Part shown: piece after piece, positions 1 to 64,000 of the stretch
Numbering within the stretch: the stretch's first letter is position 1
Layout of the letters: each line of letters begins with the position of its first letter
NCBI GenBank assembly: GCA_030446715.1
Contig: JAUJMU010000006.1
Location: 352,501-416,500 of the forward strand
From: Cytophagales bacterium
Lineage (GTDB): Bacteria; Bacteroidota; Bacteroidia; Cytophagales; 172606-1
Reading direction: 5' to 3'
DNA length: 64,000 nt
Notes under the pieces: model-generated
Told to the model about the DNA's origin: nothing
Databases searched by the model: none
Seen by the model: the letters and a program-made list of their open reading frames with translations, nothing else
Position numbers and translations under genes: made by a program

Positions 1-2648
<2,648 letters not shown>

Positions 2649-2715
2649 GAAATTATTGAAAAGAACATTGAGTTCATATTCTTCTTTACCTGATCACCTT
2701 GTCAGGATTTAAACC

Positions 2716-2751
2716 AAAAGCCCGGCTGATATGTATCAGCCGGGCTTTTTT
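2716..2751 (+). terminator. Intrinsic terminator of the rRNA operon
   Basis: Strong hairpin (agcccggctgata / tatcagccgggct arms, 2719-2746) followed by a run of T. It lies about 70 nt after the predicted end of 23S, where a 5S gene would normally intervene. Confidence 0.9.
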
Positions 2752-2774
2752 GTTTGGTAACGAAATGCAGGATT

Positions 2775-3960
2775 TTATGCATGGGTATTTGGTGCACTTA
2801 CGAACGGCGGAGAAACTTTCTCATTCTGCATCCCTGCTACTTCCGAACCGCCTCTCTCCTCACATAGTCTTTTCATCAGATCCAGTGTATCTGCCACTTT
2901 TTCAGTGCAATCCACTATAAAGGCTCTTGGCGGTGAATTCTCCAGCGCCATAGTGATTGCTTCAGCTTCCGTTGGAAATATCCTTACCGGAGTATGGCTG
3001 GATTGTTTCCGGATGCCACGCATGAGCAATTGCAGAATTTCATCGGAGGCTCTCCCCCGCAAATCTTTGTCAAAGCGGATAATAACTTCATCAAAACAGC
3101 CGGCAGCCAGCCGGCCGATTTCTTCAATGTCTTCATCCCGCCTGTCTCCCACCCCGGTCACAATTCCAATTCATGGAGTTTCCTTTACATTCCGCAGGTA
3201 TTCACCAAGCGCCTGGAGCGCGGCCGGATTATGGGCATAATCTACAAGCAGTTGACGGCTTCCAACTTGGAAAAGATTCATCCGGCCAGGTGTAAGCTAA
3301 GCAGAGGGGACAAAACCAAACAAGCCTTTCCGGATATCTGTGGCATCAATTCCGGTTACCCAAGCCGCTAAAACGCCTGCCAATACATTTGCAACCATAT
3401 AAGGAGCCGTACCTCCGAAGGCGGCAGGTATTTCATTAACAGGAGCAATTTCTATGCGTTTGTCCGAATCAAAAATCACGACCACACCTGATTCAACCAC
3501 CGCGATCAGACCACCACTGACACTATGGGCCATGATGTGCGGATTCTGGTTGTCCAAGCTGAAAAAAGCGACCTTTGACTTTATCCTCTCGTGCATGGCA
3601 TACACCAGCGGATCGTCCGCATTCGGGATCGCGTAGCCGTTTGGTTTCACCGTTTCCGGAATGACAGCTTTCACCTTGGCCATTTTTTCGACCGTATCGA
3701 CCCCGCCGAGCCCCAGATGATCGGCGGCTACATTCGTAACGATGCCGGCGTCACACTGGTCGAAGCCAAGTCCGGACCGGAACAATCCACCCCGGGCACA
3801 CTCCAGCACTGCAAAGTCAACATCAGGTTTTTCCAGGATAATTCCCGTACTGATCGGGCCAGTGTTGTCGCCGGGCTCGATCAGTTCGCCATTTTTATAA
3901 ATGCCGTTGAATGTGCAGGGCAATATGCTCGATGACGTGGCCCATCCAGGTATTGGTGAG
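2775..3960 (-). pseudogene. cphA: Cyanophycin synthetase remnant (internal deletion plus frameshift)
   Basis: CphA polymerises Asp and Arg into the storage polymer cyanophycin; normal enzymes have about 870 residues, with an ATP-grasp half followed by a Mur-ligase-like half. Three pieces are visible. An N-terminal scrap (LTNTWMGHVIEHIALHIQ, about 3912-3960) matches the conserved TWxGHVxEHIAL segment. It is joined directly to the Mur-ligase half (3297-3911), which has lost its P-loop but keeps the GIYKNGELIEPGDNTGP, LECARGGL and VTNVAADHLG motifs. A third piece (2775-3161, GVGDRRDEDIEEIG onward) is in another frame, reached through one or more indels between 3161 and 3297. Most of the ATP-grasp region, around 400 residues, is missing, so it cannot encode an active synthetase. 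It is last in the operon cyanophycinase - isoaspartyl peptidase - cphA. Confidence 0.85.
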
Positions 3961-4551
3961 GGGTGGAAGCCGCCGAGGCAAGGTTACCATGGACATCCAG
4001 CGCAACGGCGCCCACCGTGCCAAATGAAGCCTCGGACGGGGAAGGGTTGCCTTCCGTATGCTCACCCGGATTTCGTTTTTTCATCCATTCTCCGTGACGC
4101 TCCGTAGTAAAAAAGTATTCATTGCTTACGAGCTCAAAATTCCTTTCACGGGCAAACGCCTCGGCTCCCTGACCGTTCAGAAACACAAAGTCAGTATGAT
4201 CGATCCATTACGGCCCTGGCCAGGCAAACCGGATTCCGGACCGTGGTAAGGCCGGTAACGGCTCCGGTTTTCAGGGTTTTGCCATCCATAATCGAAGCTT
4301 CCAGTTCGTGCTTTTCGTCAAAATTCAGCACGGAGCCACCCACGGCCGGCATTGAAAAGCGGATTGTTTTCCATGCTCCGGACGGCCACCTGCACAGCAT
4401 CCAGGGCAAAGCCTCCATTACCCAGTATCATCCGGCCGGCTTCAGGTGCCTCCTCCAGTCCCCGCTGAATCATCATTTCTTTGGCGGGCGACAACTCTCC
4501 GGGTTTAACCGCTCCGGCACCGCCGTGTACCACTATGACAAATTCGTTCAT
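3961..4551 (-). pseudogene. Isoaspartyl peptidase / plant-type L-asparaginase, truncated and frameshifted
   Basis: An Ntn-hydrolase that cleaves beta-Asp-Arg dipeptides released from cyanophycin. It begins MNEFVIVVHGGAGAV (4551), the family's N-terminal signature. Two frameshifts follow, one at a GGG run near 4350 and one near 4190. The sequence then resumes as FLNGQGAEAFARERNFELVS and reaches the autoprocessing site FGTVGAVALD, whose Thr is the catalytic nucleophile, and GNLASAAST. At about 3961 the gene stops matching the family and runs straight into cyanophycin synthetase sequence. The last third, including substrate-binding residues, is deleted. Starts 124 bp after the cyanophycinase stop. 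Confidence 0.85.
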
Positions 4552-4674
4552 ATTTCTGGAGTATTGGGTAAGTAGCCGTTGGCTGTATTGACAAGAAAGG
4601 TAATGGCTACATTGTTAAATTGTTGTCAGGCTCTATACGGTCATTTCCCGGGCCTCCGACAATTCAGCTAGCCA

Positions 4675-5302
4675 CTATTTATGCTGCTGGGACTGGACGG
4701 AAAGGGTATACCGGTCTCCCCGGCCCAGCATATGAATCTTCAGATCCCGGACAGTCACCGGTACGCCGGGGTCAATTTCTGCGATGTTGGTACGGCTCAT
4801 GCCTTTGCCGTCCACCACCACAATCAGATCACTTCCCAGCACTTCTATCTCCTGCCCTTCCGTGAAAAAGATGGCCGAATCCTCCTCCAAACCGATGCCG
4901 ATGCACTCCAGATTGGTGGCTATGGCCTGCGTCATCCGGGAGATCCGGCCCCAGCTGATAAAATGCGTATCAATGACCACGCCGCGCATAAATTCCAGAC
5001 CAGTGGTAATAAAAACGTCACCTTTCCGGAAACCGCCATCACTTTCACCGGTATAAATCATGGGCGTGGAAAGGGCCGCGGCTACGGCGCTGGTACCGGC
5101 AATGATTGTGTTCTCGTTCGTGTACCGCTTTTTCAGTCTTTCCATCAGCGGCGTGCCTCCCAGAAAGGAAGTCAGCCGCAGTTGGTCACCGCCCATAAAC
5201 ATAAAACCAGAAGCATCTTCCATCATTTCCAGATACTTCTGGTTATTGGTTTTTTGCCATATACGTTCTGGTTGCCGCGGGAAGTAGTTGATAAAAATTC
5301 AG
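4675..5302 (-). pseudogene. cphB: Cyanophycinase, N-terminally truncated
   Basis: A serine exopeptidase (S51 family) that degrades cyanophycin to beta-Asp-Arg. Recognisable blocks are GFMFMGGDQLRL, the nucleophile region GTSAVAAALSTPMIYTGES (the family usually has GTSAGAA, so one Gly is replaced by Val), RGVVIDTHFISWGRISR, ECIGIGLEEDSAIFF and VTVRDLKIHML. The frame is open only back to an in-frame TGA near 5303 and has no plausible start; the first 70-100 residues expected for a roughly 270-residue enzyme are absent. Methionine 5226 lies inside the domain, so it is not the native start. A 264-aa ORF on the opposite strand (4681-5475) is its antisense shadow. Confidence 0.8.
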
Positions 5303-5839
5303 GAAAGAATGCGGCATTCATTCTTTCATTGATGAAAGCACTTTACGTAAACAAGGCCATCCGGGATTGGGTGGCACAAGTCAACGCTTCCATACGGGGC
5401 TTGAACCCGGCAGGATCGGATCATGGCACCGTTGATAAAATGTTTTCACTGACGTTGTCCTTCAGACCCGCCTGACCGGAGGCGATTTACAAAATGTGAC
5501 CCGACAGGGCAACCAGAATCCCTGAATTCAGGCAAGGCACCGGAACAACTGATACAGAAATGAAAAGAAATACTCCTTTTCAGGAAACAAACTACCCTTC
5601 TTTTCCGGAAAACGGCAGTGAACTGGATGAAATACAGTGCAGATATACTTCTTAAACAGGTGTAGCCCCTTTCAGAAAATTAGGTTTAAGGCAATCCGAC
5701 GGGGTACCATGTAAGAAAGAAAAGATAATATACAGAAAAATAAAGATCAGCGGTTACCTGACGCACCGGCAGAGTATACAGGTTAGACACGCATGTAAGA
5801 TTTCAAACAATTCGCAAACAATTTAACGCAACATTCAAT
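5303..5839. other. Non-coding stretch upstream of two divergent units
   Basis: No ORF with family features on either strand. It probably holds the decayed 5' end and promoter of the cyanophycin operon on the minus strand, and the promoter of the 5840 gene. No clear repeat or RNA structure was seen. Confidence 0.5.
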
Positions 5840-6154
5840 ATGAGCACTCAGCCTGTAAAACAACTCAAGTCGATCCGCAGCCAGATTGTAGATCTTTCCA
5901 TTACCGAGCAGGAAGCCGTGCAACTGGAGCATCTTCTTCAGCAGTCCATCAGCATCCTGAGCAACTTCGATAATGAAAAGCATGACTTTTTCCAGAACCG
6001 CAAGAAGGTAGCTCTGGAAGGATTGGAAAGTGAACTGAACCGTTACAAGGAAGGATACTGGGGTCAGCAGGAAAAGGTAGAAAAGATTACCCGTTTCAAT
6101 CTCGCCCGCCAGCAGGCTAACCTGCTCCTGGGCACCGTACTGACTTCCTGTTAA
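5840..6154 (+). CDS. Hypothetical small helical protein (104 aa)
   Basis: Not recognised. It begins MSTQPVKQLKSIRSQIVDL and is rich in Glu, Gln, Lys and Leu, with heptad-like spacing over residues 10-90, so it is probably an alpha-helical or coiled-coil cytosolic protein. No signal peptide or membrane segment. It stands alone: the cyanophycin remnant is transcribed away from it, and the next 430 bp appear non-coding. Codon use resembles that of its neighbours, and the start follows an AT-rich leader typical of Bacteroidota genes. Probably real, function unknown. Confidence 0.6.
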   Translation: MSTQPVKQLKSIRSQIVDLSITEQEAVQLEHLLQQSISILSNFDNEKHDFFQNRKKVALEGLESELNRYKEGYWGQQEKVEKITRFNLARQQANLLLGTVLTSC

Positions 6155-6584
6155 TCATATCAAAGGCCGGTCCGCTGTCTCCTGCACCGGGAAATGTCCC
6201 GGACAGCCTCCAAAGTTTGTCTAAAGCTCCCTCACCGGAGCTTTATTGCTTTCGGCCAGAAGCAGAAAACTTTATCAGACAGGACTTTTTGAAAGGTGGC
6301 CAGCCAGACCTTGGCCAGCCCCCGCAAACCGCAGGTTGTATAAAAACCGCAGGTTGGGCTCACAGCCTGCTTTTCCACGGGGTGGAGAAAGCCCCTTCAG
6401 AACTGAACAATTTCTGCTCAATCTACAATTACCGCTCAGCATCAAGCCTTGGAGGGTACCAGACGGGTGTTGTTAATCCGGCGGTTCTGAGTTACCAGCA
6501 ATTTTCGCCCATTAAAAATCTGCCAATCAACCGCTTGTCTGAAAATTCACACGCAAACTTGACAATGGAATATTGCGCAGCCTG
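6155..6584. other. Intergenic region, no supported gene
   Basis: A 123-aa plus-strand ORF (6217-6588) covers it, but its composition (scattered Cys, Pro and aromatic residues, no domain logic) looks random, and its tail overlaps the end of the minus-strand gene. Short tandem-like motifs occur around 6330-6370 (repeated gcaggttg and aaaaccgcagg). Otherwise nothing was seen. Confidence 0.45.
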
Positions 6585-7355
6585 CTAGCTTTTCTTAGCC
6601 GGGCCGGCAAACACAATGCCTTCTCCGGTCCACGTGGTGATTTTAGACGAAGCATCCCAAAGATCAAAGGTTACCTCGTAGATATTGCCATCCCGGACCA
6701 CAAAGGCACCGGAACACATACTGTGTCCTACTTTTAGTTGTCCTTCCTCTGCCCGCAGGAAATAAGTGATTGTGAGACCTGTCTGGGTATTGCTTAGGGT
6801 TGTCCGGATCAAAACCTGCGACTGGCTTTGTAAAGCCGCATCGAACAAAACATAAACCTCCGGCCCACAACCGTACTCACTCCAGGTACTGCCGGTCTGC
6901 TTCGGGGGACTCAGCCACTGCGGAGCCTCCGTTTCCACCTCCGCCACTACTGTCCACTCAACATGTTCCCACCCGCCGGTTACGGGGTCCTGCCGTTTGA
7001 GGGCTTCGGCAAAATTGGGGAGGTTTTCAATGACCAGGCGGTATTTTATTCCGGCCTGTAATGCTCTGACCGGCTACAGAATGGCCTGTGTGAGGTAAAG
7101 CCGGCCTTTGAGTATCTCCTGTACCTGCAAGGGTACGGTATGATCTTTGGCCCGCAGATATACCTTGTGTTGCTGATTCAACCCGGCTATGATTTTCTGA
7201 CTGCTACTGTAGCCTTCTATCATCAGCGTGGGTGTCTTGCTGATTGTTTTGCCAACGGGCCAGAACTCAAGCCCCGACATGCCACATTTTGCACAAGAAC
7301 GGGTGGTCAGGAGAATAAGCGGTATCAGTAATAATAGCTTTTTCATTTTGTTCAT
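6585..7355 (-). pseudogene. Hypothetical exported protein interrupted by an in-frame amber codon
   Basis: The reading frame runs from MNKMKKLLLLIPLILL (signal peptide) through GKTISKTPTLMIEGY, EILKGRLYLTQAIL, a TAG at 7074-7076, then PVRALQAGIKYRLVIENLPN and onward to the stop at 6585, with no frame change. Both halves read as one beta-rich exported protein of about 255 residues. The TAG replaces what would readily be AAG (Lys) by one base change. GTG 6947 could start a 120-residue C-terminal piece, but conservation-like sequence continues upstream of it. Two Cys sit near the signal peptide end (SCAKC), so lipidation is possible though no clean lipobox is seen. Function unknown. It is either a nonsense mutation or a base-call error. 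Confidence 0.6.
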
Positions 7356-7520
7356 GGTCTCAGACAAATCAATTGCCGGTAAGGATAAAAGTTTCAGGAC
7401 TGTGAAGTAATACAGAAGGCGACATAACCTGTCGGTGACCCAGATGCAAGGGATACCATCGCTTGGAGCGATAGTATCCCTCCATTTCCCGGAAGTTGTG
7501 ACGCTCTCTGCAAGATTCTC

Positions 7521-9650
7521 CTATGGCAAGGCGAACGCAACGTAACTGTCGCCTTTGGGTGCGTTGAGTTTGGTGCCGCCGCAAGCCACCACTACGTACT
7601 GCTTCCCGTTAACCTGGTAGGTGGCCGGCGTGGCAAAGGCTGCCGCCGGAAGCTGCGTCTGCCAGAGTAATTTGCCCGTCTTTTTATCATATACCCGGAA
7701 CCTGCCGTCTTTGGTACCGGCGATAAAAAGCAAGCCGCTGGCCGTAACCACTGGTCCGCCGTAGCTTTCTGCGCCAGTCTGTGGGACTCCCTGCGCCGTC
7801 AGCTCAGGGTACTCGCCGAATACGGTTTTCCAGACGTATTCGCCCGTGTTGAGGTTGATGGCGTTCAGCGTCCCCCACGGCGGACTGATGGCCGGCAGGC
7901 CGTCGTCATCCAGAAATTTAGTGTAACCTGAAATCCGGTAAGGCGATACAGGTTTTTTATAAACCACTTTATTTCCCGCTGCCTGCCCCATACCGGCTTC
8001 TTCCTTTTCATCCCCAAACAAAAACCCGACAAGGGCCTGCCGCTCCTCGGCCGGGATGGCCGAAAACGCCGGCATCATTCCCTTGCCGCCCGCAATCACG
8101 GAATGCACGTATTCACGGTTACGGCGGCTGCCAATGTCTACAAGGGAAGGAAAACCACTGGCAGCATTCCCTTTACGGTCGGGGCCGTGGCAGGGCGTAC
8201 AACTGGTCTGGTAAAGACGGTGGCCGGTGCTGAGGCTGGCCAGCTGGGTTTCGGAACCGGCCTTTTTCAGTGCGATCCGCCAGGCCATCTCATTGCTGTT
8301 AACGTATAGAATACCATCCGGATCAACCGCGGCCCCACCCCACTCAGCGCCACCATCAAGCCCCGGGAAAACAATTGAACCGGCTTCGCTGAGTGGAGTA
8401 AAAGGCCCTTCCGACCGACTATTCCGGAAGGTGGCAATAAGTTCTTCCCGGTTGCCTGCGTACGGACTGATTTCGGCTTCAGTCAGGGTCTGGCGGGTAT
8501 AGGGAGCCGGCTTTTCGGGAATGGGTTGGGTAGGCCATGCTTTTTCGCCGGGTATGTCGGAGGCCGGCACCGGCACCTCGCGTACCGGAAAAAGCGGCGT
8601 GCCAGTCAGGCGATCAAAGACGAAGACATACCCGTGCTTGGTCACCTGGGCAACGGCATCAATCCGTTTGCCGTTGCGGGTAACGGTCAGCAGATTAGGC
8701 GGGGCAGGCGGGTCGCGGTCCAGTATGTCGTGGTGCACCAGCTGAAAATGCCAGAGCCGCCGGCCGGTGCGGGCATCGAGGGCCAGCAGGCAGTTGGCAA
8801 AAAGGTTTTCCCCTTCCCGGTTGCCGCCGTAAAAATCAAATGCGGCCGAACCCGTGGGCACGTATACGATCCCCCGCTTGCGGTCAATGGCCATGCCGGC
8901 CCAGTTATTGGCACCGCCTGCGTCGGTATTTTTGTAAGTTTCTTTCGGCCATGTTTCGTACCCGTACTCGCCGGGGGGCGGAATGGTCCGGAATACCCAT
9001 GCCAGCTTACCGGTGCGGATGTCGAAAGCCTGAATATTTCCAAGCGCCGCATCAGCGCCTTCAGAGAGGCGCAGGGGCATGATGATCAGGTCTTCAAATA
9101 CGGTACCCGGCGTATTGGAAATAACAAATTTATCCTTTGCGGTTTCGCCGAGACCGGTCTTCAGGCTGATCCGGCCGTTCTCACCAAAAGCAGTAACCGG
9201 TGCGCCGGTAAGGGCATTGAGGGCGTAGAGCCACGGCCCGTTGGTAAACAGGATGCGCTTGTCTGATCCCTTTTCCCAGTAAGTCAGGCCCCGGCTGGAG
9301 CTCAGCCTCCCGGCATTGGTGGTGTCGCGGCGACGCCAGATTTCTTTGCCCGTGACGGCATCTACGGCAAATGGTTGCGTGGCCGCGGTCATGCCGTAGA
9401 GAGTGCCGTTTACAATGATCGGGTTGCACTGGATCTGCCCGGAATCGCGGGTGTGGTACTCCCATGCAACTTTCAGTTTGTTCACGTTGGCGGCTGTGAT
9501 CTGCCGCAGCGGAGAGTAGTGATTGCGGTCAGGGCCGCCAAGGTATTCCGGCCAGCCATTGTCGCCGGGTGGCAACGGCGTTGGCAGGGTCAGACCGGCA
9601 AGTCCGATTGCCAGGGCCAGGCAAACGGCGGGAATCAGGTTACGCTTCAT
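7521..9650 (-). CDS. PQQ-dependent (quinoprotein) dehydrogenase with an inserted cytochrome c domain
   Basis: A periplasmic quinoprotein of the glucose/alcohol dehydrogenase superfamily, oxidising a sugar or alcohol and passing electrons to the respiratory chain. The chosen start MKRNLIPAVCLALAIGLAGL (9650) gives a signal peptide; an upstream ATG at 9683 would add 11 residues and spoil it. Of about 709 residues, the first 450 form propeller blades (WPEYLGGPDRNHYSPL, CNPIIVNGTLYGMTA, AFDIRTGKLAWVF, GGANNWAGMAIDRKRGIVYVP is part of this stretch). A class I cytochrome c with heme motif CTPCH at residues 484-488 and a distal Met in GGKGMMPAF follows. The last blades end the protein (GTLNAINLNTGEYVWK, YDKKTGKLLWQTQLP, VACGG). 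The layout resembles soluble Bacteroidota and proteobacterial GDH-like enzymes. Substrate not determinable. Confidence 0.92.
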   Translation of the reverse strand: MKRNLIPAVCLALAIGLAGLTLPTPLPPGDNGWPEYLGGPDRNHYSPLRQITAANVNKLKVAWEYHTRDSGQIQCNPIIVNGTLYGMTAATQPFAVDAVTGKEIWRRRDTTNAGRLSSSRGLTYWEKGSDKRILFTNGPWLYALNALTGAPVTAFGENGRISLKTGLGETAKDKFVISNTPGTVFEDLIIMPLRLSEGADAALGNIQAFDIRTGKLAWVFRTIPPPGEYGYETWPKETYKNTDAGGANNWAGMAIDRKRGIVYVPTGSAAFDFYGGNREGENLFANCLLALDARTGRRLWHFQLVHHDILDRDPPAPPNLLTVTRNGKRIDAVAQVTKHGYVFVFDRLTGTPLFPVREVPVPASDIPGEKAWPTQPIPEKPAPYTRQTLTEAEISPYAGNREELIATFRNSRSEGPFTPLSEAGSIVFPGLDGGAEWGGAAVDPDGILYVNSNEMAWRIALKKAGSETQLASLSTGHRLYQTSCTPCHGPDRKGNAASGFPSLVDIGSRRNREYVHSVIAGGKGMMPAFSAIPAEERQALVGFLFGDEKEEAGMGQAAGNKVVYKKPVSPYRISGYTKFLDDDGLPAISPPWGTLNAINLNTGEYVWKTVFGEYPELTAQGVPQTGAESYGGPVVTASGLLFIAGTKDGRFRVYDKKTGKLLWQTQLPAAAFATPATYQVNGKQYVVVACGGTKLNAPKGDSYVAFALP

Positions 9651-9759
9651 GCTGTATTTTGCGCTGATGATCAGGAGAAGCAACTCACTTATACGACTCC
9701 TTTAAGTTAACGCAAAAAAATTCACGCCTAAAAGCGGCCGCAATACCGGGGTCAAAAAA

Positions 9760-10383
9760 TCAGTCCTGAAGATGCACGAGGTATTCAGTCAGTTTCTTCC
9801 ACTGCATCCGCTGGAAAAACGCCCAGCCGCCTTCTGCCACCAGCGTATTGATTACGCTCCGGTTACCGGCCTCCGTACCCTGGTTGTTGATTCTCTCGTT
9901 GCGGCCGATCTCCCATGCGCTGACCGTGTTGCCGTCCAGCCGGACGCGAAACGTACTGGTGGCTTCACTGGAAAAGAAATGCTCGGTCTCACCCCGGGCG
10001 GCTCCTTCGCGGCTTTTGGGGTTGTAGCTTGGCTGCACCACCACTTCGGCTTCCTTTTCACCGGAATGGACCGCAGTGATCCTTACCCAGTTTTCGGGCA
10101 GCGGTCCGGGCAGGTCAATAAAAATAAAATCACCGGGCTCCGGCAGGCAGGCCGGCTTCGGTTGCCCCTGGTGGTCGTGCAGGACAAAGGCAGAAGTGAT
10201 GCCGGGCAGGTCCGACCAGGCGTTTATATCAAGTAGCTTCTGTTTTGAGCGGGCAAAGGCTTCATTCGCCGCCGCCGGATCAGGATAGGTATTTTCGCTG
10301 GAATACTGCTTGTCTTTGGTTTCTTCCCCTTTGATCACTTCCCCTTCCTTCTTCACCGCTTTGATTATGTCATCAGGTTGCAT
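9760..10383 (-). CDS. Hypothetical protein (207 aa)
   Basis: Not recognised. It starts MQPDDIIKAVKKEGEVIKG and has no signal peptide or membrane segment. The centre (residues 75-110, PEPGDFIFIDLPGP to NWVRITAV) looks like a small beta domain. The C-terminal 60 residues contain many aromatic and basic residues (WEIGRNERINNQGTEAGNR, WAFFQRMQWKKL). It is upstream of the PQQ dehydrogenase in the same orientation, with about 110 bp between them, so co-transcription is possible but unproven. Codon use fits the neighbours. Confidence 0.65.
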   Translation of the reverse strand: MQPDDIIKAVKKEGEVIKGEETKDKQYSSENTYPDPAAANEAFARSKQKLLDINAWSDLPGITSAFVLHDHQGQPKPACLPEPGDFIFIDLPGPLPENWVRITAVHSGEKEAEVVVQPSYNPKSREGAARGETEHFFSSEATSTFRVRLDGNTVSAWEIGRNERINNQGTEAGNRSVINTLVAEGGWAFFQRMQWKKLTEYLVHLQD

Positions 10384-10718
10384 AGTTGCTGGCTGGTATG
10401 TGTTAGTGTTCGTTTACTGCATTTAACGATCTGAAGTTGTAGAGAAAGGGGTTTAGTTACGGCGTCCATTCCGGAGCAAGCTTCCCCCTCCGGACGAACC
10501 CTTAGCTGAGTTTCCTCTGAGCATCACGCGAATCAGTATCTCCCGGTAAAACGTCGCCGGTTTCTGATAACTTGCCCGGTTAAATACAGGCATTATCCGT
10601 AAAAATACTGAATTTAAAAACTTTATACCCGTTTTTGTCCACCCGGCCGGTTTTTGACCGTAACCAAGGAAAACCACTATTTTAAAAAAGTTTTTTAACC
10701 AAACAAAAGATCCATGTT
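10384..10718. other. Divergent intergenic region (335 bp)
   Basis: Separates the minus-strand 207-aa gene from the plus-strand membrane protein and should carry both promoters. The part just before 10719 is A/T-rich (attttaaaaaagttttttaa). A 74-aa minus-strand ORF here has no protein-like features. Confidence 0.5.
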
Positions 10719-11750
10719 ATGGCTACCATCATACCAGACAATAATGAATACAACAGAAGCACACCTGCTGCATCCGCTCAGGCAACCGCAGGTGTGATTA
10801 CCAAACGAATATCGTGGGGTGCAGTATTTGCCGGAGCCCTGGTGGCCCTCGTCGTACAGATTTCCCTCAGCTTACTCGGGCTGGGCATCGGAATGGGTAC
10901 AGTAGACCCGATGGAAGAAGCCAATCCGCTGAGGGGCCTGGGAACCGGAGCCATCATCTGGTGGGCCATCTCCATGCTGCTGGCCCTGTTTGCGGGCGGA
11001 TACGTAGCCGGACACCTTGCCGGCGTACCCCGCAAGCTGGACAGTTCACTGCATGGCGTACTGACCTGGTGCCTTTTTACCATGGTATCGCTTTATCTGC
11101 TGACTACCGCCGTCGGCCGGATCATGAGCGGCGTGGGTAACGTACTGGGCACTACTGCCTCACTGGTCGGTCAGGGTATTTCGGCTGTGGCTCCGGAAGC
11201 GGCTCAGGCCATCCGGCAACAGGCCGAGGCCAGTGGCATTGATCTCAGTGACCTCAAGCGGGAAGGCCGGCAACTGCTTGCCCAGACGGGCAAGGAAGAT
11301 CTGCAGCCGGGAAACCTTGAGCAGAGAGCCCAGCGTACCGGTGAGTACGTGGAAGGCGCTTCCGGCAACGCAGCCCAGAACCCGCAGGCGGCTGATCAGA
11401 CGATGGATCAGGTGATTGACCGCCTGTTCAGTGAAGGCAAGGATGTAGTCAGTGAAGTAGACCGCGATGCCGCCATCAATGTGGTAGCGGCCCGCACCGG
11501 CAAGAGCCGGGCTGAATCAGCCCGCATTGTGGACAACTGGATCAACACGTACCAGAATACCAGAGCAAAGGTGGGTCAGACGGCGCAGGAAGCCAAACAA
11601 AAGGCGCTTCAGGCAAGTGACAAAGCGGCAGAAGCTACTTCCAAAGCCGGCATTTACGGTTTTATCGGATTGTTGCTGGCCGGTGCGGCGGCATTTTTTG
11701 GCGCACGTTTGGCTACTCCCCACAACCTGATGGTCGGGGGAGCGGTTTAG
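10719..11750 (+). CDS. Conserved integral membrane protein with a long amphipathic insert (343 aa)
   Basis: After a polar N-terminus, TM helices are visible at about residues 33-58 (WGAVFAGALVALVVQISLSL), 78-100 (IIWWAISMLLALFAGGYVAG) and 110-130. A long Ala/Gln/Glu-rich hydrophilic region (150-300) follows, then a last helix (310-332, GFIGLLLAGAAAFFGARLA). The Gly-rich GxxxG-like first helices and the GGYVAGHLAG motif resemble small YrzE/DUF-type membrane proteins found beside general stress genes; that link is from memory and weak. The insert has repeated KAxxA patterns like LEA or coiled-coil sequences. It stands alone and is followed by its own terminator. Confidence 0.75.
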   Translation: MATIIPDNNEYNRSTPAASAQATAGVITKRISWGAVFAGALVALVVQISLSLLGLGIGMGTVDPMEEANPLRGLGTGAIIWWAISMLLALFAGGYVAGHLAGVPRKLDSSLHGVLTWCLFTMVSLYLLTTAVGRIMSGVGNVLGTTASLVGQGISAVAPEAAQAIRQQAEASGIDLSDLKREGRQLLAQTGKEDLQPGNLEQRAQRTGEYVEGASGNAAQNPQAADQTMDQVIDRLFSEGKDVVSEVDRDAAINVVAARTGKSRAESARIVDNWINTYQNTRAKVGQTAQEAKQKALQASDKAAEATSKAGIYGFIGLLLAGAAAFFGARLATPHNLMVGGAV

Positions 11751-11792
11751 ATCATAAGTTTTTATATATCCGGATTAAAATCACGGAGCAGC

Positions 11793-11842
11793 AGGCAGGC
11801 ACAAGTGCATTCACAAAGAGGTACTTGTCCCTGCCTTTTTTG
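11793..11842 (+). terminator. Intrinsic terminator after the 343-aa membrane protein
   Basis: Imperfect hairpin with arms aggcaggcacaagt and acttgtccctgcct, then TTTTTT. Confidence 0.7.
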
Positions 11843-12091
11843 CAGATACCTGCCGGTCAGGTCAGATCGTATTCAACTCCGGGAGTTGCGTTTTATTTTT
11901 CAGGTTCTGAACGTGCCTGAGAATTGTTCACTTTTCTGGAATAACGCTGGTCTGGGTTTCATCTTTATTTTTTGCCGGCAAAACCGGCCAATCAGCGCGC
12001 TGGCCCACTTACCTGCACACCTGTGTTTTTCTCAGAAAACTAATTGCGGTATATTCCGTCCTGTAACCTGTTGCAACCAAAATATAGCACC

Positions 12092-12790
12092 ATGATTAAT
12101 ATAGTACTTGCTGATGATCACAAGATCATCCGGGACGGAATTAGGGCGCTGCTCTCAGGGGAATCTCAGCTCAACGTGACAGGGGAAGCTTCCAACGGCG
12201 TTGAGGTGCTGGAGATACTGGCCACCCGCCCGGAAGTGGATGTTGTGTTGCTGGACCTGAATATGCCCGTGATGGATGGTTTTGAAGCAATGGAACAGAT
12301 TCGTGAACGTTTCCCGAAAGTGAAGGTGGTGGCCCTTTCCATGCTGGACCACGAGAACTACGTCTACCGAATTATGGAAGCCGGTGCCATGGGGTACATC
12401 CTCAAGAACACAGGTACGGAAGAACTGGTGTTTGGCATTCAGCGTGCTGCCCAGGGAATACGGTTTATATGCAGCGAAATCAGTCTGAACCTGCTCAAGC
12501 GTAATAAGGATCTTCAGCAGCATACAATACCAATGGGCTTTGCCGATTCGTCCGAAAAAGGTACCGGCGACCTTTCCAAACGGGAAGCCGAAGTGCTGCA
12601 CCTCATTGCACAGGGATATACCAACGCCGAAATCGCCGAAAAGCTATTTACCAGCCGCCGCACGATTGAAAGCCACCGCCAGAACCTGCTCGACAAGACG
12701 GGTGCCAAAAACACGGCTACGCTGATCGTTTACGGCATTTCCAAAGGCCTGATCCGGGCCAACGCCCCGGTTACCGATGAACCGGCCTGA
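12092..12790 (+). CDS. NarL/FixJ-family response regulator
   Basis: A DNA-binding response regulator of 232 residues. ATG 12092 is chosen because the receiver domain begins at once (MINIVLADDHKIIRDGIRAL); the frame stays open 16 codons upstream without homology. Receiver features are the acidic pair DD, phosphoacceptor Asp in VVLLDLNMP, the Ser/Thr switch in VVALSM and Lys in YILKNTGTEEL. The C-terminal LuxR-type HTH spans about residues 155-220 (LSKREAEVLHLIAQGYTNAE, TSRRTIESHRQNLLDKTGAK). No histidine kinase lies next to it, so it is an orphan regulator here. Its 3' end faces the CheR remnant across a shared hairpin. Confidence 0.93.
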   Translation: MINIVLADDHKIIRDGIRALLSGESQLNVTGEASNGVEVLEILATRPEVDVVLLDLNMPVMDGFEAMEQIRERFPKVKVVALSMLDHENYVYRIMEAGAMGYILKNTGTEELVFGIQRAAQGIRFICSEISLNLLKRNKDLQQHTIPMGFADSSEKGTGDLSKREAEVLHLIAQGYTNAEIAEKLFTSRRTIESHRQNLLDKTGAKNTATLIVYGISKGLIRANAPVTDEPA

Positions 12791-12873
12791 GCGGAAGGAA
12801 AACGGGAAAGGAGAGACCAGATGCCGGAGATCAGAAGATGGAAGGCAGCTGACACAGGGAAGTAGAAGTTGAC

Positions 12874-12910
12874 AGACCCAACTACCAGTCAGCCACTGGT
12901 AGTTGGGTCT
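12874..12910. terminator. Hairpin between convergent genes
   Basis: Perfect 16-bp stem (agacccaactaccagt, loop cagcc, actggtagttgggtct) followed on the plus strand by ggctttt. It can serve the response regulator and, in reverse, the CheR remnant. Confidence 0.7.
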
Positions 12911-12923
12911 GGCTTTTCCGGCT

Positions 12924-14052
12924 TTACCTGGTGAGAATATCCGTCACGGACCAGACTTCCGGCCAAACCTTTAAGTGATACCAAAGAAAAATAGCGTCCG
13001 GAATCAGGTCTTTTACCGCTGATTCCCGACGACTGTTCCTTTGAGTCTCCCCTTCTTTGACCAGCAGCAGTCCCTTCAGTTCCCGGGGGTACTCCAAAGG
13101 CTCTATGGTCAGCTTCAGCGGCCGGTAAGTTTCCCCGTCGGGCACCAGCACTTCGCTGACCACTATGGTCTGCTTCTGGGTATTTGCCCGCAACACGGCA
13201 CTGCGCAGTTCGCCGGCAAGGCCTTCGCGGGCCATGTCAAACACGTTGATGTCGGCCTGGCCGGTGGCGAGCTGCAGGTAGTGACCCGTCTGACCGTTTA
13301 CGTACAGGATGCCGCCGCTCTCATTGATCAGTACCGAGGCGGGTGTATGTTTTTCGAGCAGCAGCTTACGCGTCTGTTCGGCAAGGGAGACGGAAATTTT
13401 GCCGGAAGGCCGTTCGGGAATGGCCGGCATGACACTGGCAGGCGTAAATGTACGGGAGTTGGTCGGAAATCCGGTGATCCGGCCGGGGGCAAGGCTGTGG
13501 TCCAGGCGTTTGTATACCCGCCATTTGGAGTCTACAGTGGCAAACTGTTTCTCAAACCCGCTGATGGTTTCGGAAGGCCCCAGAAACATGAATCCATCCG
13601 GCGACAAGGTATAGTGGAAGATGGGCAGCAGCTTCTTCTGTAGTTCCGGGGCAAGGTAAATGAGCACATTGCGGCAGCACAGCAAGTCGAGTTTGGTAAA
13701 AGGGGCGTCTTTGATCAGGTTATGCCCGGCAAACACCACCATTTCGCGTACTTCCTGCACGATCTGGTAAAAATCATCGCGCCGGACAAACCACCTTTCC
13801 AGCCTTTCGGCTGAAACGTCGTTGGAGATGTTGGACAGGTACACCCCGCTGCGGGCCCGCCGGATGGCTTCCGGATCAAGGTCGGTGGCGTAAATCTGTA
13901 CCTTCAGGTTGGTTTTGATCTTCAGCTTCTGCATGCACTCCCGGATCAGGATGCCCACCGAATAAGCTTCCTCCCCGGTGGAGCAGAAGGCTTTGCAATT
14001 CATTATCACCGCCGGAAGCCGCATCCGGCGCGGGTATTTTCTTTTCTTCCAT
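12924..14052 (-). pseudogene. CheR / CheB-CheR-type methyltransferase remnant
   Basis: SAM-dependent protein-glutamate methyltransferase sequence, broken at both ends. ATG 14052 begins MEEKKIPAPDAASGGDNELQ, which looks like the polar leader of such proteins. At about 13995 the sequence jumps, out of frame, into the CheR core at FCSTGEEAYSVGILIRE (SAM motif I). The helical N-domain and anything before it are missing. The core continues well: IYATDLDPEAIRRARSGVY, FTKLDLLCCRNVLIYL, FMFLGPSETISGF, then a PAS-like segment (about residues 235-345, HTPASVLINESGGILYVNG). The protein ends abruptly after the PAS-like domain; relatives usually continue into a coiled coil and histidine kinase. Probably non-functional; it is divergent to the CheB gene. 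Confidence 0.75.
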
Positions 14053-14441
14053 AATGTATGCTTGTACTCCTGTCCACCCGAAGCCGCCACAGTGCCGGGG
14101 CGCTTTCGCCTGAATATAAAAAAATCCGGCGCGTAATGACTAACAGAATAGTGATTAAGGGTTCACCCGTATTATCATTCCGGCTGCGGGCAGCTGACCG
14201 GTCTCAGGCGTCTCCACCCGAACCGGTCTGGCTGTAAAGTTAAATTAATGTATTGAGCCCTTCTTATGCCGAAGCAAAATCAGTAGTTCTGGCATGATGC
14301 TCCGTAGTTTCCGGTTGATTGTTGTAAAGCTTTTCCGCCGCGCGGACACTTATACCTATTGGCTGGTCCTGCTCCTTTACAGCAGTTCAGGTGATTTGGT
14401 ACCTGACCAACCAGCCCCTGACTCTTCCCGTAAAAGAGGTT
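14053..14441. other. Divergent intergenic region between the CheR remnant and CheB
   Basis: About 390 bp with no credible ORF; the frame upstream of CheB is open from 14391 but shows no homology before 14442. It probably holds the CheB promoter and the scar of the CheR deletion. Confidence 0.45.
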
Positions 14442-15467
14442 ATGAGTGGAAAAACTGACCACAACATTGTCGTAATCGGTACCTCGGCCGGCGGACTCGA
14501 AGCACTGCGCCAGTTGCTGAAGCCCCTGAAAAAGGATCTCCCGGCAGCATTGTTCATCGTGCAGCACCTTGCCCTGACCTCTTCAACGGAAATCCACGTG
14601 GAGATCCTGCAAAAACACACCGCTCTTCTCTGCAAAGCCGGCGAGGACGGCGAGACCATCCAGCCGGGCACCGTTTACCTTGCCCCGGCAGATCAACACA
14701 TGATGTTCAGGGGCAACCGGCTTCAACTCACCAGAGGATCGCGGGAAAACGGTTTCCGGCCCGCCATTGATACCCTGTTCCGTTCGGCGGCGGCCCATCA
14801 CGATTCGCGGGTAATCGGTATTCTGCTCACCGGTATGCTTTATGACGGCACGGTGGGCATGGAAGCCATCCGGCGGAGCGGCGGCATCACCGTGGTGCAG
14901 GACCCCAACGATGCGCCTTACCCCAACATGCCGGCCAACGTGCTGCTGCACATGGAAGTAGATCACAACCTGCCCGTGGCCGAAATCGGAATCCTGCTTG
15001 AAGAACTGGTACACCGCAAAACGCACCCGCATACCATTCCCGACGACATCAAAGCCGAAGCCGCCATTGCCGAAAGGATGCCGGCCGGCACCCAACAGGT
15101 GGAACCGCTGGGGTACCGTTCGCCGATAACCTGCCCCGACTGCGGGGGCATTCTCTGGGAAATGAAGGAAGGCAGCATTACCCGGCTCCGCTGCCATACC
15201 GGCCACACCCACGTGGCCGAATCGGTGCTGCTCCACAAGGACAAACAGTTGGAAGAAACTTTGTGGATTGCCCTGCGCATTCTTGAGGAGCGGCGAAACA
15301 TGCTGGTCCTGATTGCGGGAGAATCAAGGAACGCCGGGGCGGTAAAAGAGATGTATCAGAGCAAGATCGAAGAAACTGAATCGCACATTGAACGCATCCG
15401 GAGGCTGATCTTCAGCGACGCCGGCAGTCCGGAAGTACTGCGGCAGGAATCAAAGAGAGCGGGTTGA
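14442..15467 (+). CDS. cheB: CheB-type protein-glutamate methylesterase without a receiver domain
   Basis: Catalyses demethylation or deamidation of receptor glutamates; receiver-free forms such as this usually belong to two-component pathways outside chemotaxis. ATG 14442 is chosen because the catalytic domain begins directly (MSGKTDHNIVVIGTSAGGLE). The triad is visible: Ser15 in GTSAGG, His in FIVQHLA, Asp in LLTGMLYDGTVGM. The catalytic domain covers residues 7-190. The C-terminal part has a zinc-ribbon-like CPDCGG and RCHTGHTH pair (about 228-255), then an alpha-helical tail. It is divergent from the CheR remnant, so the two were probably partners of one signalling pair of which only CheB is intact. 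Confidence 0.88.
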   Translation: MSGKTDHNIVVIGTSAGGLEALRQLLKPLKKDLPAALFIVQHLALTSSTEIHVEILQKHTALLCKAGEDGETIQPGTVYLAPADQHMMFRGNRLQLTRGSRENGFRPAIDTLFRSAAAHHDSRVIGILLTGMLYDGTVGMEAIRRSGGITVVQDPNDAPYPNMPANVLLHMEVDHNLPVAEIGILLEELVHRKTHPHTIPDDIKAEAAIAERMPAGTQQVEPLGYRSPITCPDCGGILWEMKEGSITRLRCHTGHTHVAESVLLHKDKQLEETLWIALRILEERRNMLVLIAGESRNAGAVKEMYQSKIEETESHIERIRRLIFSDAGSPEVLRQESKRAG

Positions 15468-15656
15468 TCGGGTAGCTGCGCAATTTTAAATGGTGAATTC
15501 TGAATTTCAAATGCACCGGCCAGGTAGAAGAAAATCCTGACATCCGGGCGGAAGGCAGCAGCTTTCCGGAGGCATTCCGACGCCTTTTGTCGCAGCTGCG
15601 CAGCTATGAAGTTTTGGCCGCAGAGTGCCGGATTGTGGTCAGGTACCGCTATAAAA

Positions 15657-16208
15657 TTACCTCTTGAGCACCGCTGCCGGCGCAGTCAGCAGACCCGTCT
15701 GGCGTACCGGCTGACCTACCTGGGCTGCTTTGCCCGCCAGCGTAAATTCAAGGTAAAAACTCCGGTACCGGGTCACCAGCACGGCCGAAGCCGGGGCATA
15801 CTCTTCCAGCAGTTTCTGCTGCCGGCCCGCAATATCGAGGTGAAATTTTTCCCGCCCGTGCAGCAGCGTAAGGCCTACCGACCAGTCTTGCTGGTGCAGC
15901 ATGAAGGACCGCGAATCGAAGGCAATGAAACCAGGGGCATAAGGAAAAGTGCCGGCTTTCCGCAGCCGGAGGTCAATAGCCACCCGCGCAATGGCCCGGA
16001 TTGCCAGACTGGCCGGAATCCCGTACATCCTGCGGATGGTCTTGTAACAGCCCTGGTGCAGCACCCACTGCTGGCTGGTCTGGTGTTCAATTCCGTAGGT
16101 CCAGATCAGGTTGCATGCGGCGGCAAAAGCCCGCAGGGTTTCCTCTAAATGCTCTCTCTGTTGCTGAACAATATTCAGCTTACAGCTAAGCGGTATGGTG
16201 TTGTTCAT
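15657..16208 (-). CDS. N-terminal half of an IS605-type OrfB/TnpB protein (no RuvC domain)
   Basis: TnpB proteins are RNA-guided nucleases of IS200/IS605 elements, about 400 residues long. This 183-residue ORF matches only the N-terminal half: a start of the type LSCKLNIVQQQREHLEETL, then AACNLIWTYGIEH, CYKTIRRMYGIPASLAIRA, IARVAIDLR, and the beta-rich stretch ending LVTRYRSFYLEFTLAGK. In relatives the RuvC motif (GIDLG-type Asp) and zinc ribbon follow here; this ORF instead ends with about 20 unrelated residues (GLLTAPAAVLKR). ATG 16208 is preferred over 16262 because the family begins there. No TnpA and no recognisable element ends were seen. Likely a remnant; a domesticated short form cannot be excluded. 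Confidence 0.65.
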   Translation of the reverse strand: MNNTIPLSCKLNIVQQQREHLEETLRAFAAACNLIWTYGIEHQTSQQWVLHQGCYKTIRRMYGIPASLAIRAIARVAIDLRLRKAGTFPYAPGFIAFDSRSFMLHQQDWSVGLTLLHGREKFHLDIAGRQQKLLEEYAPASAVLVTRYRSFYLEFTLAGKAAQVGQPVRQTGLLTAPAAVLKR

Positions 16209-16567
16209 AAGGGGCTGTCCCGGAAAAATGCAGAGGTAGCCTTTGTCAGGCAGCCTCTGCATTGTGATACAAATAGAGGTTAAAAAATGCCCTGCCGTCC
16301 GAGGCAGCGGTCAGGGCGTAGTTACGGTGCCTTTTCACTAAATGTTTATATTAAGCACTGAAAACCAATAAAATACCACTTTATACTAACCATTTCCATT
16401 TACTACGGATAGATGCGGAAAACACGGTATCCGGTGTGCCGAGACCCGGATGGCAGGCAGGAAATAGCCGGCGTGGCAAAGACCTCACCGGAATTTCACC
16501 CGAGATGCCTCACAAAATCATTATTGCGCTTATCTTCGCCTGAACCGGAACATTCCAGCTTCAAAAC
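16209..16567. other. Divergent intergenic region (about 360 bp)
   Basis: Contains a short hairpin-forming stretch around 16286-16317 (gccctg / cagggc arms) and an A/T-rich segment at 16335-16400. No ORF is supported. It probably holds the promoter of the 16568 gene. Confidence 0.45.
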
Positions 16568-18298
16568 ATGAATACCAACACGCACCTGGTACTGACCAGA
16601 GCCCAGGAATCAAGGGCTGCCATCGAAAGGCTTTACATCACCATGCGCCACCTTTTCAACCGCGGTTACTACAAGCCGTCGAAGGTGTCGGGTGAAGAAA
16701 TGCGGCGGGCATTGCTCACGCTGCGCCCCGAAATATATGGCTCGGTAAATGACCCCCAGAAGGTGGAACTGGACGGCCTCGTGTACGTGATGGACCGCCT
16801 GCCCAGGGGCATAGAATCGTGCCGTTTCATCACGCTGACTTCGCAGGAAGGCTACGCTTCCTCCAGTTTTCCGGTGCTGGTACCGGCTAAGCGCCGCCGC
16901 AACTGCTACCGCGTGGACGAGGAGCAGATGGTGGTTGAGGTCACCAACGGCCGCAGCGAGATATACGATATTCTCACCCACCTCACGTTTATGTTCATGG
17001 AAGCCGACAAGATCCGGAAGCACGCCTTCCACGAACGGGGCGGCATGACGCGGGAATGGGAAAAGCTGGAAGCCATTATCCAGTCAGGCGGCAAGGTGGA
17101 TGATGACGAACGCGAACTGGCCCTCACCTACGTGAGCACCATCCTTGGCCGCACCTTTGCCGAAACGGAGAAAGCCTACCGCCGTTTCCTCGAAAATCCC
17201 ACCACGAATACCGGTCTGTTCCAGATCGTGTACGGGCTGGGCAAAACCTCTCACCGGGAAGAGGCAAAAAATCAGGACCGGGAAATCAGCTTCACGCCTA
17301 CCCTTCGCGAACGGGTGGGCCATCACCTGTACGGCGAACGGTGGGCAAGCCACATCAAACGTTACCTGCTCACCCAGGGCCTGCACGAAAGGCCCCTGCA
17401 CATTATCAGTGCCAACCCGCACAGCGTGATGAATGCACTGTATGCTCGGGCCGCCCTGGGCAAGAACCAGCCGGAAGGCGACCTGTACGAAATTGCCCTG
17501 CAGCTCAGCCGGTCCGAAAACCACGCCCTGCGCAAACAGGTGGCGGCGTATGCGACCGAAAACGGCCTGCATGAACTGGAAGACCTCTCGGGCACCAGCA
17601 TTGCCGTGCAGCTGATCGATACGGCCAAACTGAACCTCAGGAAACTGCCTCCTGAACTCTCCTTCAATCCGGAGTACGTAAAGGAGCAGCAGCCCGTCAT
17701 TCTGGTGATGGATTATGCCTTCGGCGAACAGGCATTTGAGACAATGGACGAGTTGCTCAAACCCTACTCCGACGCCGCCACCCGGTACCGGATGAACGTT
17801 GCCTCGGTCTCTATCATGGGCAAGGCGGGCATTCTCACCGGCGACAAGGGCGACATCATGATTCCTACCTCCCACATTTTTGAGGGCACGGCCGATAACT
17901 ATCCGCTGGAAAATGAATTCACCATGGAAGATTTCGCCGGGGAAAACGTCAGCGTGTACGACGGGGCGATGATCACGGTGCTGGGCACTTCGCTGCAGAA
18001 CCGGGACATTCTCTCCTATTTCCGCAACTCCTCCTGGAAAGCCATCGGGCTGGAAATGGAAGGTGCGCATTACCAGAAGGCCATTCAGGCCCAGTCGCGT
18101 ATCCGGGGCAGCATCCGGGGTGATGTGAAGGTGCGGTATGCCTACTATGCCTCGGATAACCCACTGGTGACGGGGGCCACCCTTGCCTCGGGCAGCCTCG
18201 GCACCATCGGCGTAAAACCAACGTACCTGATCACGGTCAAGTGCCTCTGCCGGATTCTCTGCCACACCCAACAGGAGACGGCTGTAACAGTGGGGTAG
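16568..18298 (+). CDS. Conserved Bacteroidota protein with a nucleoside-phosphorylase-like C-terminal domain
   Basis: A 576-residue cytosolic protein, probably of the family listed as DUF6909 (name from memory). The N-terminal two thirds are helical and contain RAQESRAAIERLYITMRHLF, LRPEIYGS and AKRRRNCYRVDEEQM. The last 220 residues look like the purine/uridine phosphorylase and AMP nucleosidase fold: MNVASVSIMGKAGIL, GDIMIPTSHIFEG, VYDGAMITVLGTS, then IGLEMEGAHYQKAI with the EMEG ribose-binding signature, and YYASDNPLVTGATLASG. The final 20 residues (CLCRILCHTQQETAVTVG) look out of character, and a late indel may have altered the tail. No partner gene is adjacent. Catalysis is not established. 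Confidence 0.78.
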   Translation: MNTNTHLVLTRAQESRAAIERLYITMRHLFNRGYYKPSKVSGEEMRRALLTLRPEIYGSVNDPQKVELDGLVYVMDRLPRGIESCRFITLTSQEGYASSSFPVLVPAKRRRNCYRVDEEQMVVEVTNGRSEIYDILTHLTFMFMEADKIRKHAFHERGGMTREWEKLEAIIQSGGKVDDDERELALTYVSTILGRTFAETEKAYRRFLENPTTNTGLFQIVYGLGKTSHREEAKNQDREISFTPTLRERVGHHLYGERWASHIKRYLLTQGLHERPLHIISANPHSVMNALYARAALGKNQPEGDLYEIALQLSRSENHALRKQVAAYATENGLHELEDLSGTSIAVQLIDTAKLNLRKLPPELSFNPEYVKEQQPVILVMDYAFGEQAFETMDELLKPYSDAATRYRMNVASVSIMGKAGILTGDKGDIMIPTSHIFEGTADNYPLENEFTMEDFAGENVSVYDGAMITVLGTSLQNRDILSYFRNSSWKAIGLEMEGAHYQKAIQAQSRIRGSIRGDVKVRYAYYASDNPLVTGATLASGSLGTIGVKPTYLITVKCLCRILCHTQQETAVTVG

Positions 18299-18344
18299 CG
18301 TTTTGGATGGTTGAATTGCTGAATTGCTGAATGGTTGGATGAAC

Positions 18345-18421
18345 TCACTGATACAAGCGTGGACGCTTGTATCAGTGATGGGTGGTGCTCCTCAACTGGT
18401 GCAGGCGCCCACGCCTGCACC
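18345..18421. repeat. Two tandem perfect stem-loops in an intergenic region
   Basis: The first hairpin, 18345-18378, has a 15-bp perfect stem (tcactgatacaagcg) and a tgga loop. The second, 18398-18421, has a 10-bp perfect stem (ggtgcaggcg) and a ccca loop. Neither is followed by a T-run. They lie between two same-direction genes. Confidence 0.75.
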
Positions 18422-18563
18422 TCTGCATCCTTCCCGACCGAAATTTCCCTCCGGAGGAGGGCACTTCTGCGCCCCCTTCTGACGTTAATCGTAAAAATAC
18501 TTTCCTGCCTTTCCCCGACGCCTAACGACCGAGCCTTACCTCACAGGTGTAAATAAACAGTAA

Positions 18564-19739
18564 ATGAATGATCTTTCTGGCCCGGCCCGGGCCTCGGTGG
18601 CCGTGGTTTTGTCATTACTTCTGATGGCGTCGTGCAGCCGTGACCGGACCGTTTCGCCCGAAGAGGAATGCCTTACCCGCCCCTCCATTGCGCACGGCCG
18701 GACGGTCCCCGGCCAGTACATTGTGGCTTACCGCGACAATGGGCTGCCCGATGCTACGGCCGGCGTTTCCAATGCCCGGGTGGCTGCTTTTACGGACCGC
18801 TTTATGAGCCGGCACCGGATTGACCGACAGTCGGTGGAAGGGTACCTGACCGGTGAAGTAAAAGGTTTCGTTGCCCACCTCGACAATAGTCAGCTTGCAA
18901 TGTTGGAAAGTGACCCCGCCGTGGAAGCCGTGGAGCCGGACCGGATCGTTTCGCTTTCGGCCTGTTTTACGGTAGTGGAACCCCGGCGGGTGGCGTGGGG
19001 CGTCCGGCGCACCGGCTACTCGGACGGAACCGGCAAAACGGCATGGGTGATTGATACCGGCATTGACCTCGACCATTCCGACCTGAACGTAGACCAGACC
19101 CGGAGCCTTTCTTTCGTGCCCGGCAAAACTGCCGATGACGACAATGGCCACGGCACCCACGTAGCCGGTATCATCGGGGCGAAGAACAACCGCATCGGTA
19201 CGCTGGGCGTTGCTTCAGGGGCGACGCTGATTGCTCTCAAGGTACTTGACGACAAGGGAGACGGCTACCTTTCCAAAGTGATCAGCGCCGTGGCCCACGT
19301 GAGCCGCAATGGCAAGGCCGGCGATGTAGTGAACATGAGTCTGGGCAATGAGGCCTCCGCGCTGCTGGACCGCGAAGTGCAGGCTGCCGCCCAGAGAGGC
19401 ATTCTGTTTTCGGTGGCGGCCGGCAACGATGCCAGAATGGCCTCACTCAACTCCCCGGCCCGGGTAAACCACCAGAATGTGTTTACCATCTCGGCGATGG
19501 ACAGCACCGACACCTGGGCAAAGTTTTCCAACTTCGGCAATGATGCCGTAGACTACTGCGCCCCCGGGGTCCGGATTCTCTCCACCCACCTCAATGGCGG
19601 CTACGCCGTGATGAGCGGAACCTCCATGGCAGCCCCGCACGTGGCCGGCTTACTGCTGCTGAGGGGCAAAAGTCTAGCCTCCCGGGGTTTCGTAAAAAAC
19701 GACCCCGACGGCACTCCCGATCCGGTGGTGGTCTGGTAA
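18564..19739 (+). CDS. S8 family subtilisin-like serine protease, lipoprotein
   Basis: A secreted or membrane-anchored peptidase of 391 residues. The signal peptide ends in a lipobox-like LLLMASC (Cys about 24). An inhibitor-I9-like propeptide spans about residues 48-130 (GQYIVAYRDNG to AVEPDRIVSL). The catalytic domain follows with Asp164 in VIDTGIDLDH, His196 in NGHGTHVAG, the oxyanion Asn in AAGNDA, and Ser354 in MSGTSMAAPHVAG. The order and spacing are those of an active subtilase. It ends with a short GTPDPVVVW tail. It is monocistronic, and the next gene is a small unrelated ORF. Confidence 0.95.
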   Translation: MNDLSGPARASVAVVLSLLLMASCSRDRTVSPEEECLTRPSIAHGRTVPGQYIVAYRDNGLPDATAGVSNARVAAFTDRFMSRHRIDRQSVEGYLTGEVKGFVAHLDNSQLAMLESDPAVEAVEPDRIVSLSACFTVVEPRRVAWGVRRTGYSDGTGKTAWVIDTGIDLDHSDLNVDQTRSLSFVPGKTADDDNGHGTHVAGIIGAKNNRIGTLGVASGATLIALKVLDDKGDGYLSKVISAVAHVSRNGKAGDVVNMSLGNEASALLDREVQAAAQRGILFSVAAGNDARMASLNSPARVNHQNVFTISAMDSTDTWAKFSNFGNDAVDYCAPGVRILSTHLNGGYAVMSGTSMAAPHVAGLLLLRGKSLASRGFVKNDPDGTPDPVVVW

Positions 19740-19882
19740 GGAATGGCGGAGTCAGGCCCGGCTGACAACGGAACTTCTGCCGGAGCCACTTCGCAGCGGA
19801 ACACACCCGCCTGAAAAACGGATTTTCAGCAATTGCCGATTTGTTCTATATTGTAGGGATAAACTTAGCCTTACCCAACTTT

Positions 19883-20113
19883 ATGGATCTGCTCCAACCG
19901 ATTGAAAAACTGAAACTTTCCCCTACAGACGACGGTCAGATAAAGGAAATGGTTGACGACTGTAATGGCCTGATTGACCGCTACAATGCCAGATTGCCCT
20001 CCGGAGAACAATCTGCGCCCCAGGCTTCCGCCGGTACGGATCAATTGCAGGGCCTGTACATTCAGATTGTCAACTACAAGAAAAAAATAGAAAAGATCAG
20101 AATGGGTTATTAG
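19883..20113 (+). CDS. Hypothetical small protein (76 aa)
   Basis: Starts MDLLQPIEKLKLSPTDDGQ at ATG 19883; an ATG 14 codons upstream adds hydrophobic residues without a clear signal pattern and is less likely. The sequence is soluble and helical, with a KKKIEKIRMGY end. No family recognised. It lies alone between a subtilase gene and a convergent operon. Confidence 0.5.
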   Translation: MDLLQPIEKLKLSPTDDGQIKEMVDDCNGLIDRYNARLPSGEQSAPQASAGTDQLQGLYIQIVNYKKKIEKIRMGY

Positions 20114-20162
20114 GTAGGGAATGGTTGAATAAACAGAAATAAGAATTTCGGAACACAGGGCA

Positions 20163-20193
20163 CAAAAAAAAGGCCGGCGCAATGCCGGCCTAA
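20163..20193 (-). terminator. Intrinsic terminator of the sigma-factor operon
   Basis: Stem ggccggc / gccggcc (20172-20190), which on the minus strand is followed by a run of eight T. It lies about 100 bp after the stop at 20296. Confidence 0.85.
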
Positions 20194-20295
20194 CTCTTTC
20201 TTTGGTGATCATAACGGGTAATCAATCCTGACCCTTTGTCTCCTTACGACTTACGACTCTGGACTTACAACTAAAAACTAACCACTGACCACTTC

Positions 20296-21609
20296 TCACT
20301 TCTCCCCGATCGAAATCGCTTCCAGCGCCTGTTCGCGGCTCATCTTATTGGACTCGTAGGCTTCCAGCACGGACCGCTTCACCGACACATTGGCCCGTTC
20401 GGGCACGTTGCAACCTTTACAGGCCGGCAACGCCACACTCAGCAGGATCACCTGATCCGCGGACAGATTCCGCAGCGTACGGCCGTAATCCAGCATTGTC
20501 TCGCGGATGTCTTTCTTAAACTGAACATAAGCATTTTCCTTTACCCGGTTGAGTGCAGAATCCGCCTGGGCTTTTGTGGTAACCGATGAGGTCGTGCTAC
20601 CACCCGAAGAAGTGGTGGCGGTCGCAAAGGTCTCTCCCGACCTGACCCGGACCACTGTGCTGCCTTCGTGCCGGAGGCTCATGTCTATCAGGTAGATCAC
20701 CCCAAAACTGGGCAGGAGGTGGTAACTGATGTTGTTCACCTTGTAGGAAACTTCCTGACTGACGGGATAAAGTGACTGCAGAATACCGGCAAAAACTTTA
20801 TACTCCGCAAAATTTTCCCGGCTCTGGTTGTCCTGATTAATGCGGATGCGGCTTTCAAGGTCTTTCCTGTTCAGTTTGCCGGCCCGGTAGCTGGCCAGAT
20901 CTTCCCGCTTTACCTCGGCGCTGATGCGGGGCATGCTTTCTGGTCCGCAATCATTACAACCCGAAATAAAGCTGTGACCACTCCGGGCATTCTCGTTGTA
21001 CACGACCATTACCCGTTCATTGGGCGAAAGCTGTCCGATGGCATCGGCGTAATTGACCAGAAATTCCCGCATATTCGACGTAATCAGGGCAGTATGGGCC
21101 TGCAGAACGCTGTCAGTCCTGCTCTTCGCAATGATGCGCGGGTCTTTGGGGGGAGCATCGTTTCTACCGGATTTATCCTTCTCGTTTTTCGCTTTCTCCT
21201 TTACTTTCTCTCTTTCATCTGTCTGCACCACGTGAACCTCCGGCGCCCTGCCGGCAACCACGTTGGGAGCAGGCCTTACCACCGTCACTGAAGAGGAGGA
21301 TGAGGAACTGGTGTAGGCAAAACCCGAACCCATCCGCACCGAGTAGGCCGGGGCAATGAACAGCACGCCGTAGCCGGGTACATAAGATCCCTGGGCACCC
21401 CGGTCGGAGGAGATGTAAATGGCGCGTGACCGGTTGGCGGCCGAACTGTTCTTGAACAATTCGTTGAGCACTTTTTCCATGATGTCAATGTCCCTCTCCA
21501 TCCGGTCCCGGTCTACGGTAGGGTTCTGTCCGTAGGTGTCCGTGGTAAAACATCCCGCCAGCAGCGCCAGCAGGCACAAAAAAGCGCGAAAGCAAAGCAA
21601 TGTTTTCAT
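20296..21609 (-). CDS. Hypothetical secreted protein of an ECF sigma-factor operon
   Basis: A 437-residue exported protein with a signal peptide (MKTLLCFRAFLCLLALLAGC; the Cys at 20 makes a lipoprotein possible). It has a Ser-rich stretch (TSSSSSSSV, about 100-110), a charged Lys/Glu/Asp linker (about 133-155), and two similar helical parts (QAHTALITSNMREFLVNYAD and ENAYVQFKKDIRETMLDYG) that suggest an internal duplication. Each is followed by a Cys pair (SGCNDCG and PACKGC). It is third in the operon sigma factor - anti-sigma - this gene, so it may be an envelope effector or sensor of the same response. No known family recognised. Confidence 0.75.
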   Translation of the reverse strand: MKTLLCFRAFLCLLALLAGCFTTDTYGQNPTVDRDRMERDIDIMEKVLNELFKNSSAANRSRAIYISSDRGAQGSYVPGYGVLFIAPAYSVRMGSGFAYTSSSSSSSVTVVRPAPNVVAGRAPEVHVVQTDEREKVKEKAKNEKDKSGRNDAPPKDPRIIAKSRTDSVLQAHTALITSNMREFLVNYADAIGQLSPNERVMVVYNENARSGHSFISGCNDCGPESMPRISAEVKREDLASYRAGKLNRKDLESRIRINQDNQSRENFAEYKVFAGILQSLYPVSQEVSYKVNNISYHLLPSFGVIYLIDMSLRHEGSTVVRVRSGETFATATTSSGGSTTSSVTTKAQADSALNRVKENAYVQFKKDIRETMLDYGRTLRNLSADQVILLSVALPACKGCNVPERANVSVKRSVLEAYESNKMSREQALEAISIGEK

Positions 21610-21665
21610 GTTAAATAAGGTGAGTAGATAAAAGTATTTCAGTATAGCGATTGGTTTGGGTATGT

Positions 21666-22556
21666 CTATCTCTGAGGGGCAGTCTGCACCGATTCCAGAA
21701 GCGCATCAATTACCTGTTCGGTTTCCCGGAATTTGACTTCTGATTTACGGTCCATTTCTTCGATGCTGGCCAGCACCAGTTCCGTATCTTCGGCCCTGAT
21801 CTGGTCGAGGTAGCGGGCAAAATTGGTCAGCGACTCCTGAAGCTGCCGCTGCTGCTGTTCGCTGGCCGCCTGAAAGGCATTTTCGATCAGGCGCAGGTTT
21901 TCGTCGGAGAGCGCCGCCATGATCTGTTTCATCTGCGCGTCGGACAACTGGCGGCGCGGCCGGCCGGCCACCGTCTGTACTTCCTTCTCTTTTGCCTGAG
22001 CGGCCACCCGGCGGTTGAGTTCGTTCAGCGACACCTTCAGGCCGGCCAGTTCCCGGTAAAACTGCCCGGAATGATCCGGTGCTTTCTCCGCTTTCAGCGC
22101 CTGCATTTCCGACCGCAAGGCAGCAAGCGTATTCCGGATTTCTTCGGAATGGTTGTCAGGTACGGAGACTTCTCCCACCGGTCCGAAGCGAACGGCCAGT
22201 CCGTTGCCGTCCGCCGTCACCCGGGTACGGGTAAGGGAGCCGGCCACCAGCAGCATTGTCAGGCTGGCGGCTACTGCCAGTACGGCCTGCGTAAAGCGGC
22301 TCAGGTACCGGACCGGAACGGGTCTGGTCCGGGCTACCTCTTCCTGTGCCGGCAGCGGCTCCAGGAACACCGGCGGGGGCGGCGCCTCCACGTCGGGTAA
22401 ACGGTGCAGATTGCCCAGCAGTTGCCGGGTCTCCTCCAGTCCGGCGGCCCATTCCGGGGAAGCGGTCAACAGGGCCTCAAACGATTTTTTCTCTTCCCCC
22501 TGCAACTCACCGCAGAGGTAACTTATCAGCAGTTCCGGAGATGGTTTATTCTTCAT
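21666..22556 (-). CDS. Anti-sigma factor, single-pass membrane protein
   Basis: A 296-residue protein whose start overlaps the sigma-factor stop by 11 bp, indicating translational coupling. The cytosolic N-terminus (PELLISYLCGELQGEEKKSF) resembles anti-sigma N-domains, though the zinc-binding HxxxCxxC motif is not present. The TM helix is at about 88-108 (FTQAVLAVAASLTMLLVAGSL). The periplasmic part is largely predicted coiled coil (about 145-290). By context it should hold the ECF sigma factor inactive until an envelope signal arrives. Confidence 0.8.
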   Translation of the reverse strand: MKNKPSPELLISYLCGELQGEEKKSFEALLTASPEWAAGLEETRQLLGNLHRLPDVEAPPPPVFLEPLPAQEEVARTRPVPVRYLSRFTQAVLAVAASLTMLLVAGSLTRTRVTADGNGLAVRFGPVGEVSVPDNHSEEIRNTLAALRSEMQALKAEKAPDHSGQFYRELAGLKVSLNELNRRVAAQAKEKEVQTVAGRPRRQLSDAQMKQIMAALSDENLRLIENAFQAASEQQQRQLQESLTNFARYLDQIRAEDTELVLASIEEMDRKSEVKFRETEQVIDALLESVQTAPQR

Positions 22557-23136
22557 AGTGAATGGCTTCCTTCGTAATGTTCCACTTTGCCAAAACTTTG
22601 CGCAGGGCCTTCAGCCCGTAATACATGCGCGACTTCACCGTGTTTTCTGATTCCGACAGCACATCGGCAATTTCCGGAAAGGTCAGTCCTTCAAACTCTT
22701 TCATCAAAATGACCAGCCGCTGCTCGTCAGGGATCAGCGTCAGGGCTTTCCGCAGCAGCTCTCCCCACTCCCGGCCGGCAAGGGCCCGTTCGGGATTGTC
22801 GCTACCAGCCACTTTTTGCCACGGCTCCGTTTCCGCCAGATAACCGCCACTTATGGACTCAGTCGGGTGCCGGCCTGCGTTCCGGCTGTGGGCCCGGCAA
22901 CTGTTGCTGGCGATTATATAAAGCCACGCCCTGAAACGGCCGGGGTCCTTCAGGGTCCGGATCGCCTGATAGGCCTTGATAAAGGTCTGCTGGGTCACTT
23001 CCGAGGCCTCGTCGTAATCGTTCAGGTACCGGTACGTGAAGTTGAATATGCGCTTGTGCCAGCTTTTCATCAGCTGGTTAAAGGCGTACAACTCCCCCCG
23101 GATGGCACTCTCAACCAGTGGCCTTTCGTCAGTCAT
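22546..23136 (-). CDS. ECF-type RNA polymerase sigma factor
   Basis: A sigma-70 family member of 196 residues. Region 2 covers about residues 10-80 (FNFTYRYLNDYDEASEVTQQ, FRAWLYIIASNSC). Region 4 covers about 125-180 (LIPDEQRLVILMKEFEGLTF, IADVLSESENTVKSRMYYGL). It is first gene of a three-gene operon with the anti-sigma factor and a secreted protein. Such sigma factors usually activate their own promoter; I could not identify that promoter. Confidence 0.93.
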   Translation of the reverse strand: MTDERPLVESAIRGELYAFNQLMKSWHKRIFNFTYRYLNDYDEASEVTQQTFIKAYQAIRTLKDPGRFRAWLYIIASNSCRAHSRNAGRHPTESISGGYLAETEPWQKVAGSDNPERALAGREWGELLRKALTLIPDEQRLVILMKEFEGLTFPEIADVLSESENTVKSRMYYGLKALRKVLAKWNITKEAIHYEE

Positions 23137-23287
23137 GCAGTGTGGGGTGGCTTAACTGAGATAAAGATGATGAAGCGGGAGGAATAGTTTTAAGAGAGTG
23201 GCAGATTTTTTTGGGAGATGTGAAAAAGGTTCTCCTGCACCAGGGCAGTTGGTACGGGTCTGGCAGTATGGGGAGTTTCACCGGTGG

Positions 23288-23440
23288 CCTCACCCCCGGC
23301 CCCTCTTCAAGGAGCTACGATCAGGACACAAAATGAAAAGCTATTCAGAGGTTCCGGGAAAAGCAGTCCTGAGTGTTCATTTCAGCTTTTCTGAAACCTC
23401 ACCCAACCCCTCTCCTTGGGAGAGGGGAGCCGCAACGATC
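23288..23440. repeat. Intergenic repeats of the cctcaccc...cccctct type
   Basis: Two copies in the same orientation (23288-23322 and 23397-23440), both starting cctcaccc and ending with an acgatc-like tail. The second contains the hairpin cccctctccttgggagagggg. A related copy in inverted orientation is at 23627-23663 (agctcccctctttcagggagagggg). Confidence 0.65.
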
Positions 23441-23469
23441 TAACTAACAGTTAGTTGTGAAATATGTCA

Positions 23470-23699
23470 GGTTCCTGGAGACATTCAGGGAGAACCAGAT
23501 AAAATCCCACTCTGAATCCCTCCCCGTTGGCGGTGGGACTTGAAAAAACGCCTATTCTTACTCCCCTTCCCCAATGGGGATACGACCAGAATACATATTT
23601 TAACTTGCTGTAAATCAGCTCGCTGTAGCTCCCCTCTTTCAGGGAGAGGGGCGGGAGTGAGGTCTGGTTTACATCATTCCCTAAATGTCTCCAGGAACC
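23470..23699. repeat. 230-bp segment bounded by 22-bp inverted repeats
   Basis: The left end ggttcctggagacattcagg (23470-23489, extending to 23491) and the right end (23678-23699) are reverse complements with one mismatch. Inside are G/C-rich palindromic stretches and no ORF of note. It looks like a small non-autonomous or REP-type element; the window holds no matching transposase. Confidence 0.6.
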
Positions 23700-23755
23700 A
23701 TGTGTCATAATGGTAGCTCCAGGGAGAGGGGAGCAGCAGCGAAGCTTCTGCCGTT

Positions 23756-24673
23756 TCATGCCTCCTGCGCGTCAAGACAGCAGTTTTTGTATTTTTCGCC
23801 GCTGCCGCAGGGACAGGGTTCGTTGCGGCCGAGTCGCCGGCCGTTGGGGTTCAGAAGCTGGTTGAAATCGAGGCGGTATTTCAGGCGGGGATTCTGGCCG
23901 AATACTTTGGTGAGTAATTTATAGGTACGGGGGTGATTCTTCTGCAGCCGGGCCGGGTCTTCGAAGAAATACTCCGTCATCACCGCAAAAAACTCGGCCG
24001 GTAAAGTTGCCCCGTAAGGGTTGATGTTGTTTTCGCCCTTCTTGATTTCCTGCATTTTGCGGTCCATGATTTCCTTCCACGGCTGCACCAGTTCGTCCGG
24101 CAGATAGGCATTGGGTACGCCGTCCACTACCCCGTCGGCCTCGTCGAGCAGGTGCGCAAATTCGTGAATGCCCACGTTCTGGCGGTCTTTCATGTCAGAA
24201 AAGCCCTGTTCCAGCGCCGACCGGGAAATGGTCATGTAGTGCTGGTTCTGGAAGGGCTGCACCTGTCCGGCAATGATGTTCTGGTCCTGCTCATCCACCT
24301 GCCGCGTTCCTACCGCCCCCTCAGTCACGAATACCTCGCCCAGGTTGTCGTACTCCCAGCCTTTAAAGCCAAATACCGGGATAATCGCACTGGCCGCTAC
24401 CAGCACCCGCACGGTATCGTCAATTTTGGTTTTGATGCCTATAATGCGTTTTTCCCCGATGAAGGTTTGCACCAGTTGTTCAAATCGTTTTTTTTCTTCC
24501 TCCGAAAGCGTGTGGTAAAAGCCCACCCGCGACTGGAGGGTGTGCCGCCATCCGGCCGGAAATTCCTGCTTCAGAATCTCTTTGCGCCGCCTCGATTTCC
24601 GGGTAAAAAGCCGGTAAAGCAGCAGGCCGGACACCAGAACAATAATTGAAAAAAATATAATGCTGTCACTCAT
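23756..24673 (-). CDS. MtfA-like zinc peptidase with a C-terminal SEC-C motif
   Basis: A 305-residue protein with an N-terminal TM helix (residues 4-22). The MtfA/M90-type domain covers about 30-265, with the zinc motif HEFAH in NVGIHEFAHLLDEAD and a downstream Glu in LPAEFFAVMTEYFFE. The last 25 residues are a SEC-C zinc-binding motif (GRNEPCPCGSGEKYKNCC). MtfA in enterobacteria binds the repressor Mlc and regulates glucose uptake; no Mlc is visible here, so that role should not be transferred. The TM anchor plus SEC-C combination is notable. It is divergent from the CYTH gene. Confidence 0.88.
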   Translation of the reverse strand: MSDSIIFFSIIVLVSGLLLYRLFTRKSRRRKEILKQEFPAGWRHTLQSRVGFYHTLSEEEKKRFEQLVQTFIGEKRIIGIKTKIDDTVRVLVAASAIIPVFGFKGWEYDNLGEVFVTEGAVGTRQVDEQDQNIIAGQVQPFQNQHYMTISRSALEQGFSDMKDRQNVGIHEFAHLLDEADGVVDGVPNAYLPDELVQPWKEIMDRKMQEIKKGENNINPYGATLPAEFFAVMTEYFFEDPARLQKNHPRTYKLLTKVFGQNPRLKYRLDFNQLLNPNGRRLGRNEPCPCGSGEKYKNCCLDAQEA

Positions 24674-24831
24674 GGGGGTTGGGGGTTGAATCCCCGGCTA
24701 TCGGAATGTTTATAGGTTCAAAGGCGGAAAACTGACCTTTGCCCTACCTTTGGGTACCGGTTCGTTTTCACCTGAAAGGTGCATACGCGGTAATCAGGAT
24801 TAGGTTAGAACTGTTCCCAGGCCCATTGATT

Positions 24832-25302
24832 ATGAATATTGAAACCGAGCGGAAGTTTCTCGTAAAGGACACCTCGTGGAAAGAGGGTGCCGAAGGCGTG
24901 GCGTACCGGCAGGGTTACCTGAGCAGCCACCCGGAGCGGACTGTCAGGGTACGGACGGCGGGAGAAAAAGCATACCTGACCATCAAGGGCAAACCGGTGG
25001 GGGCCAGCCGCAGTGAGTTTGAATATGAGATACCACACGCCGAAGCCGAACGGTTGCTGGATCAGCTTTGCGAAAAACCACTGATTGAAAAGATCCGCTA
25101 CAAAATACTTTATGCGGAAATGCTCTGGGAAGTGGACGAATTCAGCGGGGACAACACCGGGCTGGTGGTCGCGGAAGTGGAGCTTGCCAGCGAAGATCAA
25201 CCTGTCGAACTGCCGCCGTGGGCCGGGGCAGAAGTAACGGAAGATCAGCGGTATTATAACTCCAGCCTGGTCGGGAATCCGTTTTCTCTTTGGGGGAAAT
25301 AG
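24832..25302 (+). CDS. CYTH domain protein (triphosphatase-like)
   Basis: A 156-residue CYTH/triphosphate tunnel metalloenzyme. ATG 24832 gives MNIETERKFLV with the family's ExExK signature at the very N-terminus; upstream frame sequence has no homology. Other marks are GYLSSHPERTVRVRTAGEKA, YLTIKGK, FEYEIPHAEAE, IEKIRYKILY, WEVDEFSGDNTGLVVAEVEL and YYNSSL. Family members hydrolyse inorganic triphosphate or thiamine triphosphate, or are class IV adenylate cyclases; short bacterial forms such as this are usually triphosphatases. Confidence 0.9.
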   Translation: MNIETERKFLVKDTSWKEGAEGVAYRQGYLSSHPERTVRVRTAGEKAYLTIKGKPVGASRSEFEYEIPHAEAERLLDQLCEKPLIEKIRYKILYAEMLWEVDEFSGDNTGLVVAEVELASEDQPVELPPWAGAEVTEDQRYYNSSLVGNPFSLWGK

Positions 25303-25319
25303 AATCACGGAGTTAATCA

Positions 25320-25497
25320 TAAAAATTTCTCGCAGAAGAAGGTTCTCTCAGATTCCCGCGGATAAGGTCGCAGATTCCCGGAGATTAATATGAAATCAGC
25401 GAAAATCTGCGGAGATCTGCGAGAAATTTTTCCTGTGAAAATCAGTGAGAACCTTCTGCGGGAAACTTTTCCTGCGGAAATCTGCGGAAAACAATCT
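25320..25497. repeat. Palindromic intergenic repeat rich in ctgcgg/cgcaga
   Basis: Several imperfect inverted copies: aaatttctcgcagaagaagg (25322) against tctgcgagaaattttt (about 25415), and aaggttctctcaga against tcagtgagaacctt (about 25442). It reads as one long foldable sequence between convergent genes and may also terminate both. Confidence 0.55.
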
Positions 25498-26371
25498 ATT
25501 TCCCTCTTTTCTCCCCGGCGGAGAGCTCCTGCATGTCCTCCTCTGTGAGCCCGAGAGCGGCCGAGGCCGTATTTTCCTCCAGGTGCTTCACCGACGAAGT
25601 GCCGGGTATGGGCAGCATTACCTTTGACCGGGCCAGCAGCCAGGCAATGGCCACCTGGTATTCGCTGGCCCCGTGGCGGGAGGCTACGTGTTTCAGCGCC
25701 TGCTGCGTACCGATGCCACCAGCGGAAAGCGGGTACCATGGGATAAAGGCAATGTTCCGCTCTTCGCACCAGTCCAGCACGTCTTCCCAGCGGCGTTCGG
25801 CCAGGTTATAGAGGTTCTGAACCGAGGTAATGGTAATCATCCCTTCGACTTTGCGCAGGTCTTCCACGCTTACCTCCGAAATACCAAAGTGCCGGAAGTA
25901 GCCCTGCTCCTGCTTTTCTTTCAGGAAGCCGATGGTTTCCTCCGCGGGCACCTTCGGATCGAGGCGGTGCAGCTGGTACAAGTCAATCCGGTCGGTTTTC
26001 AGGCGTTTCAGGCTGCCTTCCAGCGCCTCCTTCAGGTGGTCGGGATGACCATTGATGGGCCACTGGTTAGGGCCGGTACGGGTAAGGCCGCCCTTGGTGG
26101 CAATGACCAGCCCCTGCGGGTACGGGTGCAGTGCTTCGGCAATCAATTCTTCGGAGATGTAAGGCCCGTACGAATCGGCCGTGTCAATGAAGTTGATGCC
26201 CAGGTCAATACACTTTTTAAGCACCCGGATGGCTTCGGCCTTGTCTTTGGGCGGTCCCCAGATGCCTTCTCCGGTAATGCGCATGGCACCGAAGCCCATC
26301 CGGTTGACGGTCAGGTCGCCGCCAATGGCAAAAGTGCCGGCGGCAGAAGCATTGATTTTTTGTTCTGGCAT
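25496..26371 (-). CDS. Aldo/keto reductase
   Basis: A 291-residue NADPH-dependent oxidoreductase. ATG 26371 (MPEQKINASAAG) is chosen; the frame is open 44 codons further but that part has low coding character. The catalytic tetrad is visible: Asp and Tyr in IDTADSYGP, Lys in VIATKGG, His in LYQLHRLD. The cofactor region IPGTSSVKHLEENTASA is at the C-terminus. It resembles general aldo/keto reductases with EELIAEAL and WCEERNIAFIPWYPL segments. Substrate unknown. Confidence 0.9.
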   Translation of the reverse strand: MPEQKINASAAGTFAIGGDLTVNRMGFGAMRITGEGIWGPPKDKAEAIRVLKKCIDLGINFIDTADSYGPYISEELIAEALHPYPQGLVIATKGGLTRTGPNQWPINGHPDHLKEALEGSLKRLKTDRIDLYQLHRLDPKVPAEETIGFLKEKQEQGYFRHFGISEVSVEDLRKVEGMITITSVQNLYNLAERRWEDVLDWCEERNIAFIPWYPLSAGGIGTQQALKHVASRHGASEYQVAIAWLLARSKVMLPIPGTSSVKHLEENTASAALGLTEEDMQELSAGEKRGK

Positions 26372-26509
26372 GGTTGAAGGATTGATTGTTAAATGGTTAA
26401 ACTGTTGGATGGCCGGAAGGTTCCCAAAGAAAAAAGCAGTTGCCTTCCCCGCAAGCTGCATTTCCTGAAAGGTGGTCCCCTTCAACTTATTTTCAATTGT
26501 CAATTATTT

Positions 26510-27976
26510 TCACACTTTCTTCAGCACGTTCAGCACGCCGCTGGGTGTGTAATCGCCGAGGGGTTGGTTGTTGCGGGTGATGTTCCGGAAAACCGGCCGC
26601 TGGCCCAGCAGGAGGGTGTCAATGGTGAACTGGTCGCCGGTGATGATCTGCGACTTGAAGTGCTGCACGATCAGGAAGCGGTTGTTACCGATAAACATTG
26701 CCCGGATCAGCCGGTCGTTCCAGCCCAGTTCCAGTTGTGCCCCGGCCGCCAGTTGCGAGGAAATGATCACCGTATCAAAACCGGCCGGAGTGGCTGCCGG
26801 TGGTGGCAGGGTCTGGCTGAAGTCCGGCATTGCAGGTGCAACCGGAGCCGACTGCGGCTTTTCCTGATAAGCCTTCCGCAGGAATATGCCGTCGAGAATG
26901 CCGTACTCGGTGCGGTCATCGCTCATCAGGATCTTGTCACTCCCGAAGCGGCTCACCTCGGCCCGCAGCTCGGCTGAGTTACGCAGACTTTCGCCCAGCA
27001 GAATGATCTTGTCCACGTCTTCGGGCCGTTGGCTTTCCCGTTCCAGAAACAACTCGAAACTCTGCGACACGTGCCGCACCTGAAAGGTTACCAGCTGCTC
27101 GATTTCATCCTTTTTCAGCACGACCTTATTGTCTACACCCCGTTCTACTGCAAAATCAGTTTTCACCTCCACGAACGGCCGGGAATCGGTATCCAGCTGG
27201 CGGGTCCACCCGCGGGCGAAGCGGAAGTGGCGGCGGTATTCTTTCTCGAGTTCCTCCTTGTGTTGCAGGAGACGGCGGCGGGCATTTACGTAATTGACGG
27301 TGTAGGTGGCAATCACGTTCACGCGGCTGTCTACGCCCAGCAGCGGATAAGTATGGGCACCGGTGCGCTCCACGGAGGCGGCATTGTAGCACTGGATCAG
27401 GGAATAATGCAGGTCGTCGCCGAAAGCTTCCATCACCACTACTTTCCGGTGGACACCCGCCGTCAGGTGGTTGGAGGCAAAAAGACTCAGGGCCAGCGTT
27501 TCGGTGGGTACGAAAACGGCATCGTCGGGGTCGTAGCCGATGCGCCGCAGGTAGTCCGTAAATACCTTCCGGGAGGCCTCCCCTACTCCGTCGGACCAGC
27601 TTACTGCAACGGGAATGCGGGCGGCCGGATCAAGGGCATTGGTAAGTTCGCCCAGCACGGTCAGGTACTCCCGCCGGATGTCGTCCATCACTACTTTCAG
27701 CAGCTCCACCACCGGCACCGTGTAGTGAAACACCCGGTACTGCGCTTTTTCGTCGAGAATGATATTCAGGAAATCACCGTAGGTATCGGGCAGGTTGTCT
27801 TCAAAATCAGGCTGGTAGCGGTCGCCGTAGAAAATGCGGTTGGCTGCCGTATCCACGAAGAAGTAAAGGGGAATGCGGGCGTAGCCTTTGGCGGTCAGGG
27901 GGGTAAAGGTATCGAATGGCTTTACCCCCGCCAGCATGAAGTCTTTATCCACGTAGAGAGCAAGTCGGCGGTTCAT
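26510..27976 (-). CDS. Actin/Hsp70-fold protein with degenerate nucleotide-binding loops
   Basis: A 488-residue protein of the actin/Hsp70 type. Supporting segments are IPVAVSWSDGVGEASRKVFT and YLRRIGYDPDDAVFVPTETL (like Hsp70 ..GLEVLRIINEPTAAA), KVVVMEAFGDDLHYSLIQCY at the phosphate-2 position, and VDKIILLGESLRN like the Hsp70 connect-2 motif. The phosphate-1 loop is MNRRLALYVDKDFMLAGV and phosphate-2 lacks the DxGGGT glycines, so ATP hydrolysis is doubtful. A Pro-rich linker (about 385-400) leads to a 90-residue beta-rich tail (ISSQLAAGAQLELGWNDRLI). It may be functionally related to the 46452 protein, but it lies 10 kb from that cluster on the other strand. Confidence 0.65.
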   Translation of the reverse strand: MNRRLALYVDKDFMLAGVKPFDTFTPLTAKGYARIPLYFFVDTAANRIFYGDRYQPDFEDNLPDTYGDFLNIILDEKAQYRVFHYTVPVVELLKVVMDDIRREYLTVLGELTNALDPAARIPVAVSWSDGVGEASRKVFTDYLRRIGYDPDDAVFVPTETLALSLFASNHLTAGVHRKVVVMEAFGDDLHYSLIQCYNAASVERTGAHTYPLLGVDSRVNVIATYTVNYVNARRRLLQHKEELEKEYRRHFRFARGWTRQLDTDSRPFVEVKTDFAVERGVDNKVVLKKDEIEQLVTFQVRHVSQSFELFLERESQRPEDVDKIILLGESLRNSAELRAEVSRFGSDKILMSDDRTEYGILDGIFLRKAYQEKPQSAPVAPAMPDFSQTLPPPAATPAGFDTVIISSQLAAGAQLELGWNDRLIRAMFIGNNRFLIVQHFKSQIITGDQFTIDTLLLGQRPVFRNITRNNQPLGDYTPSGVLNVLKKV

Positions 27977-28264
27977 CGGAGCTTGTTGGTTTGGGGTGGC
28001 GGTCCAAAGTTACAAAGATGTACTGCTCCCAGGGAAAAACCAGCGGGCACCTGATTATTTACGGTCCGGAAAAATCATGTACTCAAGTTGTTAATTTTGA
28101 TTTGCAAAAGCCATTCACAGCAAACTATATTTCGGCTTCCGGTAAAAGCCGGTTGAGTGAACGTCCAGCAGAATTATTCAGATTCAGGATTGCCACTTCT
28201 TCCCAACTTTTTACGTTTCCTGCTCCTATTCTTTACAATTTTAATCCATCAAACAACATTTTGA

Positions 28265-29035
28265 ATGAAAAAAATTACTCTTTTTTCCCTCTTTTGTTTT
28301 ATTCCCTTCCTGGGGGTGTCAGCTCAGGATTCGTTACAGGTAAATTCCGGAGCAGATTCATTCAAGGCTGGCAGGGGAAACGTTGCTACTGAGTTGAATG
28401 TGAATCCTTTCCGGGGGGATATCGCCTTTAACAATGCGCTCAATCAGGTGAAATTCAGGTATTTCGCCTCCGATGGCCTTGCCATCCGGCTCGCATTCGC
28501 CGCCAGCAGCGTCCGGAATCAGGTAAATAATACACAGCCCTACGGCACCAATCCTACTACCTTTGAACACCTGAGAAAGTCGGGCACCTGGGGTTTGAAT
28601 TTTGGTTTGGAAAAACACTTTACCGGCACCAGAAGATTGTCGCCATACATCGGGGCGGAACTGACCTTCACCAACAAATCGTCGTCCGACGAAATCGTCA
28701 ACGGCGGGGTGACCACCAAAGTGAAAGGGGCGTGGGTAGCAACCAGTTATACCCCCGGGTTTCCTCCGTCCACCTCCTATACTGAAAGAGGGTTTATCCG
28801 GTTCGGGGCCAATCTTGTTTCCGGGTTTGATTTCTACATGGCCCGCAACTTTTTCCTTGGCTATGAGTTTACCCTCGGCTTTGCCAGCACCCGCTTCAAG
28901 GATGTGGATGTCTCCACCATTTACTCAGCGGGTACTTCTCCCGGCGGGAACAGTAACAACGTGAAAAACGACGAAAGAAGCTTTTCTGCCGGTCCTGGTC
29001 TGATCAATGGCATCCGGATCGGATATGTATTCTAA
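28265..29035 (+). CDS. Outer-membrane beta-barrel protein
   Basis: A 256-residue exported protein. The signal peptide is MKKITLFSLFCFIPFLGVSA, with cleavage before QDS. The rest alternates hydrophobic and polar residues with aromatic belts (VKFRYFASDGLAIRLAFAAS, GTWGLNFGLEKHF, PYIGAELTF, NFFLGYEFTLGFAST) and ends GIRIGYVF, a terminal-Phe beta-signal for BAM. It resembles OmpW/porin-like barrels of Bacteroidota. It is followed 18 bp later by the IPT-repeat lipoprotein, so the two form an operon. The 288 bp upstream is AT-rich and holds its promoter. Confidence 0.85.
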   Translation: MKKITLFSLFCFIPFLGVSAQDSLQVNSGADSFKAGRGNVATELNVNPFRGDIAFNNALNQVKFRYFASDGLAIRLAFAASSVRNQVNNTQPYGTNPTTFEHLRKSGTWGLNFGLEKHFTGTRRLSPYIGAELTFTNKSSSDEIVNGGVTTKVKGAWVATSYTPGFPPSTSYTERGFIRFGANLVSGFDFYMARNFFLGYEFTLGFASTRFKDVDVSTIYSAGTSPGGNSNNVKNDERSFSAGPGLINGIRIGYVF

Positions 29036-29053
29036 AAAAAGAGAGCAACCATC

Positions 29054-30727
29054 ATGAAAACGAAAATCAGTGTTTTGTTCCTGCTGGCGGGCGTTTTGTT
29101 CCTGCTGTCGTGCAAAAAGGACGAAGAGATCTTTCCGAAAGTTGAAACCATCGAAGCCCGCCCTACCTCGTCTACCTCCTGTTTTCTCAAAGGAAGCATC
29201 ACTCAGGTTGGCAGCAGCCCGGTCGTAGATTTCGGCTTCGTGTATTCCTCACAATTTACGCCGGACCTCGGGTCGGGTGTGAAAGTATCACTGGGCAGGA
29301 ATGTCTCCGCTGCTCCTTTTGAAAAGGAAGTTACGGGCCTGATGTCCAGTAGCTGGGGAAGAACCGTTACTGCCCGGGCTTACCTCACCAATGAGAAAGG
29401 CACCGTGTACGGCAGTACAATCACCGTTACGCTGCCGGTGGTGTCTGTTACCAGTATTGCCCCCAATTCGGGCCGCGCCGGTGACCGGATCACCATTTCC
29501 GGATCACACTTTGGCGATAAAAGTACAATTGAGGTGAAATTTGCCAATGCTACCGCAACGGTGGCTGAGGCCACTCCTTCGACCGTTGTCGTGCTGGTGC
29601 CTTCCAATATCAGCACCAATAATTACTACAACCGGGAAATCCCGGTTACGGTAAAAGTTGGCGGCCAGCAGGTGAACGGGTACACTATATTCAATGTGAT
29701 TCCTACTGCCAAGGACTTTTCGCCAAAAACGGGCACTTTCGGCAGTACTATTACCATCACCGGTGATAACCTGCCTCAGTCTTCCGCTTATTATGGCATA
29801 TCCGTCAGCTTCGGCAATACCAACGCATCCATCACCCAGTTTACCCCGGGCAGCATGACGGTGGTTGTGCCGGCCGGCGTGACTGAGGAGCGGCTGAAAG
29901 TCCGGTTTACGGCCCTGGGGCAGACTACCGAGTTGCCGGGTGAGTTCGTTATCACGCCTCCCACCATCTCTTCGGTGAACCCTGCTGCCGGGTTGCCGGG
30001 CAGTTCGTTTACCATCAGCGGAACCGGGTTTAATCCGGGCAATGGATATTACGGAGGTTTGAATACTGTAAAACTGGGAACCCAGACCGCGACCATTACC
30101 AGCGCCTCCGCCAGCAGCATCACAGCCACGGTACCGACGGGATTGGCGCTGGGAAATTACCCCATATCTGTATCTACCGGGGTGCATACGGTAACCGCCG
30201 CGCAGGAATACACGGTTGAGTCGCCGAAGATTACAGGCTTCTTCCCCGCGTCAGGCACCGTTGGAACCGAAGTGGTCATCAGCGGCTCTTTCAGCGGGTC
30301 GCAGTACTCTTCTTCGGTTCTGTTTGGTTCGGTTTCGGGGAATATTCAGAGCATGACTGCTTCCACCATACGGGTTCTGGTTCCCTCGGGCGTATCTTCG
30401 GGAAAAATGAAGATTTCCGTGACAACGGCCGGTCAGACGGTAAGTTCTGCGGAAGACTTTACAGTACTGGCGCCGGTCGTGACCGGTTTCTCACCTGCTT
30501 CGGGAGTGCCCGGCACGCTGGTAACGATTAGCGGAACCGGCTTCAGCCCGAATACCTACAGCAACACCGTCAGTTTCGGGACCGTCCAGACGACCATCAC
30601 CCAGGCAACGGCGACCAGCATCACGGCGATAGTGCCTTCCAATGTAGCTCCCGGCTCAATGAAAATCTCCGTCCGGACCAATGGCCTGTTGGGCGTGTCA
30701 CAAGAAGATTTTACAGTTACGCAGTAA
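29054..30727 (+). CDS. Surface lipoprotein with five IPT/TIG repeats
   Basis: A 557-residue lipoprotein with a signal peptide and lipobox LLSCKKDEE (Cys about 21). A fibronectin-like domain covers about 30-130. Five IPT/TIG immunoglobulin-like repeats of about 80 residues follow, each with a PxSGxxGxxITISG-type start (IAPNSGRAGDRITISGSHFG, FSPKTGTFGSTITITG, VNPAAGLPGSSFTISGTGFN, FFPASGTVGTEVVISG, FSPASGVPGTLVTISGTGFS) and an xxxVVVPxxV-type end. Such proteins often bind polysaccharide or mediate adhesion. Co-transcribed with the upstream barrel protein. Some neighbouring repeats are similar at DNA level, which could allow recombination. Confidence 0.92.
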   Translation: MKTKISVLFLLAGVLFLLSCKKDEEIFPKVETIEARPTSSTSCFLKGSITQVGSSPVVDFGFVYSSQFTPDLGSGVKVSLGRNVSAAPFEKEVTGLMSSSWGRTVTARAYLTNEKGTVYGSTITVTLPVVSVTSIAPNSGRAGDRITISGSHFGDKSTIEVKFANATATVAEATPSTVVVLVPSNISTNNYYNREIPVTVKVGGQQVNGYTIFNVIPTAKDFSPKTGTFGSTITITGDNLPQSSAYYGISVSFGNTNASITQFTPGSMTVVVPAGVTEERLKVRFTALGQTTELPGEFVITPPTISSVNPAAGLPGSSFTISGTGFNPGNGYYGGLNTVKLGTQTATITSASASSITATVPTGLALGNYPISVSTGVHTVTAAQEYTVESPKITGFFPASGTVGTEVVISGSFSGSQYSSSVLFGSVSGNIQSMTASTIRVLVPSGVSSGKMKISVTTAGQTVSSAEDFTVLAPVVTGFSPASGVPGTLVTISGTGFSPNTYSNTVSFGTVQTTITQATATSITAIVPSNVAPGSMKISVRTNGLLGVSQEDFTVTQ

Positions 30728-30738
30728 GAATTCAGATC

Positions 30739-30847
30739 AGGACTTTCTCAAAAGTGGTCAGTGTGACACTGACCACGGTAAATATACTGTATGGACCGCC
30801 GTTTGTGTCTCACAAACGGCAACCCGGAAGCGTTTTGAGAAAGTCCT
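30739..30847. repeat. Nested palindromic element (15-bp inverted repeat enclosing two hairpins)
   Basis: Outer arms aggactttctcaaaa (30739-30753) and ttttgagaaagtcct (30833-30847) are perfect reverse complements. Inside are two perfect hairpins, gtggtcagtg-tga-cactgaccac (30754-30776) and gccgtttgtg-tct-cacaaacggc (30798-30820). It lies directly after the IPT-repeat gene and before the terminator. Confidence 0.8.
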
Positions 30848-30868
30848 GTAGATATACGTTGTGCCAGA

Positions 30869-30900
30869 AAAGGGGTACGAAGCCGGCTTCGTACCCCTTT
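30869..30900. terminator. Bidirectional terminator (32-bp perfect palindrome)
   Basis: aaaggggtacgaagcc followed by its exact reverse complement, ending in TTT on both strands. It sits between convergent genes (29054 plus and 30921 minus). Confidence 0.85.
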
Positions 30901-30920
30901 CTCATTTATAAAATTTCATT

Positions 30921-31841
30921 TTACCACTGCCACCGTCTCCTGACTGTACCCCGCAAAAACACCGTAGCCGTTTTCCACGTTGGTGTACGCATGAGCACCG
31001 CCTCCCCGGCAAAAATGTCGAAGTTCTGGTTGGTCAGGTGTCCTTGCAGTTTCTGGAAATACCGGAAATATTCACTGCTTACGGTTTTGAGGTAGAACCT
31101 GTATGTTCTTTTTGCGTTGCGGTTGGGTGTGCTCCATCCCGGATAGAAGTTCAGGACCACACTTTGCTTTTGCCCGTCAAATAGCTGATCATCCACCATT
31201 GCCAATCCGCCCCCATAGCCTGAGGTCTTCACCGTTGGCTGATCGCTGTACAGGTACAGGGAATTGAAACCACGGATGGTGTCAAATTTTGCGGTAGCAA
31301 AGTTGGGCCTCACATGCATAAAGTCGAAAGTCCCCTGCATTGCATAAAAATTGCTTTCTCCGGCCGGGTCCTCAAATGTGTACGTGACCGAACTGATAAA
31401 GCTCCCGTTCTGGTCTACGCCCGCCGAGTCCCTGTACACAAAATTGGCAATTGGTACCGGCAGCGGAACGCTGCTTTGAGCCGTTGCGTCCGGATAGCCG
31501 GGTACCGCTACCCGCACCCGGTAAACACGACCAGCCGTTGGCTTGAAAGAATTGCTGCGGTAATATTCCTGTTCTGCGTTGTAAGGCAGGGTTTCTACCT
31601 CCGCATCATTTTCGTAAATCACCACTATGGCGTTTTTGAGCACTTCGTAACTCCGGGCGTCCAGCAACGGCAGGGTGCCAAACACCCGCACGGTAAACAG
31701 ACTGTCGGGGGTGAACAGCGAGTTGATTACGATTTGCGGCTTCTGGTCCGGAAAATCAACAAATACCTCCTTCTGACAGCTGAGCAGCAGGCCCGGCAGT
31801 GCCAGCAGCAGAGAAATGCGTAAAACGGCAGATATCTTCAT
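30921..31841 (-). CDS. DUF4249 family lipoprotein (C-terminus frameshifted)
   Basis: An about 306-residue lipoprotein with lipobox LLLSCQKEV. DUF4249 proteins are encoded next to TonB-dependent receptors in Bacteroidota and probably help uptake of an unknown substrate. Family-like parts are IVINSLFTPDSLFTVRVFG, YRVRVAVPGYPDATA, TYTFEDPAGESNFYAM and YRFYLKTVSSEYFRYFQKLQ. The last 20 residues (TPTWKTATVFLRGTVRRRWQ) are out of frame: the other frame reads TNVENGYGVFAGYSQETVAV, the expected family ending. This implies a one-base indel near 30990. Its start is 1-4 bp from the receptor stop, so the two are one operon. Confidence 0.85.
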   Translation of the reverse strand: MKISAVLRISLLLALPGLLLSCQKEVFVDFPDQKPQIVINSLFTPDSLFTVRVFGTLPLLDARSYEVLKNAIVVIYENDAEVETLPYNAEQEYYRSNSFKPTAGRVYRVRVAVPGYPDATAQSSVPLPVPIANFVYRDSAGVDQNGSFISSVTYTFEDPAGESNFYAMQGTFDFMHVRPNFATAKFDTIRGFNSLYLYSDQPTVKTSGYGGGLAMVDDQLFDGQKQSVVLNFYPGWSTPNRNAKRTYRFYLKTVSSEYFRYFQKLQGHLTNQNFDIFAGEAVLMRTPTWKTATVFLRGTVRRRWQW

Positions 31842-31844
31842 CAC

Positions 31845-34226
31845 TCAGAATTTAAAATTATAGCTGAACGAAGGAATGACCGGAAACAGGCTGAACTGCT
31901 TGAGCCGGCGGCGACCCTTGTCGTAATCCAGAAAATAGAAATAGGGATTCTGGCGGTTGTAGGCATTGTAGAGGCCAAGGTTCCAGGTGCGTTCGCCCCA
32001 GCGCTTTTGTTTCGTAAAGCTGATGCCAAGGTCCAGCCGGTGGTAAGCCCTCATCCGGAAACCGTTGCGGCCCTCGTATACGTGCGCCTGATTGAAATAT
32101 TGCCACTCCCGGCTGCCCGGCCAGTTATTGGCCGGCCGGTCGGCGATTACCGGGTAGCGGGCCACGCCCAGCGTGGTGGCGTTGCCGGTGCCGTACACCC
32201 AGTCGCCGGAAATACTGATCCGGTCGTTGATCCTGTAAGTGGCGGCAATGCCGGTGTCGTGACGGCGGTCGTATTTGAAGGGATATTCGCGGCCAAAGTT
32301 CAGGTTCTCAAACTGCCGGTACGTCCGCGACCACGTATAGCCCACCCAGCCGTTGAGCCGGCCGGTTTTCTTCTGCAAAAGCAACTCCAGACCGTAGGAG
32401 GTACCGCGGCCCCCGGTTTCGACGCTCTGCTGCCAGTCGGCGGTATTGCCGAAGAAGCTGGTCCCCTCCTTGTATTCGATCAGCCCGCGCATGTCCTTGT
32501 AATAGGTTTCCACACTGGCCTCGTACACATTGTCCGCAAATGACTTTGCCGCGCCCAGCACCCACTGCTGCGACCACTGCGGCTTCACCAGACCGGTTGC
32601 CGGCACCCAAAGGTCGGTCGGCAGACCGGCATCGGAGTTGGTAAGCAGGTGGATGTACTGCTGCATGGTGGCGTAGGAAGCCTTCAGCGAATAATCTTTC
32701 GGAAACAGATACCGGGCGGCAATCCGGGGTTGAAGGGAAGAATACTGCTTGCCGTTTACAAAAAATGTGGAAAAGTGCAGGCCAAAATTTGCCTTCAGGT
32801 GTTTGGCGATTTCCCAGTCATCTTCCAGGTAAGCGGCCGTTTCAACTGCCCCAATATTGGATGCCCCGAAGGTGGTGTCGCTGGACTGGGCGTCCGTATC
32901 ACTGGACCGGATTGCCGTAATGCCCGGCCGGAAGGTATGGCGGATGGCATTGCCCCCGAACCGGACGCTGTGGCCGGGAGACGGGTACCATTCCATATCG
33001 GCCTTCGCGTTGTAATCTTCAATGCCGGAATTGTAGCCGAACAGGGAACTTTGCGCGGTGGTACCGTCCGCATTGTGGGTTTTGGTTTCCTGCCTCGATT
33101 CAATCAGCAGGCGGTACCGGGTATAATTAGCGGTGAAATTGCCAAACAGCTTTTCGTTGAAAACGTGGTTCCACCGGAGGGAAGTAAGCACGTTGCCCCA
33201 CGCCAGTTTGAAGCGGCCCAGCGATTCATTCTCAACGTTGCTGCTGGTCTGGTACTTTTCGCGGATGCGGGTAATGGAACGGTCGTCGCCGCTGTAAAAA
33301 CTCAGGTACAGGCGGTTTTTGGGCGAAATGATGTGGTTGATCTTGCCATTCAGGTCGTAGAAGTAATAGCCGAAGGAGCCCTGGTTATCGGAAGCCATTT
33401 TTGAAACCGGCCGCATGATCAGATCGAGAAATGTCCGGCGGGCCGAAAAGATAAACGAAGTCCGGTCTTTGATGATTGGTCCTTCGAGGGAAAGCCTGGT
33501 GGCTACCAGCCCGATGGCGCCTTGGCCGTGCAGCTTTTTCATGTTGCCCTCCCGCATCCGGATGTCAATCACCGACGATAACCGGCCACCATACCGGGCC
33601 GGATAGCCGCCCTTCATTAAACTCACGTTGCTGATGGCGTCGGCGTTGAATACCGAGAAGAAGCCGCCGAGGTGGTTTACGTAGTAGAGCGGCGTGCCGT
33701 CCAGCAGAATCAGGTTCTGATCCGGACTGCCGCCCCACGTAAATGCCGGCAGACCCTTCACTGCCCGACTGAACGCCGGGCAAAAGCTGAATGACTTTGA
33801 GCACATCCACCCCCAGCAGGGCCGGCAGCGCCTTGATCTGCGCAATCGGAATTTCGATGGTGCTCATCTGAGTGGTTTCGTGGATCTTCTGCGTTTTTTC
33901 GGCAGTTACCACCACTTCATTGAGTTCCGTTACCGGCTGCAGGTTGTGGCTGATCACCGTATTTGCAGAAAGGTAAAGTTCTGCGGAACTGAGGCGTAGC
34001 CCACGTATGAAAACACCAGCCGGACCGAATCCTGTGGCAGGGTGAGGCTGTAAAATCCGTAATTGTTGGTGCTGGTCCCCTTGCCAGACTTGTAGTCATA
34101 TACATTGGCACCAGGAAGCACTTCACCCGAAAGGGCATCTTTGAGGTAACCGCTGATGGTATGCTTCTGTGCGTAGGAAAATTCTATAAAAGAAAAGAAC
34201 ACCAGCAGCCAGCAGGATTTTCGCAT
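31845..34226 (-). pseudogene. TonB-dependent receptor with two frameshifts
   Basis: An outer-membrane active-transport receptor of about 790 residues. The signal peptide is MRKSCWLLVFFSFIEFSYA (ATG 34226). A CarboxypepD-regulatory-like domain (HTISGYLKDALSGEVLPGAN) follows, then a plug (ELNEVVVTAEKTQKI, LGVDVLKVIQLLPGVQSGSE, GGSPDQNLILLDGTPLYYVN) and a barrel ending FSYNFKF. Two single-base indels break it: near 33962 (FLQIR then a stop, where the other frame reads NTVISHNLQP) and near 33735 (YVGRQSGS in place of YVRGGSPDQN). Both look like loss of one base. Apart from these the barrel is intact for 660 residues, so sequencing error is as likely as real decay. The DUF4249 partner follows. Confidence 0.85.
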
Positions 34227-34380
34227 AAAAAAGTGGAAAAGTTTCGGAAGCAGAATGGTCCACGAAGATGCCAAATCCAATGGTGATAAAAAATTTAATA
34301 AATACAGATCATGTTGTTAATATGTAACATTTTAAGCGTTAAAGATTTATTTTCCCGCAGCCTGTGCCTGATCTACGATG

Positions 34381-35335
34381 TCAGGCAGCCGATAATCCCG
34401 GTTTTGCTGCTCTTTCCGGTACCAGCCAAAAGAGGCCTTTGGCAAAAAGGGGCGTAAACGGGAGGAAGAGGAAAACACCGCCTACATTGAACATCACGTG
34501 GGCATTGGCAATCTGCCGGGCCACATCACCTTCCGGAGCCAGTTGCGCGGCCGCGTCAGCCAGCCCTCCGCCAGAGAAACGCCGATAATTACCGTAAAGA
34601 TGTTGAACAGCAGGTGAAAAATACCAGCCCGGATGGCTTCCCGGTTACGGCCGATGGTAGCTACAAGGGTATCGGCACAGGTGCCGATTTCGGCCCCGAG
34701 CATAATGGCTACCCCGGTTGGCAGCGGCACCAGCCCCTGTGACGCCAGAATGATGATAATACCCAGCGTGGCCGAAGACGACTGAATGGCTACCGTATCC
34801 CACCAGTACGCCCCACCACGGATTGGTCAGGCCGGTCATCCAGTTCATAAAAGGCTGGTAAGACTTCAGGGTTCCGCCGCCCGGCCAATAACTTCCAGCC
34901 CGTAGAAAATGAGTCCAATGCCCAGAATAACCAGTCCTGCATCCTTAAGTTTCTTCCCTCTGCCTATAAAGTGCATCAGAAAGCCGGCTACCAGCAGAAT
35001 GGAAGCGTATTCATTCAGGCGGAAAGCAATGATCTGGCTGGAAATGGTGGTGCCGATGTTGGCCCCCATAATTACGCCGAGAGACTGTACGAAAGAGAGC
35101 AGTCCGGCGTTAACAAGGGCAATGACCATGATGATCGTTACGGAGGAAGAATCCAGCAGTGTGGTGGCTACCGTACCCGTTGCCACTCCCGCCAGCGGAT
35201 TTTTGGTAAACGTGGCCAGGATTTTTTCATCCGGTCCCCGGCCAGACGCTGCAGGCTTTCCGACAGACGGGATACGCCGTAAAGAAACAAAACAAGCCCG
35301 GCAACCGCTTCGAGAATCATTTTGAATGCATCCAT
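34381..35335 (-). pseudogene. Na+/phosphate cotransporter (NptA/YjbB type) with about four frameshifts
   Basis: A Na/Pi-II family membrane transporter. The intact order of motifs, collected from three frames, is MDAFKMILEAVAGLVLFLYG, LSESLQRLAGDRMKK, LATFTKNPLAGVATGTVATT, LLDSSSVTIIMVIALVNAG, IMGANIGTTISSQIIAF, GFLMHFIGRGKKL, SYQPFMNWMTG, QSSSATLGIIIILASQG, GAEIGTCADTLVATIGRNRE, FHLLFNIFTVIIGV and MFNVGGVFLFLPF. The two QSSS-like repeats and the inverted duplication are typical of the family. Breaks lie near 35225 (short by one A in a poly-A run), 34888 (short by one C), 34805 and 34545. No PhoU-like domain follows. All breaks are single-base indels, consistent with sequencing error. Confidence 0.8.
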
Positions 35336-35564
35336 GGGCCGGTCTGGGTTAATAATGAACTGAATTACTACCCTTAAGTACTCTCTTTTACTTTAACCTT
35401 ATTGTGAAGCAGGCGTTATCCTTTCCGTTAACTCAATTGTAAAACCACAATTTGCGGGTGCAAACACCCGGAGGATTCAATCCGTATACTGCCCGGCCGG
35501 ATTTTGGTACCTCATCCGAAAAAGCACTATTTTGAAGGCCATAAACTCACACCCGACGCCTCTG

Positions 35565-36894
35565 ATGAAAATACGCCCTCTTTTGCTGCTGGCCACCGGC
35601 CTGCAAAGGGTTGCCTGCGGAAACCGCGCCGAATACGCCGTTGAACCCAAAGACCTCACTCAGTTTCACAGCCAGTACGTGGCTCAGGCCACTGCCCGGT
35701 CGGCTACCGATTCCCTGGCTGTCTACATTGATTACTCAAAAGGGATGCACGAGGGAATCATGGCCTCGGCCGATTTCATCCGGGAACTGCTGATGGCCAA
35801 TTCTCCCAAAACGGTCTACTACAAGGTCGGATCGGCAGACCGCCCGCCACATTGATATCAACGCTACCGAAAATATTCCCTGGAACACCGGCAACTATAC
35901 CGAAACCCGCTCCGTCCTCGACGAACCCGTGCGCCAGATCACCAACGGCAACCAGACGGCGGTATTCATCACCGATTTTGAGCTGGTAAAGGGTACGCAG
36001 GAGCTGCAGATCGTGCAGAACGGCAAAACCTATAAAACCAGCATCGATATTTCCTCATGGGCGGTCAATTATTTTGAAAACTGGCTGTGGGACGGCAACG
36101 CCATCGACATATTCGCCAAACCTTTTACCAAACAAAGTGCATGGGTATCTCAGTCGCAGTCACAGCACGTGTATACGATTGTTTTCACCCCTAAAGCCCT
36201 CACGGCCAGTCCGGCTTCCCTGATCAACCGGCCCCTGGAGCGCGGTTTTGGCAGTCAGGAGACCTGAAGCATTACCGTTTTTCGGCCGAAGACCTTGCCC
36301 TTCGGTCAGATTACGCCGACAAGGCCAACGTGGGCGGTGCCACCGACAATGCGGTGCCGCAGTGGCAGGTTAATGCATCCGGTATTTGAATATTACCAGT
36401 TCCGGCAAAAGGACCTGATGAAAATTCCGGACTACAATCCCAAAGACACCCGTTTTCTATAGCCTTTCCTGACAATGCCCCCGTCAACTATCCGGACCTG
36501 AAGCTGGACCTGAAAACTTATGACATTACCACCGAGTACACCGAGTACTACAATTTCCTGAACCCGGCGGACGAGGAAGCAAAGAAAAATACACCTACCA
36601 CCAGCCCGCCCCGGTGGAAGATGTTTTTAATCTGGCTTACAATCCGGGAAAGAAAGAGATCGGCGTGCAGTTGCACCTAACTTTACCGGCGTAGAACGGC
36701 AGACCATGTACAAGGCTGATGTGATCGTTCGGGAGGCCCGCCCCCAGTTTGATCCCCGGATGCTCTCCGCCCTGCAGTGGACCGATGCCCGTGGTTTTGC
36801 AGTCCCTTCCCTGACCGCCAGCCTCACCGAAGCCCTCTCGCGCATCAACCTCAAGGACCGGGTGGTATATACGTACTACATTGAGTTGTATTGA
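35565..36894 (+). pseudogene. vWA-like lipoprotein with several frameshifts; first gene of the cytoskeleton-like cluster
   Basis: Reassembled across frames this is one protein of about 440 residues. ATG 35565 starts an exported or lipoprotein N-terminus (MKIRPLLLLATGLQRVACGN). The segment SLAVYIDYSKGMHEGIM has a DxSxG MIDAS-like motif of von Willebrand A domains, and QTAVFITDFELVKGTQELQ could be a later strand of the fold. Coding segments include 35565-35855, 35929-36267 (AVNYFENWLWDGNAIDIFAK), 36270-36600 in mixed frames (HYRFSAEDLALRSDYADKAN; DAPVNYPDLKLDLKTYDITT) and 36706-36894, ending VVYTYYIELY. At least four indels occur. Proposed as the envelope component of the cluster that follows on the same strand. 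Confidence 0.6.
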
Positions 36895-37080
36895 GGAGTG
36901 AGAAGTCAGGAGTGAGAAGATAGCAGAACCTGACGTCAGCCGTCAGGAGGGATAGGGGTCTTTGCTGAATTACCTTTTTCAGTAACAGAAGGCACCTATG
37001 GGTGCTTCAAAATTACACCTCCCTGGTTACCATTTAGTAAATTATCCATAAAAAGCCCCGACTGAACTTTAAACCCCAAC

Positions 37081-37491
37081 ATGAAAATCAGCACCATTCT
37101 CCTGCAAGTCATCACCATCCGCAACCCGCGGCAACTTGAACAACTGGCTTACGAAACTTATTTGCTTGCAGTTATCGTGGCCATTATCTTCATTGGCATT
37201 TCATGGCTGGTTGCCAAACTCATCCAGTGGGAAGGCGGCCGCGATCCAAAAGATGCCGGTAAGCGCCGGGCTGCCTTTTTCATCATCTGGTTTATTGCCA
37301 TTGCCTCCTTCTTCCTGTACAATATGGTCATAGTATCCGAAAAAGTTGCGCCCAACCTGCAGAGCCGTTTTTCGATGGTCAATTACCTGAGTACGCTGCT
37401 GCTGGCTGTGGTGTACCTCATTGGCGGTTTTCTCCTCAGCAAGCTGATGAAGAACAGTAAATACGGAACAATATTTCCGGGGAAGAAGTAA
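37081..37491 (+). CDS. Small membrane protein, three TM helices (136 aa)
   Basis: TM helices at about residues 25-47 (YLLAVIVAIIFIGISWLVAK), 66-86 (AFFIIWFIAIASFFLYNMVI) and 103-122 (STLLLAVVYLIGGFLLSKLM), with basic loops. Not a recognised family. It lies 186 bp after the vWA-like gene and upstream of the tubulin-like gene on the same strand, so it may be the membrane anchor of that system. The GIY-YIG/inverted-repeat unit at 37542 separates it from the tubulin-like gene and looks like a later insertion. Confidence 0.65.
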   Translation: MKISTILLQVITIRNPRQLEQLAYETYLLAVIVAIIFIGISWLVAKLIQWEGGRDPKDAGKRRAAFFIIWFIAIASFFLYNMVIVSEKVAPNLQSRFSMVNYLSTLLLAVVYLIGGFLLSKLMKNSKYGTIFPGKK

Positions 37492-37541
37492 GGATTCATT
37501 AATGGACAATTGACAATTAAGAATTGTCAATTGTCACCTGC

Positions 37542-38057
37542 CGTCATTGCGAGGAGCAAGATTGGAAGGCGGGAAGGGCGACGAAGCAACCTCTTCCGGA
37601 GAATCGGGTAAGCGAACCCACAATCAGCATCAGCCATGAAACACGGCGGGGCAGTTTATATTCTGACCAATAAGAATCACACTACTTTGTACGTTGGAGT
37701 GACGTCGGATCTTCAATCAAGGCTGAATGAACATAAATTAAAGAAGTACCCGAACAGTTTCACGGCCAGATATAATCTTGATAAACTTGTGTATTACGAA
37801 GCTTTTCACAGCATTGAAGAGGCTGTTCTGAGGGAGAAGCAAATCAAAGGAGGCTCCCGGAAAAAGAAAGAGGATTTGATCCGGTCCATAAATCCTGATT
37901 GGCAGGATCTGAATAATAAATTGCTGGATTAATAAGGACTATGTGTTATGGTGTAAAGAGCAGGGGTGGCAACTTTGGCCTGATCAGAGATTCATTTCTC
38001 CGGAAGAGGTTGCTTCATCGCCCTTCCCGCCTTCCAATCCCGATCCTCGCAATGACG
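37542..38057. mobile_element. 516-bp unit: GIY-YIG gene between 62-bp inverted repeats
   Basis: Left arm 37542-37603 begins cgtcattgcgaggagcaaga; right arm 37996-38057 is its reverse complement with 4 mismatches in 62 bp. The only gene inside is the GIY-YIG ORF 37636-37932. The right arm ends 35 bp before the tubulin-like start codon. No clear target-site duplication was found. The arms belong to the cgtcattgcgagga-type interspersed repeats common in Bacteroidota (from memory). Confidence 0.7.
37636..37932 (+). CDS. Stand-alone GIY-YIG nuclease domain protein
   Basis: A 98-residue protein that is almost only a GIY-YIG domain (UvrC/URI type). It has the paired motif AVYILTNKN...TTLYVGVTSDL, an Arg in LQSRLNEHK, a Tyr in LVYYEAFHSIEEA, and the metal-binding Glu in AVLREKQIKGG. 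It ends with a basic helix and a SINPDWQDLNNKLLD tail typical of small Bacteroidota members. Members of this subgroup have no established function. Its placement between two long inverted repeats suggests a role in moving or processing them (inference). Confidence 0.88.
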   Translation: MKHGGAVYILTNKNHTTLYVGVTSDLQSRLNEHKLKKYPNSFTARYNLDKLVYYEAFHSIEEAVLREKQIKGGSRKKKEDLIRSINPDWQDLNNKLLD

Positions 38058-38092
38058 CGACAGGCAAATAATGTCAAACAACTAACTGACCA

Positions 38093-39664
38093 ATGAACAA
38101 ATACTTTATCATCGGAATCGGCGGAACGGGCATGCGGTGCCTTGAGTCTTTCGTGCACCTGTGCGCCATGGGCATGTTCGACAACTCCGAAATCCACATG
38201 CTGGCCCTCGACACCGACCTTGAAAACGGCAACTTTGCCCGGGTGCAGGAACTGGTGGATGCTTACGTGAAGCTGAAGGGCGAAAACAAACCCCAGCAGG
38301 CCCACGCCGACACGTTTTTTTCCGCCAAAATCAACTTCTACAGTTTCTCGCCGGATTATTCCCGCACCGAAACCGGCTCCTTCCAGCGCATTGCCAGGGT
38401 GAGTTACGCCGGCGAAACGGAACGCGATCTTGCCAGCCTGCTCTTCACCGAAAACGTGCAGAGCTTCGACCTCAAGCACGGCTACCGCGCCCAGACGCAC
38501 GTAGGTTCGCTGCTGATGTACCATGCCATTCTGGACGAAGTGAACCGGAACCCGGGCGGCCACGTGTCGTCGTTTATTGACGAATTGTACAACGCCAACA
38601 CGGCAGGTACGGTAAAGCTGTTCATTCTCGGCTCTGTCTTCGGCGGCACGGGGGCTTCTTCCATTCCGGTGATGCCGGCAGCCCTCGACACGGCCGTGCG
38701 TAAGCGCCACCAGGGCAAGACCCTGGACAAGCTCTACATCGGGGCTACGCTGCTGACGAGTTACTTTTCGTTCATCTCCCCTACCCAGTCGAGCCGGGAA
38801 GCGCAGCGGGTGGTGGCCGACTCCAAGAATTTCTCCATGAACTCGCAGGCGGCGATGATGTTTTACGAAGATGACCTCAGCGTAAAGCGGGCCTACCAGA
38901 AGTTCTACATGCTGGGCACGCCTACCAACGACTTCAAAACGGAACAGTCCGAAACTGACACCATCACCGGCGGTGCCCGGCAGCGCAACGATTCGCACTA
39001 CATCGAGCTGTTTTCGGCTTTTGCCGCCTACGACTTCTTCAAAACCTCCGATACGGATCTTCAGAAGATCAAGGCCGATAAGAACGGCGTGCAGTACTTT
39101 TTCCGCACAATGGACGAAAGCGGCCGGCTGGACTTCAAGGATTTCCTGCCTGAACACGAATCGTCAGGCGTATTCCTGAAGCGGTTTACCGCTCTGGTGG
39201 CCATGTCGTTTCTGGTCAACCTCGACACGACGGACTTTTTTGCCAGTGCACAGCGGGGCGAACTCAAAAACATCACCGGCTACGAGGACATTTCCAAGGT
39301 CGAACTTGACGCGGCGTACAAATACTTCGGCCTGTTTCACTTCCGCATCAGCAACGACGAGGTGCGGGAAGGCTGGCTTCGGCAACTCTACCGGTCTACG
39401 GGCGGCGGCGACCGGCTCATGTTCAATCCGGAGCTTTTCGGCCTCTCCACGGCCCGCGATTTCCGGAAGTTTGACTACGGAAAACTGTTCCCCAAAACCA
39501 GCGAATACAACCGCCACAATTTCAATTCCGGGCTTTTCTCCAGTCCCTTCGACCGCTTCAAGGAAACCTTCGTAAAGGATACGACCGACAGTGCCTTTGC
39601 CAGCAAAAGTGAAAAGCTGATCAAGCGGATGTACGATGCACTGGTGAAGTTGTACGGGTTTTAG
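38093..39664 (+). CDS. Tubulin/FtsZ-superfamily GTPase-like protein (Tubulin_2 type)
   Basis: A 523-residue cytosolic protein. The N-terminus MNKYFIIGIGGTGMRCLESF has the Rossmann-like first strand and GxGGTG loop. MLALDTDLENGN matches the T3 region. ILGSVFGGTGASSIPVM (about residues 180-195) is a tubulin-signature-like GGTG(A/S)S loop that contacts nucleotide phosphates. The rest (residues 240-523) is less conserved and longer than in FtsZ. Whether it polymerises is unknown. It is on the same strand as the vWA-like, membrane, AAA, actin-like and PP2C genes; the AAA gene begins 96 bp after its stop. Low frameshift density here, in contrast to the region before it. Confidence 0.78.
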   Translation: MNKYFIIGIGGTGMRCLESFVHLCAMGMFDNSEIHMLALDTDLENGNFARVQELVDAYVKLKGENKPQQAHADTFFSAKINFYSFSPDYSRTETGSFQRIARVSYAGETERDLASLLFTENVQSFDLKHGYRAQTHVGSLLMYHAILDEVNRNPGGHVSSFIDELYNANTAGTVKLFILGSVFGGTGASSIPVMPAALDTAVRKRHQGKTLDKLYIGATLLTSYFSFISPTQSSREAQRVVADSKNFSMNSQAAMMFYEDDLSVKRAYQKFYMLGTPTNDFKTEQSETDTITGGARQRNDSHYIELFSAFAAYDFFKTSDTDLQKIKADKNGVQYFFRTMDESGRLDFKDFLPEHESSGVFLKRFTALVAMSFLVNLDTTDFFASAQRGELKNITGYEDISKVELDAAYKYFGLFHFRISNDEVREGWLRQLYRSTGGGDRLMFNPELFGLSTARDFRKFDYGKLFPKTSEYNRHNFNSGLFSSPFDRFKETFVKDTTDSAFASKSEKLIKRMYDALVKLYGF

Positions 39665-39760
39665 TCAATTGAAAATTGAAAATGGGCAATTGAAAATTGT
39701 CTGAATTGTAGCACTCAGACTGGAAATGCGGTGCTGGCTGAAGAAAACCACTCCTACACT

Positions 39761-41434
39761 ATGTTCAATTTAAAAAGAACCTCTCTCGATAACTTCCGGG
39801 TTTTCAATACGGCTGCCAACATTGAATTTTCGCAGATCACCGTATTGACCGGGGCCAACAATTCGGGCAAAAGCTCAGTCTTCAAGGCATTGCTGCTGCT
39901 GAAGGAAAATCTGAAAAACGGGCTTTTCCATGACCTGAACTTTGCGGTAGGCAATCACAATCTGGGTGATTTCAGTTCTACCAAAAGCAGGAGCAGCACC
40001 GGCAACAATACCCTCAAGTTTACCCTGGACATGGTAGCCGGCGACGAGGATACCATCCGGACCGAGCTGCACTACTCCCCTTACCCGAATTTTCCCGAGA
40101 AAGCTTTTATCCGCTTTCTGGGCATCAGCTGGCTGGACAACGGCGAGGAAGCCGACCTCATCCGCATCGAACGGATGGTGGACGACGAACAGTTTCCGGT
40201 TGAATCTTTTTCCATTACCGTTAACATCGGAAATTTTATCACGCATAAATTTCAGGAATATTCATACCTGTTGCAGGAACGTGAACTGGCCGTCAAGCTT
40301 TCGGAGGCCAACGCCAACCTTGCCGGTTTTGCCGGCACGCTGGACCTGAGCCTGTACCAGTATTCCGTAGAAGGCGTAAGCGGTAAACTGGGCGATTATT
40401 CCAATGTAGATTCCCTGCTGCTCACCCCGCTGGGCGATTTTGCGATGTGGGACCTGCTGGGGGAAAACGAGTTCTGGCAGTCGGGGAGCGGCAGGATGTT
40501 TTTGCTGGAATACAGCAAGTTCGGCACGGATGATCCGGATGATGACGAAATGGATCACCGCCGGGAAGCAGCAGATTACATTTTTGACGAAGTGCTGGAC
40601 ATCTCGGGGCTGACCTATAAGATGCAGGAGTGGATCGAGCCGGTGATGGAGTACCACCTTGTGAACCAGATTGCCGACATTCAGCACCTGAGCGCCTTCC
40701 GGGGCAATTCCAAGCGGATTTTTTCCCTGGTAGACGACAATTCCCTTGACTCAATTCTGTTTGAATTTATCCAGCGGTACGACAAACTCAAACCCAACGA
40801 GCGGACTTTCCTGCATACCTGGATCAGCCGGTTCGGCATCGGGGATGAACTCATTGTCCAGCGGCTTTCGGGCATCGGTACCATCGTGAAAGTAAAGCGG
40901 GAAGGCGAACTCTACGACCTGACCGACCTTGGCTTTGCGTTTGCCCAGTTGCTGCCGATCATCCTGAAGGTGATTCTGGTCATTCATGCGGCCGTTAACG
41001 AACTGAGCGAAATCCGCTTTGACCTTGGCGATGAAGACGAAAGTGAGTCCGACGCCCTCAAACGGTGGGATGAAAACATCATGTACTACCCTACCCTGCT
41101 GCTGATCGAAGAACCGGAAAGCCATCTGCATCCCAAGCTGCAGGCCGAACTGGCTGATTTCTTCGCCGCTGCCAGCAGCCGGTACAACATTCAGTTTGCC
41201 ATTGAAACCCACAGCGAATACCTGATTCACAAGCTCCGGTACCTGGTTCTCAAGAAGGTGATGCAGCCCGAAGACGTAAATATCTACTACATTGACGGCC
41301 TGAATCCGAAGGCATCCGGCAAGATCAGAAACATCCGGATCCGGGAAGACGGCAGCCTGACCAACGACTTCGGTAGCGGCTTTCTGGATGAATCGGGCAA
41401 ATGGATGGAATTGCTGAAGGTGACGTATAATTAG
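39761..41434 (+). CDS. OLD/RecF-like AAA ATPase, copy 1
   Basis: A 557-residue ABC-type ATPase of the AAA_15/OLD group (related to proteins carrying DUF3696). ATG 39761 starts MFNLKRTSLDNFRVFNTAAN. Walker A is TGANNSGKSS (about residues 29-38). A signature-like stretch follows (LSGIGTIVKVKREGELYDLT, DLGFAFAQLLPIIL). Walker B is LLLIEEPESHLHPKLQ (about 446-461), with the H-loop AIETHSEYLIHKLRYLV. No TOPRIM nuclease domain follows, so it is not a complete OLD/Gabija-A protein. It is paralogous to the 44690 gene over its full length. GC content matches the tubulin-like gene, suggesting that this is the resident copy. Confidence 0.88.
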   Translation: MFNLKRTSLDNFRVFNTAANIEFSQITVLTGANNSGKSSVFKALLLLKENLKNGLFHDLNFAVGNHNLGDFSSTKSRSSTGNNTLKFTLDMVAGDEDTIRTELHYSPYPNFPEKAFIRFLGISWLDNGEEADLIRIERMVDDEQFPVESFSITVNIGNFITHKFQEYSYLLQERELAVKLSEANANLAGFAGTLDLSLYQYSVEGVSGKLGDYSNVDSLLLTPLGDFAMWDLLGENEFWQSGSGRMFLLEYSKFGTDDPDDDEMDHRREAADYIFDEVLDISGLTYKMQEWIEPVMEYHLVNQIADIQHLSAFRGNSKRIFSLVDDNSLDSILFEFIQRYDKLKPNERTFLHTWISRFGIGDELIVQRLSGIGTIVKVKREGELYDLTDLGFAFAQLLPIILKVILVIHAAVNELSEIRFDLGDEDESESDALKRWDENIMYYPTLLLIEEPESHLHPKLQAELADFFAAASSRYNIQFAIETHSEYLIHKLRYLVLKKVMQPEDVNIYYIDGLNPKASGKIRNIRIREDGSLTNDFGSGFLDESGKWMELLKVTYN

Positions 41435-41457
41435 CAATACACGTCACGCATGAACAC

Positions 41458-42309
41458 ATGAGCAGAAAAGACAAATACATCAACCCATTCACCGACTTCG
41501 GCTTCAAGAAACTCTTCGGCACGGAGTTTAATAAGGAACTTTTGATTGACTTTCTCAATCAGGTGCTGGGAGAACGGGAGCACATCAAAGACCTTACGTA
41601 TTTGAACACCGAACATCAAGGCAGGCTGGAACAGGACCGGAAGGCCGTATTCGATCTGTACTGCGAAAACGAGAAGGGCGAAAAATTCATCATCGAAATT
41701 CAGAAAGCAAGTCACCTGTACTTCAAAGACCGCAGTATTTTCTACGCCACCTTCCCTTTGCAGGAGCAGGCACCCAGGGGTGGGGAGTGGGATTACTACC
41801 TGAAGGCCGTCTACACCATCTGCATCCTTAATTTCTCTTTTCCCGACCGGAGTGGTCAGGAACGGTACGTGCGGGAAGTGCAATTACTGGACAAGCAGAC
41901 ATACGAAGTCTTTTACGACAAACTCACGTTTATATATCTGGAAATGCCCCGCTTCAGGAAACGGGAAGAAGACTTGATCACGCATTTTGATAAGTGGTTG
42001 TACGTACTCAAGAACCTGCCCAAATTGCAGGAAAGACCGTTGAAGTTGCAAGAGAAGGTATTTGAGAAATTATTCAGCGAAGCCGAACTGGCCAAATTAA
42101 CCCCCGAAGAGATGAAAACGTACGAAGAAAATCTAAAAGTCTACTGGGACAATTACAGCGTACTCGAAACGGCAAAGCACGAAGGAAGAGAAGAAGGGTG
42201 GCGGGAAGCGCGAATTGAACTCGCCGGACGGCTCAAACAAAAAAGCGTGGACCTGCAAATTATTGCTGAAACGACCGGGTTATCCATAGAACAGATCGAG
42301 AAACTATAA
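41458..42309 (+). CDS. Rpn-family recombination-promoting nuclease (PD-(D/E)XK)
   Basis: A 283-residue member of the transposase_31/Rpn group. It begins with the family hallmark KYINPFTDFGFKKLFGTEFN. The nuclease core is AVFDLYCENEKGEKFIIEIQ (Asp, then ExQ, with the following Lys). RSIFYATFPLQEQAPRGGEW and YYLKAVYTICILNFSF are also conserved. The C-terminus is helical and ends EHGREEGWREAR-like, with DLQIIAETTGLSIEQIEKL. Rpn proteins promote RecA-independent recombination and some act in phage defence. It begins the run of toxin-antitoxin genes that separates AAA copy 1 from the actin-like stub. Confidence 0.9.
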   Translation: MSRKDKYINPFTDFGFKKLFGTEFNKELLIDFLNQVLGEREHIKDLTYLNTEHQGRLEQDRKAVFDLYCENEKGEKFIIEIQKASHLYFKDRSIFYATFPLQEQAPRGGEWDYYLKAVYTICILNFSFPDRSGQERYVREVQLLDKQTYEVFYDKLTFIYLEMPRFRKREEDLITHFDKWLYVLKNLPKLQERPLKLQEKVFEKLFSEAELAKLTPEEMKTYEENLKVYWDNYSVLETAKHEGREEGWREARIELAGRLKQKSVDLQIIAETTGLSIEQIEKL

Positions 42310-42409
42310 GGGAGTTGTAAACTACCAGCGGGAAGACAGCTTTGGCTGCCGGAAAAGCAGAAGAAGGGGCCAGAAAGGGCAAAGACACTGCCGGAAAGGG
42401 TTTGTAGAA

Positions 42410-42538
42410 ATGCAATGGGAAATTGCAGAGAAGCTTGGCCGCCCCGTAGACCTGGTTGCGCAGGATGCCCTTTCCGGAAACCTCCAGCCGTATGTTGACC
42501 GGGACAAACAATTGATTTATGAAAGGCAAACCTGGTGA
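42410..42538 (+). pseudogene. MntA-type antitoxin nucleotidyltransferase, C-terminal fragment
   Basis: A 42-codon frame reads MQWEIAEKLGRPVDLVAQDA then LSGNLQPYVDRDKQLIYERQ. This matches the C-terminal end of minimal nucleotidyltransferases that pair with HepT (GRPVDLV...IxxxVLxEAxxxYER type). The catalytic GSxxxGxAxxxSDxD part is missing; a little related sequence may remain at 42300-42400. It overlaps the HepT fragment by 20 bp, as in intact mntA-hepT pairs. Confidence 0.65.
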
Positions 42539-42632
42539 TCCGGAAAGGCTGCAACACATCCTGCAGGCAATTCAGGAAATCGAGACTTATATCGCGGGCG
42601 CAACCCTCGAACTTTTTTCCCTTGCCGGATGA
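42519..42632 (+). pseudogene. HepT/DUF86 HEPN toxin, N-terminal fragment
   Basis: A 37-codon frame starts MKGKPGDPERLQHILQAIQE IETYI, the usual start of HepT RNases; the RxxxxH catalytic motif and the rest of the roughly 110-residue protein are gone. It ends GATLELFSLAG and a stop. Together with the preceding fragment it marks a dead MntA-HepT module. Confidence 0.65.
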
Positions 42633-42690
42633 CTAAAGAAACTTTTGGGCTGCGGCCAGCTATAAAATTAAAAACAAGAACAGTAAGACC

Positions 42691-42896
42691 ATGAAATTAC
42701 CAACTCCACCACTTTCAAACGTTCAGCTTGAACTCTTGAAGCTTTATGCTGCAGTTTGTCTGAAGAAGACCTGAAGGAACTGAAAAATCAGTTGGCACAG
42801 TTCTACGCCCGCAAATCCATTCGGGCCGCCAATGAAGCATGGAAGGAGAAAGGTCTGACCCAGGAAGATATGGGTAATCGGCTCAATGAGAATTAA
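42691..42896 (+). pseudogene. Small antitoxin-like protein, frameshifted copy
   Basis: Starts MKLPTPPLSNVQLELLKLYA; one base is missing after that, and the other frame continues LSEEDLKELKNQLAQFYARK and AANEAWKEKGLTQEDM. It is a clear relative of the intact ORF 44297-44488. Proteins of this type commonly precede PIN-domain toxins in Bacteroidota and cyanobacteria (from memory); here no PIN gene follows. Confidence 0.65.
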
Positions 42897-42985
42897 AGAT
42901 TTCCTCACTTATTACTATAGCATCTGAAACAATAATGTTGTATACACTTGTTAGCCGCAAGAAAAGCAGACCAAACTAAAATTAA

Positions 42986-43225
42986 ATGATGAATACTATA
43001 TTGGACAGAATAACTATTGATGATGAGTTATGCAATGGCAAGCCAACCATCAGAGGTTTGCGCATTACAGTTCAGACTGTATTGGATTTTTTACTTGCCG
43101 GTACGGGTGAGGAAGAAATTTTATATCAATACCCGGCTCTGGAAAAAGAAGATTTACAGGCTTGTAAATACTTTGCTATCCGGTTGATGGAAAGAAAATT
43201 CAGTATCCGGGAAATTGCTGCCTGA
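42986..43225 (+). CDS. DUF433 antitoxin-like protein, copy 1
   Basis: A 79-residue DUF433 (VapB-like, helix-turn-helix) protein: DRITIDDELCNGKPTIRGLR, then ITVQTVLDFLLAGTGEEEIL and YPALEKEDLQACKYFA. Normally it pairs with a DUF5615 PIN-like toxin immediately downstream. Here the partner at 43227 is truncated, so this is an antitoxin without a working toxin. A second, intact pair follows 200 bp later. Confidence 0.87.
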   Translation: MMNTILDRITIDDELCNGKPTIRGLRITVQTVLDFLLAGTGEEEILYQYPALEKEDLQACKYFAIRLMERKFSIREIAA

Positions 43226-43226
43226 T

Positions 43227-43418
43227 ATGCCTGCATTCTTGATAGATGTAAACTTGCCCTACTACTTCGGTTTGTGGAATACGGCTGAGTATGTACATAA
43301 GTCAGACCTTAATCCAAATGCAAAGGACAAAGAGATTTGGCAATATGCATTATTAAGTTTTGTACGCAAAAAGCGTTGTCAAAAGACTATGCTTAAGCTT
43401 GGGGAAACTTTAAGGTAG
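43227..43418 (+). pseudogene. DUF5615 PIN-like toxin, truncated copy 1
   Basis: Begins MPAFLIDVNLPYYFGLWNTA, the family's Asp-containing N-terminus. After KDKEIWQYA the sequence degenerates (LLSFVRKKRCQKTM); the other frame has ALSKDYA, resembling the second acidic block, so deletion plus frameshift has removed the rest. It starts 1 bp after the DUF433 stop. Confidence 0.75.
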
Positions 43419-43423
43419 GAAAT

Positions 43424-43654
43424 ATGGCTTTTCAAAACATCATCATCCGGGACAAGAATATTTTGGGTGGTAAACCTATAATCAAAGGCTCCCGGATCAG
43501 TGTGGAGCTGATTCTGAAAAAGCTTTCGGAAGGGGCAACAGTTGCTGATTTGTTGGCCAACTATCCGCACCTGCAGGATTTTCAGATTTACGCGGCTTTG
43601 GAATACGCTGCGGCTGTCATTGCAAATGAGGAGATCATTGACAGTGTTGCATGA
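43424..43654 (+). CDS. DUF433 antitoxin-like protein, copy 2
   Basis: A 76-residue DUF433 protein: IIIRDKNILGGKPIIKGSRI, VELILKKLSEGATVADLLAN, YPHLQDFQIYAALEYAA. The stop overlaps the start of the toxin gene (ATGA at 43651-43654), showing translational coupling. It should neutralise and autorepress the downstream DUF5615 toxin by family analogy. Confidence 0.9.
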   Translation: MAFQNIIIRDKNILGGKPIIKGSRISVELILKKLSEGATVADLLANYPHLQDFQIYAALEYAAAVIANEEIIDSVA

Positions 43655-44001
43655 TTCTGGCCGACGAAAATGTCTACGGACTCATTATTAAAGCTTTGCG
43701 CGAGGCAGGCATTGAAGTTTTTTCTGTTTATGAAAATCAGCGCGGACTGAGTGATCACGAAATAACTCAAATCTCGCTCAATCCTCCCCGGCTTATCTTA
43801 ACGGAGGACAAAGACTTCGGTGATCTGGTCTTTGCCTACGACCAAAAACCATCAGGCGTACTATTGCTTCGCTACACTTTCTCAGAAACGGAAGAAATTA
43901 CCAAAGTACTGATTCACCTGCTTCAGACCAGAGGCAAAGACCTTTTTGGCAGGTTTGTCACAATTACAGTCAAAAAAATAAGGATACGAAATCTGCTTTA
44001 G
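43651..44001 (+). CDS. DUF5615 PIN-like toxin
   Basis: A 116-residue Mut7-C/PIN-like putative RNase. Acidic residues of the PIN-type active site appear in MILADENVYG, SDHEIT and ILTEDKDFGDLVF. Further marks are the GVLLLRYTF segment and a FVTITVKKIRIR end. It is complete and follows its DUF433 antitoxin with a 4-bp overlap. The cellular target is unknown. Confidence 0.9.
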   Translation: MILADENVYGLIIKALREAGIEVFSVYENQRGLSDHEITQISLNPPRLILTEDKDFGDLVFAYDQKPSGVLLLRYTFSETEEITKVLIHLLQTRGKDLFGRFVTITVKKIRIRNLL

Positions 44002-44120
44002 GCCAATCAGAGATTTTAACGGGCCTAAACCTTTTCTGAGAATAACTACCTATTTATCGATGCCTTACAGCATCATTTAAAATTCATAATTTACAATTTA
44101 AAATTGCGCAGCTACTTAAT

Positions 44121-44300
44121 ATGACCAAGTCCCTCCTCATCCAAAGCTCCCAGGTACACACCGGCGACCGGGGCGAGTGGAACCGCTTCGACCAGCAGAA
44201 ACCCTATATTCAGGGCATTCAGACCAGCGACGTCGCCACCCGCGAAATTGACGCCGTGACGCTCAATACAATGAGAAAAGCTAAAAATTCATGCCGATGA
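44121..44300 (+). pseudogene. 5' stub of the 1137-aa actin-like gene (duplicate)
   Basis: The first 51 codons (MTKSLLIQSSQVHTGDRGEW to TLNTM) match the start of the gene at 46452 with about 12 differences in 156 bp. Similarity stops at about 44276; the frame then reads RKAKNSCR and ends. Its TGA overlaps the ATG of the small ORF at 44297. Many differences are silent, so the copy has diverged from a once-coding sequence rather than being a recent misassembly. Confidence 0.9.
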
Positions 44301-44488
44301 AACTTCCTAATTCACCGTTATCCAACGTTCAGATCGAACTCCTGAAACTTTACGCAACGGACTTGTCAGAGGAGGACCTGAAGGAACTAAAAAATCAGTT
44401 GGCGCAATTTTATGCGCGTAAATCCATACAGGCCGCTGATGAAGCATGGCAACAGAAAGGCTTGACGCAGGAAGATATGGACAAATGA
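44297..44488 (+). CDS. Small antitoxin-like protein (63 aa)
   Basis: ATG 44297 starts MKLPNSPLSNVQIELLKLYA, followed by DLSEEDLKELKNQLAQFYAR and AADEAWQQKGLTQEDMDK. It is the intact relative of the frameshifted copy at 42691. Proteins of this kind usually sit before a PIN toxin, but the next 200 bp are empty and the AAA ATPase copy 2 follows. It may be an orphan antitoxin. Confidence 0.65.
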   Translation: MKLPNSPLSNVQIELLKLYATDLSEEDLKELKNQLAQFYARKSIQAADEAWQQKGLTQEDMDK

Positions 44489-44689
44489 CTTGAGAAGGGG
44501 TAAAGGCAGCGTTTTGGATGCACCGTTGTTGGTGTTTTCACCAACAATAATATGCTCAACTAGTCGATGAGTTCTGAGCACACGCGTAATGACAAGTACC
44601 TGGCAAGAAAAAATAAGCTGCAATTACATGATTCATTTTGAATGAAGACACGAACAACGGCGTAAAACGAAACCAAAACCTATAAGTCA

Positions 44690-46372
44690 ATGGCCCACTT
44701 TAACAAGTTGCAATTTTCGAACTTTAGAGCTTTCCAAGAACCAGTAACCATTGATTTTTCGGAAATCACGGTTCTCACCGGCGCGAACAACTCAGGCAAA
44801 AGTTCATTTCTCAAAGCGCTGCAAGTGCTCAAAAACAATTTACAGCTAAGCGTATTTTCTGATTTGAATTTTGCACAAGGAACGCACAATTTAGGCGATT
44901 TCAATTCCACAAAAAATAAGGACACACCGGAAAACTCCATAAACATCTCTCTTGTTTGCACAACTGATGTAAAAGAAAACAATGCAGAGGAGAATAATGC
45001 AGAGGAAAAGGTTTGTTTTGATCTGAGGTATGCGCCTTTCCCGAACTTTACTGAAAAAGCATATTTGAAGGGCCTGAATTTAGGCCTTATTCATGGGGAA
45101 CAATATTATAACATATTAGAGTTTAACTGCAATTTCAATAATCATCTGCCTTTTGACGAAAGAATTGAAGTACATATAAATCTTCAAAACTTTATTGAAA
45201 AGAAAAATAACAAATACAACTATCTGTTTGACGAGAATGAATTGAGGCATAAACTAGCCGCTTCGGCCTACGAATTATCTTCGCTTTCTTCAAGCATTGA
45301 TGACGATATCACCCTATCATTAGAAGGCAAGGCTAACGACATGCACCCTAGTCGTTTTCCCGCTTTCTTGGAAGCAAATATAAATACTGATTTGTGGAAC
45401 TGGTTATTCGAAGAAGATTTTTGGGAATCCGAAGAAGGTCAATCTTTTTTTGAAGCTTATAATGGGAGAGAGATTGACGAAGATGAGGACGAGTTTGACT
45501 ATCGGTACAAGGCGATGAATTACGTATTTGATGACATACTGAATCTGAATAGTGTGGCTTCAGATATACACGAATGGATAACTCTGAAACTAGACAACCT
45601 TCTACATCTAATCCAGAACATTCATCATTTAGGTGCATTCCGGGGCGAATCAAAAAGAATATATGGATTCTCAGAATCCCATTCAATTGATGCAATTCTA
45701 TTCGATTTAGGGCAGCGATATGACATGCTAAGATCCAATGAAAAAGCATTTCTCAACAAGTGGTTGAGTGAGTTTGGAATTGGTGATGAACTGGTTGTGC
45801 AAAGACTGCCAGGTATCGGAACCATCGTTAAGATCAAAAGCAAAGGCAAGGAATACAGCTTGGCCGATTTAGGGTTTGCTTATGCACAGTTACTTCCCAT
45901 AATTATAAAAACCGTTCTTATTGCTAATGAATCGGTTGAAAAACTAAGCACAATTGAGTTTGATCTGGATTTTGGAGGTGCAAAAAAGCCGAAAGAACCA
46001 AAAAAAGAAAAAGCATATACGTATAATACAACTCTTTTATTGCTTGAAGAACCAGAGAGTCACTTACATCCTAAATTACAGTCCCAGTTAGCTGACTTTT
46101 TTGGTTTAGCAAATAATCTGTTCAATATTCACTTTATCGTGGAAACACATAGTGAGTATTTAATCCATAAACTACGGTATTTAGTTCTTACCAAGGAGAT
46201 AAAACCCCAGAGCGTAAACATCTACTACATTGACGGTTTGAATGCGAAGGCCTCCGAAAGAATCAAGAATATCAGAATTCGGCAGGATGGAACCTTGACT
46301 AATGATTTTGGTGGTGGATTTGTGGATGAATCCAGCAGATGGATGGAACTACTAAAAGTAAGCCCTAATTAA
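44690..46372 (+). CDS. OLD/RecF-like AAA ATPase, copy 2 (low GC)
   Basis: A 560-residue paralogue of the 39761 gene: start MAHFNKLQFSNFRAFQEPVT, Walker A TGANNSGKSS (about 29-38), RLPGIGTIVKIKSKGKEYSL, DLGFAYAQLLPIIIKTVL, Walker B LLLLEEPESHLHPKLQ (about 450-465), FIVETHSEYLIHKLRYLVL. It shares the C-terminal GxxNDFGxGFVDESSRWMEL-type ending with copy 1. Its DNA is clearly more A/T-rich than its neighbours (long runs such as aaaagaaaaataacaaatac), so it was probably acquired from another lineage. It is 79 bp upstream of the complete actin-like gene, the same relative position as copy 1 to the stub. Confidence 0.88.
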   Translation: MAHFNKLQFSNFRAFQEPVTIDFSEITVLTGANNSGKSSFLKALQVLKNNLQLSVFSDLNFAQGTHNLGDFNSTKNKDTPENSINISLVCTTDVKENNAEENNAEEKVCFDLRYAPFPNFTEKAYLKGLNLGLIHGEQYYNILEFNCNFNNHLPFDERIEVHINLQNFIEKKNNKYNYLFDENELRHKLAASAYELSSLSSSIDDDITLSLEGKANDMHPSRFPAFLEANINTDLWNWLFEEDFWESEEGQSFFEAYNGREIDEDEDEFDYRYKAMNYVFDDILNLNSVASDIHEWITLKLDNLLHLIQNIHHLGAFRGESKRIYGFSESHSIDAILFDLGQRYDMLRSNEKAFLNKWLSEFGIGDELVVQRLPGIGTIVKIKSKGKEYSLADLGFAYAQLLPIIIKTVLIANESVEKLSTIEFDLDFGGAKKPKEPKKEKAYTYNTTLLLLEEPESHLHPKLQSQLADFFGLANNLFNIHFIVETHSEYLIHKLRYLVLTKEIKPQSVNIYYIDGLNAKASERIKNIRIRQDGTLTNDFGGGFVDESSRWMELLKVSPN

Positions 46373-46451
46373 TTGTAGAAACACATTAGCAGAAAACGTC
46401 AGAAGGGCAATATACTTACCACCTTTACTAACAATATTTTTTACCCACCTT

Positions 46452-49400
46452 ATGACCAAATCCCTCCTCATCCAAAGCTCCCAGGTACGCACCGGCGACC
46501 GGGGCAAGTGGAACCGATTCGACCAGCAGAAACCATATATTCAGGGCATCCAGACCGGCGACGTCGCCACCCGCGAGATTGACGCCGCTACGCTGAATAC
46601 GATGATTTCCGGCGTGCCCACGCCCTGGGCCAGAGCCCGGCTGTTTGGCTTTGCCCTCAAATACACGCAGGAAGACCCCAACATCCGCACCACCGGCCTG
46701 ATCAAATTTTACAATTCGCTGGTGGCCGAGTGGAAAGGTTTGATTGCCACGCTGGCCCTGTTCCCCAACCGGATCAAAGTATCGGCTCCCGTGCCGATGG
46801 ATTACGGGAACATCAATAACCTGTATTCCGTGCCTTCGTCGCTGGGACGGATGCTGTTCGACGACGTGGACCTCTGGACGGAACCCGAAGCCCTGCACCG
46901 CAACGACCCCAACATCAAACCCGGCGTGCAGCTGATCTATTACAACGGAAAGCTGATCGGCGGCACTTCCCCGTATTCTCTGGTGTTTCCGGCGGCATCC
47001 TATACCAACCTGCCCGACTCCGGCGACATTGCCTGGTACCGCAACGGCAAGTTCGACGACCCGCTGACCTTCGGCAACCTGGGCCATGACGACCTCAAAA
47101 AGCTGTACCTGCTCGTCAAAAACATTGCCTCGCGCATTCCCGCCTTCGAGCAAAACATCAACCGCAACCGCGCCGGCAAACCTGAATTACCGCTGCTCGG
47201 CCTGCGGGAGTTTACCGAGAAATTTGCCGGGGAAATCAAAGCCAAGGCACCCAATATTGAGGAGACCGGCACGCTGGACGGCGAACTGAACTTCCATCAG
47301 CCCTTCACGGATCTGTTTGCCGTAAAGTCGGTGTACTACTTCCTCAACAATGCTTTTACGCTCAACGAACAGGCCGGGGCCGTGGAAATTGATCCCAAGA
47401 CGCTGCTGCTTGACTCTGAAACCATTTCGCAGTTCTTCACCGAGGACGAGTCGCAGTCCCTCGACGAGGCGCAGGTGTACTACCTGAAAGTCCGCGACCT
47501 TGCCCGCAACGCCGACCTGTACTTCCCCCTGCCGCTGAGCAAAAATGCCGTTCTGCTCTTCCAGAACAATCTCTCCGAACTGCTGCAGGGCCGCAAGGAT
47601 TTTCACCAGCTCTATGCCGAACTGAAGCCCGGTGAATACAAGCTGAAGGTGCGGCTGCGGCTCTACGTCGGCGAAAAGCACATGACGCCCATTGAACGGG
47701 AGTACCGCATTGAGCCGATGGATACGGGCCGCCACGTGATCATGTGGCCTGATTTCATTTCGGAACACTGGCAGAACTACTACCTGTACTCCGAAATGCC
47801 CGTGAACGACACATCCGTCAAGATGGTGCCCTTCTTCAAAACGTGGGATAATTACCAGCTGAAAATCATTACTGACAACCAGCGCAACCTGCTGTACGGC
47901 GATCAGACTTATGACAACGGGATGCACCTTGCCAAGCTCGTGCACCATCCGGTGGACAAAGCTGGTGATCTGCACAAATACGAGGTCTTCCGGTTCAGCA
48001 AGCCGCTGGCCGGACTCGAAATCCGCCGCAACACCGGCGGCCGGGATCAGGTGATCGGCTATTTGGTGGTAAAGCGCCCCGGTGACCAGCTGAAAGACCT
48101 TTCCAGCACCCACACGCCCGAGTACATCCGCAGCCGCAAGGCCATTATCGGCATTGACTTTGGCTCCAACAACTCCTGCCTGAGTTTTTCCATCGGCGGG
48201 GCCGGGGTGAAGCCGTTCGAGTTCCAGAACCGTCGTGTGTTTCTGGTCGGTGCCGAAGTGCTGAGCAATGAAAATAAATTCGCTTCCCTGCACGAGTTGT
48301 ATTTTTTCCAGAACGACCACATCAACAACGGCCAGCTGAAAACGTGGGTACAGCAACATAACCGGCTCAGCGTGGTACCGGGAATGGAAACCGAAGAAAT
48401 CGCCGGAGGACTGCCCGTATTCGATCCCAACATCCGGGTACTGGCCATGGAAAATTCATTCATGCGCACCAACGCCGGAGAATTATACTACAACCTGAAG
48501 TGGCACAACGACGAAGCCGGAATGAACCTCAAAAAAGGTTTCCTGAAAACCCTCTGGCTGAAGCTATGCGCCGAACTGTACGTCAACGAAATGCAGCCTT
48601 CCGAGCTGCGTTGGTCCTTTCCGGGGGCTCTTTCGCCCAAAGACAGGCGGCAATACGGTTTCCTGTACGGAGAAATCTCCAAGATCAACCCGATCCGGAA
48701 TACCACCATCAACCTGTCAGAACAGCCGCTGACCGAAGCCGAGGCCGTATGCAACTACGCCCTGACCAAGGGGGGACTTTCGCTGCTCGGCGACAACATG
48801 ATGGTGGGCCTTGATGTGGGCGGCAGTACGAGCAACGTGCTGCTCGTGACCCGGGAAGGGGGTGAACCGAGGCTTGTGAAACAAAGTTCGCTGCGGCTGT
48901 CGGCCGGAAAACTTGCCGAGGTAACGCAGAAATCGGCGGCGGTACGGGAGGCGATTTACTACTTTGCCACGTCCAACGCCTCCCCGATCAAGGTGATCGG
49001 CGTCGAAGACATGACGCGCAAGCCGGAGATTGCGCCGTACTACCTCAATACCATCCTGGACCGCCTCCGCGGTGATGATTTTGATAAGTTTTACAAGGCA
49101 TTGGCCCAGTCGGGTTCGCCCTACGTGAACAAGACCGAGGCGAGGGCCGTGTTTGCCGTGCCCACGTTTATCTGCGGCCTTGTGCTTTTCTACGCCGGAC
49201 AACTGGCCGGGAAAACCATCCGGGAGCGGAACCTGCAGAATGTCACCACTTTTGAACTTTTTCCGTTTGGCAAGGGCGGCCGCATGTTCGACTGGCTGGA
49301 AAGCTTTATCGGCAAAGGCGATACGGTTGGCTACTACAACCAGTGCTTCAAGGCTGGCTTCGGTGAAGGTTCCGAGAATATCCGGCTGATCAAGGAGGAC

Positions 49401-49865
49401 AAAATCCGCCGCGATAACAAATCGGAAGTCTCCTTCGGCTTGTCAGCCGAGCGGAAAGTGGTGGTGGATGAACGCAGCCGCGACGCTTCGGACCTGTTCG
49501 GGGAAGAGGGATTTGTGTACAATGGCCAGCCGGTAGCGGCTACTGATCCGGTGTTGCCCGAACACCTCGAACGCATTGAACGATTCGACAGCATTCCGGC
49601 CCAATTCGCCAATTTTGAAAAGTTCCTGAAGGTGTTTCTGGACCTTGCCGGACCAAGCGACTCGGGGATCATCGAAAATACGCGGGTACTGCGGGAGAAA
49701 ATGCCGGAACTGCGCCGGATGCTGATCAATTACATCACCTACGATCCTGAGTACATCCATGCCCGTAACTCCGGCGGCAGCTTCGACTACAAGCATTCCC
49801 TGCTGATCCTGATCGGCATGTGCTACCTCGATAATATACTGATTCCGGAGCTATTCAAGGCGTAG
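46452..49865 (+). CDS. 1137-aa protein with an actin/Hsp70-fold ATPase domain
   Basis: The N-terminal 560 residues are of unrecognised type, with beta-rich parts (GEYKLKVRLRLYVGEKHMTP). From about 563 an actin-like core follows: phosphate-1 IIGIDFGSNNSCLSFSI, a mixed section with WSFPGALSPKDRRQYGFLYG, phosphate-2 MMVGLDVGGSTSNVLLVTRE (about 783-802), and an adenosine-loop-like TFELFPFGKGGRMFDWL (about 930). This order and the two DxG loops fit ATP binding. It somewhat recalls SrfB-type virulence-factor proteins, but identity is not established. No signal peptide. The gene is intact for 3.4 kb, and its 5' end is duplicated at 44121. Proposed core ATPase of the cluster with the tubulin-like and PP2C proteins. 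Confidence 0.8.
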   Translation: MTKSLLIQSSQVRTGDRGKWNRFDQQKPYIQGIQTGDVATREIDAATLNTMISGVPTPWARARLFGFALKYTQEDPNIRTTGLIKFYNSLVAEWKGLIATLALFPNRIKVSAPVPMDYGNINNLYSVPSSLGRMLFDDVDLWTEPEALHRNDPNIKPGVQLIYYNGKLIGGTSPYSLVFPAASYTNLPDSGDIAWYRNGKFDDPLTFGNLGHDDLKKLYLLVKNIASRIPAFEQNINRNRAGKPELPLLGLREFTEKFAGEIKAKAPNIEETGTLDGELNFHQPFTDLFAVKSVYYFLNNAFTLNEQAGAVEIDPKTLLLDSETISQFFTEDESQSLDEAQVYYLKVRDLARNADLYFPLPLSKNAVLLFQNNLSELLQGRKDFHQLYAELKPGEYKLKVRLRLYVGEKHMTPIEREYRIEPMDTGRHVIMWPDFISEHWQNYYLYSEMPVNDTSVKMVPFFKTWDNYQLKIITDNQRNLLYGDQTYDNGMHLAKLVHHPVDKAGDLHKYEVFRFSKPLAGLEIRRNTGGRDQVIGYLVVKRPGDQLKDLSSTHTPEYIRSRKAIIGIDFGSNNSCLSFSIGGAGVKPFEFQNRRVFLVGAEVLSNENKFASLHELYFFQNDHINNGQLKTWVQQHNRLSVVPGMETEEIAGGLPVFDPNIRVLAMENSFMRTNAGELYYNLKWHNDEAGMNLKKGFLKTLWLKLCAELYVNEMQPSELRWSFPGALSPKDRRQYGFLYGEISKINPIRNTTINLSEQPLTEAEAVCNYALTKGGLSLLGDNMMVGLDVGGSTSNVLLVTREGGEPRLVKQSSLRLSAGKLAEVTQKSAAVREAIYYFATSNASPIKVIGVEDMTRKPEIAPYYLNTILDRLRGDDFDKFYKALAQSGSPYVNKTEARAVFAVPTFICGLVLFYAGQLAGKTIRERNLQNVTTFELFPFGKGGRMFDWLESFIGKGDTVGYYNQCFKAGFGEGSENIRLIKEDKIRRDNKSEVSFGLSAERKVVVDERSRDASDLFGEEGFVYNGQPVAATDPVLPEHLERIERFDSIPAQFANFEKFLKVFLDLAGPSDSGIIENTRVLREKMPELRRMLINYITYDPEYIHARNSGGSFDYKHSLLILIGMCYLDNILIPELFKA

Positions 49866-50208
49866 GAGGTTTGTATGTTAGCCTGAATGAATATATTGTT
49901 GAGGATTTCTTTTCACACGGGCCGGGTCATCCCGAAAAAAACGAAGTTCAGCCCAGTAGTTGTGAAAGCAATCTTCTCGACCGAAGAAAATCAGCACTTT
50001 CCACTACGAAGATCCTTTCAGGATGACGGTTCTTTTCAGGAATGAAAACTTTGCAACAAGACTAATAAAATAAAAAGCAATACCGCCTGCCCTGTCCCCA
50101 CAAGATTGTCATCCTGAAAGGATCTTCGTAGTGAAAAACAGAGTTTTTCTGATCACTGCCAAGCCCCTTCCAGGATGACAGAAGGATGTCCTTAAAATAA
50201 CCACCCAC
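49866..50208. repeat. Interspersed gtcatcctgaaaggatc repeats upstream of GIY-YIG gene 2
   Basis: A 26-bp unit cactacgaagatcctttcag... (50002-50027) is followed in inverted orientation at 50108-50133 (gtcatcctgaaaggatcttc...). A weaker piece (ccttccaggatgaca) is at 50166-50180, and another cousin (gggtcatcccgaaaa) at about 49924. No gene is supported here. Confidence 0.8.
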
Positions 50209-50496
50209 TTGCAAAGCTTTTTTGTCTATATCACTTCCAATCCTGGCAGGACGACATTATACGTGGGCGTAACCAATGATTTAGTGCGCCGGATTGAAGA
50301 ACACCGGAGCAACCGGGGTGATTGTCGGACATTTGCTGGCAGGTATTATTGCTACGATCTGCTGTATTTTGAAGAATATCCCAATGTGCAAACTGCGATT
50401 TATCGGGAAAAAGAAATTAAACTCCTGAACAGATCAGCCAAGGAAAGCTTGATTAAAATCAGCAATCCGGAATTTGCCACCATAAAAATCTATTAA
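50209..50496 (+). CDS. Stand-alone GIY-YIG nuclease domain protein, second type
   Basis: A 95-residue GIY-YIG domain: SFFVYITSNPGRTTLYVGVT, Arg in LVRRIEEHRSNRG, YYCYDLLYFEEYPNVQTAI, Glu in AIYREKEIKLLNRS. TTG 50209 is the only plausible start in frame (a stop lies upstream). It differs clearly from the 37636 protein (about 35-40% by eye) and has different repeats around it: inverted copies of the 26-bp unit at 50108-50133 and 50548-50573. Function unknown; a link with the repeats is inferred. Confidence 0.85.
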   Translation: MQSFFVYITSNPGRTTLYVGVTNDLVRRIEEHRSNRGDCRTFAGRYYCYDLLYFEEYPNVQTAIYREKEIKLLNRSAKESLIKISNPEFATIKIY

Positions 50497-50547
50497 AATC
50501 ACTAAGAATCCTGAATGAGTCTGCCGGAAAAAACGATACACTGTCTT

Positions 50548-50573
50548 CACCACGAGGATCCTTTCAGGATGAC
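50548..50573. repeat. Downstream copy of the gatcctttcaggatgac repeat
   Basis: accacgaggatcctttcagg... is in inverted orientation to the copy at 50108-50133, so the GIY-YIG gene sits between inverted copies. Confidence 0.8.
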
Positions 50574-50711
50574 GGCTGTTTGATCCTCTGGATTTTAAGC
50601 CGGCAGGCTAAAATTAATCAGATGGTCTGATTCTATTGACAAATCGGTTACCTGAAATTTTAAATTGAATAACCAACAATCACTAACATATCATCACTAA
50701 CTCCCTTTCCC

Positions 50712-51491
50712 TTGCTTTCCCGCCTGCTCAATACCTTCGGCTCTTTTGGCAAACCTGCCTTTGCGGTGCAGTCTTACTCCGTTGCCGGCAAAAAGCCGGT
50801 CAACGAAGACAGCCTGCTGATCCTGCAGAAAAAGAAGGTGGCGCTGATGCTGGTAGCGGACGGCGTAGGCGGACACGGGCACGGCGACTGGGCCAGCGGG
50901 TTGTGCGTGGAGCATTTCCGCAATGCATTCGACAAAACGAACCACCTGAATGATCCGGAGGCTTTCCTGAAGGAAAATACGCTTTCAGTAGCCCGGCAGG
51001 TATGGCAGTACGGGCAGGAAGATCCGGCATACCGCAATGCGGGCACTACCCTCACGGGGTTTCTGGTAATTGAAGACGCCTACCACACCGTGAACCTCGG
51101 CGACAGCCGCAGCTATCTGTATCACCCGCAGAAGGGGCTGCGCCGCCTGACCAAAGATCATTCTATGGTGCAGGAAATGATTGACGCAGGTACTTTGACG
51201 GAAGAAGAATCTCTGACCCATCCCTACCGCGCCCGTATGACCTCCGCCATCGGTCAGCCGCCCGATACACTCAGGCTTGATATCAAGGGGCCGTTTCAAC
51301 TTCACCCCGGGGAGTGGCTTCTCAGCTTTTCTGATGGTGTCCACGATTTCCTGACCGACAGCGAAATTCTGAAGATCGTGCAGGAGGGAACAGAAAACAC
51401 GGCGCAGACACTGGTGGAGAAATCGCTTGGGCAGGGCAGCAATGACAATATCACTGCCTGTATTCTGAAACAGAACCGGAATCCGGTTTAA
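50712..51491 (+). CDS. PP2C-family protein phosphatase
   Basis: A 259-residue metal-dependent Ser/Thr phosphatase. Motifs in order: SVAGKKPVNEDSLLI, LMLVADGVGGHGHGDWASGL, GTTLTGFLVI, VNLGDSRSYLY, LTKDHSMVQEMIDAGTLTEE, WLLSFSDGVHDFLTD, GSNDNITACIL; the metal-binding Asp residues are all present. A stop in frame at 50670 leaves TTG 50712 as the first usable start. It is the last same-strand gene of the cluster beginning at 35565. In related gene neighbourhoods PP2C enzymes counter a kinase; no kinase gene is visible in this window. Confidence 0.93.
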   Translation: MLSRLLNTFGSFGKPAFAVQSYSVAGKKPVNEDSLLILQKKKVALMLVADGVGGHGHGDWASGLCVEHFRNAFDKTNHLNDPEAFLKENTLSVARQVWQYGQEDPAYRNAGTTLTGFLVIEDAYHTVNLGDSRSYLYHPQKGLRRLTKDHSMVQEMIDAGTLTEEESLTHPYRARMTSAIGQPPDTLRLDIKGPFQLHPGEWLLSFSDGVHDFLTDSEILKIVQEGTENTAQTLVEKSLGQGSNDNITACILKQNRNPV

Positions 51492-51613
51492 GGAGCTTCG
51501 CAATTTTAAATTGCGAATTTCAGATTTTGCAAATCTAAAGCAACCCGTTGATTATTAGTATCTTATAAGCAAAAAGTCAAAATCTGAAGTACGGATTACT
51601 TGTGCTCCCTTGC

Positions 51614-52045
51614 TCAAAACTCAGCAACAAAATAAAATGTCCGGATCAGGCCATTCTCCAACTCATAAATGGAGGTTACACTGGCATCGGGAGTGCCCTT
51701 GATGCCTGCCACCAATTCCCGTTCCACAATGCGGTTGCCGCTGCTGATCCGTTCAAGAATGGTACGGCGGGCGGTGGGTTGATTGTGGAAAATGACCCCG
51801 AATGATTCGCGCAGCTTCTCTTTGCCCCGGCACATGAGCACACCGGCGGCGTTGTATACCTCCACCCCGGGGCTGAAACAGGCCAGATAAGCTTCAATGT
51901 CCTTTTCGTTGTAAGCCCTCACGGAGTTGGCAATCATATCGGATCCCGGGGTGGAAGTTAAAATCTTGTTGCCGGAAGCTTCCTGAGCAACCGCTGCCAA
52001 AGGGTAACCGCACAGGATCAGGATCAAAACCAGAAAAGTTCTCAT
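51614..52045 (-). CDS. Exported SnoaL/NTF2-like protein
   Basis: A 143-residue protein with signal peptide MRTFLVLILILCGYPLAAVA, cleaved before QEA. The mature part is an NTF2-like cone fold: SVRAYNEKDIEAYLACFSPG, VEVYNAAGVLMCRGKEKLRE, ERELVAGIKGTPDASVTSIY, ENGLIRTFYFVAEF. This resembles ketosteroid-isomerase/SnoaL-type proteins; catalytic residues cannot be assigned. Convergent with the PP2C gene. Confidence 0.8.
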   Translation of the reverse strand: MRTFLVLILILCGYPLAAVAQEASGNKILTSTPGSDMIANSVRAYNEKDIEAYLACFSPGVEVYNAAGVLMCRGKEKLRESFGVIFHNQPTARRTILERISSGNRIVERELVAGIKGTPDASVTSIYELENGLIRTFYFVAEF

Positions 52046-52140
52046 TGGTGAAGATAGTTACGCGTATTGAAGGGTAAATTTTTTTAAAAAAAGGCCGCAT
52101 CCGGCATTTCTTACAAGCTCCTGAAGCAGGAAGCCATACT

Positions 52141-52300
52141 TTATATTGCAGACTGCTCAGTAGTAACCGTTTTTGGGCTGCTGCTGGCCCAAATAAATTG
52201 AAATTTGCCTCCTTTGCTTACATCTGTGCCTTTGGGAGCAGGATTGACAGCCTTCAGGTATGCCCGCCCAGCCGCTAAAATGCCATTTCCTCGGGTTGTC
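52141..52300 (-). pseudogene. Possible C-terminal gene fragment
   Basis: One minus-strand frame reads GNGILAAGRAYLKAVNPAPK, GTDVSKGGKFQFIWASSS, then PKTVTTEQSAI and a stop at 52141. It is protein-like in composition but has no start, and is cut off upstream by the sixA gene region. The source family is not recognised. Confidence 0.3.
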
Positions 52301-52334
52301 TTCCTGCCTTCCGGACTCCTGCACGGGAGCCGGA

Positions 52335-52844
52335 TCAGGCCTCCCCTTCCGAAATCTTTTCCGGGTACTCAAACCAGATCAGCTGCCCCGACTGCCCGGT
52401 TACCTCAGCCCATTTCTGCCCCTGAAGCTCAATATGCACAACGCCACCGGTTGGTATGGAGCCAATTTCAGACCGTGTGAGGTACTCGGCAAGGTAGGTG
52501 GCGGCCGGGTTATGTCCTACCAGCAATACACTGGAATGAGACTCGTCAATGCCATTTATGGCTGCCAGCAATGACCGTACCGAGGCTTCGTACAATTCGG
52601 ATTTCTGCACCACAGCGTCCGTATCGAAACCTAACCGCTCCGCAAGCAGCTCGGCGGTCCGGGCGCACCTGTCAGCCGAACTGGTGAGGATGAGCGTCGG
52701 CTTCACCTGCAACTGTGACAACCTCTCCCCCATTTTGGTGGCTTCGGACATGCCCGTGGAAGTCAGCATCCGGTCAAAGTCCTTAGACATCGGCGACGAA
52801 GTCTCAGCCTGCGCATGGCGCATCAGATAAAGATGTTTAGTCAT
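52335..52844 (-). CDS. sixA: SixA-type phosphohistidine phosphatase
   Basis: A 169-residue histidine phosphatase. The catalytic motif is YLMRHAQAE (His nucleophile after Arg), with a second Arg in SSADRCARTAEL and the second catalytic His in VLLVGHNPAATYLAEYL. SixA removes phosphate from HPt domains of signalling proteins. The short length (no lid insertions) fits SixA rather than phosphoglycerate mutase. It stands alone. Confidence 0.88.
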   Translation of the reverse strand: MTKHLYLMRHAQAETSSPMSKDFDRMLTSTGMSEATKMGERLSQLQVKPTLILTSSADRCARTAELLAERLGFDTDAVVQKSELYEASVRSLLAAINGIDESHSSVLLVGHNPAATYLAEYLTRSEIGSIPTGGVVHIELQGQKWAEVTGQSGQLIWFEYPEKISEGEA

Positions 52845-53170
52845 AAAAATGGGTCAGGTTTTGTACGGTAAAAAGGTAACCCCTATGCTTCCGGCAGACG
52901 TGAAACCTTGCCTGAGGGTTTGTTCCTTTCTTCAGGAAAATTAATGAAAATTCTAATCTCTCATTGCCCGGGCCAGAACGAGAAATTTAGTTTTTATTAA
53001 AAAATACCCATCTTTGGCGCAACCTATAAGAGGGCATTTCCTGTTATATAAGGCAACATACCTGTAAACATGCGGCTGATACTCATCCTTGGAAGCCTGT
53101 TTTGCGAACGCATTGTTTACCTTCAGCAGCATTTTGTAATAAAAAACAGACTTTTCATTTCTCCGCATAT
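52845..53170. other. Divergent intergenic region before topA (326 bp)
   Basis: A/T-rich, with no supported gene; an 88-aa minus-strand ORF here is poor in domain features. It contains the promoters of sixA and topA. No structured RNA was recognised. Confidence 0.5.
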
Positions 53171-55688
53171 ATGGCGAAAAACCTGGTGATCGTTGAATCT
53201 CCCGCGAAAGCGAAAACAATAGAAGGATACCTTGGCAAGGACTTTACGGTAAAGTCCAGCTTTGGACACGTCCGTGATCTGCCCAAGGATGACAAAGCCA
53301 TTGATGTCAAGAACCGCTTCCGGCCCCGCTATGAGGTGACCGATGACAAAAAGGAAGTGGTTGCTCAGTTGCGGAAACTCGCCCGGGAAGCGGACATTAT
53401 CTGGCTTGCCACTGACGATGACCGCGAGGGAGAAGCTATTTCGTGGCACCTGAAGGAGGCGCTGGGCCTGAAAGATGAGGAAACAAAACGGATCGTTTTT
53501 CGGGAAATCACCAAAAGCGCGATCCTGAACGCAATCCAGTCGCCGCGCGCCATTGACCTTGACCTCGTAAATGCCCAACAGGCCCGCCGCATACTGGACC
53601 GGCTGGTAGGCTTTGAGCTGTCGCCGATTCTATGGAAAAAGATTAAAATGGGACTTTCGGCTGGCCGGGTGCAATCCGTTGCGGTAAGGCTGGTGGTGGA
53701 GCGGGAAAGGGAAATTGAGGCCTTCGAGGCTAAGTCTTCTTATAAGATTACCGCCATTTTTGACGTGGGACGGGGCAAAACCATGGCCGCCGAACTGCCT
53801 AAAAACTTTGATACGGAAGAAGCCGCCGTTGTCTTTCTCCAATAAATGCATTGGCGCGGCTTTCTCCATAAAGAATCTGGAAACCAAGCCCGCCAAAAGA
53901 ACACCCGCGGCACCGTTTACAACTTCCACCCTGCAACAGGAAGCAAGCCGGAAACTCTACTTTTCGGTAGCCCAGACAATGACACTGGCCCAGAAACTGT
54001 ACGAAGCCGGTAAAATTTCCTATATGCGGACCGACTCTACCAGCCTTTCGGAGGAGGCCATCGGGAAAGCATCCGACGAAATCGTAAGCAGTTTCGGCCA
54101 GCCTTACCTGCAGGTCAGACGGTATAAGACTAAATCAGAATCGGCTCAGGAGGCTCACGAAGCCATTCGTCCTACTGATTTTGCGGCCAAAGTCGTCAGC
54201 AGCGACCGCAACGAACAGCGCCTGTATGAACTGATCTGGAAACGGACCATTGCCTCCCAGATGGCCGATGCCCGGCTGGAACGCACTACGGCCACTATTT
54301 CCGTCAAGCCGGCTGCCCCGGTTGACCCCAAAGGCCTCAATGCCGACGGCACGCTGAAGGAAGAACTGGTCGCTACCGGCGAGGTGATCAAATTTGACGG
54401 TTTCCTGAAAGTCTACATCGAGTCTACGGACAACGAAGACGATGAAGAGAACAAGGGCATGCTGCCGCCGCTTACCATCGGGCAGGCACTGGGCCTGAAC
54501 CAGATGAAGGCCACGCAGCGTTTTTCCCGGCCGGCTCCACGGTATACGGAAGCCAGTCTGGTGAAGAAACTGGAGGAACTTGGCATCGGGCGTCCTTCTA
54601 CCTACGCGCCTACCATCTCTACCGTACAGAAGCGCGGCTACGTGCTGAAAGAGGACCGGGAGGGCAAGGAAAGGCTTTACAACGAATTTACCCTGCAGCA
54701 GAATCAGATCAAACCGGTTACGCACAAGGAAATCACCGGTGCGGAAAAGAGCAAACTTTTCCCCACGGACGTAGCCATGATCGTAAACGATTTTCTGGTG
54801 CAGCATTTTCCCAACGTGGTGGATTTCTCCTTCACGGCTCACGTGGAAGACGAACTCGACGAAATTGCACGGGGGCAAATGCCCTGGGAAGACATGATTC
54901 AGAACTTTTACTCTGGGTTTAAAGAAAGGGTGGATGTGACGCAGGACGTGCAGCGGTCGTCGGTAGGTACTTCCCGCACCATTGGACAGCACCCGGATAC
55001 CGGCGAACAAATGAGCGTAAAACTTGGCCGTTTTGGTCCATACGTTCAGATCGGCGAAACGGAAGGCGAGCAGAAGCCGCGGTTTGCCAGTCTGAAAAAG
55101 GGACAATTAATGGAGCGCATCAGCATGGCAGAAGCCCTTGAACTGTTCAAACTGCCGCGTGAAATCGGCACTTTTGAAGGCAAGCCAATGACAGTAGCCG
55201 TGGGCCGGTTCGGCCCCTACATCAAGCACGAAAGCAAGTATTACTCCCTCGGTAAAACGGATGATCCTTTTACGGTCGAAGATAGCCGGGGCGTGGAAAT
55301 CATCGAAGCCAAGCGGAAGTCAGATGCCGAGAAATTCATCAAGGAATTTCCCGAAAATCCGGAAATCAGGGTACTCAACGGCCGCTTTGGCCCCTACATC
55401 GTGGCCGGCGATAAAAACGTAAAAATTCCGAAGGGAAAAGACCCGCAGAGTCTGACGCTGGAAGAGTGCCTGCAACTGGCGGCCGAAGCGCCGGAGAAGA
55501 AAGGCAGGTTCGGTAAAGCGGCGGCCAAAACATCCGCAAAAGGGGCAGAAGCCAAACCGGCGGCCAAAGCTGCCAAGCCGAAGGTGACCCCCAAAGCGAA
55601 AGCAGCGCCAAAGGTAAAGGCCGCCGCCAAACCCAAGGCTCCGGCGGCATCCAAGCCTAAGGTTGCGGCTAAGACAAAGAAAGCTTAG
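53171..55688 (+). CDS. topA: DNA topoisomerase I, with one frameshift at about 53836
   Basis: A type IA topoisomerase that relaxes negative supercoils; about 840 residues if the frame is restored. ATG 53171 starts MAKNLVIVESPAKAKTIEGY (TOPRIM, with TDDDREGEAISWHLKEAL). The frame closes at 53845 (VVFLQ then TAA), while the next frame continues at once as KCIGAAFSIKNLETK, PFTTSTLQQEASRKLYF and the catalytic Tyr in ISYMRTDSTSL; one extra C near 53836 explains it. Three C-terminal Topo_C_Rpt repeats each contain GRFGPY. There are no Cys4 zinc fingers. A basic Lys/Ala/Pro tail (about the last 55 residues) replaces them. As topA is normally essential, a sequencing error is the likely cause of the break. 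Confidence 0.93.
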
Positions 55689-55716
55689 AAAGGGAACGGT
55701 AAAATCTCATTTTTCC

Positions 55717-56406
55717 ATGAGAAAGAAAATTGTCGTTTTATCTGGTGCCGGAATCAGCGCGGAAAGTGGCATTGCTACTTTCCGCGACGCCGATGGCCTA
55801 TGGGAAGGACACGATGTCATGGCGGTGGCTACGCCGGAAGGTTTTGAGAAAGACCCGGAGCTGGTGCTGGAGTTTTACAACCAGCGGCGCAAAAACGGCT
55901 TGCAGGCCAAACCCAATGCCGGGCATCTGGCACTGGCAAAACTGGAACAGAAATACAACGTCGTGATTGTGACGCAAAATGTGGATAACCTCCACGAGAG
56001 GGCGGGTTCCACTCATGTCATTCACCTGCACGGCGAACTGTTTAAATCCCGCAGCACTGCTGATCCGTCACTTGTGTATGACATGGAGGGTTGGGAACTG
56101 AAGCTGGGTGACCATTGCGAAAAAGGCTCTCAGCTCCGGCCAAACATTGTCTGGTTCGGGGAGGCAGTGCCATTGATGGATACTGCCGTAATGGAAGCGG
56201 CGCTTGCCGACATTTTTATTGTGGTGGGCACGTCACTGGCCGTTTATCCGGCGGCCGGTCTGATGGATTACGTAGCCGACGAAGTCCCCAAATACGTGGT
56301 AGATCCCAATCCGCCCCCGGTGCGGAAGCGACCCAATCTCCAACTGATTGCGGATAAAGCCTCTGCCGGCCTTACCCGTCTTGCGGAAGAGCTTCTGGCG
56401 CTTTAG
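55717..56406 (+). CDS. NAD-dependent deacylase, Sir2 class III (CobB/SIRT5-like)
   Basis: A 229-residue sirtuin. ATG 55717 gives MRKKIVVLSGAGISAESGIA directly at the NAD motif; an upstream ATG would overlap topA. Other motifs are TFRDADGLWEG, FYNQRR (the YxxR pair that in SIRT5/CobB favours succinyl and malonyl lysine), VTQNVDNLHERAGS, IHLHGELFK (catalytic His) and IVVGTSLAVYPAAGL. The four zinc Cys are missing; only one Cys (DHCEKG) lies in that region, as in zinc-less bacterial class III members. It begins 28 bp after topA and is possibly co-transcribed. Confidence 0.93.
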   Translation: MRKKIVVLSGAGISAESGIATFRDADGLWEGHDVMAVATPEGFEKDPELVLEFYNQRRKNGLQAKPNAGHLALAKLEQKYNVVIVTQNVDNLHERAGSTHVIHLHGELFKSRSTADPSLVYDMEGWELKLGDHCEKGSQLRPNIVWFGEAVPLMDTAVMEAALADIFIVVGTSLAVYPAAGLMDYVADEVPKYVVDPNPPPVRKRPNLQLIADKASAGLTRLAEELLAL

Positions 56407-56489
56407 GAGAAGCCCGGTCCTGAACGGCTGATTTCGGGCGGACAACAGAATTGCACTCAGACTTTATGCTTCAGCCAAAGTAGTCAATT

Positions 56490-56864
56490 CTACTTCTTCT
56501 TCGGCTCCTGCATAATCAGGAAATCAGCGGTGGTCCGGTTCAGGGCAAGCGGAATATTGTTACTGACGGCCGTGCGGATCAGCGTCTGGATGTCGTGTTC
56601 GTGGCTGTGGGGCGTGTGAGGGTCCATAAAGAACACCACCCGGTGTACCTCATCCATTAAAATTTTGGCTGCCAGCAGAATGTCGCCTCCCTGCGGCCCG
56701 TGGCCGAATGGTTCAACTCCGATTTCCAGAATGCTGTTGAGCAATTCAGCTGTACTGCTGGTGCCGATGAGCTTGTATTTTTTAAGCTCCTCCCGGTGAT
56801 CCTTTACCCACCCGAGCAGTTCGTTTTTCTTTTGGTTATGCGCAATCAGTGCAAGCGTTTCCAT
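56490..56864 (-). CDS. mgsA: Methylglyoxal synthase
   Basis: A 124-residue enzyme converting dihydroxyacetone phosphate to methylglyoxal, relieving phosphate limitation in glycolysis. It shows LALIAHNQKKNELLGWV, the phosphate-binding LIGTSSTAELL, FGHGPQGGDILLAAKIL with the catalytic Asp in GGD, VVFFMDPHTPHSHEHDIQTL and IPLALNRTTADFLI. Short, complete and typical. Confidence 0.95.
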   Translation of the reverse strand: METLALIAHNQKKNELLGWVKDHREELKKYKLIGTSSTAELLNSILEIGVEPFGHGPQGGDILLAAKILMDEVHRVVFFMDPHTPHSHEHDIQTLIRTAVSNNIPLALNRTTADFLIMQEPKKK

Positions 56865-56926
56865 TTATTGGGACTTTAGAGGCTATACCCGAGACTGGAG
56901 ACAGGGATTGAGATTGTCAATTAAAT

Positions 56927-57712
56927 TCACCCCATCAGCAGGGATTCCGCACCATCAATCCAGATGGGAGTGCCAGTGATGTGGCTGGCGCGGTCCGAAG
57001 CGAGAAACAGGACAAGGTCAGCGACCTGTTCACTCTTACCGGGTTTGCCATCCGTTAGGGGAATTTTCCCTTCCGGAAACTCCACCGGAACATCTATCTC
57101 TTCCAGATTTCGCTTTTCGGTGTTTTCATCAATCTGGGTGGTGATGGCCCCGGGGCAAACCACATTCACCCTGATGCGGTGTTGGGCCAGTTCGAGTGCG
57201 GCCATCTGCGTAAAAGCCACCTGAGCTGCTTTGGTGCAGGAATAGGCCGTAGCACCGGTATTGCTGAAAATGCGGGTGCCGTTTACCGAGGAGGTGATGA
57301 TAATGCTACCGCCTTGCTTTTTCAGCAATGGGATGGCATATTTCACTGTCAGAAATGTGCCCCGGAGATTGATACTGATTGTGTTATCCCACTCTTCGGG
57401 AGAAATATCTTCGATGGGAGCCCAGACGCCGTTTACTCCTGCATTGGCAAAAACAATATCCAGTCTGCCCCATTGGCGGTTAACCTCCCCGATTGCGGCT
57501 TCCATCTGACTGGCAACGGAAATATCTGCGGTTACCGGAATGGCCTTACCGCCCTGCCTGGTGATCATATTTACTGTTGCCTGCAGTTCTTCGGCGTTGC
57601 GGCCCAATGCCGCAACCTGTGCTCCCTGACGGGCAAACAGCAATGCTGTGGCCTTTCCGATGCCGGAACCGGCACCGGTGATGAGTGCCACTTTACCTTC
57701 TAGATCCTTCAT
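56927..57712 (-). CDS. Short-chain dehydrogenase/reductase
   Basis: A 261-residue classical SDR: cofactor motif ALITGAGSGIGKATALLF, NNAG-type FANAGVN, catalytic Ser in IIITSSVNG, YSCTK for the Tyr and Lys, and VNVVCPGAITTQ after it. The C-terminus has the usual VADLVLFLASDRASHITG and WIDGAESL. Substrate not predictable. On the same strand as mgsA, 62 bp upstream of it. Confidence 0.95.
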   Translation of the reverse strand: MKDLEGKVALITGAGSGIGKATALLFARQGAQVAALGRNAEELQATVNMITRQGGKAIPVTADISVASQMEAAIGEVNRQWGRLDIVFANAGVNGVWAPIEDISPEEWDNTISINLRGTFLTVKYAIPLLKKQGGSIIITSSVNGTRIFSNTGATAYSCTKAAQVAFTQMAALELAQHRIRVNVVCPGAITTQIDENTEKRNLEEIDVPVEFPEGKIPLTDGKPGKSEQVADLVLFLASDRASHITGTPIWIDGAESLLMG

Positions 57713-57755
57713 ACTGTCCGGGTTTAAATGCTGAAATACAGGGGCGTATGAATCA

Positions 57756-58040
57756 TTACAGGGAAGGCAGGTAGCCGCATTTTTCGCCCAGAAGGAGTGC
57801 GGGGGTAGTAATTGCTTCCTCTTCGCCTATTGCCTTCATCAGGTCATCAAATTGTAACTTACCGGGGGTGGTACCGGTATGAAGGCCTTCTTCCATCCTA
57901 ATGAGGCATGCGAGGGCATCTTCCTTTTTCTGAGGAATCAGACCGTCATTTGCTTCCACCATGCTTTTTAGCTTGCTGGTCAGCCGGATGACTTCTTCCA
58001 TATTGCCGGCTTCAGGGCCGGTAGTAGCTTGAGACTTCAT
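57756..58040 (-). CDS. Hypothetical small protein (94 aa)
   Basis: It starts MKSQATTGPEAGNMEEVIRL and has a helical, charged middle (TSKLKSMVEANDGLIPQKKE DALACLIRMEEGL) and a C-terminus with GEEEAITTPALLLGEK. No family recognised. It lies 43 bp upstream of the SDR gene on the same strand, so it may be co-transcribed. Confidence 0.55.
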   Translation of the reverse strand: MKSQATTGPEAGNMEEVIRLTSKLKSMVEANDGLIPQKKEDALACLIRMEEGLHTGTTPGKLQFDDLMKAIGEEEAITTPALLLGEKCGYLPSL

Positions 58041-58312
58041 AACGGAAAAATGGTTTGGGTATGGAATCGTTTTACGCCGAATCCGGAATTATGGTTTGCT
58101 ATAGACAAAATGAGGCAGGCTGTCTGATGGTCTGCGGTTCATTATTCGTACACATTGTGAATCTCCGGCACGCATGTTGGCGTTAAATATTTACAACTCC
58201 GGAAATATCTCTTTCTTTAAGCCTATTTTTTCAAATAATTTTTCTATTTTGAGTTCATTACTGACGGTTAGCCTTTTTGCGGCTGTCGTAAACCCATAAA
58301 CCATAAAAAACT

Positions 58313-58585
58313 ATGTTCGGTAAAATCGTAACCTTTATGCGTGATTTGATTCAGCCTTCCACCAAACCAGTTTCTGTCGTGTTCGTAAAGCTGAATACCA
58401 ATGAATGGATGGCCTATGTTACTGAAATGCCAGCCATCAACGGCACCGGGAGCAGCGCAGCTCAGGCACTCGCCGGTGTGCAGCAGGAACTGCGCCGGTA
58501 CGGTAAAATCACGGGCAATACCTTTACGGTGCAACCGGAAAATCCCCACTATCAGCAGTTGCTTTCCCCGGAAACGAAAATGTAG
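58313..58585 (+). CDS. Small HicB-like protein (90 aa), orphan
   Basis: The segment VSVVFVKLNTNEWMAYVTEM followed by INGTGSSAAQALAGVQQELR resembles the HicB-type partial RNase-H fold (strand-strand, GxGxSxxEAL helix). No HicA-like toxin lies beside it. Start ATG 58313 after an A-rich leader. The assignment rests on pattern only. Confidence 0.5.
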   Translation: MFGKIVTFMRDLIQPSTKPVSVVFVKLNTNEWMAYVTEMPAINGTGSSAAQALAGVQQELRRYGKITGNTFTVQPENPHYQQLLSPETKM

Positions 58586-58612
58586 TAGCTGCGTCAAGCC
58601 GCACCCGCAGAG

Positions 58613-59566
58613 CTACAGCCATTTTTTCCGCTTGAAAAACCACAGAAATGCCATCGACGAAAATATCATCATGCCAATAGCAAACGGGTAGCCGAAGCGC
58701 CAATGCAATTCGGGCATCACTTCGAAGTTCATGCCGTAAATGCTGGCAATCAGGGTCGGCGGCATAAATACCACCGTTACCACAGTAAAGATTTTGATGA
58801 CCTGGTTCTGCTCAATATTGACCAGACCCAGAAAGGTGTTCTGCAGGTATTCGAGCCGCTCAAAGCTGAACTGCGTGTGCTGCAGGAGGGAATTGATGTC
58901 TTTGATAATGACCCGCAAGCGCACAATTTCCGGCTTTTCAACCATTGAACTCCGGCTCAGCGACGACACCAGGCGCTGCTTATCCATGATACTGCCCCGG
59001 ATGAGAATGGTATATTCCTGAAGCTGCGCAATCCGGAGCAGGGTTTCTTCGTCAATGTCCTTTTCCTTTACCAGTCTTTTGCTGACGGTATTGGTTACCC
59101 GGGTCAGGTACTCAATAAAATCAGCATCCAGATCCACCTGAGTTTCAATCAGCAGCAGCCAGATCTGGATGGCTTTGCCGGCAGCGTCTTTCTTGTAGGT
59201 TTTCAGTTTCCGGACGGTTTCGGCAAAGGATTTCAGGTCAGCGTCACGGAGGGTAAAAAGTGTTTTTCCCCGCAGGATGAAAGACACCTGTTTGGTTTTG
59301 TATACCTTGTCTTCCTGCACCAGGTAAGCAGTGTTGGCTTCAAATCCTCCGGCATCTTCAAAATACCGTGAACTGCTTTCGATTTCGGCTGCTTCCTGAG
59401 GCGTAAAAAATTCGATACCAAACTCAGCCTCTACTCTCCTGCGCTCCTCCGGATCAGGCGACTGCAGGTCTACCCAGATCAGGGTGTCGCTGGTGTTGCC
59501 GCGTAATTCGGCCGGATTCTTCTCCCAATAAAGCTGATTGCCGTTTCCGTAAAATGCTCTGATCAT
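58613..59566 (-). CDS. corA: CorA-family magnesium/cobalt transporter
   Basis: A 317-residue inner-membrane channel. The long soluble N-domain (residues 1-245) has FFTPQEAAEIESSSRYFEDA and a stalk helix (VIIKDINSLLQHTQFSFERL). TM1 (about 250-275, KIFTVVTVVFMPPTLIASI) is followed by the family signature YGMNFEVMPEL, then TM2 (about 290-312) and a basic tail KRKKW. It functions as a pentamer in Mg2+ uptake. Convergent with the 58313 gene; no M-box or other leader was recognised upstream. Confidence 0.95.
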   Translation of the reverse strand: MIRAFYGNGNQLYWEKNPAELRGNTSDTLIWVDLQSPDPEERRRVEAEFGIEFFTPQEAAEIESSSRYFEDAGGFEANTAYLVQEDKVYKTKQVSFILRGKTLFTLRDADLKSFAETVRKLKTYKKDAAGKAIQIWLLLIETQVDLDADFIEYLTRVTNTVSKRLVKEKDIDEETLLRIAQLQEYTILIRGSIMDKQRLVSSLSRSSMVEKPEIVRLRVIIKDINSLLQHTQFSFERLEYLQNTFLGLVNIEQNQVIKIFTVVTVVFMPPTLIASIYGMNFEVMPELHWRFGYPFAIGMMIFSSMAFLWFFKRKKWL

Positions 59567-59750
59567 AGTTGTTGGGTTACAATGGTTGGGATTGGCAGGG
59601 AAGTCCGGGCTATTGTACTTCCATTCTTCTTTCGGAGTTACAAAGCACAGGGCACAAAGGTTGCACCGGAAAAGGCAAAAGGGGAGAAATCCCTATTTTT
59701 GAGAACTCTTTTACAAATTCCAAAATTACCCCAAATCCCTGCAAGCTACT

Positions 59751-60227
59751 ATGATCCAGACAACCACCATACTCACCACCCTTCAGGGAAATAGTGCCCC
59801 TGACTGGCAAACGATACTGAACCAAACCTTAGAGACTTTTGACTGCACCACGGGCACGCTTCATTTTCTGGAACCCAGCGACGGCATGCTGCATCTGGCC
59901 GCTCAGGTTGGCATTCCAGCATTTTTATTGCCTAAAATGACAACCATTCCCATCGGAAAGGGCATGGCAGGCATTGCAGCTGAGCGGCGGCAGCCGGTGC
60001 AGGTCTGCAATCTTCAGACAGACGAGTCAGGCGTGGCCCGGCCTTCCGCTAAAGATACCCAGATGGAAGGTTCGCTGGCTTCTCCCCTGCTGCTGAACGG
60101 TGAATTGTACGGCACCCTCGGCATTGCAAAGCCGGTTCCGTATGAATTTTCTGACGAAGAAATCGCTGCCCTGACGGAAATCAGCGAAGCAATCTGCCAT
60201 AAGCGGATCGGAAGTCTGACACATTAG
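59751..60227 (+). CDS. Stand-alone GAF domain protein
   Basis: A 158-residue protein consisting of one GAF domain: TFDCTTGTLHFLEPSDGMLH, LAAQVGIPAFLLPKM, IPIGKGMAGIAAERRQPVQV, DTQMEGSLASPLLLNGELYG, LGIAKPVPYEFSDEEIAAL. Ligand unknown. Followed by its own strong terminator. Confidence 0.9.
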   Translation: MIQTTTILTTLQGNSAPDWQTILNQTLETFDCTTGTLHFLEPSDGMLHLAAQVGIPAFLLPKMTTIPIGKGMAGIAAERRQPVQVCNLQTDESGVARPSAKDTQMEGSLASPLLLNGELYGTLGIAKPVPYEFSDEEIAALTEISEAICHKRIGSLTH

Positions 60228-60254
60228 ACTCGATCCGCTCCTGAAAATAAAAAT

Positions 60255-60289
60255 GGCTGCCGAAGGCTTTACTTCGCAGCCTTTTTTTT
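60255..60289 (+). terminator. Intrinsic terminator after the GAF gene
   Basis: Stem ggctgccgaag / cttcgcagcc, then eight T residues. Confidence 0.9.
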
Positions 60290-60402
60290 CCGCCGGGTGA
60301 AAATACCTACATCGCTGCCAGCAGTAACTTTGCCGGTACGGTTAAATTTTTCCGGAAGTTGATTAATTTCACCACCGCGTTAAAATTTATTTACGAGCAT
60401 CT

Positions 60403-61281
60403 ATGAAAGCAAGAATTTCTGCAGTGTTTCCGCTGCTGATGTTACTGGCGGTGTTTGCCTGCCACAATGAAAGTACGTTTGACGGAAAAAACGGCCTGAA
60501 GATCATTCACTACAAAGGCAGCGGCGTGGTCAAGGCCCGTATCAACTACAAAAAGGGCAAGGCTGACGGCCTTTATCAGTCCTATTACCCAACCGGCCGG
60601 CTGCAGTCTGAAACTTTCTACACTAAGGGGCAGCGGGACGGAAAAGCAACCTTTTATCACGAAAACGGCAAGGTAAAATCAGAGGATTTCTATAAGAAGA
60701 ACCGGCAGGACAGCACCTCCAAAGTCTATGATAAGGAAGGCAATCTGAAGGTCGCTTGTTTCTACCGCGAAGGCCGTTTTCACAATACCTATACTGCTTA
60801 CTTTCCGAATGGAAAGGTAAAGCAGGAAATGCATTACAAGGAAGGAATGCTGGACGGAGAACAGAAGCAATTTTATCCCTCCGGTCAGTTAAAAAACGTA
60901 ACCTGGTACCGCAACGGCTATCCGGGCACCGGCACCAAGCAATTCACCGAAGACGGCAAGCCCCTTGAGCCGGGTGTAACCTTCACCGTAGAAGAAATTA
61001 ACCAGCTTGCCCTGAAGGGTGAATACTGCTACCGGGTCCGGCTGAGCAAACCCCGCCCCGACGATCAGGTGTACCTGGGCACGCTGCTGGAAGGCAAGTA
61101 CATGCATCCTTCCATGTTTCCGCTGCGGAAGAAGGAAGGTTATTTTGAACACGTGTACAACGTACCCCGGTACGCCTCTTACACGGAAGCCGCGACCCTG
61201 ATCGTAAAAACGAAGACAACTTCCGGCGAAGATCTGGTTCTTGCCCGGAAGCTGAATGTATCACTGAATAATTTTTATTGA
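60403..61281 (+). CDS. Lipoprotein with MORN-like (YwqK-type) repeats
   Basis: A 292-residue protein with signal peptide and lipobox LLAVFACHNE (Cys about 20). Residues 40-180 carry six to seven repeats of about 22 residues of the MORN/YwqK type (YKKGKADGLYQSYYPTGRLQ, YTKGQRDGKATFYHENGKVK, YREGRFHNTYTAYFPNGKVK, YKEGMLDGEQKQFYPSGQLK). The C-terminal 100 residues are a beta-rich domain without repeats. Despite the database name 'antitoxin YwqK', this is more probably a surface or periplasmic protein. Confidence 0.85.
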   Translation: MKARISAVFPLLMLLAVFACHNESTFDGKNGLKIIHYKGSGVVKARINYKKGKADGLYQSYYPTGRLQSETFYTKGQRDGKATFYHENGKVKSEDFYKKNRQDSTSKVYDKEGNLKVACFYREGRFHNTYTAYFPNGKVKQEMHYKEGMLDGEQKQFYPSGQLKNVTWYRNGYPGTGTKQFTEDGKPLEPGVTFTVEEINQLALKGEYCYRVRLSKPRPDDQVYLGTLLEGKYMHPSMFPLRKKEGYFEHVYNVPRYASYTEAATLIVKTKTTSGEDLVLARKLNVSLNNFY

Positions 61282-61290
61282 AAAAGGAAA

Positions 61291-61350
61291 CGGCCTGCTG
61301 ACGCGTCCGATTCCCATTTGCAGGATGGAATCAGACCCTTCAGCAGGCCG
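61291..61350. terminator. Long hairpin between convergent genes
   Basis: Outer 11-bp perfect stem cggcctgctga / tcagcaggccg, plus inner gattcc / ggaatc pairing. No T-run, so termination is likely but not certain. Confidence 0.55.
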
Positions 61351-61401
61351 GGCTCATTCAAAGTTCAGGCTTAATTAATGCGCTGCAAATCCTCTCCGGA
61401 C

Positions 61402-62994
61402 TTATCTGATTTGCGAAAGCCGTTCCCTGAGCATGAAGTTGTCCGGCACCAGTTTGAGGCCGCGGTTCAGGGCAGCTTTGCTTTTGGTGTAATTACCCGC
61501 CCGGAACCAGGCAGAAGAAGCTTCAATATAGGCCCGCACAATATAATGCTCCTCCACATTCAGTTCTTCCCGGGCCGCGATTTTTTCAAAAGCCGTCAGG
61601 TGCTCTTCCCCTTTTGAAAGGTTGTTTTTTGAAAATGCCTGCCCGGCCAGATCAAGGTAGCAGCTTCCGGAAATCCGGCTTACATTTTCGTTCCGGGCCA
61701 TGAACGGATACTTTTTCACCTGCTTGTCAAGGGTATTGAGAATCTCCTGCGGATTGGAAGATTTGAGCTGGTACCGGAAAAAGTATCCGGTGATCATTGC
61801 CTGCACATCGGCATTATCCGGCTCCATCTGGTACGCACGGTCCAGTTTCCCGGTGATGCCCGCCGTTTTGCCGCCGTTGAGGGCAATACGCGCCGACTCG
61901 TAGTTGTACACAAATTCAATATCCTTCAGCAGGGCCGTATCTTCCAGTTCGTGCTTCAGGTAACTGAACGTCTGGTCGTAGAGGGTCTGATTGCCGCGGT
62001 TGATCAGTTGCTGGTTAGTCAGCCGGATAAATTCATTCGACAAGGCTTTGCGGTCCATCAATTCTTTTCCGGAGGCATTGAAACGGCTCAGCATCACGAT
62101 GTACCGGGCATCCGTTACCTTGTCATATTCGCACCGGGAGGCAAGTTCGGCCAGTGACGCCTGCAGCAGGTAATTGATCCGGGTACTGGGATATAACAAC
62201 CGGGCTTTTGCAAAATGCTGAAAAGCCTCACTGTGTTTTTCCTTGCCAAGGTCGTAAATTCCCAGATTGTAATACTGGAGGGCGGCCAGCTTTTTCAGGG
62301 AAATATCTTCTTCCTGCGAAAAATAATATTTGTTGAAAAGGTCACTTTTTGAGCCGGAATCATACTCGGCTTTGGAGATCATTTTGGCCTTCATCAGGTT
62401 TTGCAGGTAGGCAGTCATGAACGCATCGTTCAGCTGAAGGTAGCCGCCCGTGGGGTTGGTGGATTCAATCAGAATTTTGTCCGTTGCCGGAAAAGCCACC
62501 AGATACACGTGATCCGGCCTTTCCTTCACGGAAAACGGGATGCCCAGCCGGCTCAGCACCAGGCCGTACAAGGCCGAAGCTGAAAGGCAGTTGTAATTTC
62601 CATTCCCGAAGACTTCCCCGAAGTTGTTTTCCAGTTCGTACTTCCGGAAGTAGGTGTCGTGCACCCGCGAATAAATCAGCTTGATATTTTTCGCGTTGCT
62701 TTTGTTGGTAGCCTTTGCCTTCAGTTCGTTCACAGTGAGGGCAATTTTGCTTTCAGCCGAAGCTTGCATGTCGGCGGAAGCAGTCGGGTAGCTGGCCAGC
62801 AGCAGCGACAGTACATCGGCCTGGGTTGGGTCTTTCTTTAATTTGAGAAACACACTTTTCTCAAAATCCGAGAGGAAGGTCAGTTCATTGAACCGCACCA
62901 GGGAATCCTGCGCCTGAGCAAGGGCAGCTAAGGAAGACAAGGCAAAAAAAGAAATGGATAAGGAGAGAAATGATGGTAAAAATCTGATTTTCAT
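61402..62994 (-). CDS. Exported transglutaminase-like protein with TPR-type helices
   Basis: A 530-residue protein with signal peptide MKIRFLPSFLSLSISFFALS and cleavage near AQAQD. A transglutaminase-like core at about 125-200 shows Cys in GNGNYNCLSASALYGLVLSR, His in RPDHVYLVAF and Asn in IESTNPTGGYLQL, the papain-like triad order. The remainder is helical with TPR-like pairs (ALQYYNLGIYDLGKEKHSEA, AYIEASSAWFRAGNYTKSKA, LKLVPDNFMLRERLSQI). It resembles SirB1/transglut_core2 combined with TPR. Periplasmic role unknown. Divergent from the WYL regulator. Confidence 0.82.
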   Translation of the reverse strand: MKIRFLPSFLSLSISFFALSSLAALAQAQDSLVRFNELTFLSDFEKSVFLKLKKDPTQADVLSLLLASYPTASADMQASAESKIALTVNELKAKATNKSNAKNIKLIYSRVHDTYFRKYELENNFGEVFGNGNYNCLSASALYGLVLSRLGIPFSVKERPDHVYLVAFPATDKILIESTNPTGGYLQLNDAFMTAYLQNLMKAKMISKAEYDSGSKSDLFNKYYFSQEEDISLKKLAALQYYNLGIYDLGKEKHSEAFQHFAKARLLYPSTRINYLLQASLAELASRCEYDKVTDARYIVMLSRFNASGKELMDRKALSNEFIRLTNQQLINRGNQTLYDQTFSYLKHELEDTALLKDIEFVYNYESARIALNGGKTAGITGKLDRAYQMEPDNADVQAMITGYFFRYQLKSSNPQEILNTLDKQVKKYPFMARNENVSRISGSCYLDLAGQAFSKNNLSKGEEHLTAFEKIAAREELNVEEHYIVRAYIEASSAWFRAGNYTKSKAALNRGLKLVPDNFMLRERLSQIR

Positions 62995-63122
62995 AAAGGA
63001 GGATGCTGTATTTTAGTCTCGGGAAATTTACAATAATTCTTCATCCGGAAGAAATAAGGTTTATCAATTTCATTACCTTCTTTAACGGCAATTGCAACTT
63101 TTTAACGGCTTAAACCAGCTCT

Positions 63123-64000
63123 ATGAACCGCATTGACCGCCTCACCGCCATTCTGATCCAGCTCCAGACCAAGAAAGTTGTAAAAGCCCGGGAAATCGCC
63201 GACCGGTTCAACATCAGCCTGCGCACCGTGTACCGGGACGTGAAGGCACTGGAAGAAGCCGGTGTACCCGTGGGGGCCGAAGCGGGCCTTGGTTACTTTC
63301 TGATGGAGGGCTACCACCTGCCGCCGGTGATGTTCAGCAAGGAGGAAGCCGCCGCCCTGCTCACGGGGGAAAAGCTGCTCCAGAAAATGGCTGATAAGTC
63401 AGTCGGCAACTATTTTTCGGCGGCTATGCAGAAGATCCGGGCGGTGCTGCGGGTGAAGGAAAAAGAATACCTGGAGTCGCTTGATAAAGGAATTGTGGTG
63501 GCGAAATTCACGCCAAAAGCTCCGGACCAGTTTCCCAATCATTTCCTGGCCGCCATCCAGCAGGGCGTGGCCGAACGCAAAGTGCTCGAAATGGAATACT
63601 TCTCCAGCTACAAGGATGAAGTATCGCGGCGGCAGGTAGAGCCGGTCGGGGTGTGCTACCTTGGCAATAGCTGGCACATGATTGCGTGGTGCCGCCTGCG
63701 GAACGCCATCCGGAATTTTCGCATTGACCGCATCAAAACCATGCAGGTGCTTCCGGTCACGTTCCACAAGCGGGAGGAAGATTTTCTGCAGCAATACATC
63801 AACCGGTTTATGCAGCCCCGCGGCGTGCAGAAAATGGTGGTACGTTTTGAGAAAAACCTGCTTCGTTACATGGGAGAGCAAAAGTATTACTACGGGCTGA
63901 TCGAAGAAGAGCCGGAGGACGAAAGTGTGCTGATGACCTTCCTGTACGGTTCGGTCACCCACTTCGGCCGGTGGCTCCTGCTGTGGGGTAACTCCGTGGA
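63123..64000 (+). CDS. YafY-type transcriptional regulator with WYL domain (3' end beyond window)
   Basis: The frame is open from ATG 63123 to the window edge, 292 codons so far. The N-terminal DeoR/HTH_11 domain (MNRIDRLTAILIQLQTKKVV, ADRFNISLRTVYRDVKALEE) is followed by AGLGYFLMEGYHLPPVMFSK, and by the WYL domain at about 160-210 (VEPVGVCYLGNSWHMIAWCR, IRNFRIDRIKTM). A C-terminal extension (WCX-like, GVQKMVVRFEKN) follows. Such regulators sense small ligands or nucleic acids. Divergent from the transglutaminase-like gene with about 130 bp between them, which it may regulate. Confidence 0.92.
   Translation, partial: MNRIDRLTAILIQLQTKKVVKAREIADRFNISLRTVYRDVKALEEAGVPVGAEAGLGYFLMEGYHLPPVMFSKEEAAALLTGEKLLQKMADKSVGNYFSAAMQKIRAVLRVKEKEYLESLDKGIVVAKFTPKAPDQFPNHFLAAIQQGVAERKVLEMEYFSSYKDEVSRRQVEPVGVCYLGNSWHMIAWCRLRNAIRNFRIDRIKTMQVLPVTFHKREEDFLQQYINRFMQPRGVQKMVVRFEKNLLRYMGEQKYYYGLIEEEPEDESVLMTFLYGSVTHFGRWLLLWGNSV

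Follow-up and report, generated by a model that had tools for sequence, protein, structure and literature searches.

Small GIY-YIG nuclease genes flanked by matched CGTC-type REP hairpins in a Cytophagales bacterium and its relatives: a putative RAYT-like mobile unit

CGTC-tagged REPs, which occur in Alphaproteobacteria, Bacteroidetes and other bacteria, were defined by Di Nocera et al. in 2013 and were said to "apparently lack a dedicated transposase" (PMC3733652). They have an unpaired CGTC, TGTC or CCTC end, a stem of 8–9 bp that opens with complementary AT and a loop of 4–5 nt, and are found in many copies, mostly as opposite-orientation dimers. The Neisseria dRS3 and Rickettsia RPE repeats are members of this CGTC group. 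The REPtron/RAYT (TnpA-REP) system consists of a small enzyme gene between inverted tagged hairpins, which are also dispersed as intergenic doublets; its enzyme is an HUH Y1 protein of the IS200/IS605-like kind and its tag is GTAG. According to one account of the RAYTs, the enzyme groups have co-evolved with their REPs (PMC8266576). Full-text searches of an open-access library found no paper tying GIY-YIG proteins to CGTC-type repeats; earlier publication elsewhere is possible. GIY-YIG is not mentioned in a 2025 survey of REPs.

The DNA analyzed here ("the window") is a stretch of 64,000 nt from a Cytophagales bacterium (contig JAUJMU010000006.1). It contains two elements, A and B, in each of which a hairpin repeat, present as inverted copies, encloses a small GIY-YIG gene (Table 1). 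Element A reads GTCATCCTGAAAGGATCTTCGTAGTGAA / gene / TTCACCACGAGGATCCTTTCAGGATGAC, its GTC tags pointing outward, and its two flanking copies form a 28-nt inverted pair that is 93% complementary. The original prediction of a 95-aa GIY-YIG gene with a TTG start between inverted repeats was confirmed; the third repeat copy which it placed upstream is present, and is in addition one half of a decayed doublet. The plan is that of a REPtron, with the enzyme flanked by its cognate REPs; it differs from REPtrons in having a GIY-YIG protein, a GTC/CGTC tag and a stem that begins with AT.

Table 1. Features of elements A and B (positions in the window; +, forward strand; −, reverse strand;., no strand assigned)
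Feature	Position	Strand	Description
Upstream REP of element B	37542..37603	+	GTCATTGCGAGG...GACGAAGCAACC; one arm of 62-nt inverted pair, 94%
Predicted GIY-YIG nuclease gene B	37636..37932	+	98 aa, sharing 39% identity with A
Downstream REP of element B	37996..38057	-	Other arm of 62-nt inverted pair
Older decayed REPIN-like doublet	49925..50027	.	Left arm GTCATCCCGAAAAAAACGAAG; fold unstable, z -0.55
Third REP copy	50002..50027	-	Right half of decayed doublet starting near 49925
Upstream REP of element A	50108..50135	+	GTC tag outward; hairpin GTC-ATCCT-gaa-AGGAT-C + tail TTCGTAGTGAA
REPIN-like inverted doublet upstream of gene A	50108..50180	.	73 nt; ssDNA fold -16.7 kcal/mol, z -5.6
Degenerate REP (fourth copy)	50154..50180	-	Closes REPIN-like doublet 50108-50180
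Predicted GIY-YIG nuclease gene A	50209..50496	+	ORF, 95 aa, TTG start; residues 72-74 = LLN
Downstream REP of element A	50546..50573	-	GTC tag outward; with 50108-50135 bounds REP-gene-REP unit, 466 bp

Element B (37.5–38.1 kb) follows the same plan with a TTGCGAG-type repeat, the first 15 bases of which, allowing up to one mismatch, recur at five further places in the genome. Residues 71–75 read KGGSR in gene B and KLLNR in gene A. The two repeats had been predicted to be of different families. This holds for stem and loop (CCT vs TTGC); at a higher level they share the frame GTC-ATxyz...z'y'x'AT-C and belong to one superfamily. Genes around the elements appear to encode tubulin/FtsZ-like (38093-39664; GIGGTG), Hsp70/actin-like (46452-49865; GIDFGSNNS) and PP2C-like phosphatase (50712-51491) proteins, named from ORF motifs only.

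The product of gene A matches the Pfam GIY-YIG model PF01541 (E 4e-14; 53 bits vs a cut-off of 22.6) and, under that model's cut-off, T5orf172. The HUH motif and catalytic tyrosine of RAYT-type and IS200/IS605 transposases were absent from its Pfam matches, and no NCBIfam model matched it. Residues conserved in the family and present in gene A are Y7, Y18, G20, R28, H32, E67, K71 and N86, K78 being among the conserved positions as well; Y7, Y18, G20, R28 and E67 are kept in at least 99% of 192 proteins. With the GIY...YIG tyrosines and the catalytic Arg and Glu in place, the protein is predicted to be a nuclease. Its AlphaFold2 model (pLDDT 97) was nearest to UPF0213 protein BH0048 (PDB 1zg2) and then to Slx1. 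Slx1 is a nuclease of branched DNA, and the modeled fold might suit hairpin or cruciform substrates. Fold and conserved catalytic residues are shared with the UPF0213/YhbQ-YazA/Slx1-like nucleases, from which this subfamily differs in its REP flanks and, mostly, in an N-P motif (N86 P87) in the C-terminal region. The two genes of the window are the only small GIY-YIG genes in the genome; the two remaining GIY-YIG matches are open frames of 613 aa (UvrC-like) and 478 aa, near which no REP hairpins of the GTCAT type were found.

The repeat of element A, GTCATCCTGAAAGGATC, is present in the window as three exact copies and one with 3 mismatches, compared to 0.2 expected from shuffled sequence, and genome-wide as 13 copies with up to 2 mismatches, compared to none for the reversed pattern, a modest copy number. 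Elsewhere in the genome it forms inverted doublets of 70–72 bp, all intergenic, on contigs C4 (two), C11, C18 and C21; two inverted REPs separated by a variable core of about 20 bp look like a REPIN. In Rfam the inverted repeat gave only sub-threshold matches to plant miRNAs, which were dismissed as chance. Like the published CGTC-tagged REPs (PMC3733652), the repeats have a CGTC or TGTC tag (TGTC at 50107-50110; CGTC on the reverse strand at 50025-50028 and 50571-50574), open the stem with complementary AT and form opposite-orientation dimers. Many of the Bacteroidota types have shorter stems and longer loops than the published ones. With a stem of 5 bp and a loop of 3 nt, the repeat of element A is filed as a shorter-hairpin relative and is not counted strictly among the four published families. 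Alphaproteobacterial copies carry the CGTC tag; those at loci such as L207 and L209 fit the published stem and loop lengths and match CGTC-tagged REPs (CGTCATTCCCGCGCACGCGGGAATCCA, CCA tail included).

The reading that we favor, at a probability of about 0.7, is that REP, GIY-YIG nuclease gene and REP constitute an IS-like unit, the nuclease recognizing its cognate CGTC-type hairpin and spreading REPs and REPINs in the manner of a RAYT with an unrelated enzyme.

Three sources supplied relatives of the enzymes: 80 named genome contigs, 395 same-class genomes and 190 alphaproteobacterial genomes. A loose, mismatch-tolerant hairpin search would have been too unspecific (about one chance match per 380 bp per strand), and a strict rule was therefore used throughout: GTCAT, three bases, a loop of 3–45, the complementary three bases and AT. 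A gene was scored as flanked when a strict hairpin lay within 300 bp on both sides, and other ORFs of the same 10-kb loci served as controls. By this rule, which undercounts REPs with altered tags, hairpins were found on both sides of 93 of 165 enzyme genes (56%) and of 4 of 226 neighboring ORFs (1.8%; p 1e-38); the repeats are thus not equally frequent near random genes. In a larger set both sides were flanked at 126 of 263 genes and at least one side at 196, about a quarter having no strict hairpin; some of the latter have REPs with altered tags (GTCCT, GTGAG, CGTCGCC). When the proteins were clustered at 55% identity, hairpins on both sides were still present for 20 of 54. Hairpin density was approximately 5 per kb beside the enzyme gene vs 0.2 per kb a few kb away.

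The complementarity of the stems is not an artefact of the strict rule, since in a rule-free count a complementary stem followed 562 of 950 GTCAT words near enzyme genes (59%), compared to 53 (6%) in a reversed control; far from enzyme genes the values were 15% and 7%. In a sister group of small GIY-YIG proteins, which shares the domain and mostly lacks the C-terminal N-P motif, both flanks carried hairpins in 0 of 28 cases and either flank in 2 of 28; the association is therefore a property of one subfamily and does not extend to GIY-YIG genes generally. Of 131 nearest REP pairs, 64 had both tags facing outward, a figure lowered in part by intervening doublets and arrays. Regular long REP arrays, BIME-like, enclose some of the enzyme genes (flanks of L037, L064, L123, L143 and L174). 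The L037 array alternates TTGC and CGC types, and heterodimers of two stem types are common.

Repeats and enzymes also co-occur at the level of the genome. TTGC REPs were present in at least five copies in 22 of the 25 same-class genomes that have a close B-type enzyme vs 74 of the other 370 (395 genomes), and the canonical CGTC REP GTCATTCCCGCGNANGCGGGAATC, with up to one mismatch, in at least four copies in 13 of 54 alphaproteobacterial genomes with an enzyme vs 2 of 136 without (190 genomes), in counts that include gene-adjacent copies and tests that ignore phylogeny. TTGC-REP-rich genomes without a close enzyme (16 of 395) fit loss of the enzyme, persistence of REPs without it, or service by another enzyme. 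A good candidate for an orphan REP population is one genome of the class set (G047), with 424 TTGC-type REPs, the maximum of the set, and no detectable close GIY-YIG enzyme.

From the pairing of enzyme and repeat types in the window, matched specificity had been suggested; the comparison of relatives supports it across families, orders and phyla. The two flanks of a gene had a common stem triplet in 63 of 101 cases, compared to 13 by permutation, and protein identity correlated with repeat stem (Mantel r 0.42, permutation maximum 0.07). The stem triplet was shared by approximately 12% of pairs at 40–50% protein identity, 60% at 60–70% and 97% at 70–80%. Among pairs from different NCBI orders the values were 3–10% below 50% identity, 77% at 60–70% and 8 of 8 above 70%; for such pairs with an identity of at least 0.55 the shared fraction was 0.55, vs 0.20 permuted (maximum 0.35). 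Pairs from different families followed the trend too, and r was 0.19 (permutation sd 0.03) when Alphaproteobacteria were compared with everything else. Taxonomy does not explain the match. Paralogs of the same genome shared a stem in 1 of 8 cases below 60% identity and in 5 of 5 above 70%; two alphaproteobacterial genomes, G405 with six enzyme matches and G406 with about nine, have paralogs between several different REP types. On a FastTree tree, REP type required 64 changes, compared to 105 after shuffling (minimum 98). A single repeat family for each protein clade, the pattern that had been proposed as support for matched pairs, is a strong tendency and not a strict rule.

These data bear on the proposal that REP-rich intergenic regions are permissive landing sites in which the nuclease gene is a passenger, the match reflecting shared descent of one stretch of DNA. 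Linked inheritance alone can correlate protein and repeat in close relatives, and REPs also enclose a small number of other ORFs, but the match persists across orders and phyla, different paralogs of one genome carry different REPs, REPs at unlinked genomic sites vary together with the enzyme, and the sister GIY-YIG group is placed otherwise. We regard such hitchhiking as very improbable.

The alignment columns most informative on REP type were 72–74, beside catalytic E67 and K71. Gly73 accompanies GCGA-type REPs (48 of 55 with TTGC, 9 of 9 with CGC) and Trp73 nearly all others; the residue is Lys in the CAGAG type (Balneola group) and Leu in gene A and its relatives; very short loops occur in several of these. 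Because shared ancestry inflates the signal, the relation between residue 73 and REP type is a starting point for mutagenesis rather than a code. The middle base of the stem triplet was rejected as a code for residue 73: long-hairpin TGC and GGC stems accompany Trp, and Gly occurs with the GCGA type alone.

Mobility of the unit was assessed at a syntenic site and from duplicated copies. In a congener (G002) the genes that border element A (identity 92% for the upstream gene and 71% for PP2C) are separated by 172 bp with no GIY-YIG gene, and the gap retains a decayed REPIN core, CTTCGTAGTGAAA...TTTCACTACGAAG, compatible with insertion or loss. The Hsp70/actin-like and PP2C-like genes are neighbors in this genome also. 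In each of three genomes (G287, G405 and G406) a unit occurs twice, and the DNA around its two copies is otherwise different. In G287 (L136 and L121) similarity opens at TGTCATTTCG and ends at CGAAATGACAT, exactly at the GTC tags; in G405 and G406 it runs 20–50 bp past the tags on one or both sides. Homology of the duplicated copies is largely confined to the repeat-to-repeat unit. No target-site duplication was identified in these copies, and no transposition event was seen.

A homing-type selfish gene would account for part of this: the nuclease would cut REP-less or REP-bearing alleles, gene and flanks would be copied in by recombinational repair, and the REPs would serve the nuclease for recognition or landing without being spread by it. 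GIY-YIG is a homing-endonuclease fold, gene B weakly matches TIGR01453 (group I intron endonuclease) below the cut-off, one syntenic site with a retained REPIN core has the gene in one genome and lacks it in another, and insertion of a gene beside pre-existing REPs would give identical anatomy. The fold and a selfish-looking distribution are shared with homing endonucleases of the I-TevI and SegA kind; unlike these, gene A is without intron or intein and encodes 95 aa without a separate DNA-binding domain, and the putative target of its product is apparently its own flanking hairpin. Homing alone would not spread gene-less REPINs, and such REPINs of 70–72 bp, their ends intact, are found at unrelated intergenic locations of the same genome; the presence of the enzyme predicts their number. 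Pure gene homing is therefore disfavored and considered unlikely, though the least so of the alternatives.

Alternatively, the REPs could be control sites useful to the host, acting as terminators, mRNA stabilizers or autoregulatory operators of a toxic nuclease that would bind them for self-regulation only. They form hairpins close to the ends of the gene, at a median of 37 bp upstream of the start and 19 bp downstream of the stop. Matched REPs at many other loci, the co-occurrence across genomes and duplicated units that end at the tags are left unexplained by such a function, to which we give the least weight of all.

A separate arrangement was observed in another genome (G115:C9:906067-910389; L342, L348 and L351), in which ten unit copies with a different 95-aa GIY-YIG ORF lie head to tail, 457 bp apart. 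The tandem unit includes the apparent 3' half of a tRNA (GGTTCGAGTCCTGTCCCCGCTAC), and there are no REP hairpins around it; it is possibly a tRNA-targeting GIY-YIG element.

Under the favored reading of a mobile REP-nuclease-REP unit, the nuclease would bind the hairpin of its own REP type, made up of the GTC tag, the AT-initiated stem and a variable inner stem and loop, when this forms in single-stranded or cruciform DNA, and would cleave it at the tag. Whatever lies between a pair of outward tags would then be copied out or pasted in, the full REP-gene-REP unit as such and the gene-less 70–72 bp REPINs in trans, with the enzyme rather than host factors presumably driving the spread. Enzyme and REP co-diverge, and several pairs can therefore stand side by side in one genome, as CCT and TTGC do here. 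With somewhat less confidence than in this reading itself, we think it fairly probable that the units represent a new class of prokaryotic mobile element, in which a lone nuclease of about 95 aa reads a hairpin through the patch at residues 72–74, with many specific pairs co-existing, and which supplies the missing mobilizer of CGTC-type REPs across many phyla.

CGTC-type REPs are widespread in bacteria, and the question of their mobilizer dates from 2013; with a matched GIY-YIG enzyme it can be put to a direct test. If the proposal is true, the many pairs would form a natural set of small nucleases and hairpins for studying the recognition of DNA structure and sequence by a protein of 95 aa, and the REP/REPIN way of life would have had a second, independent origin.
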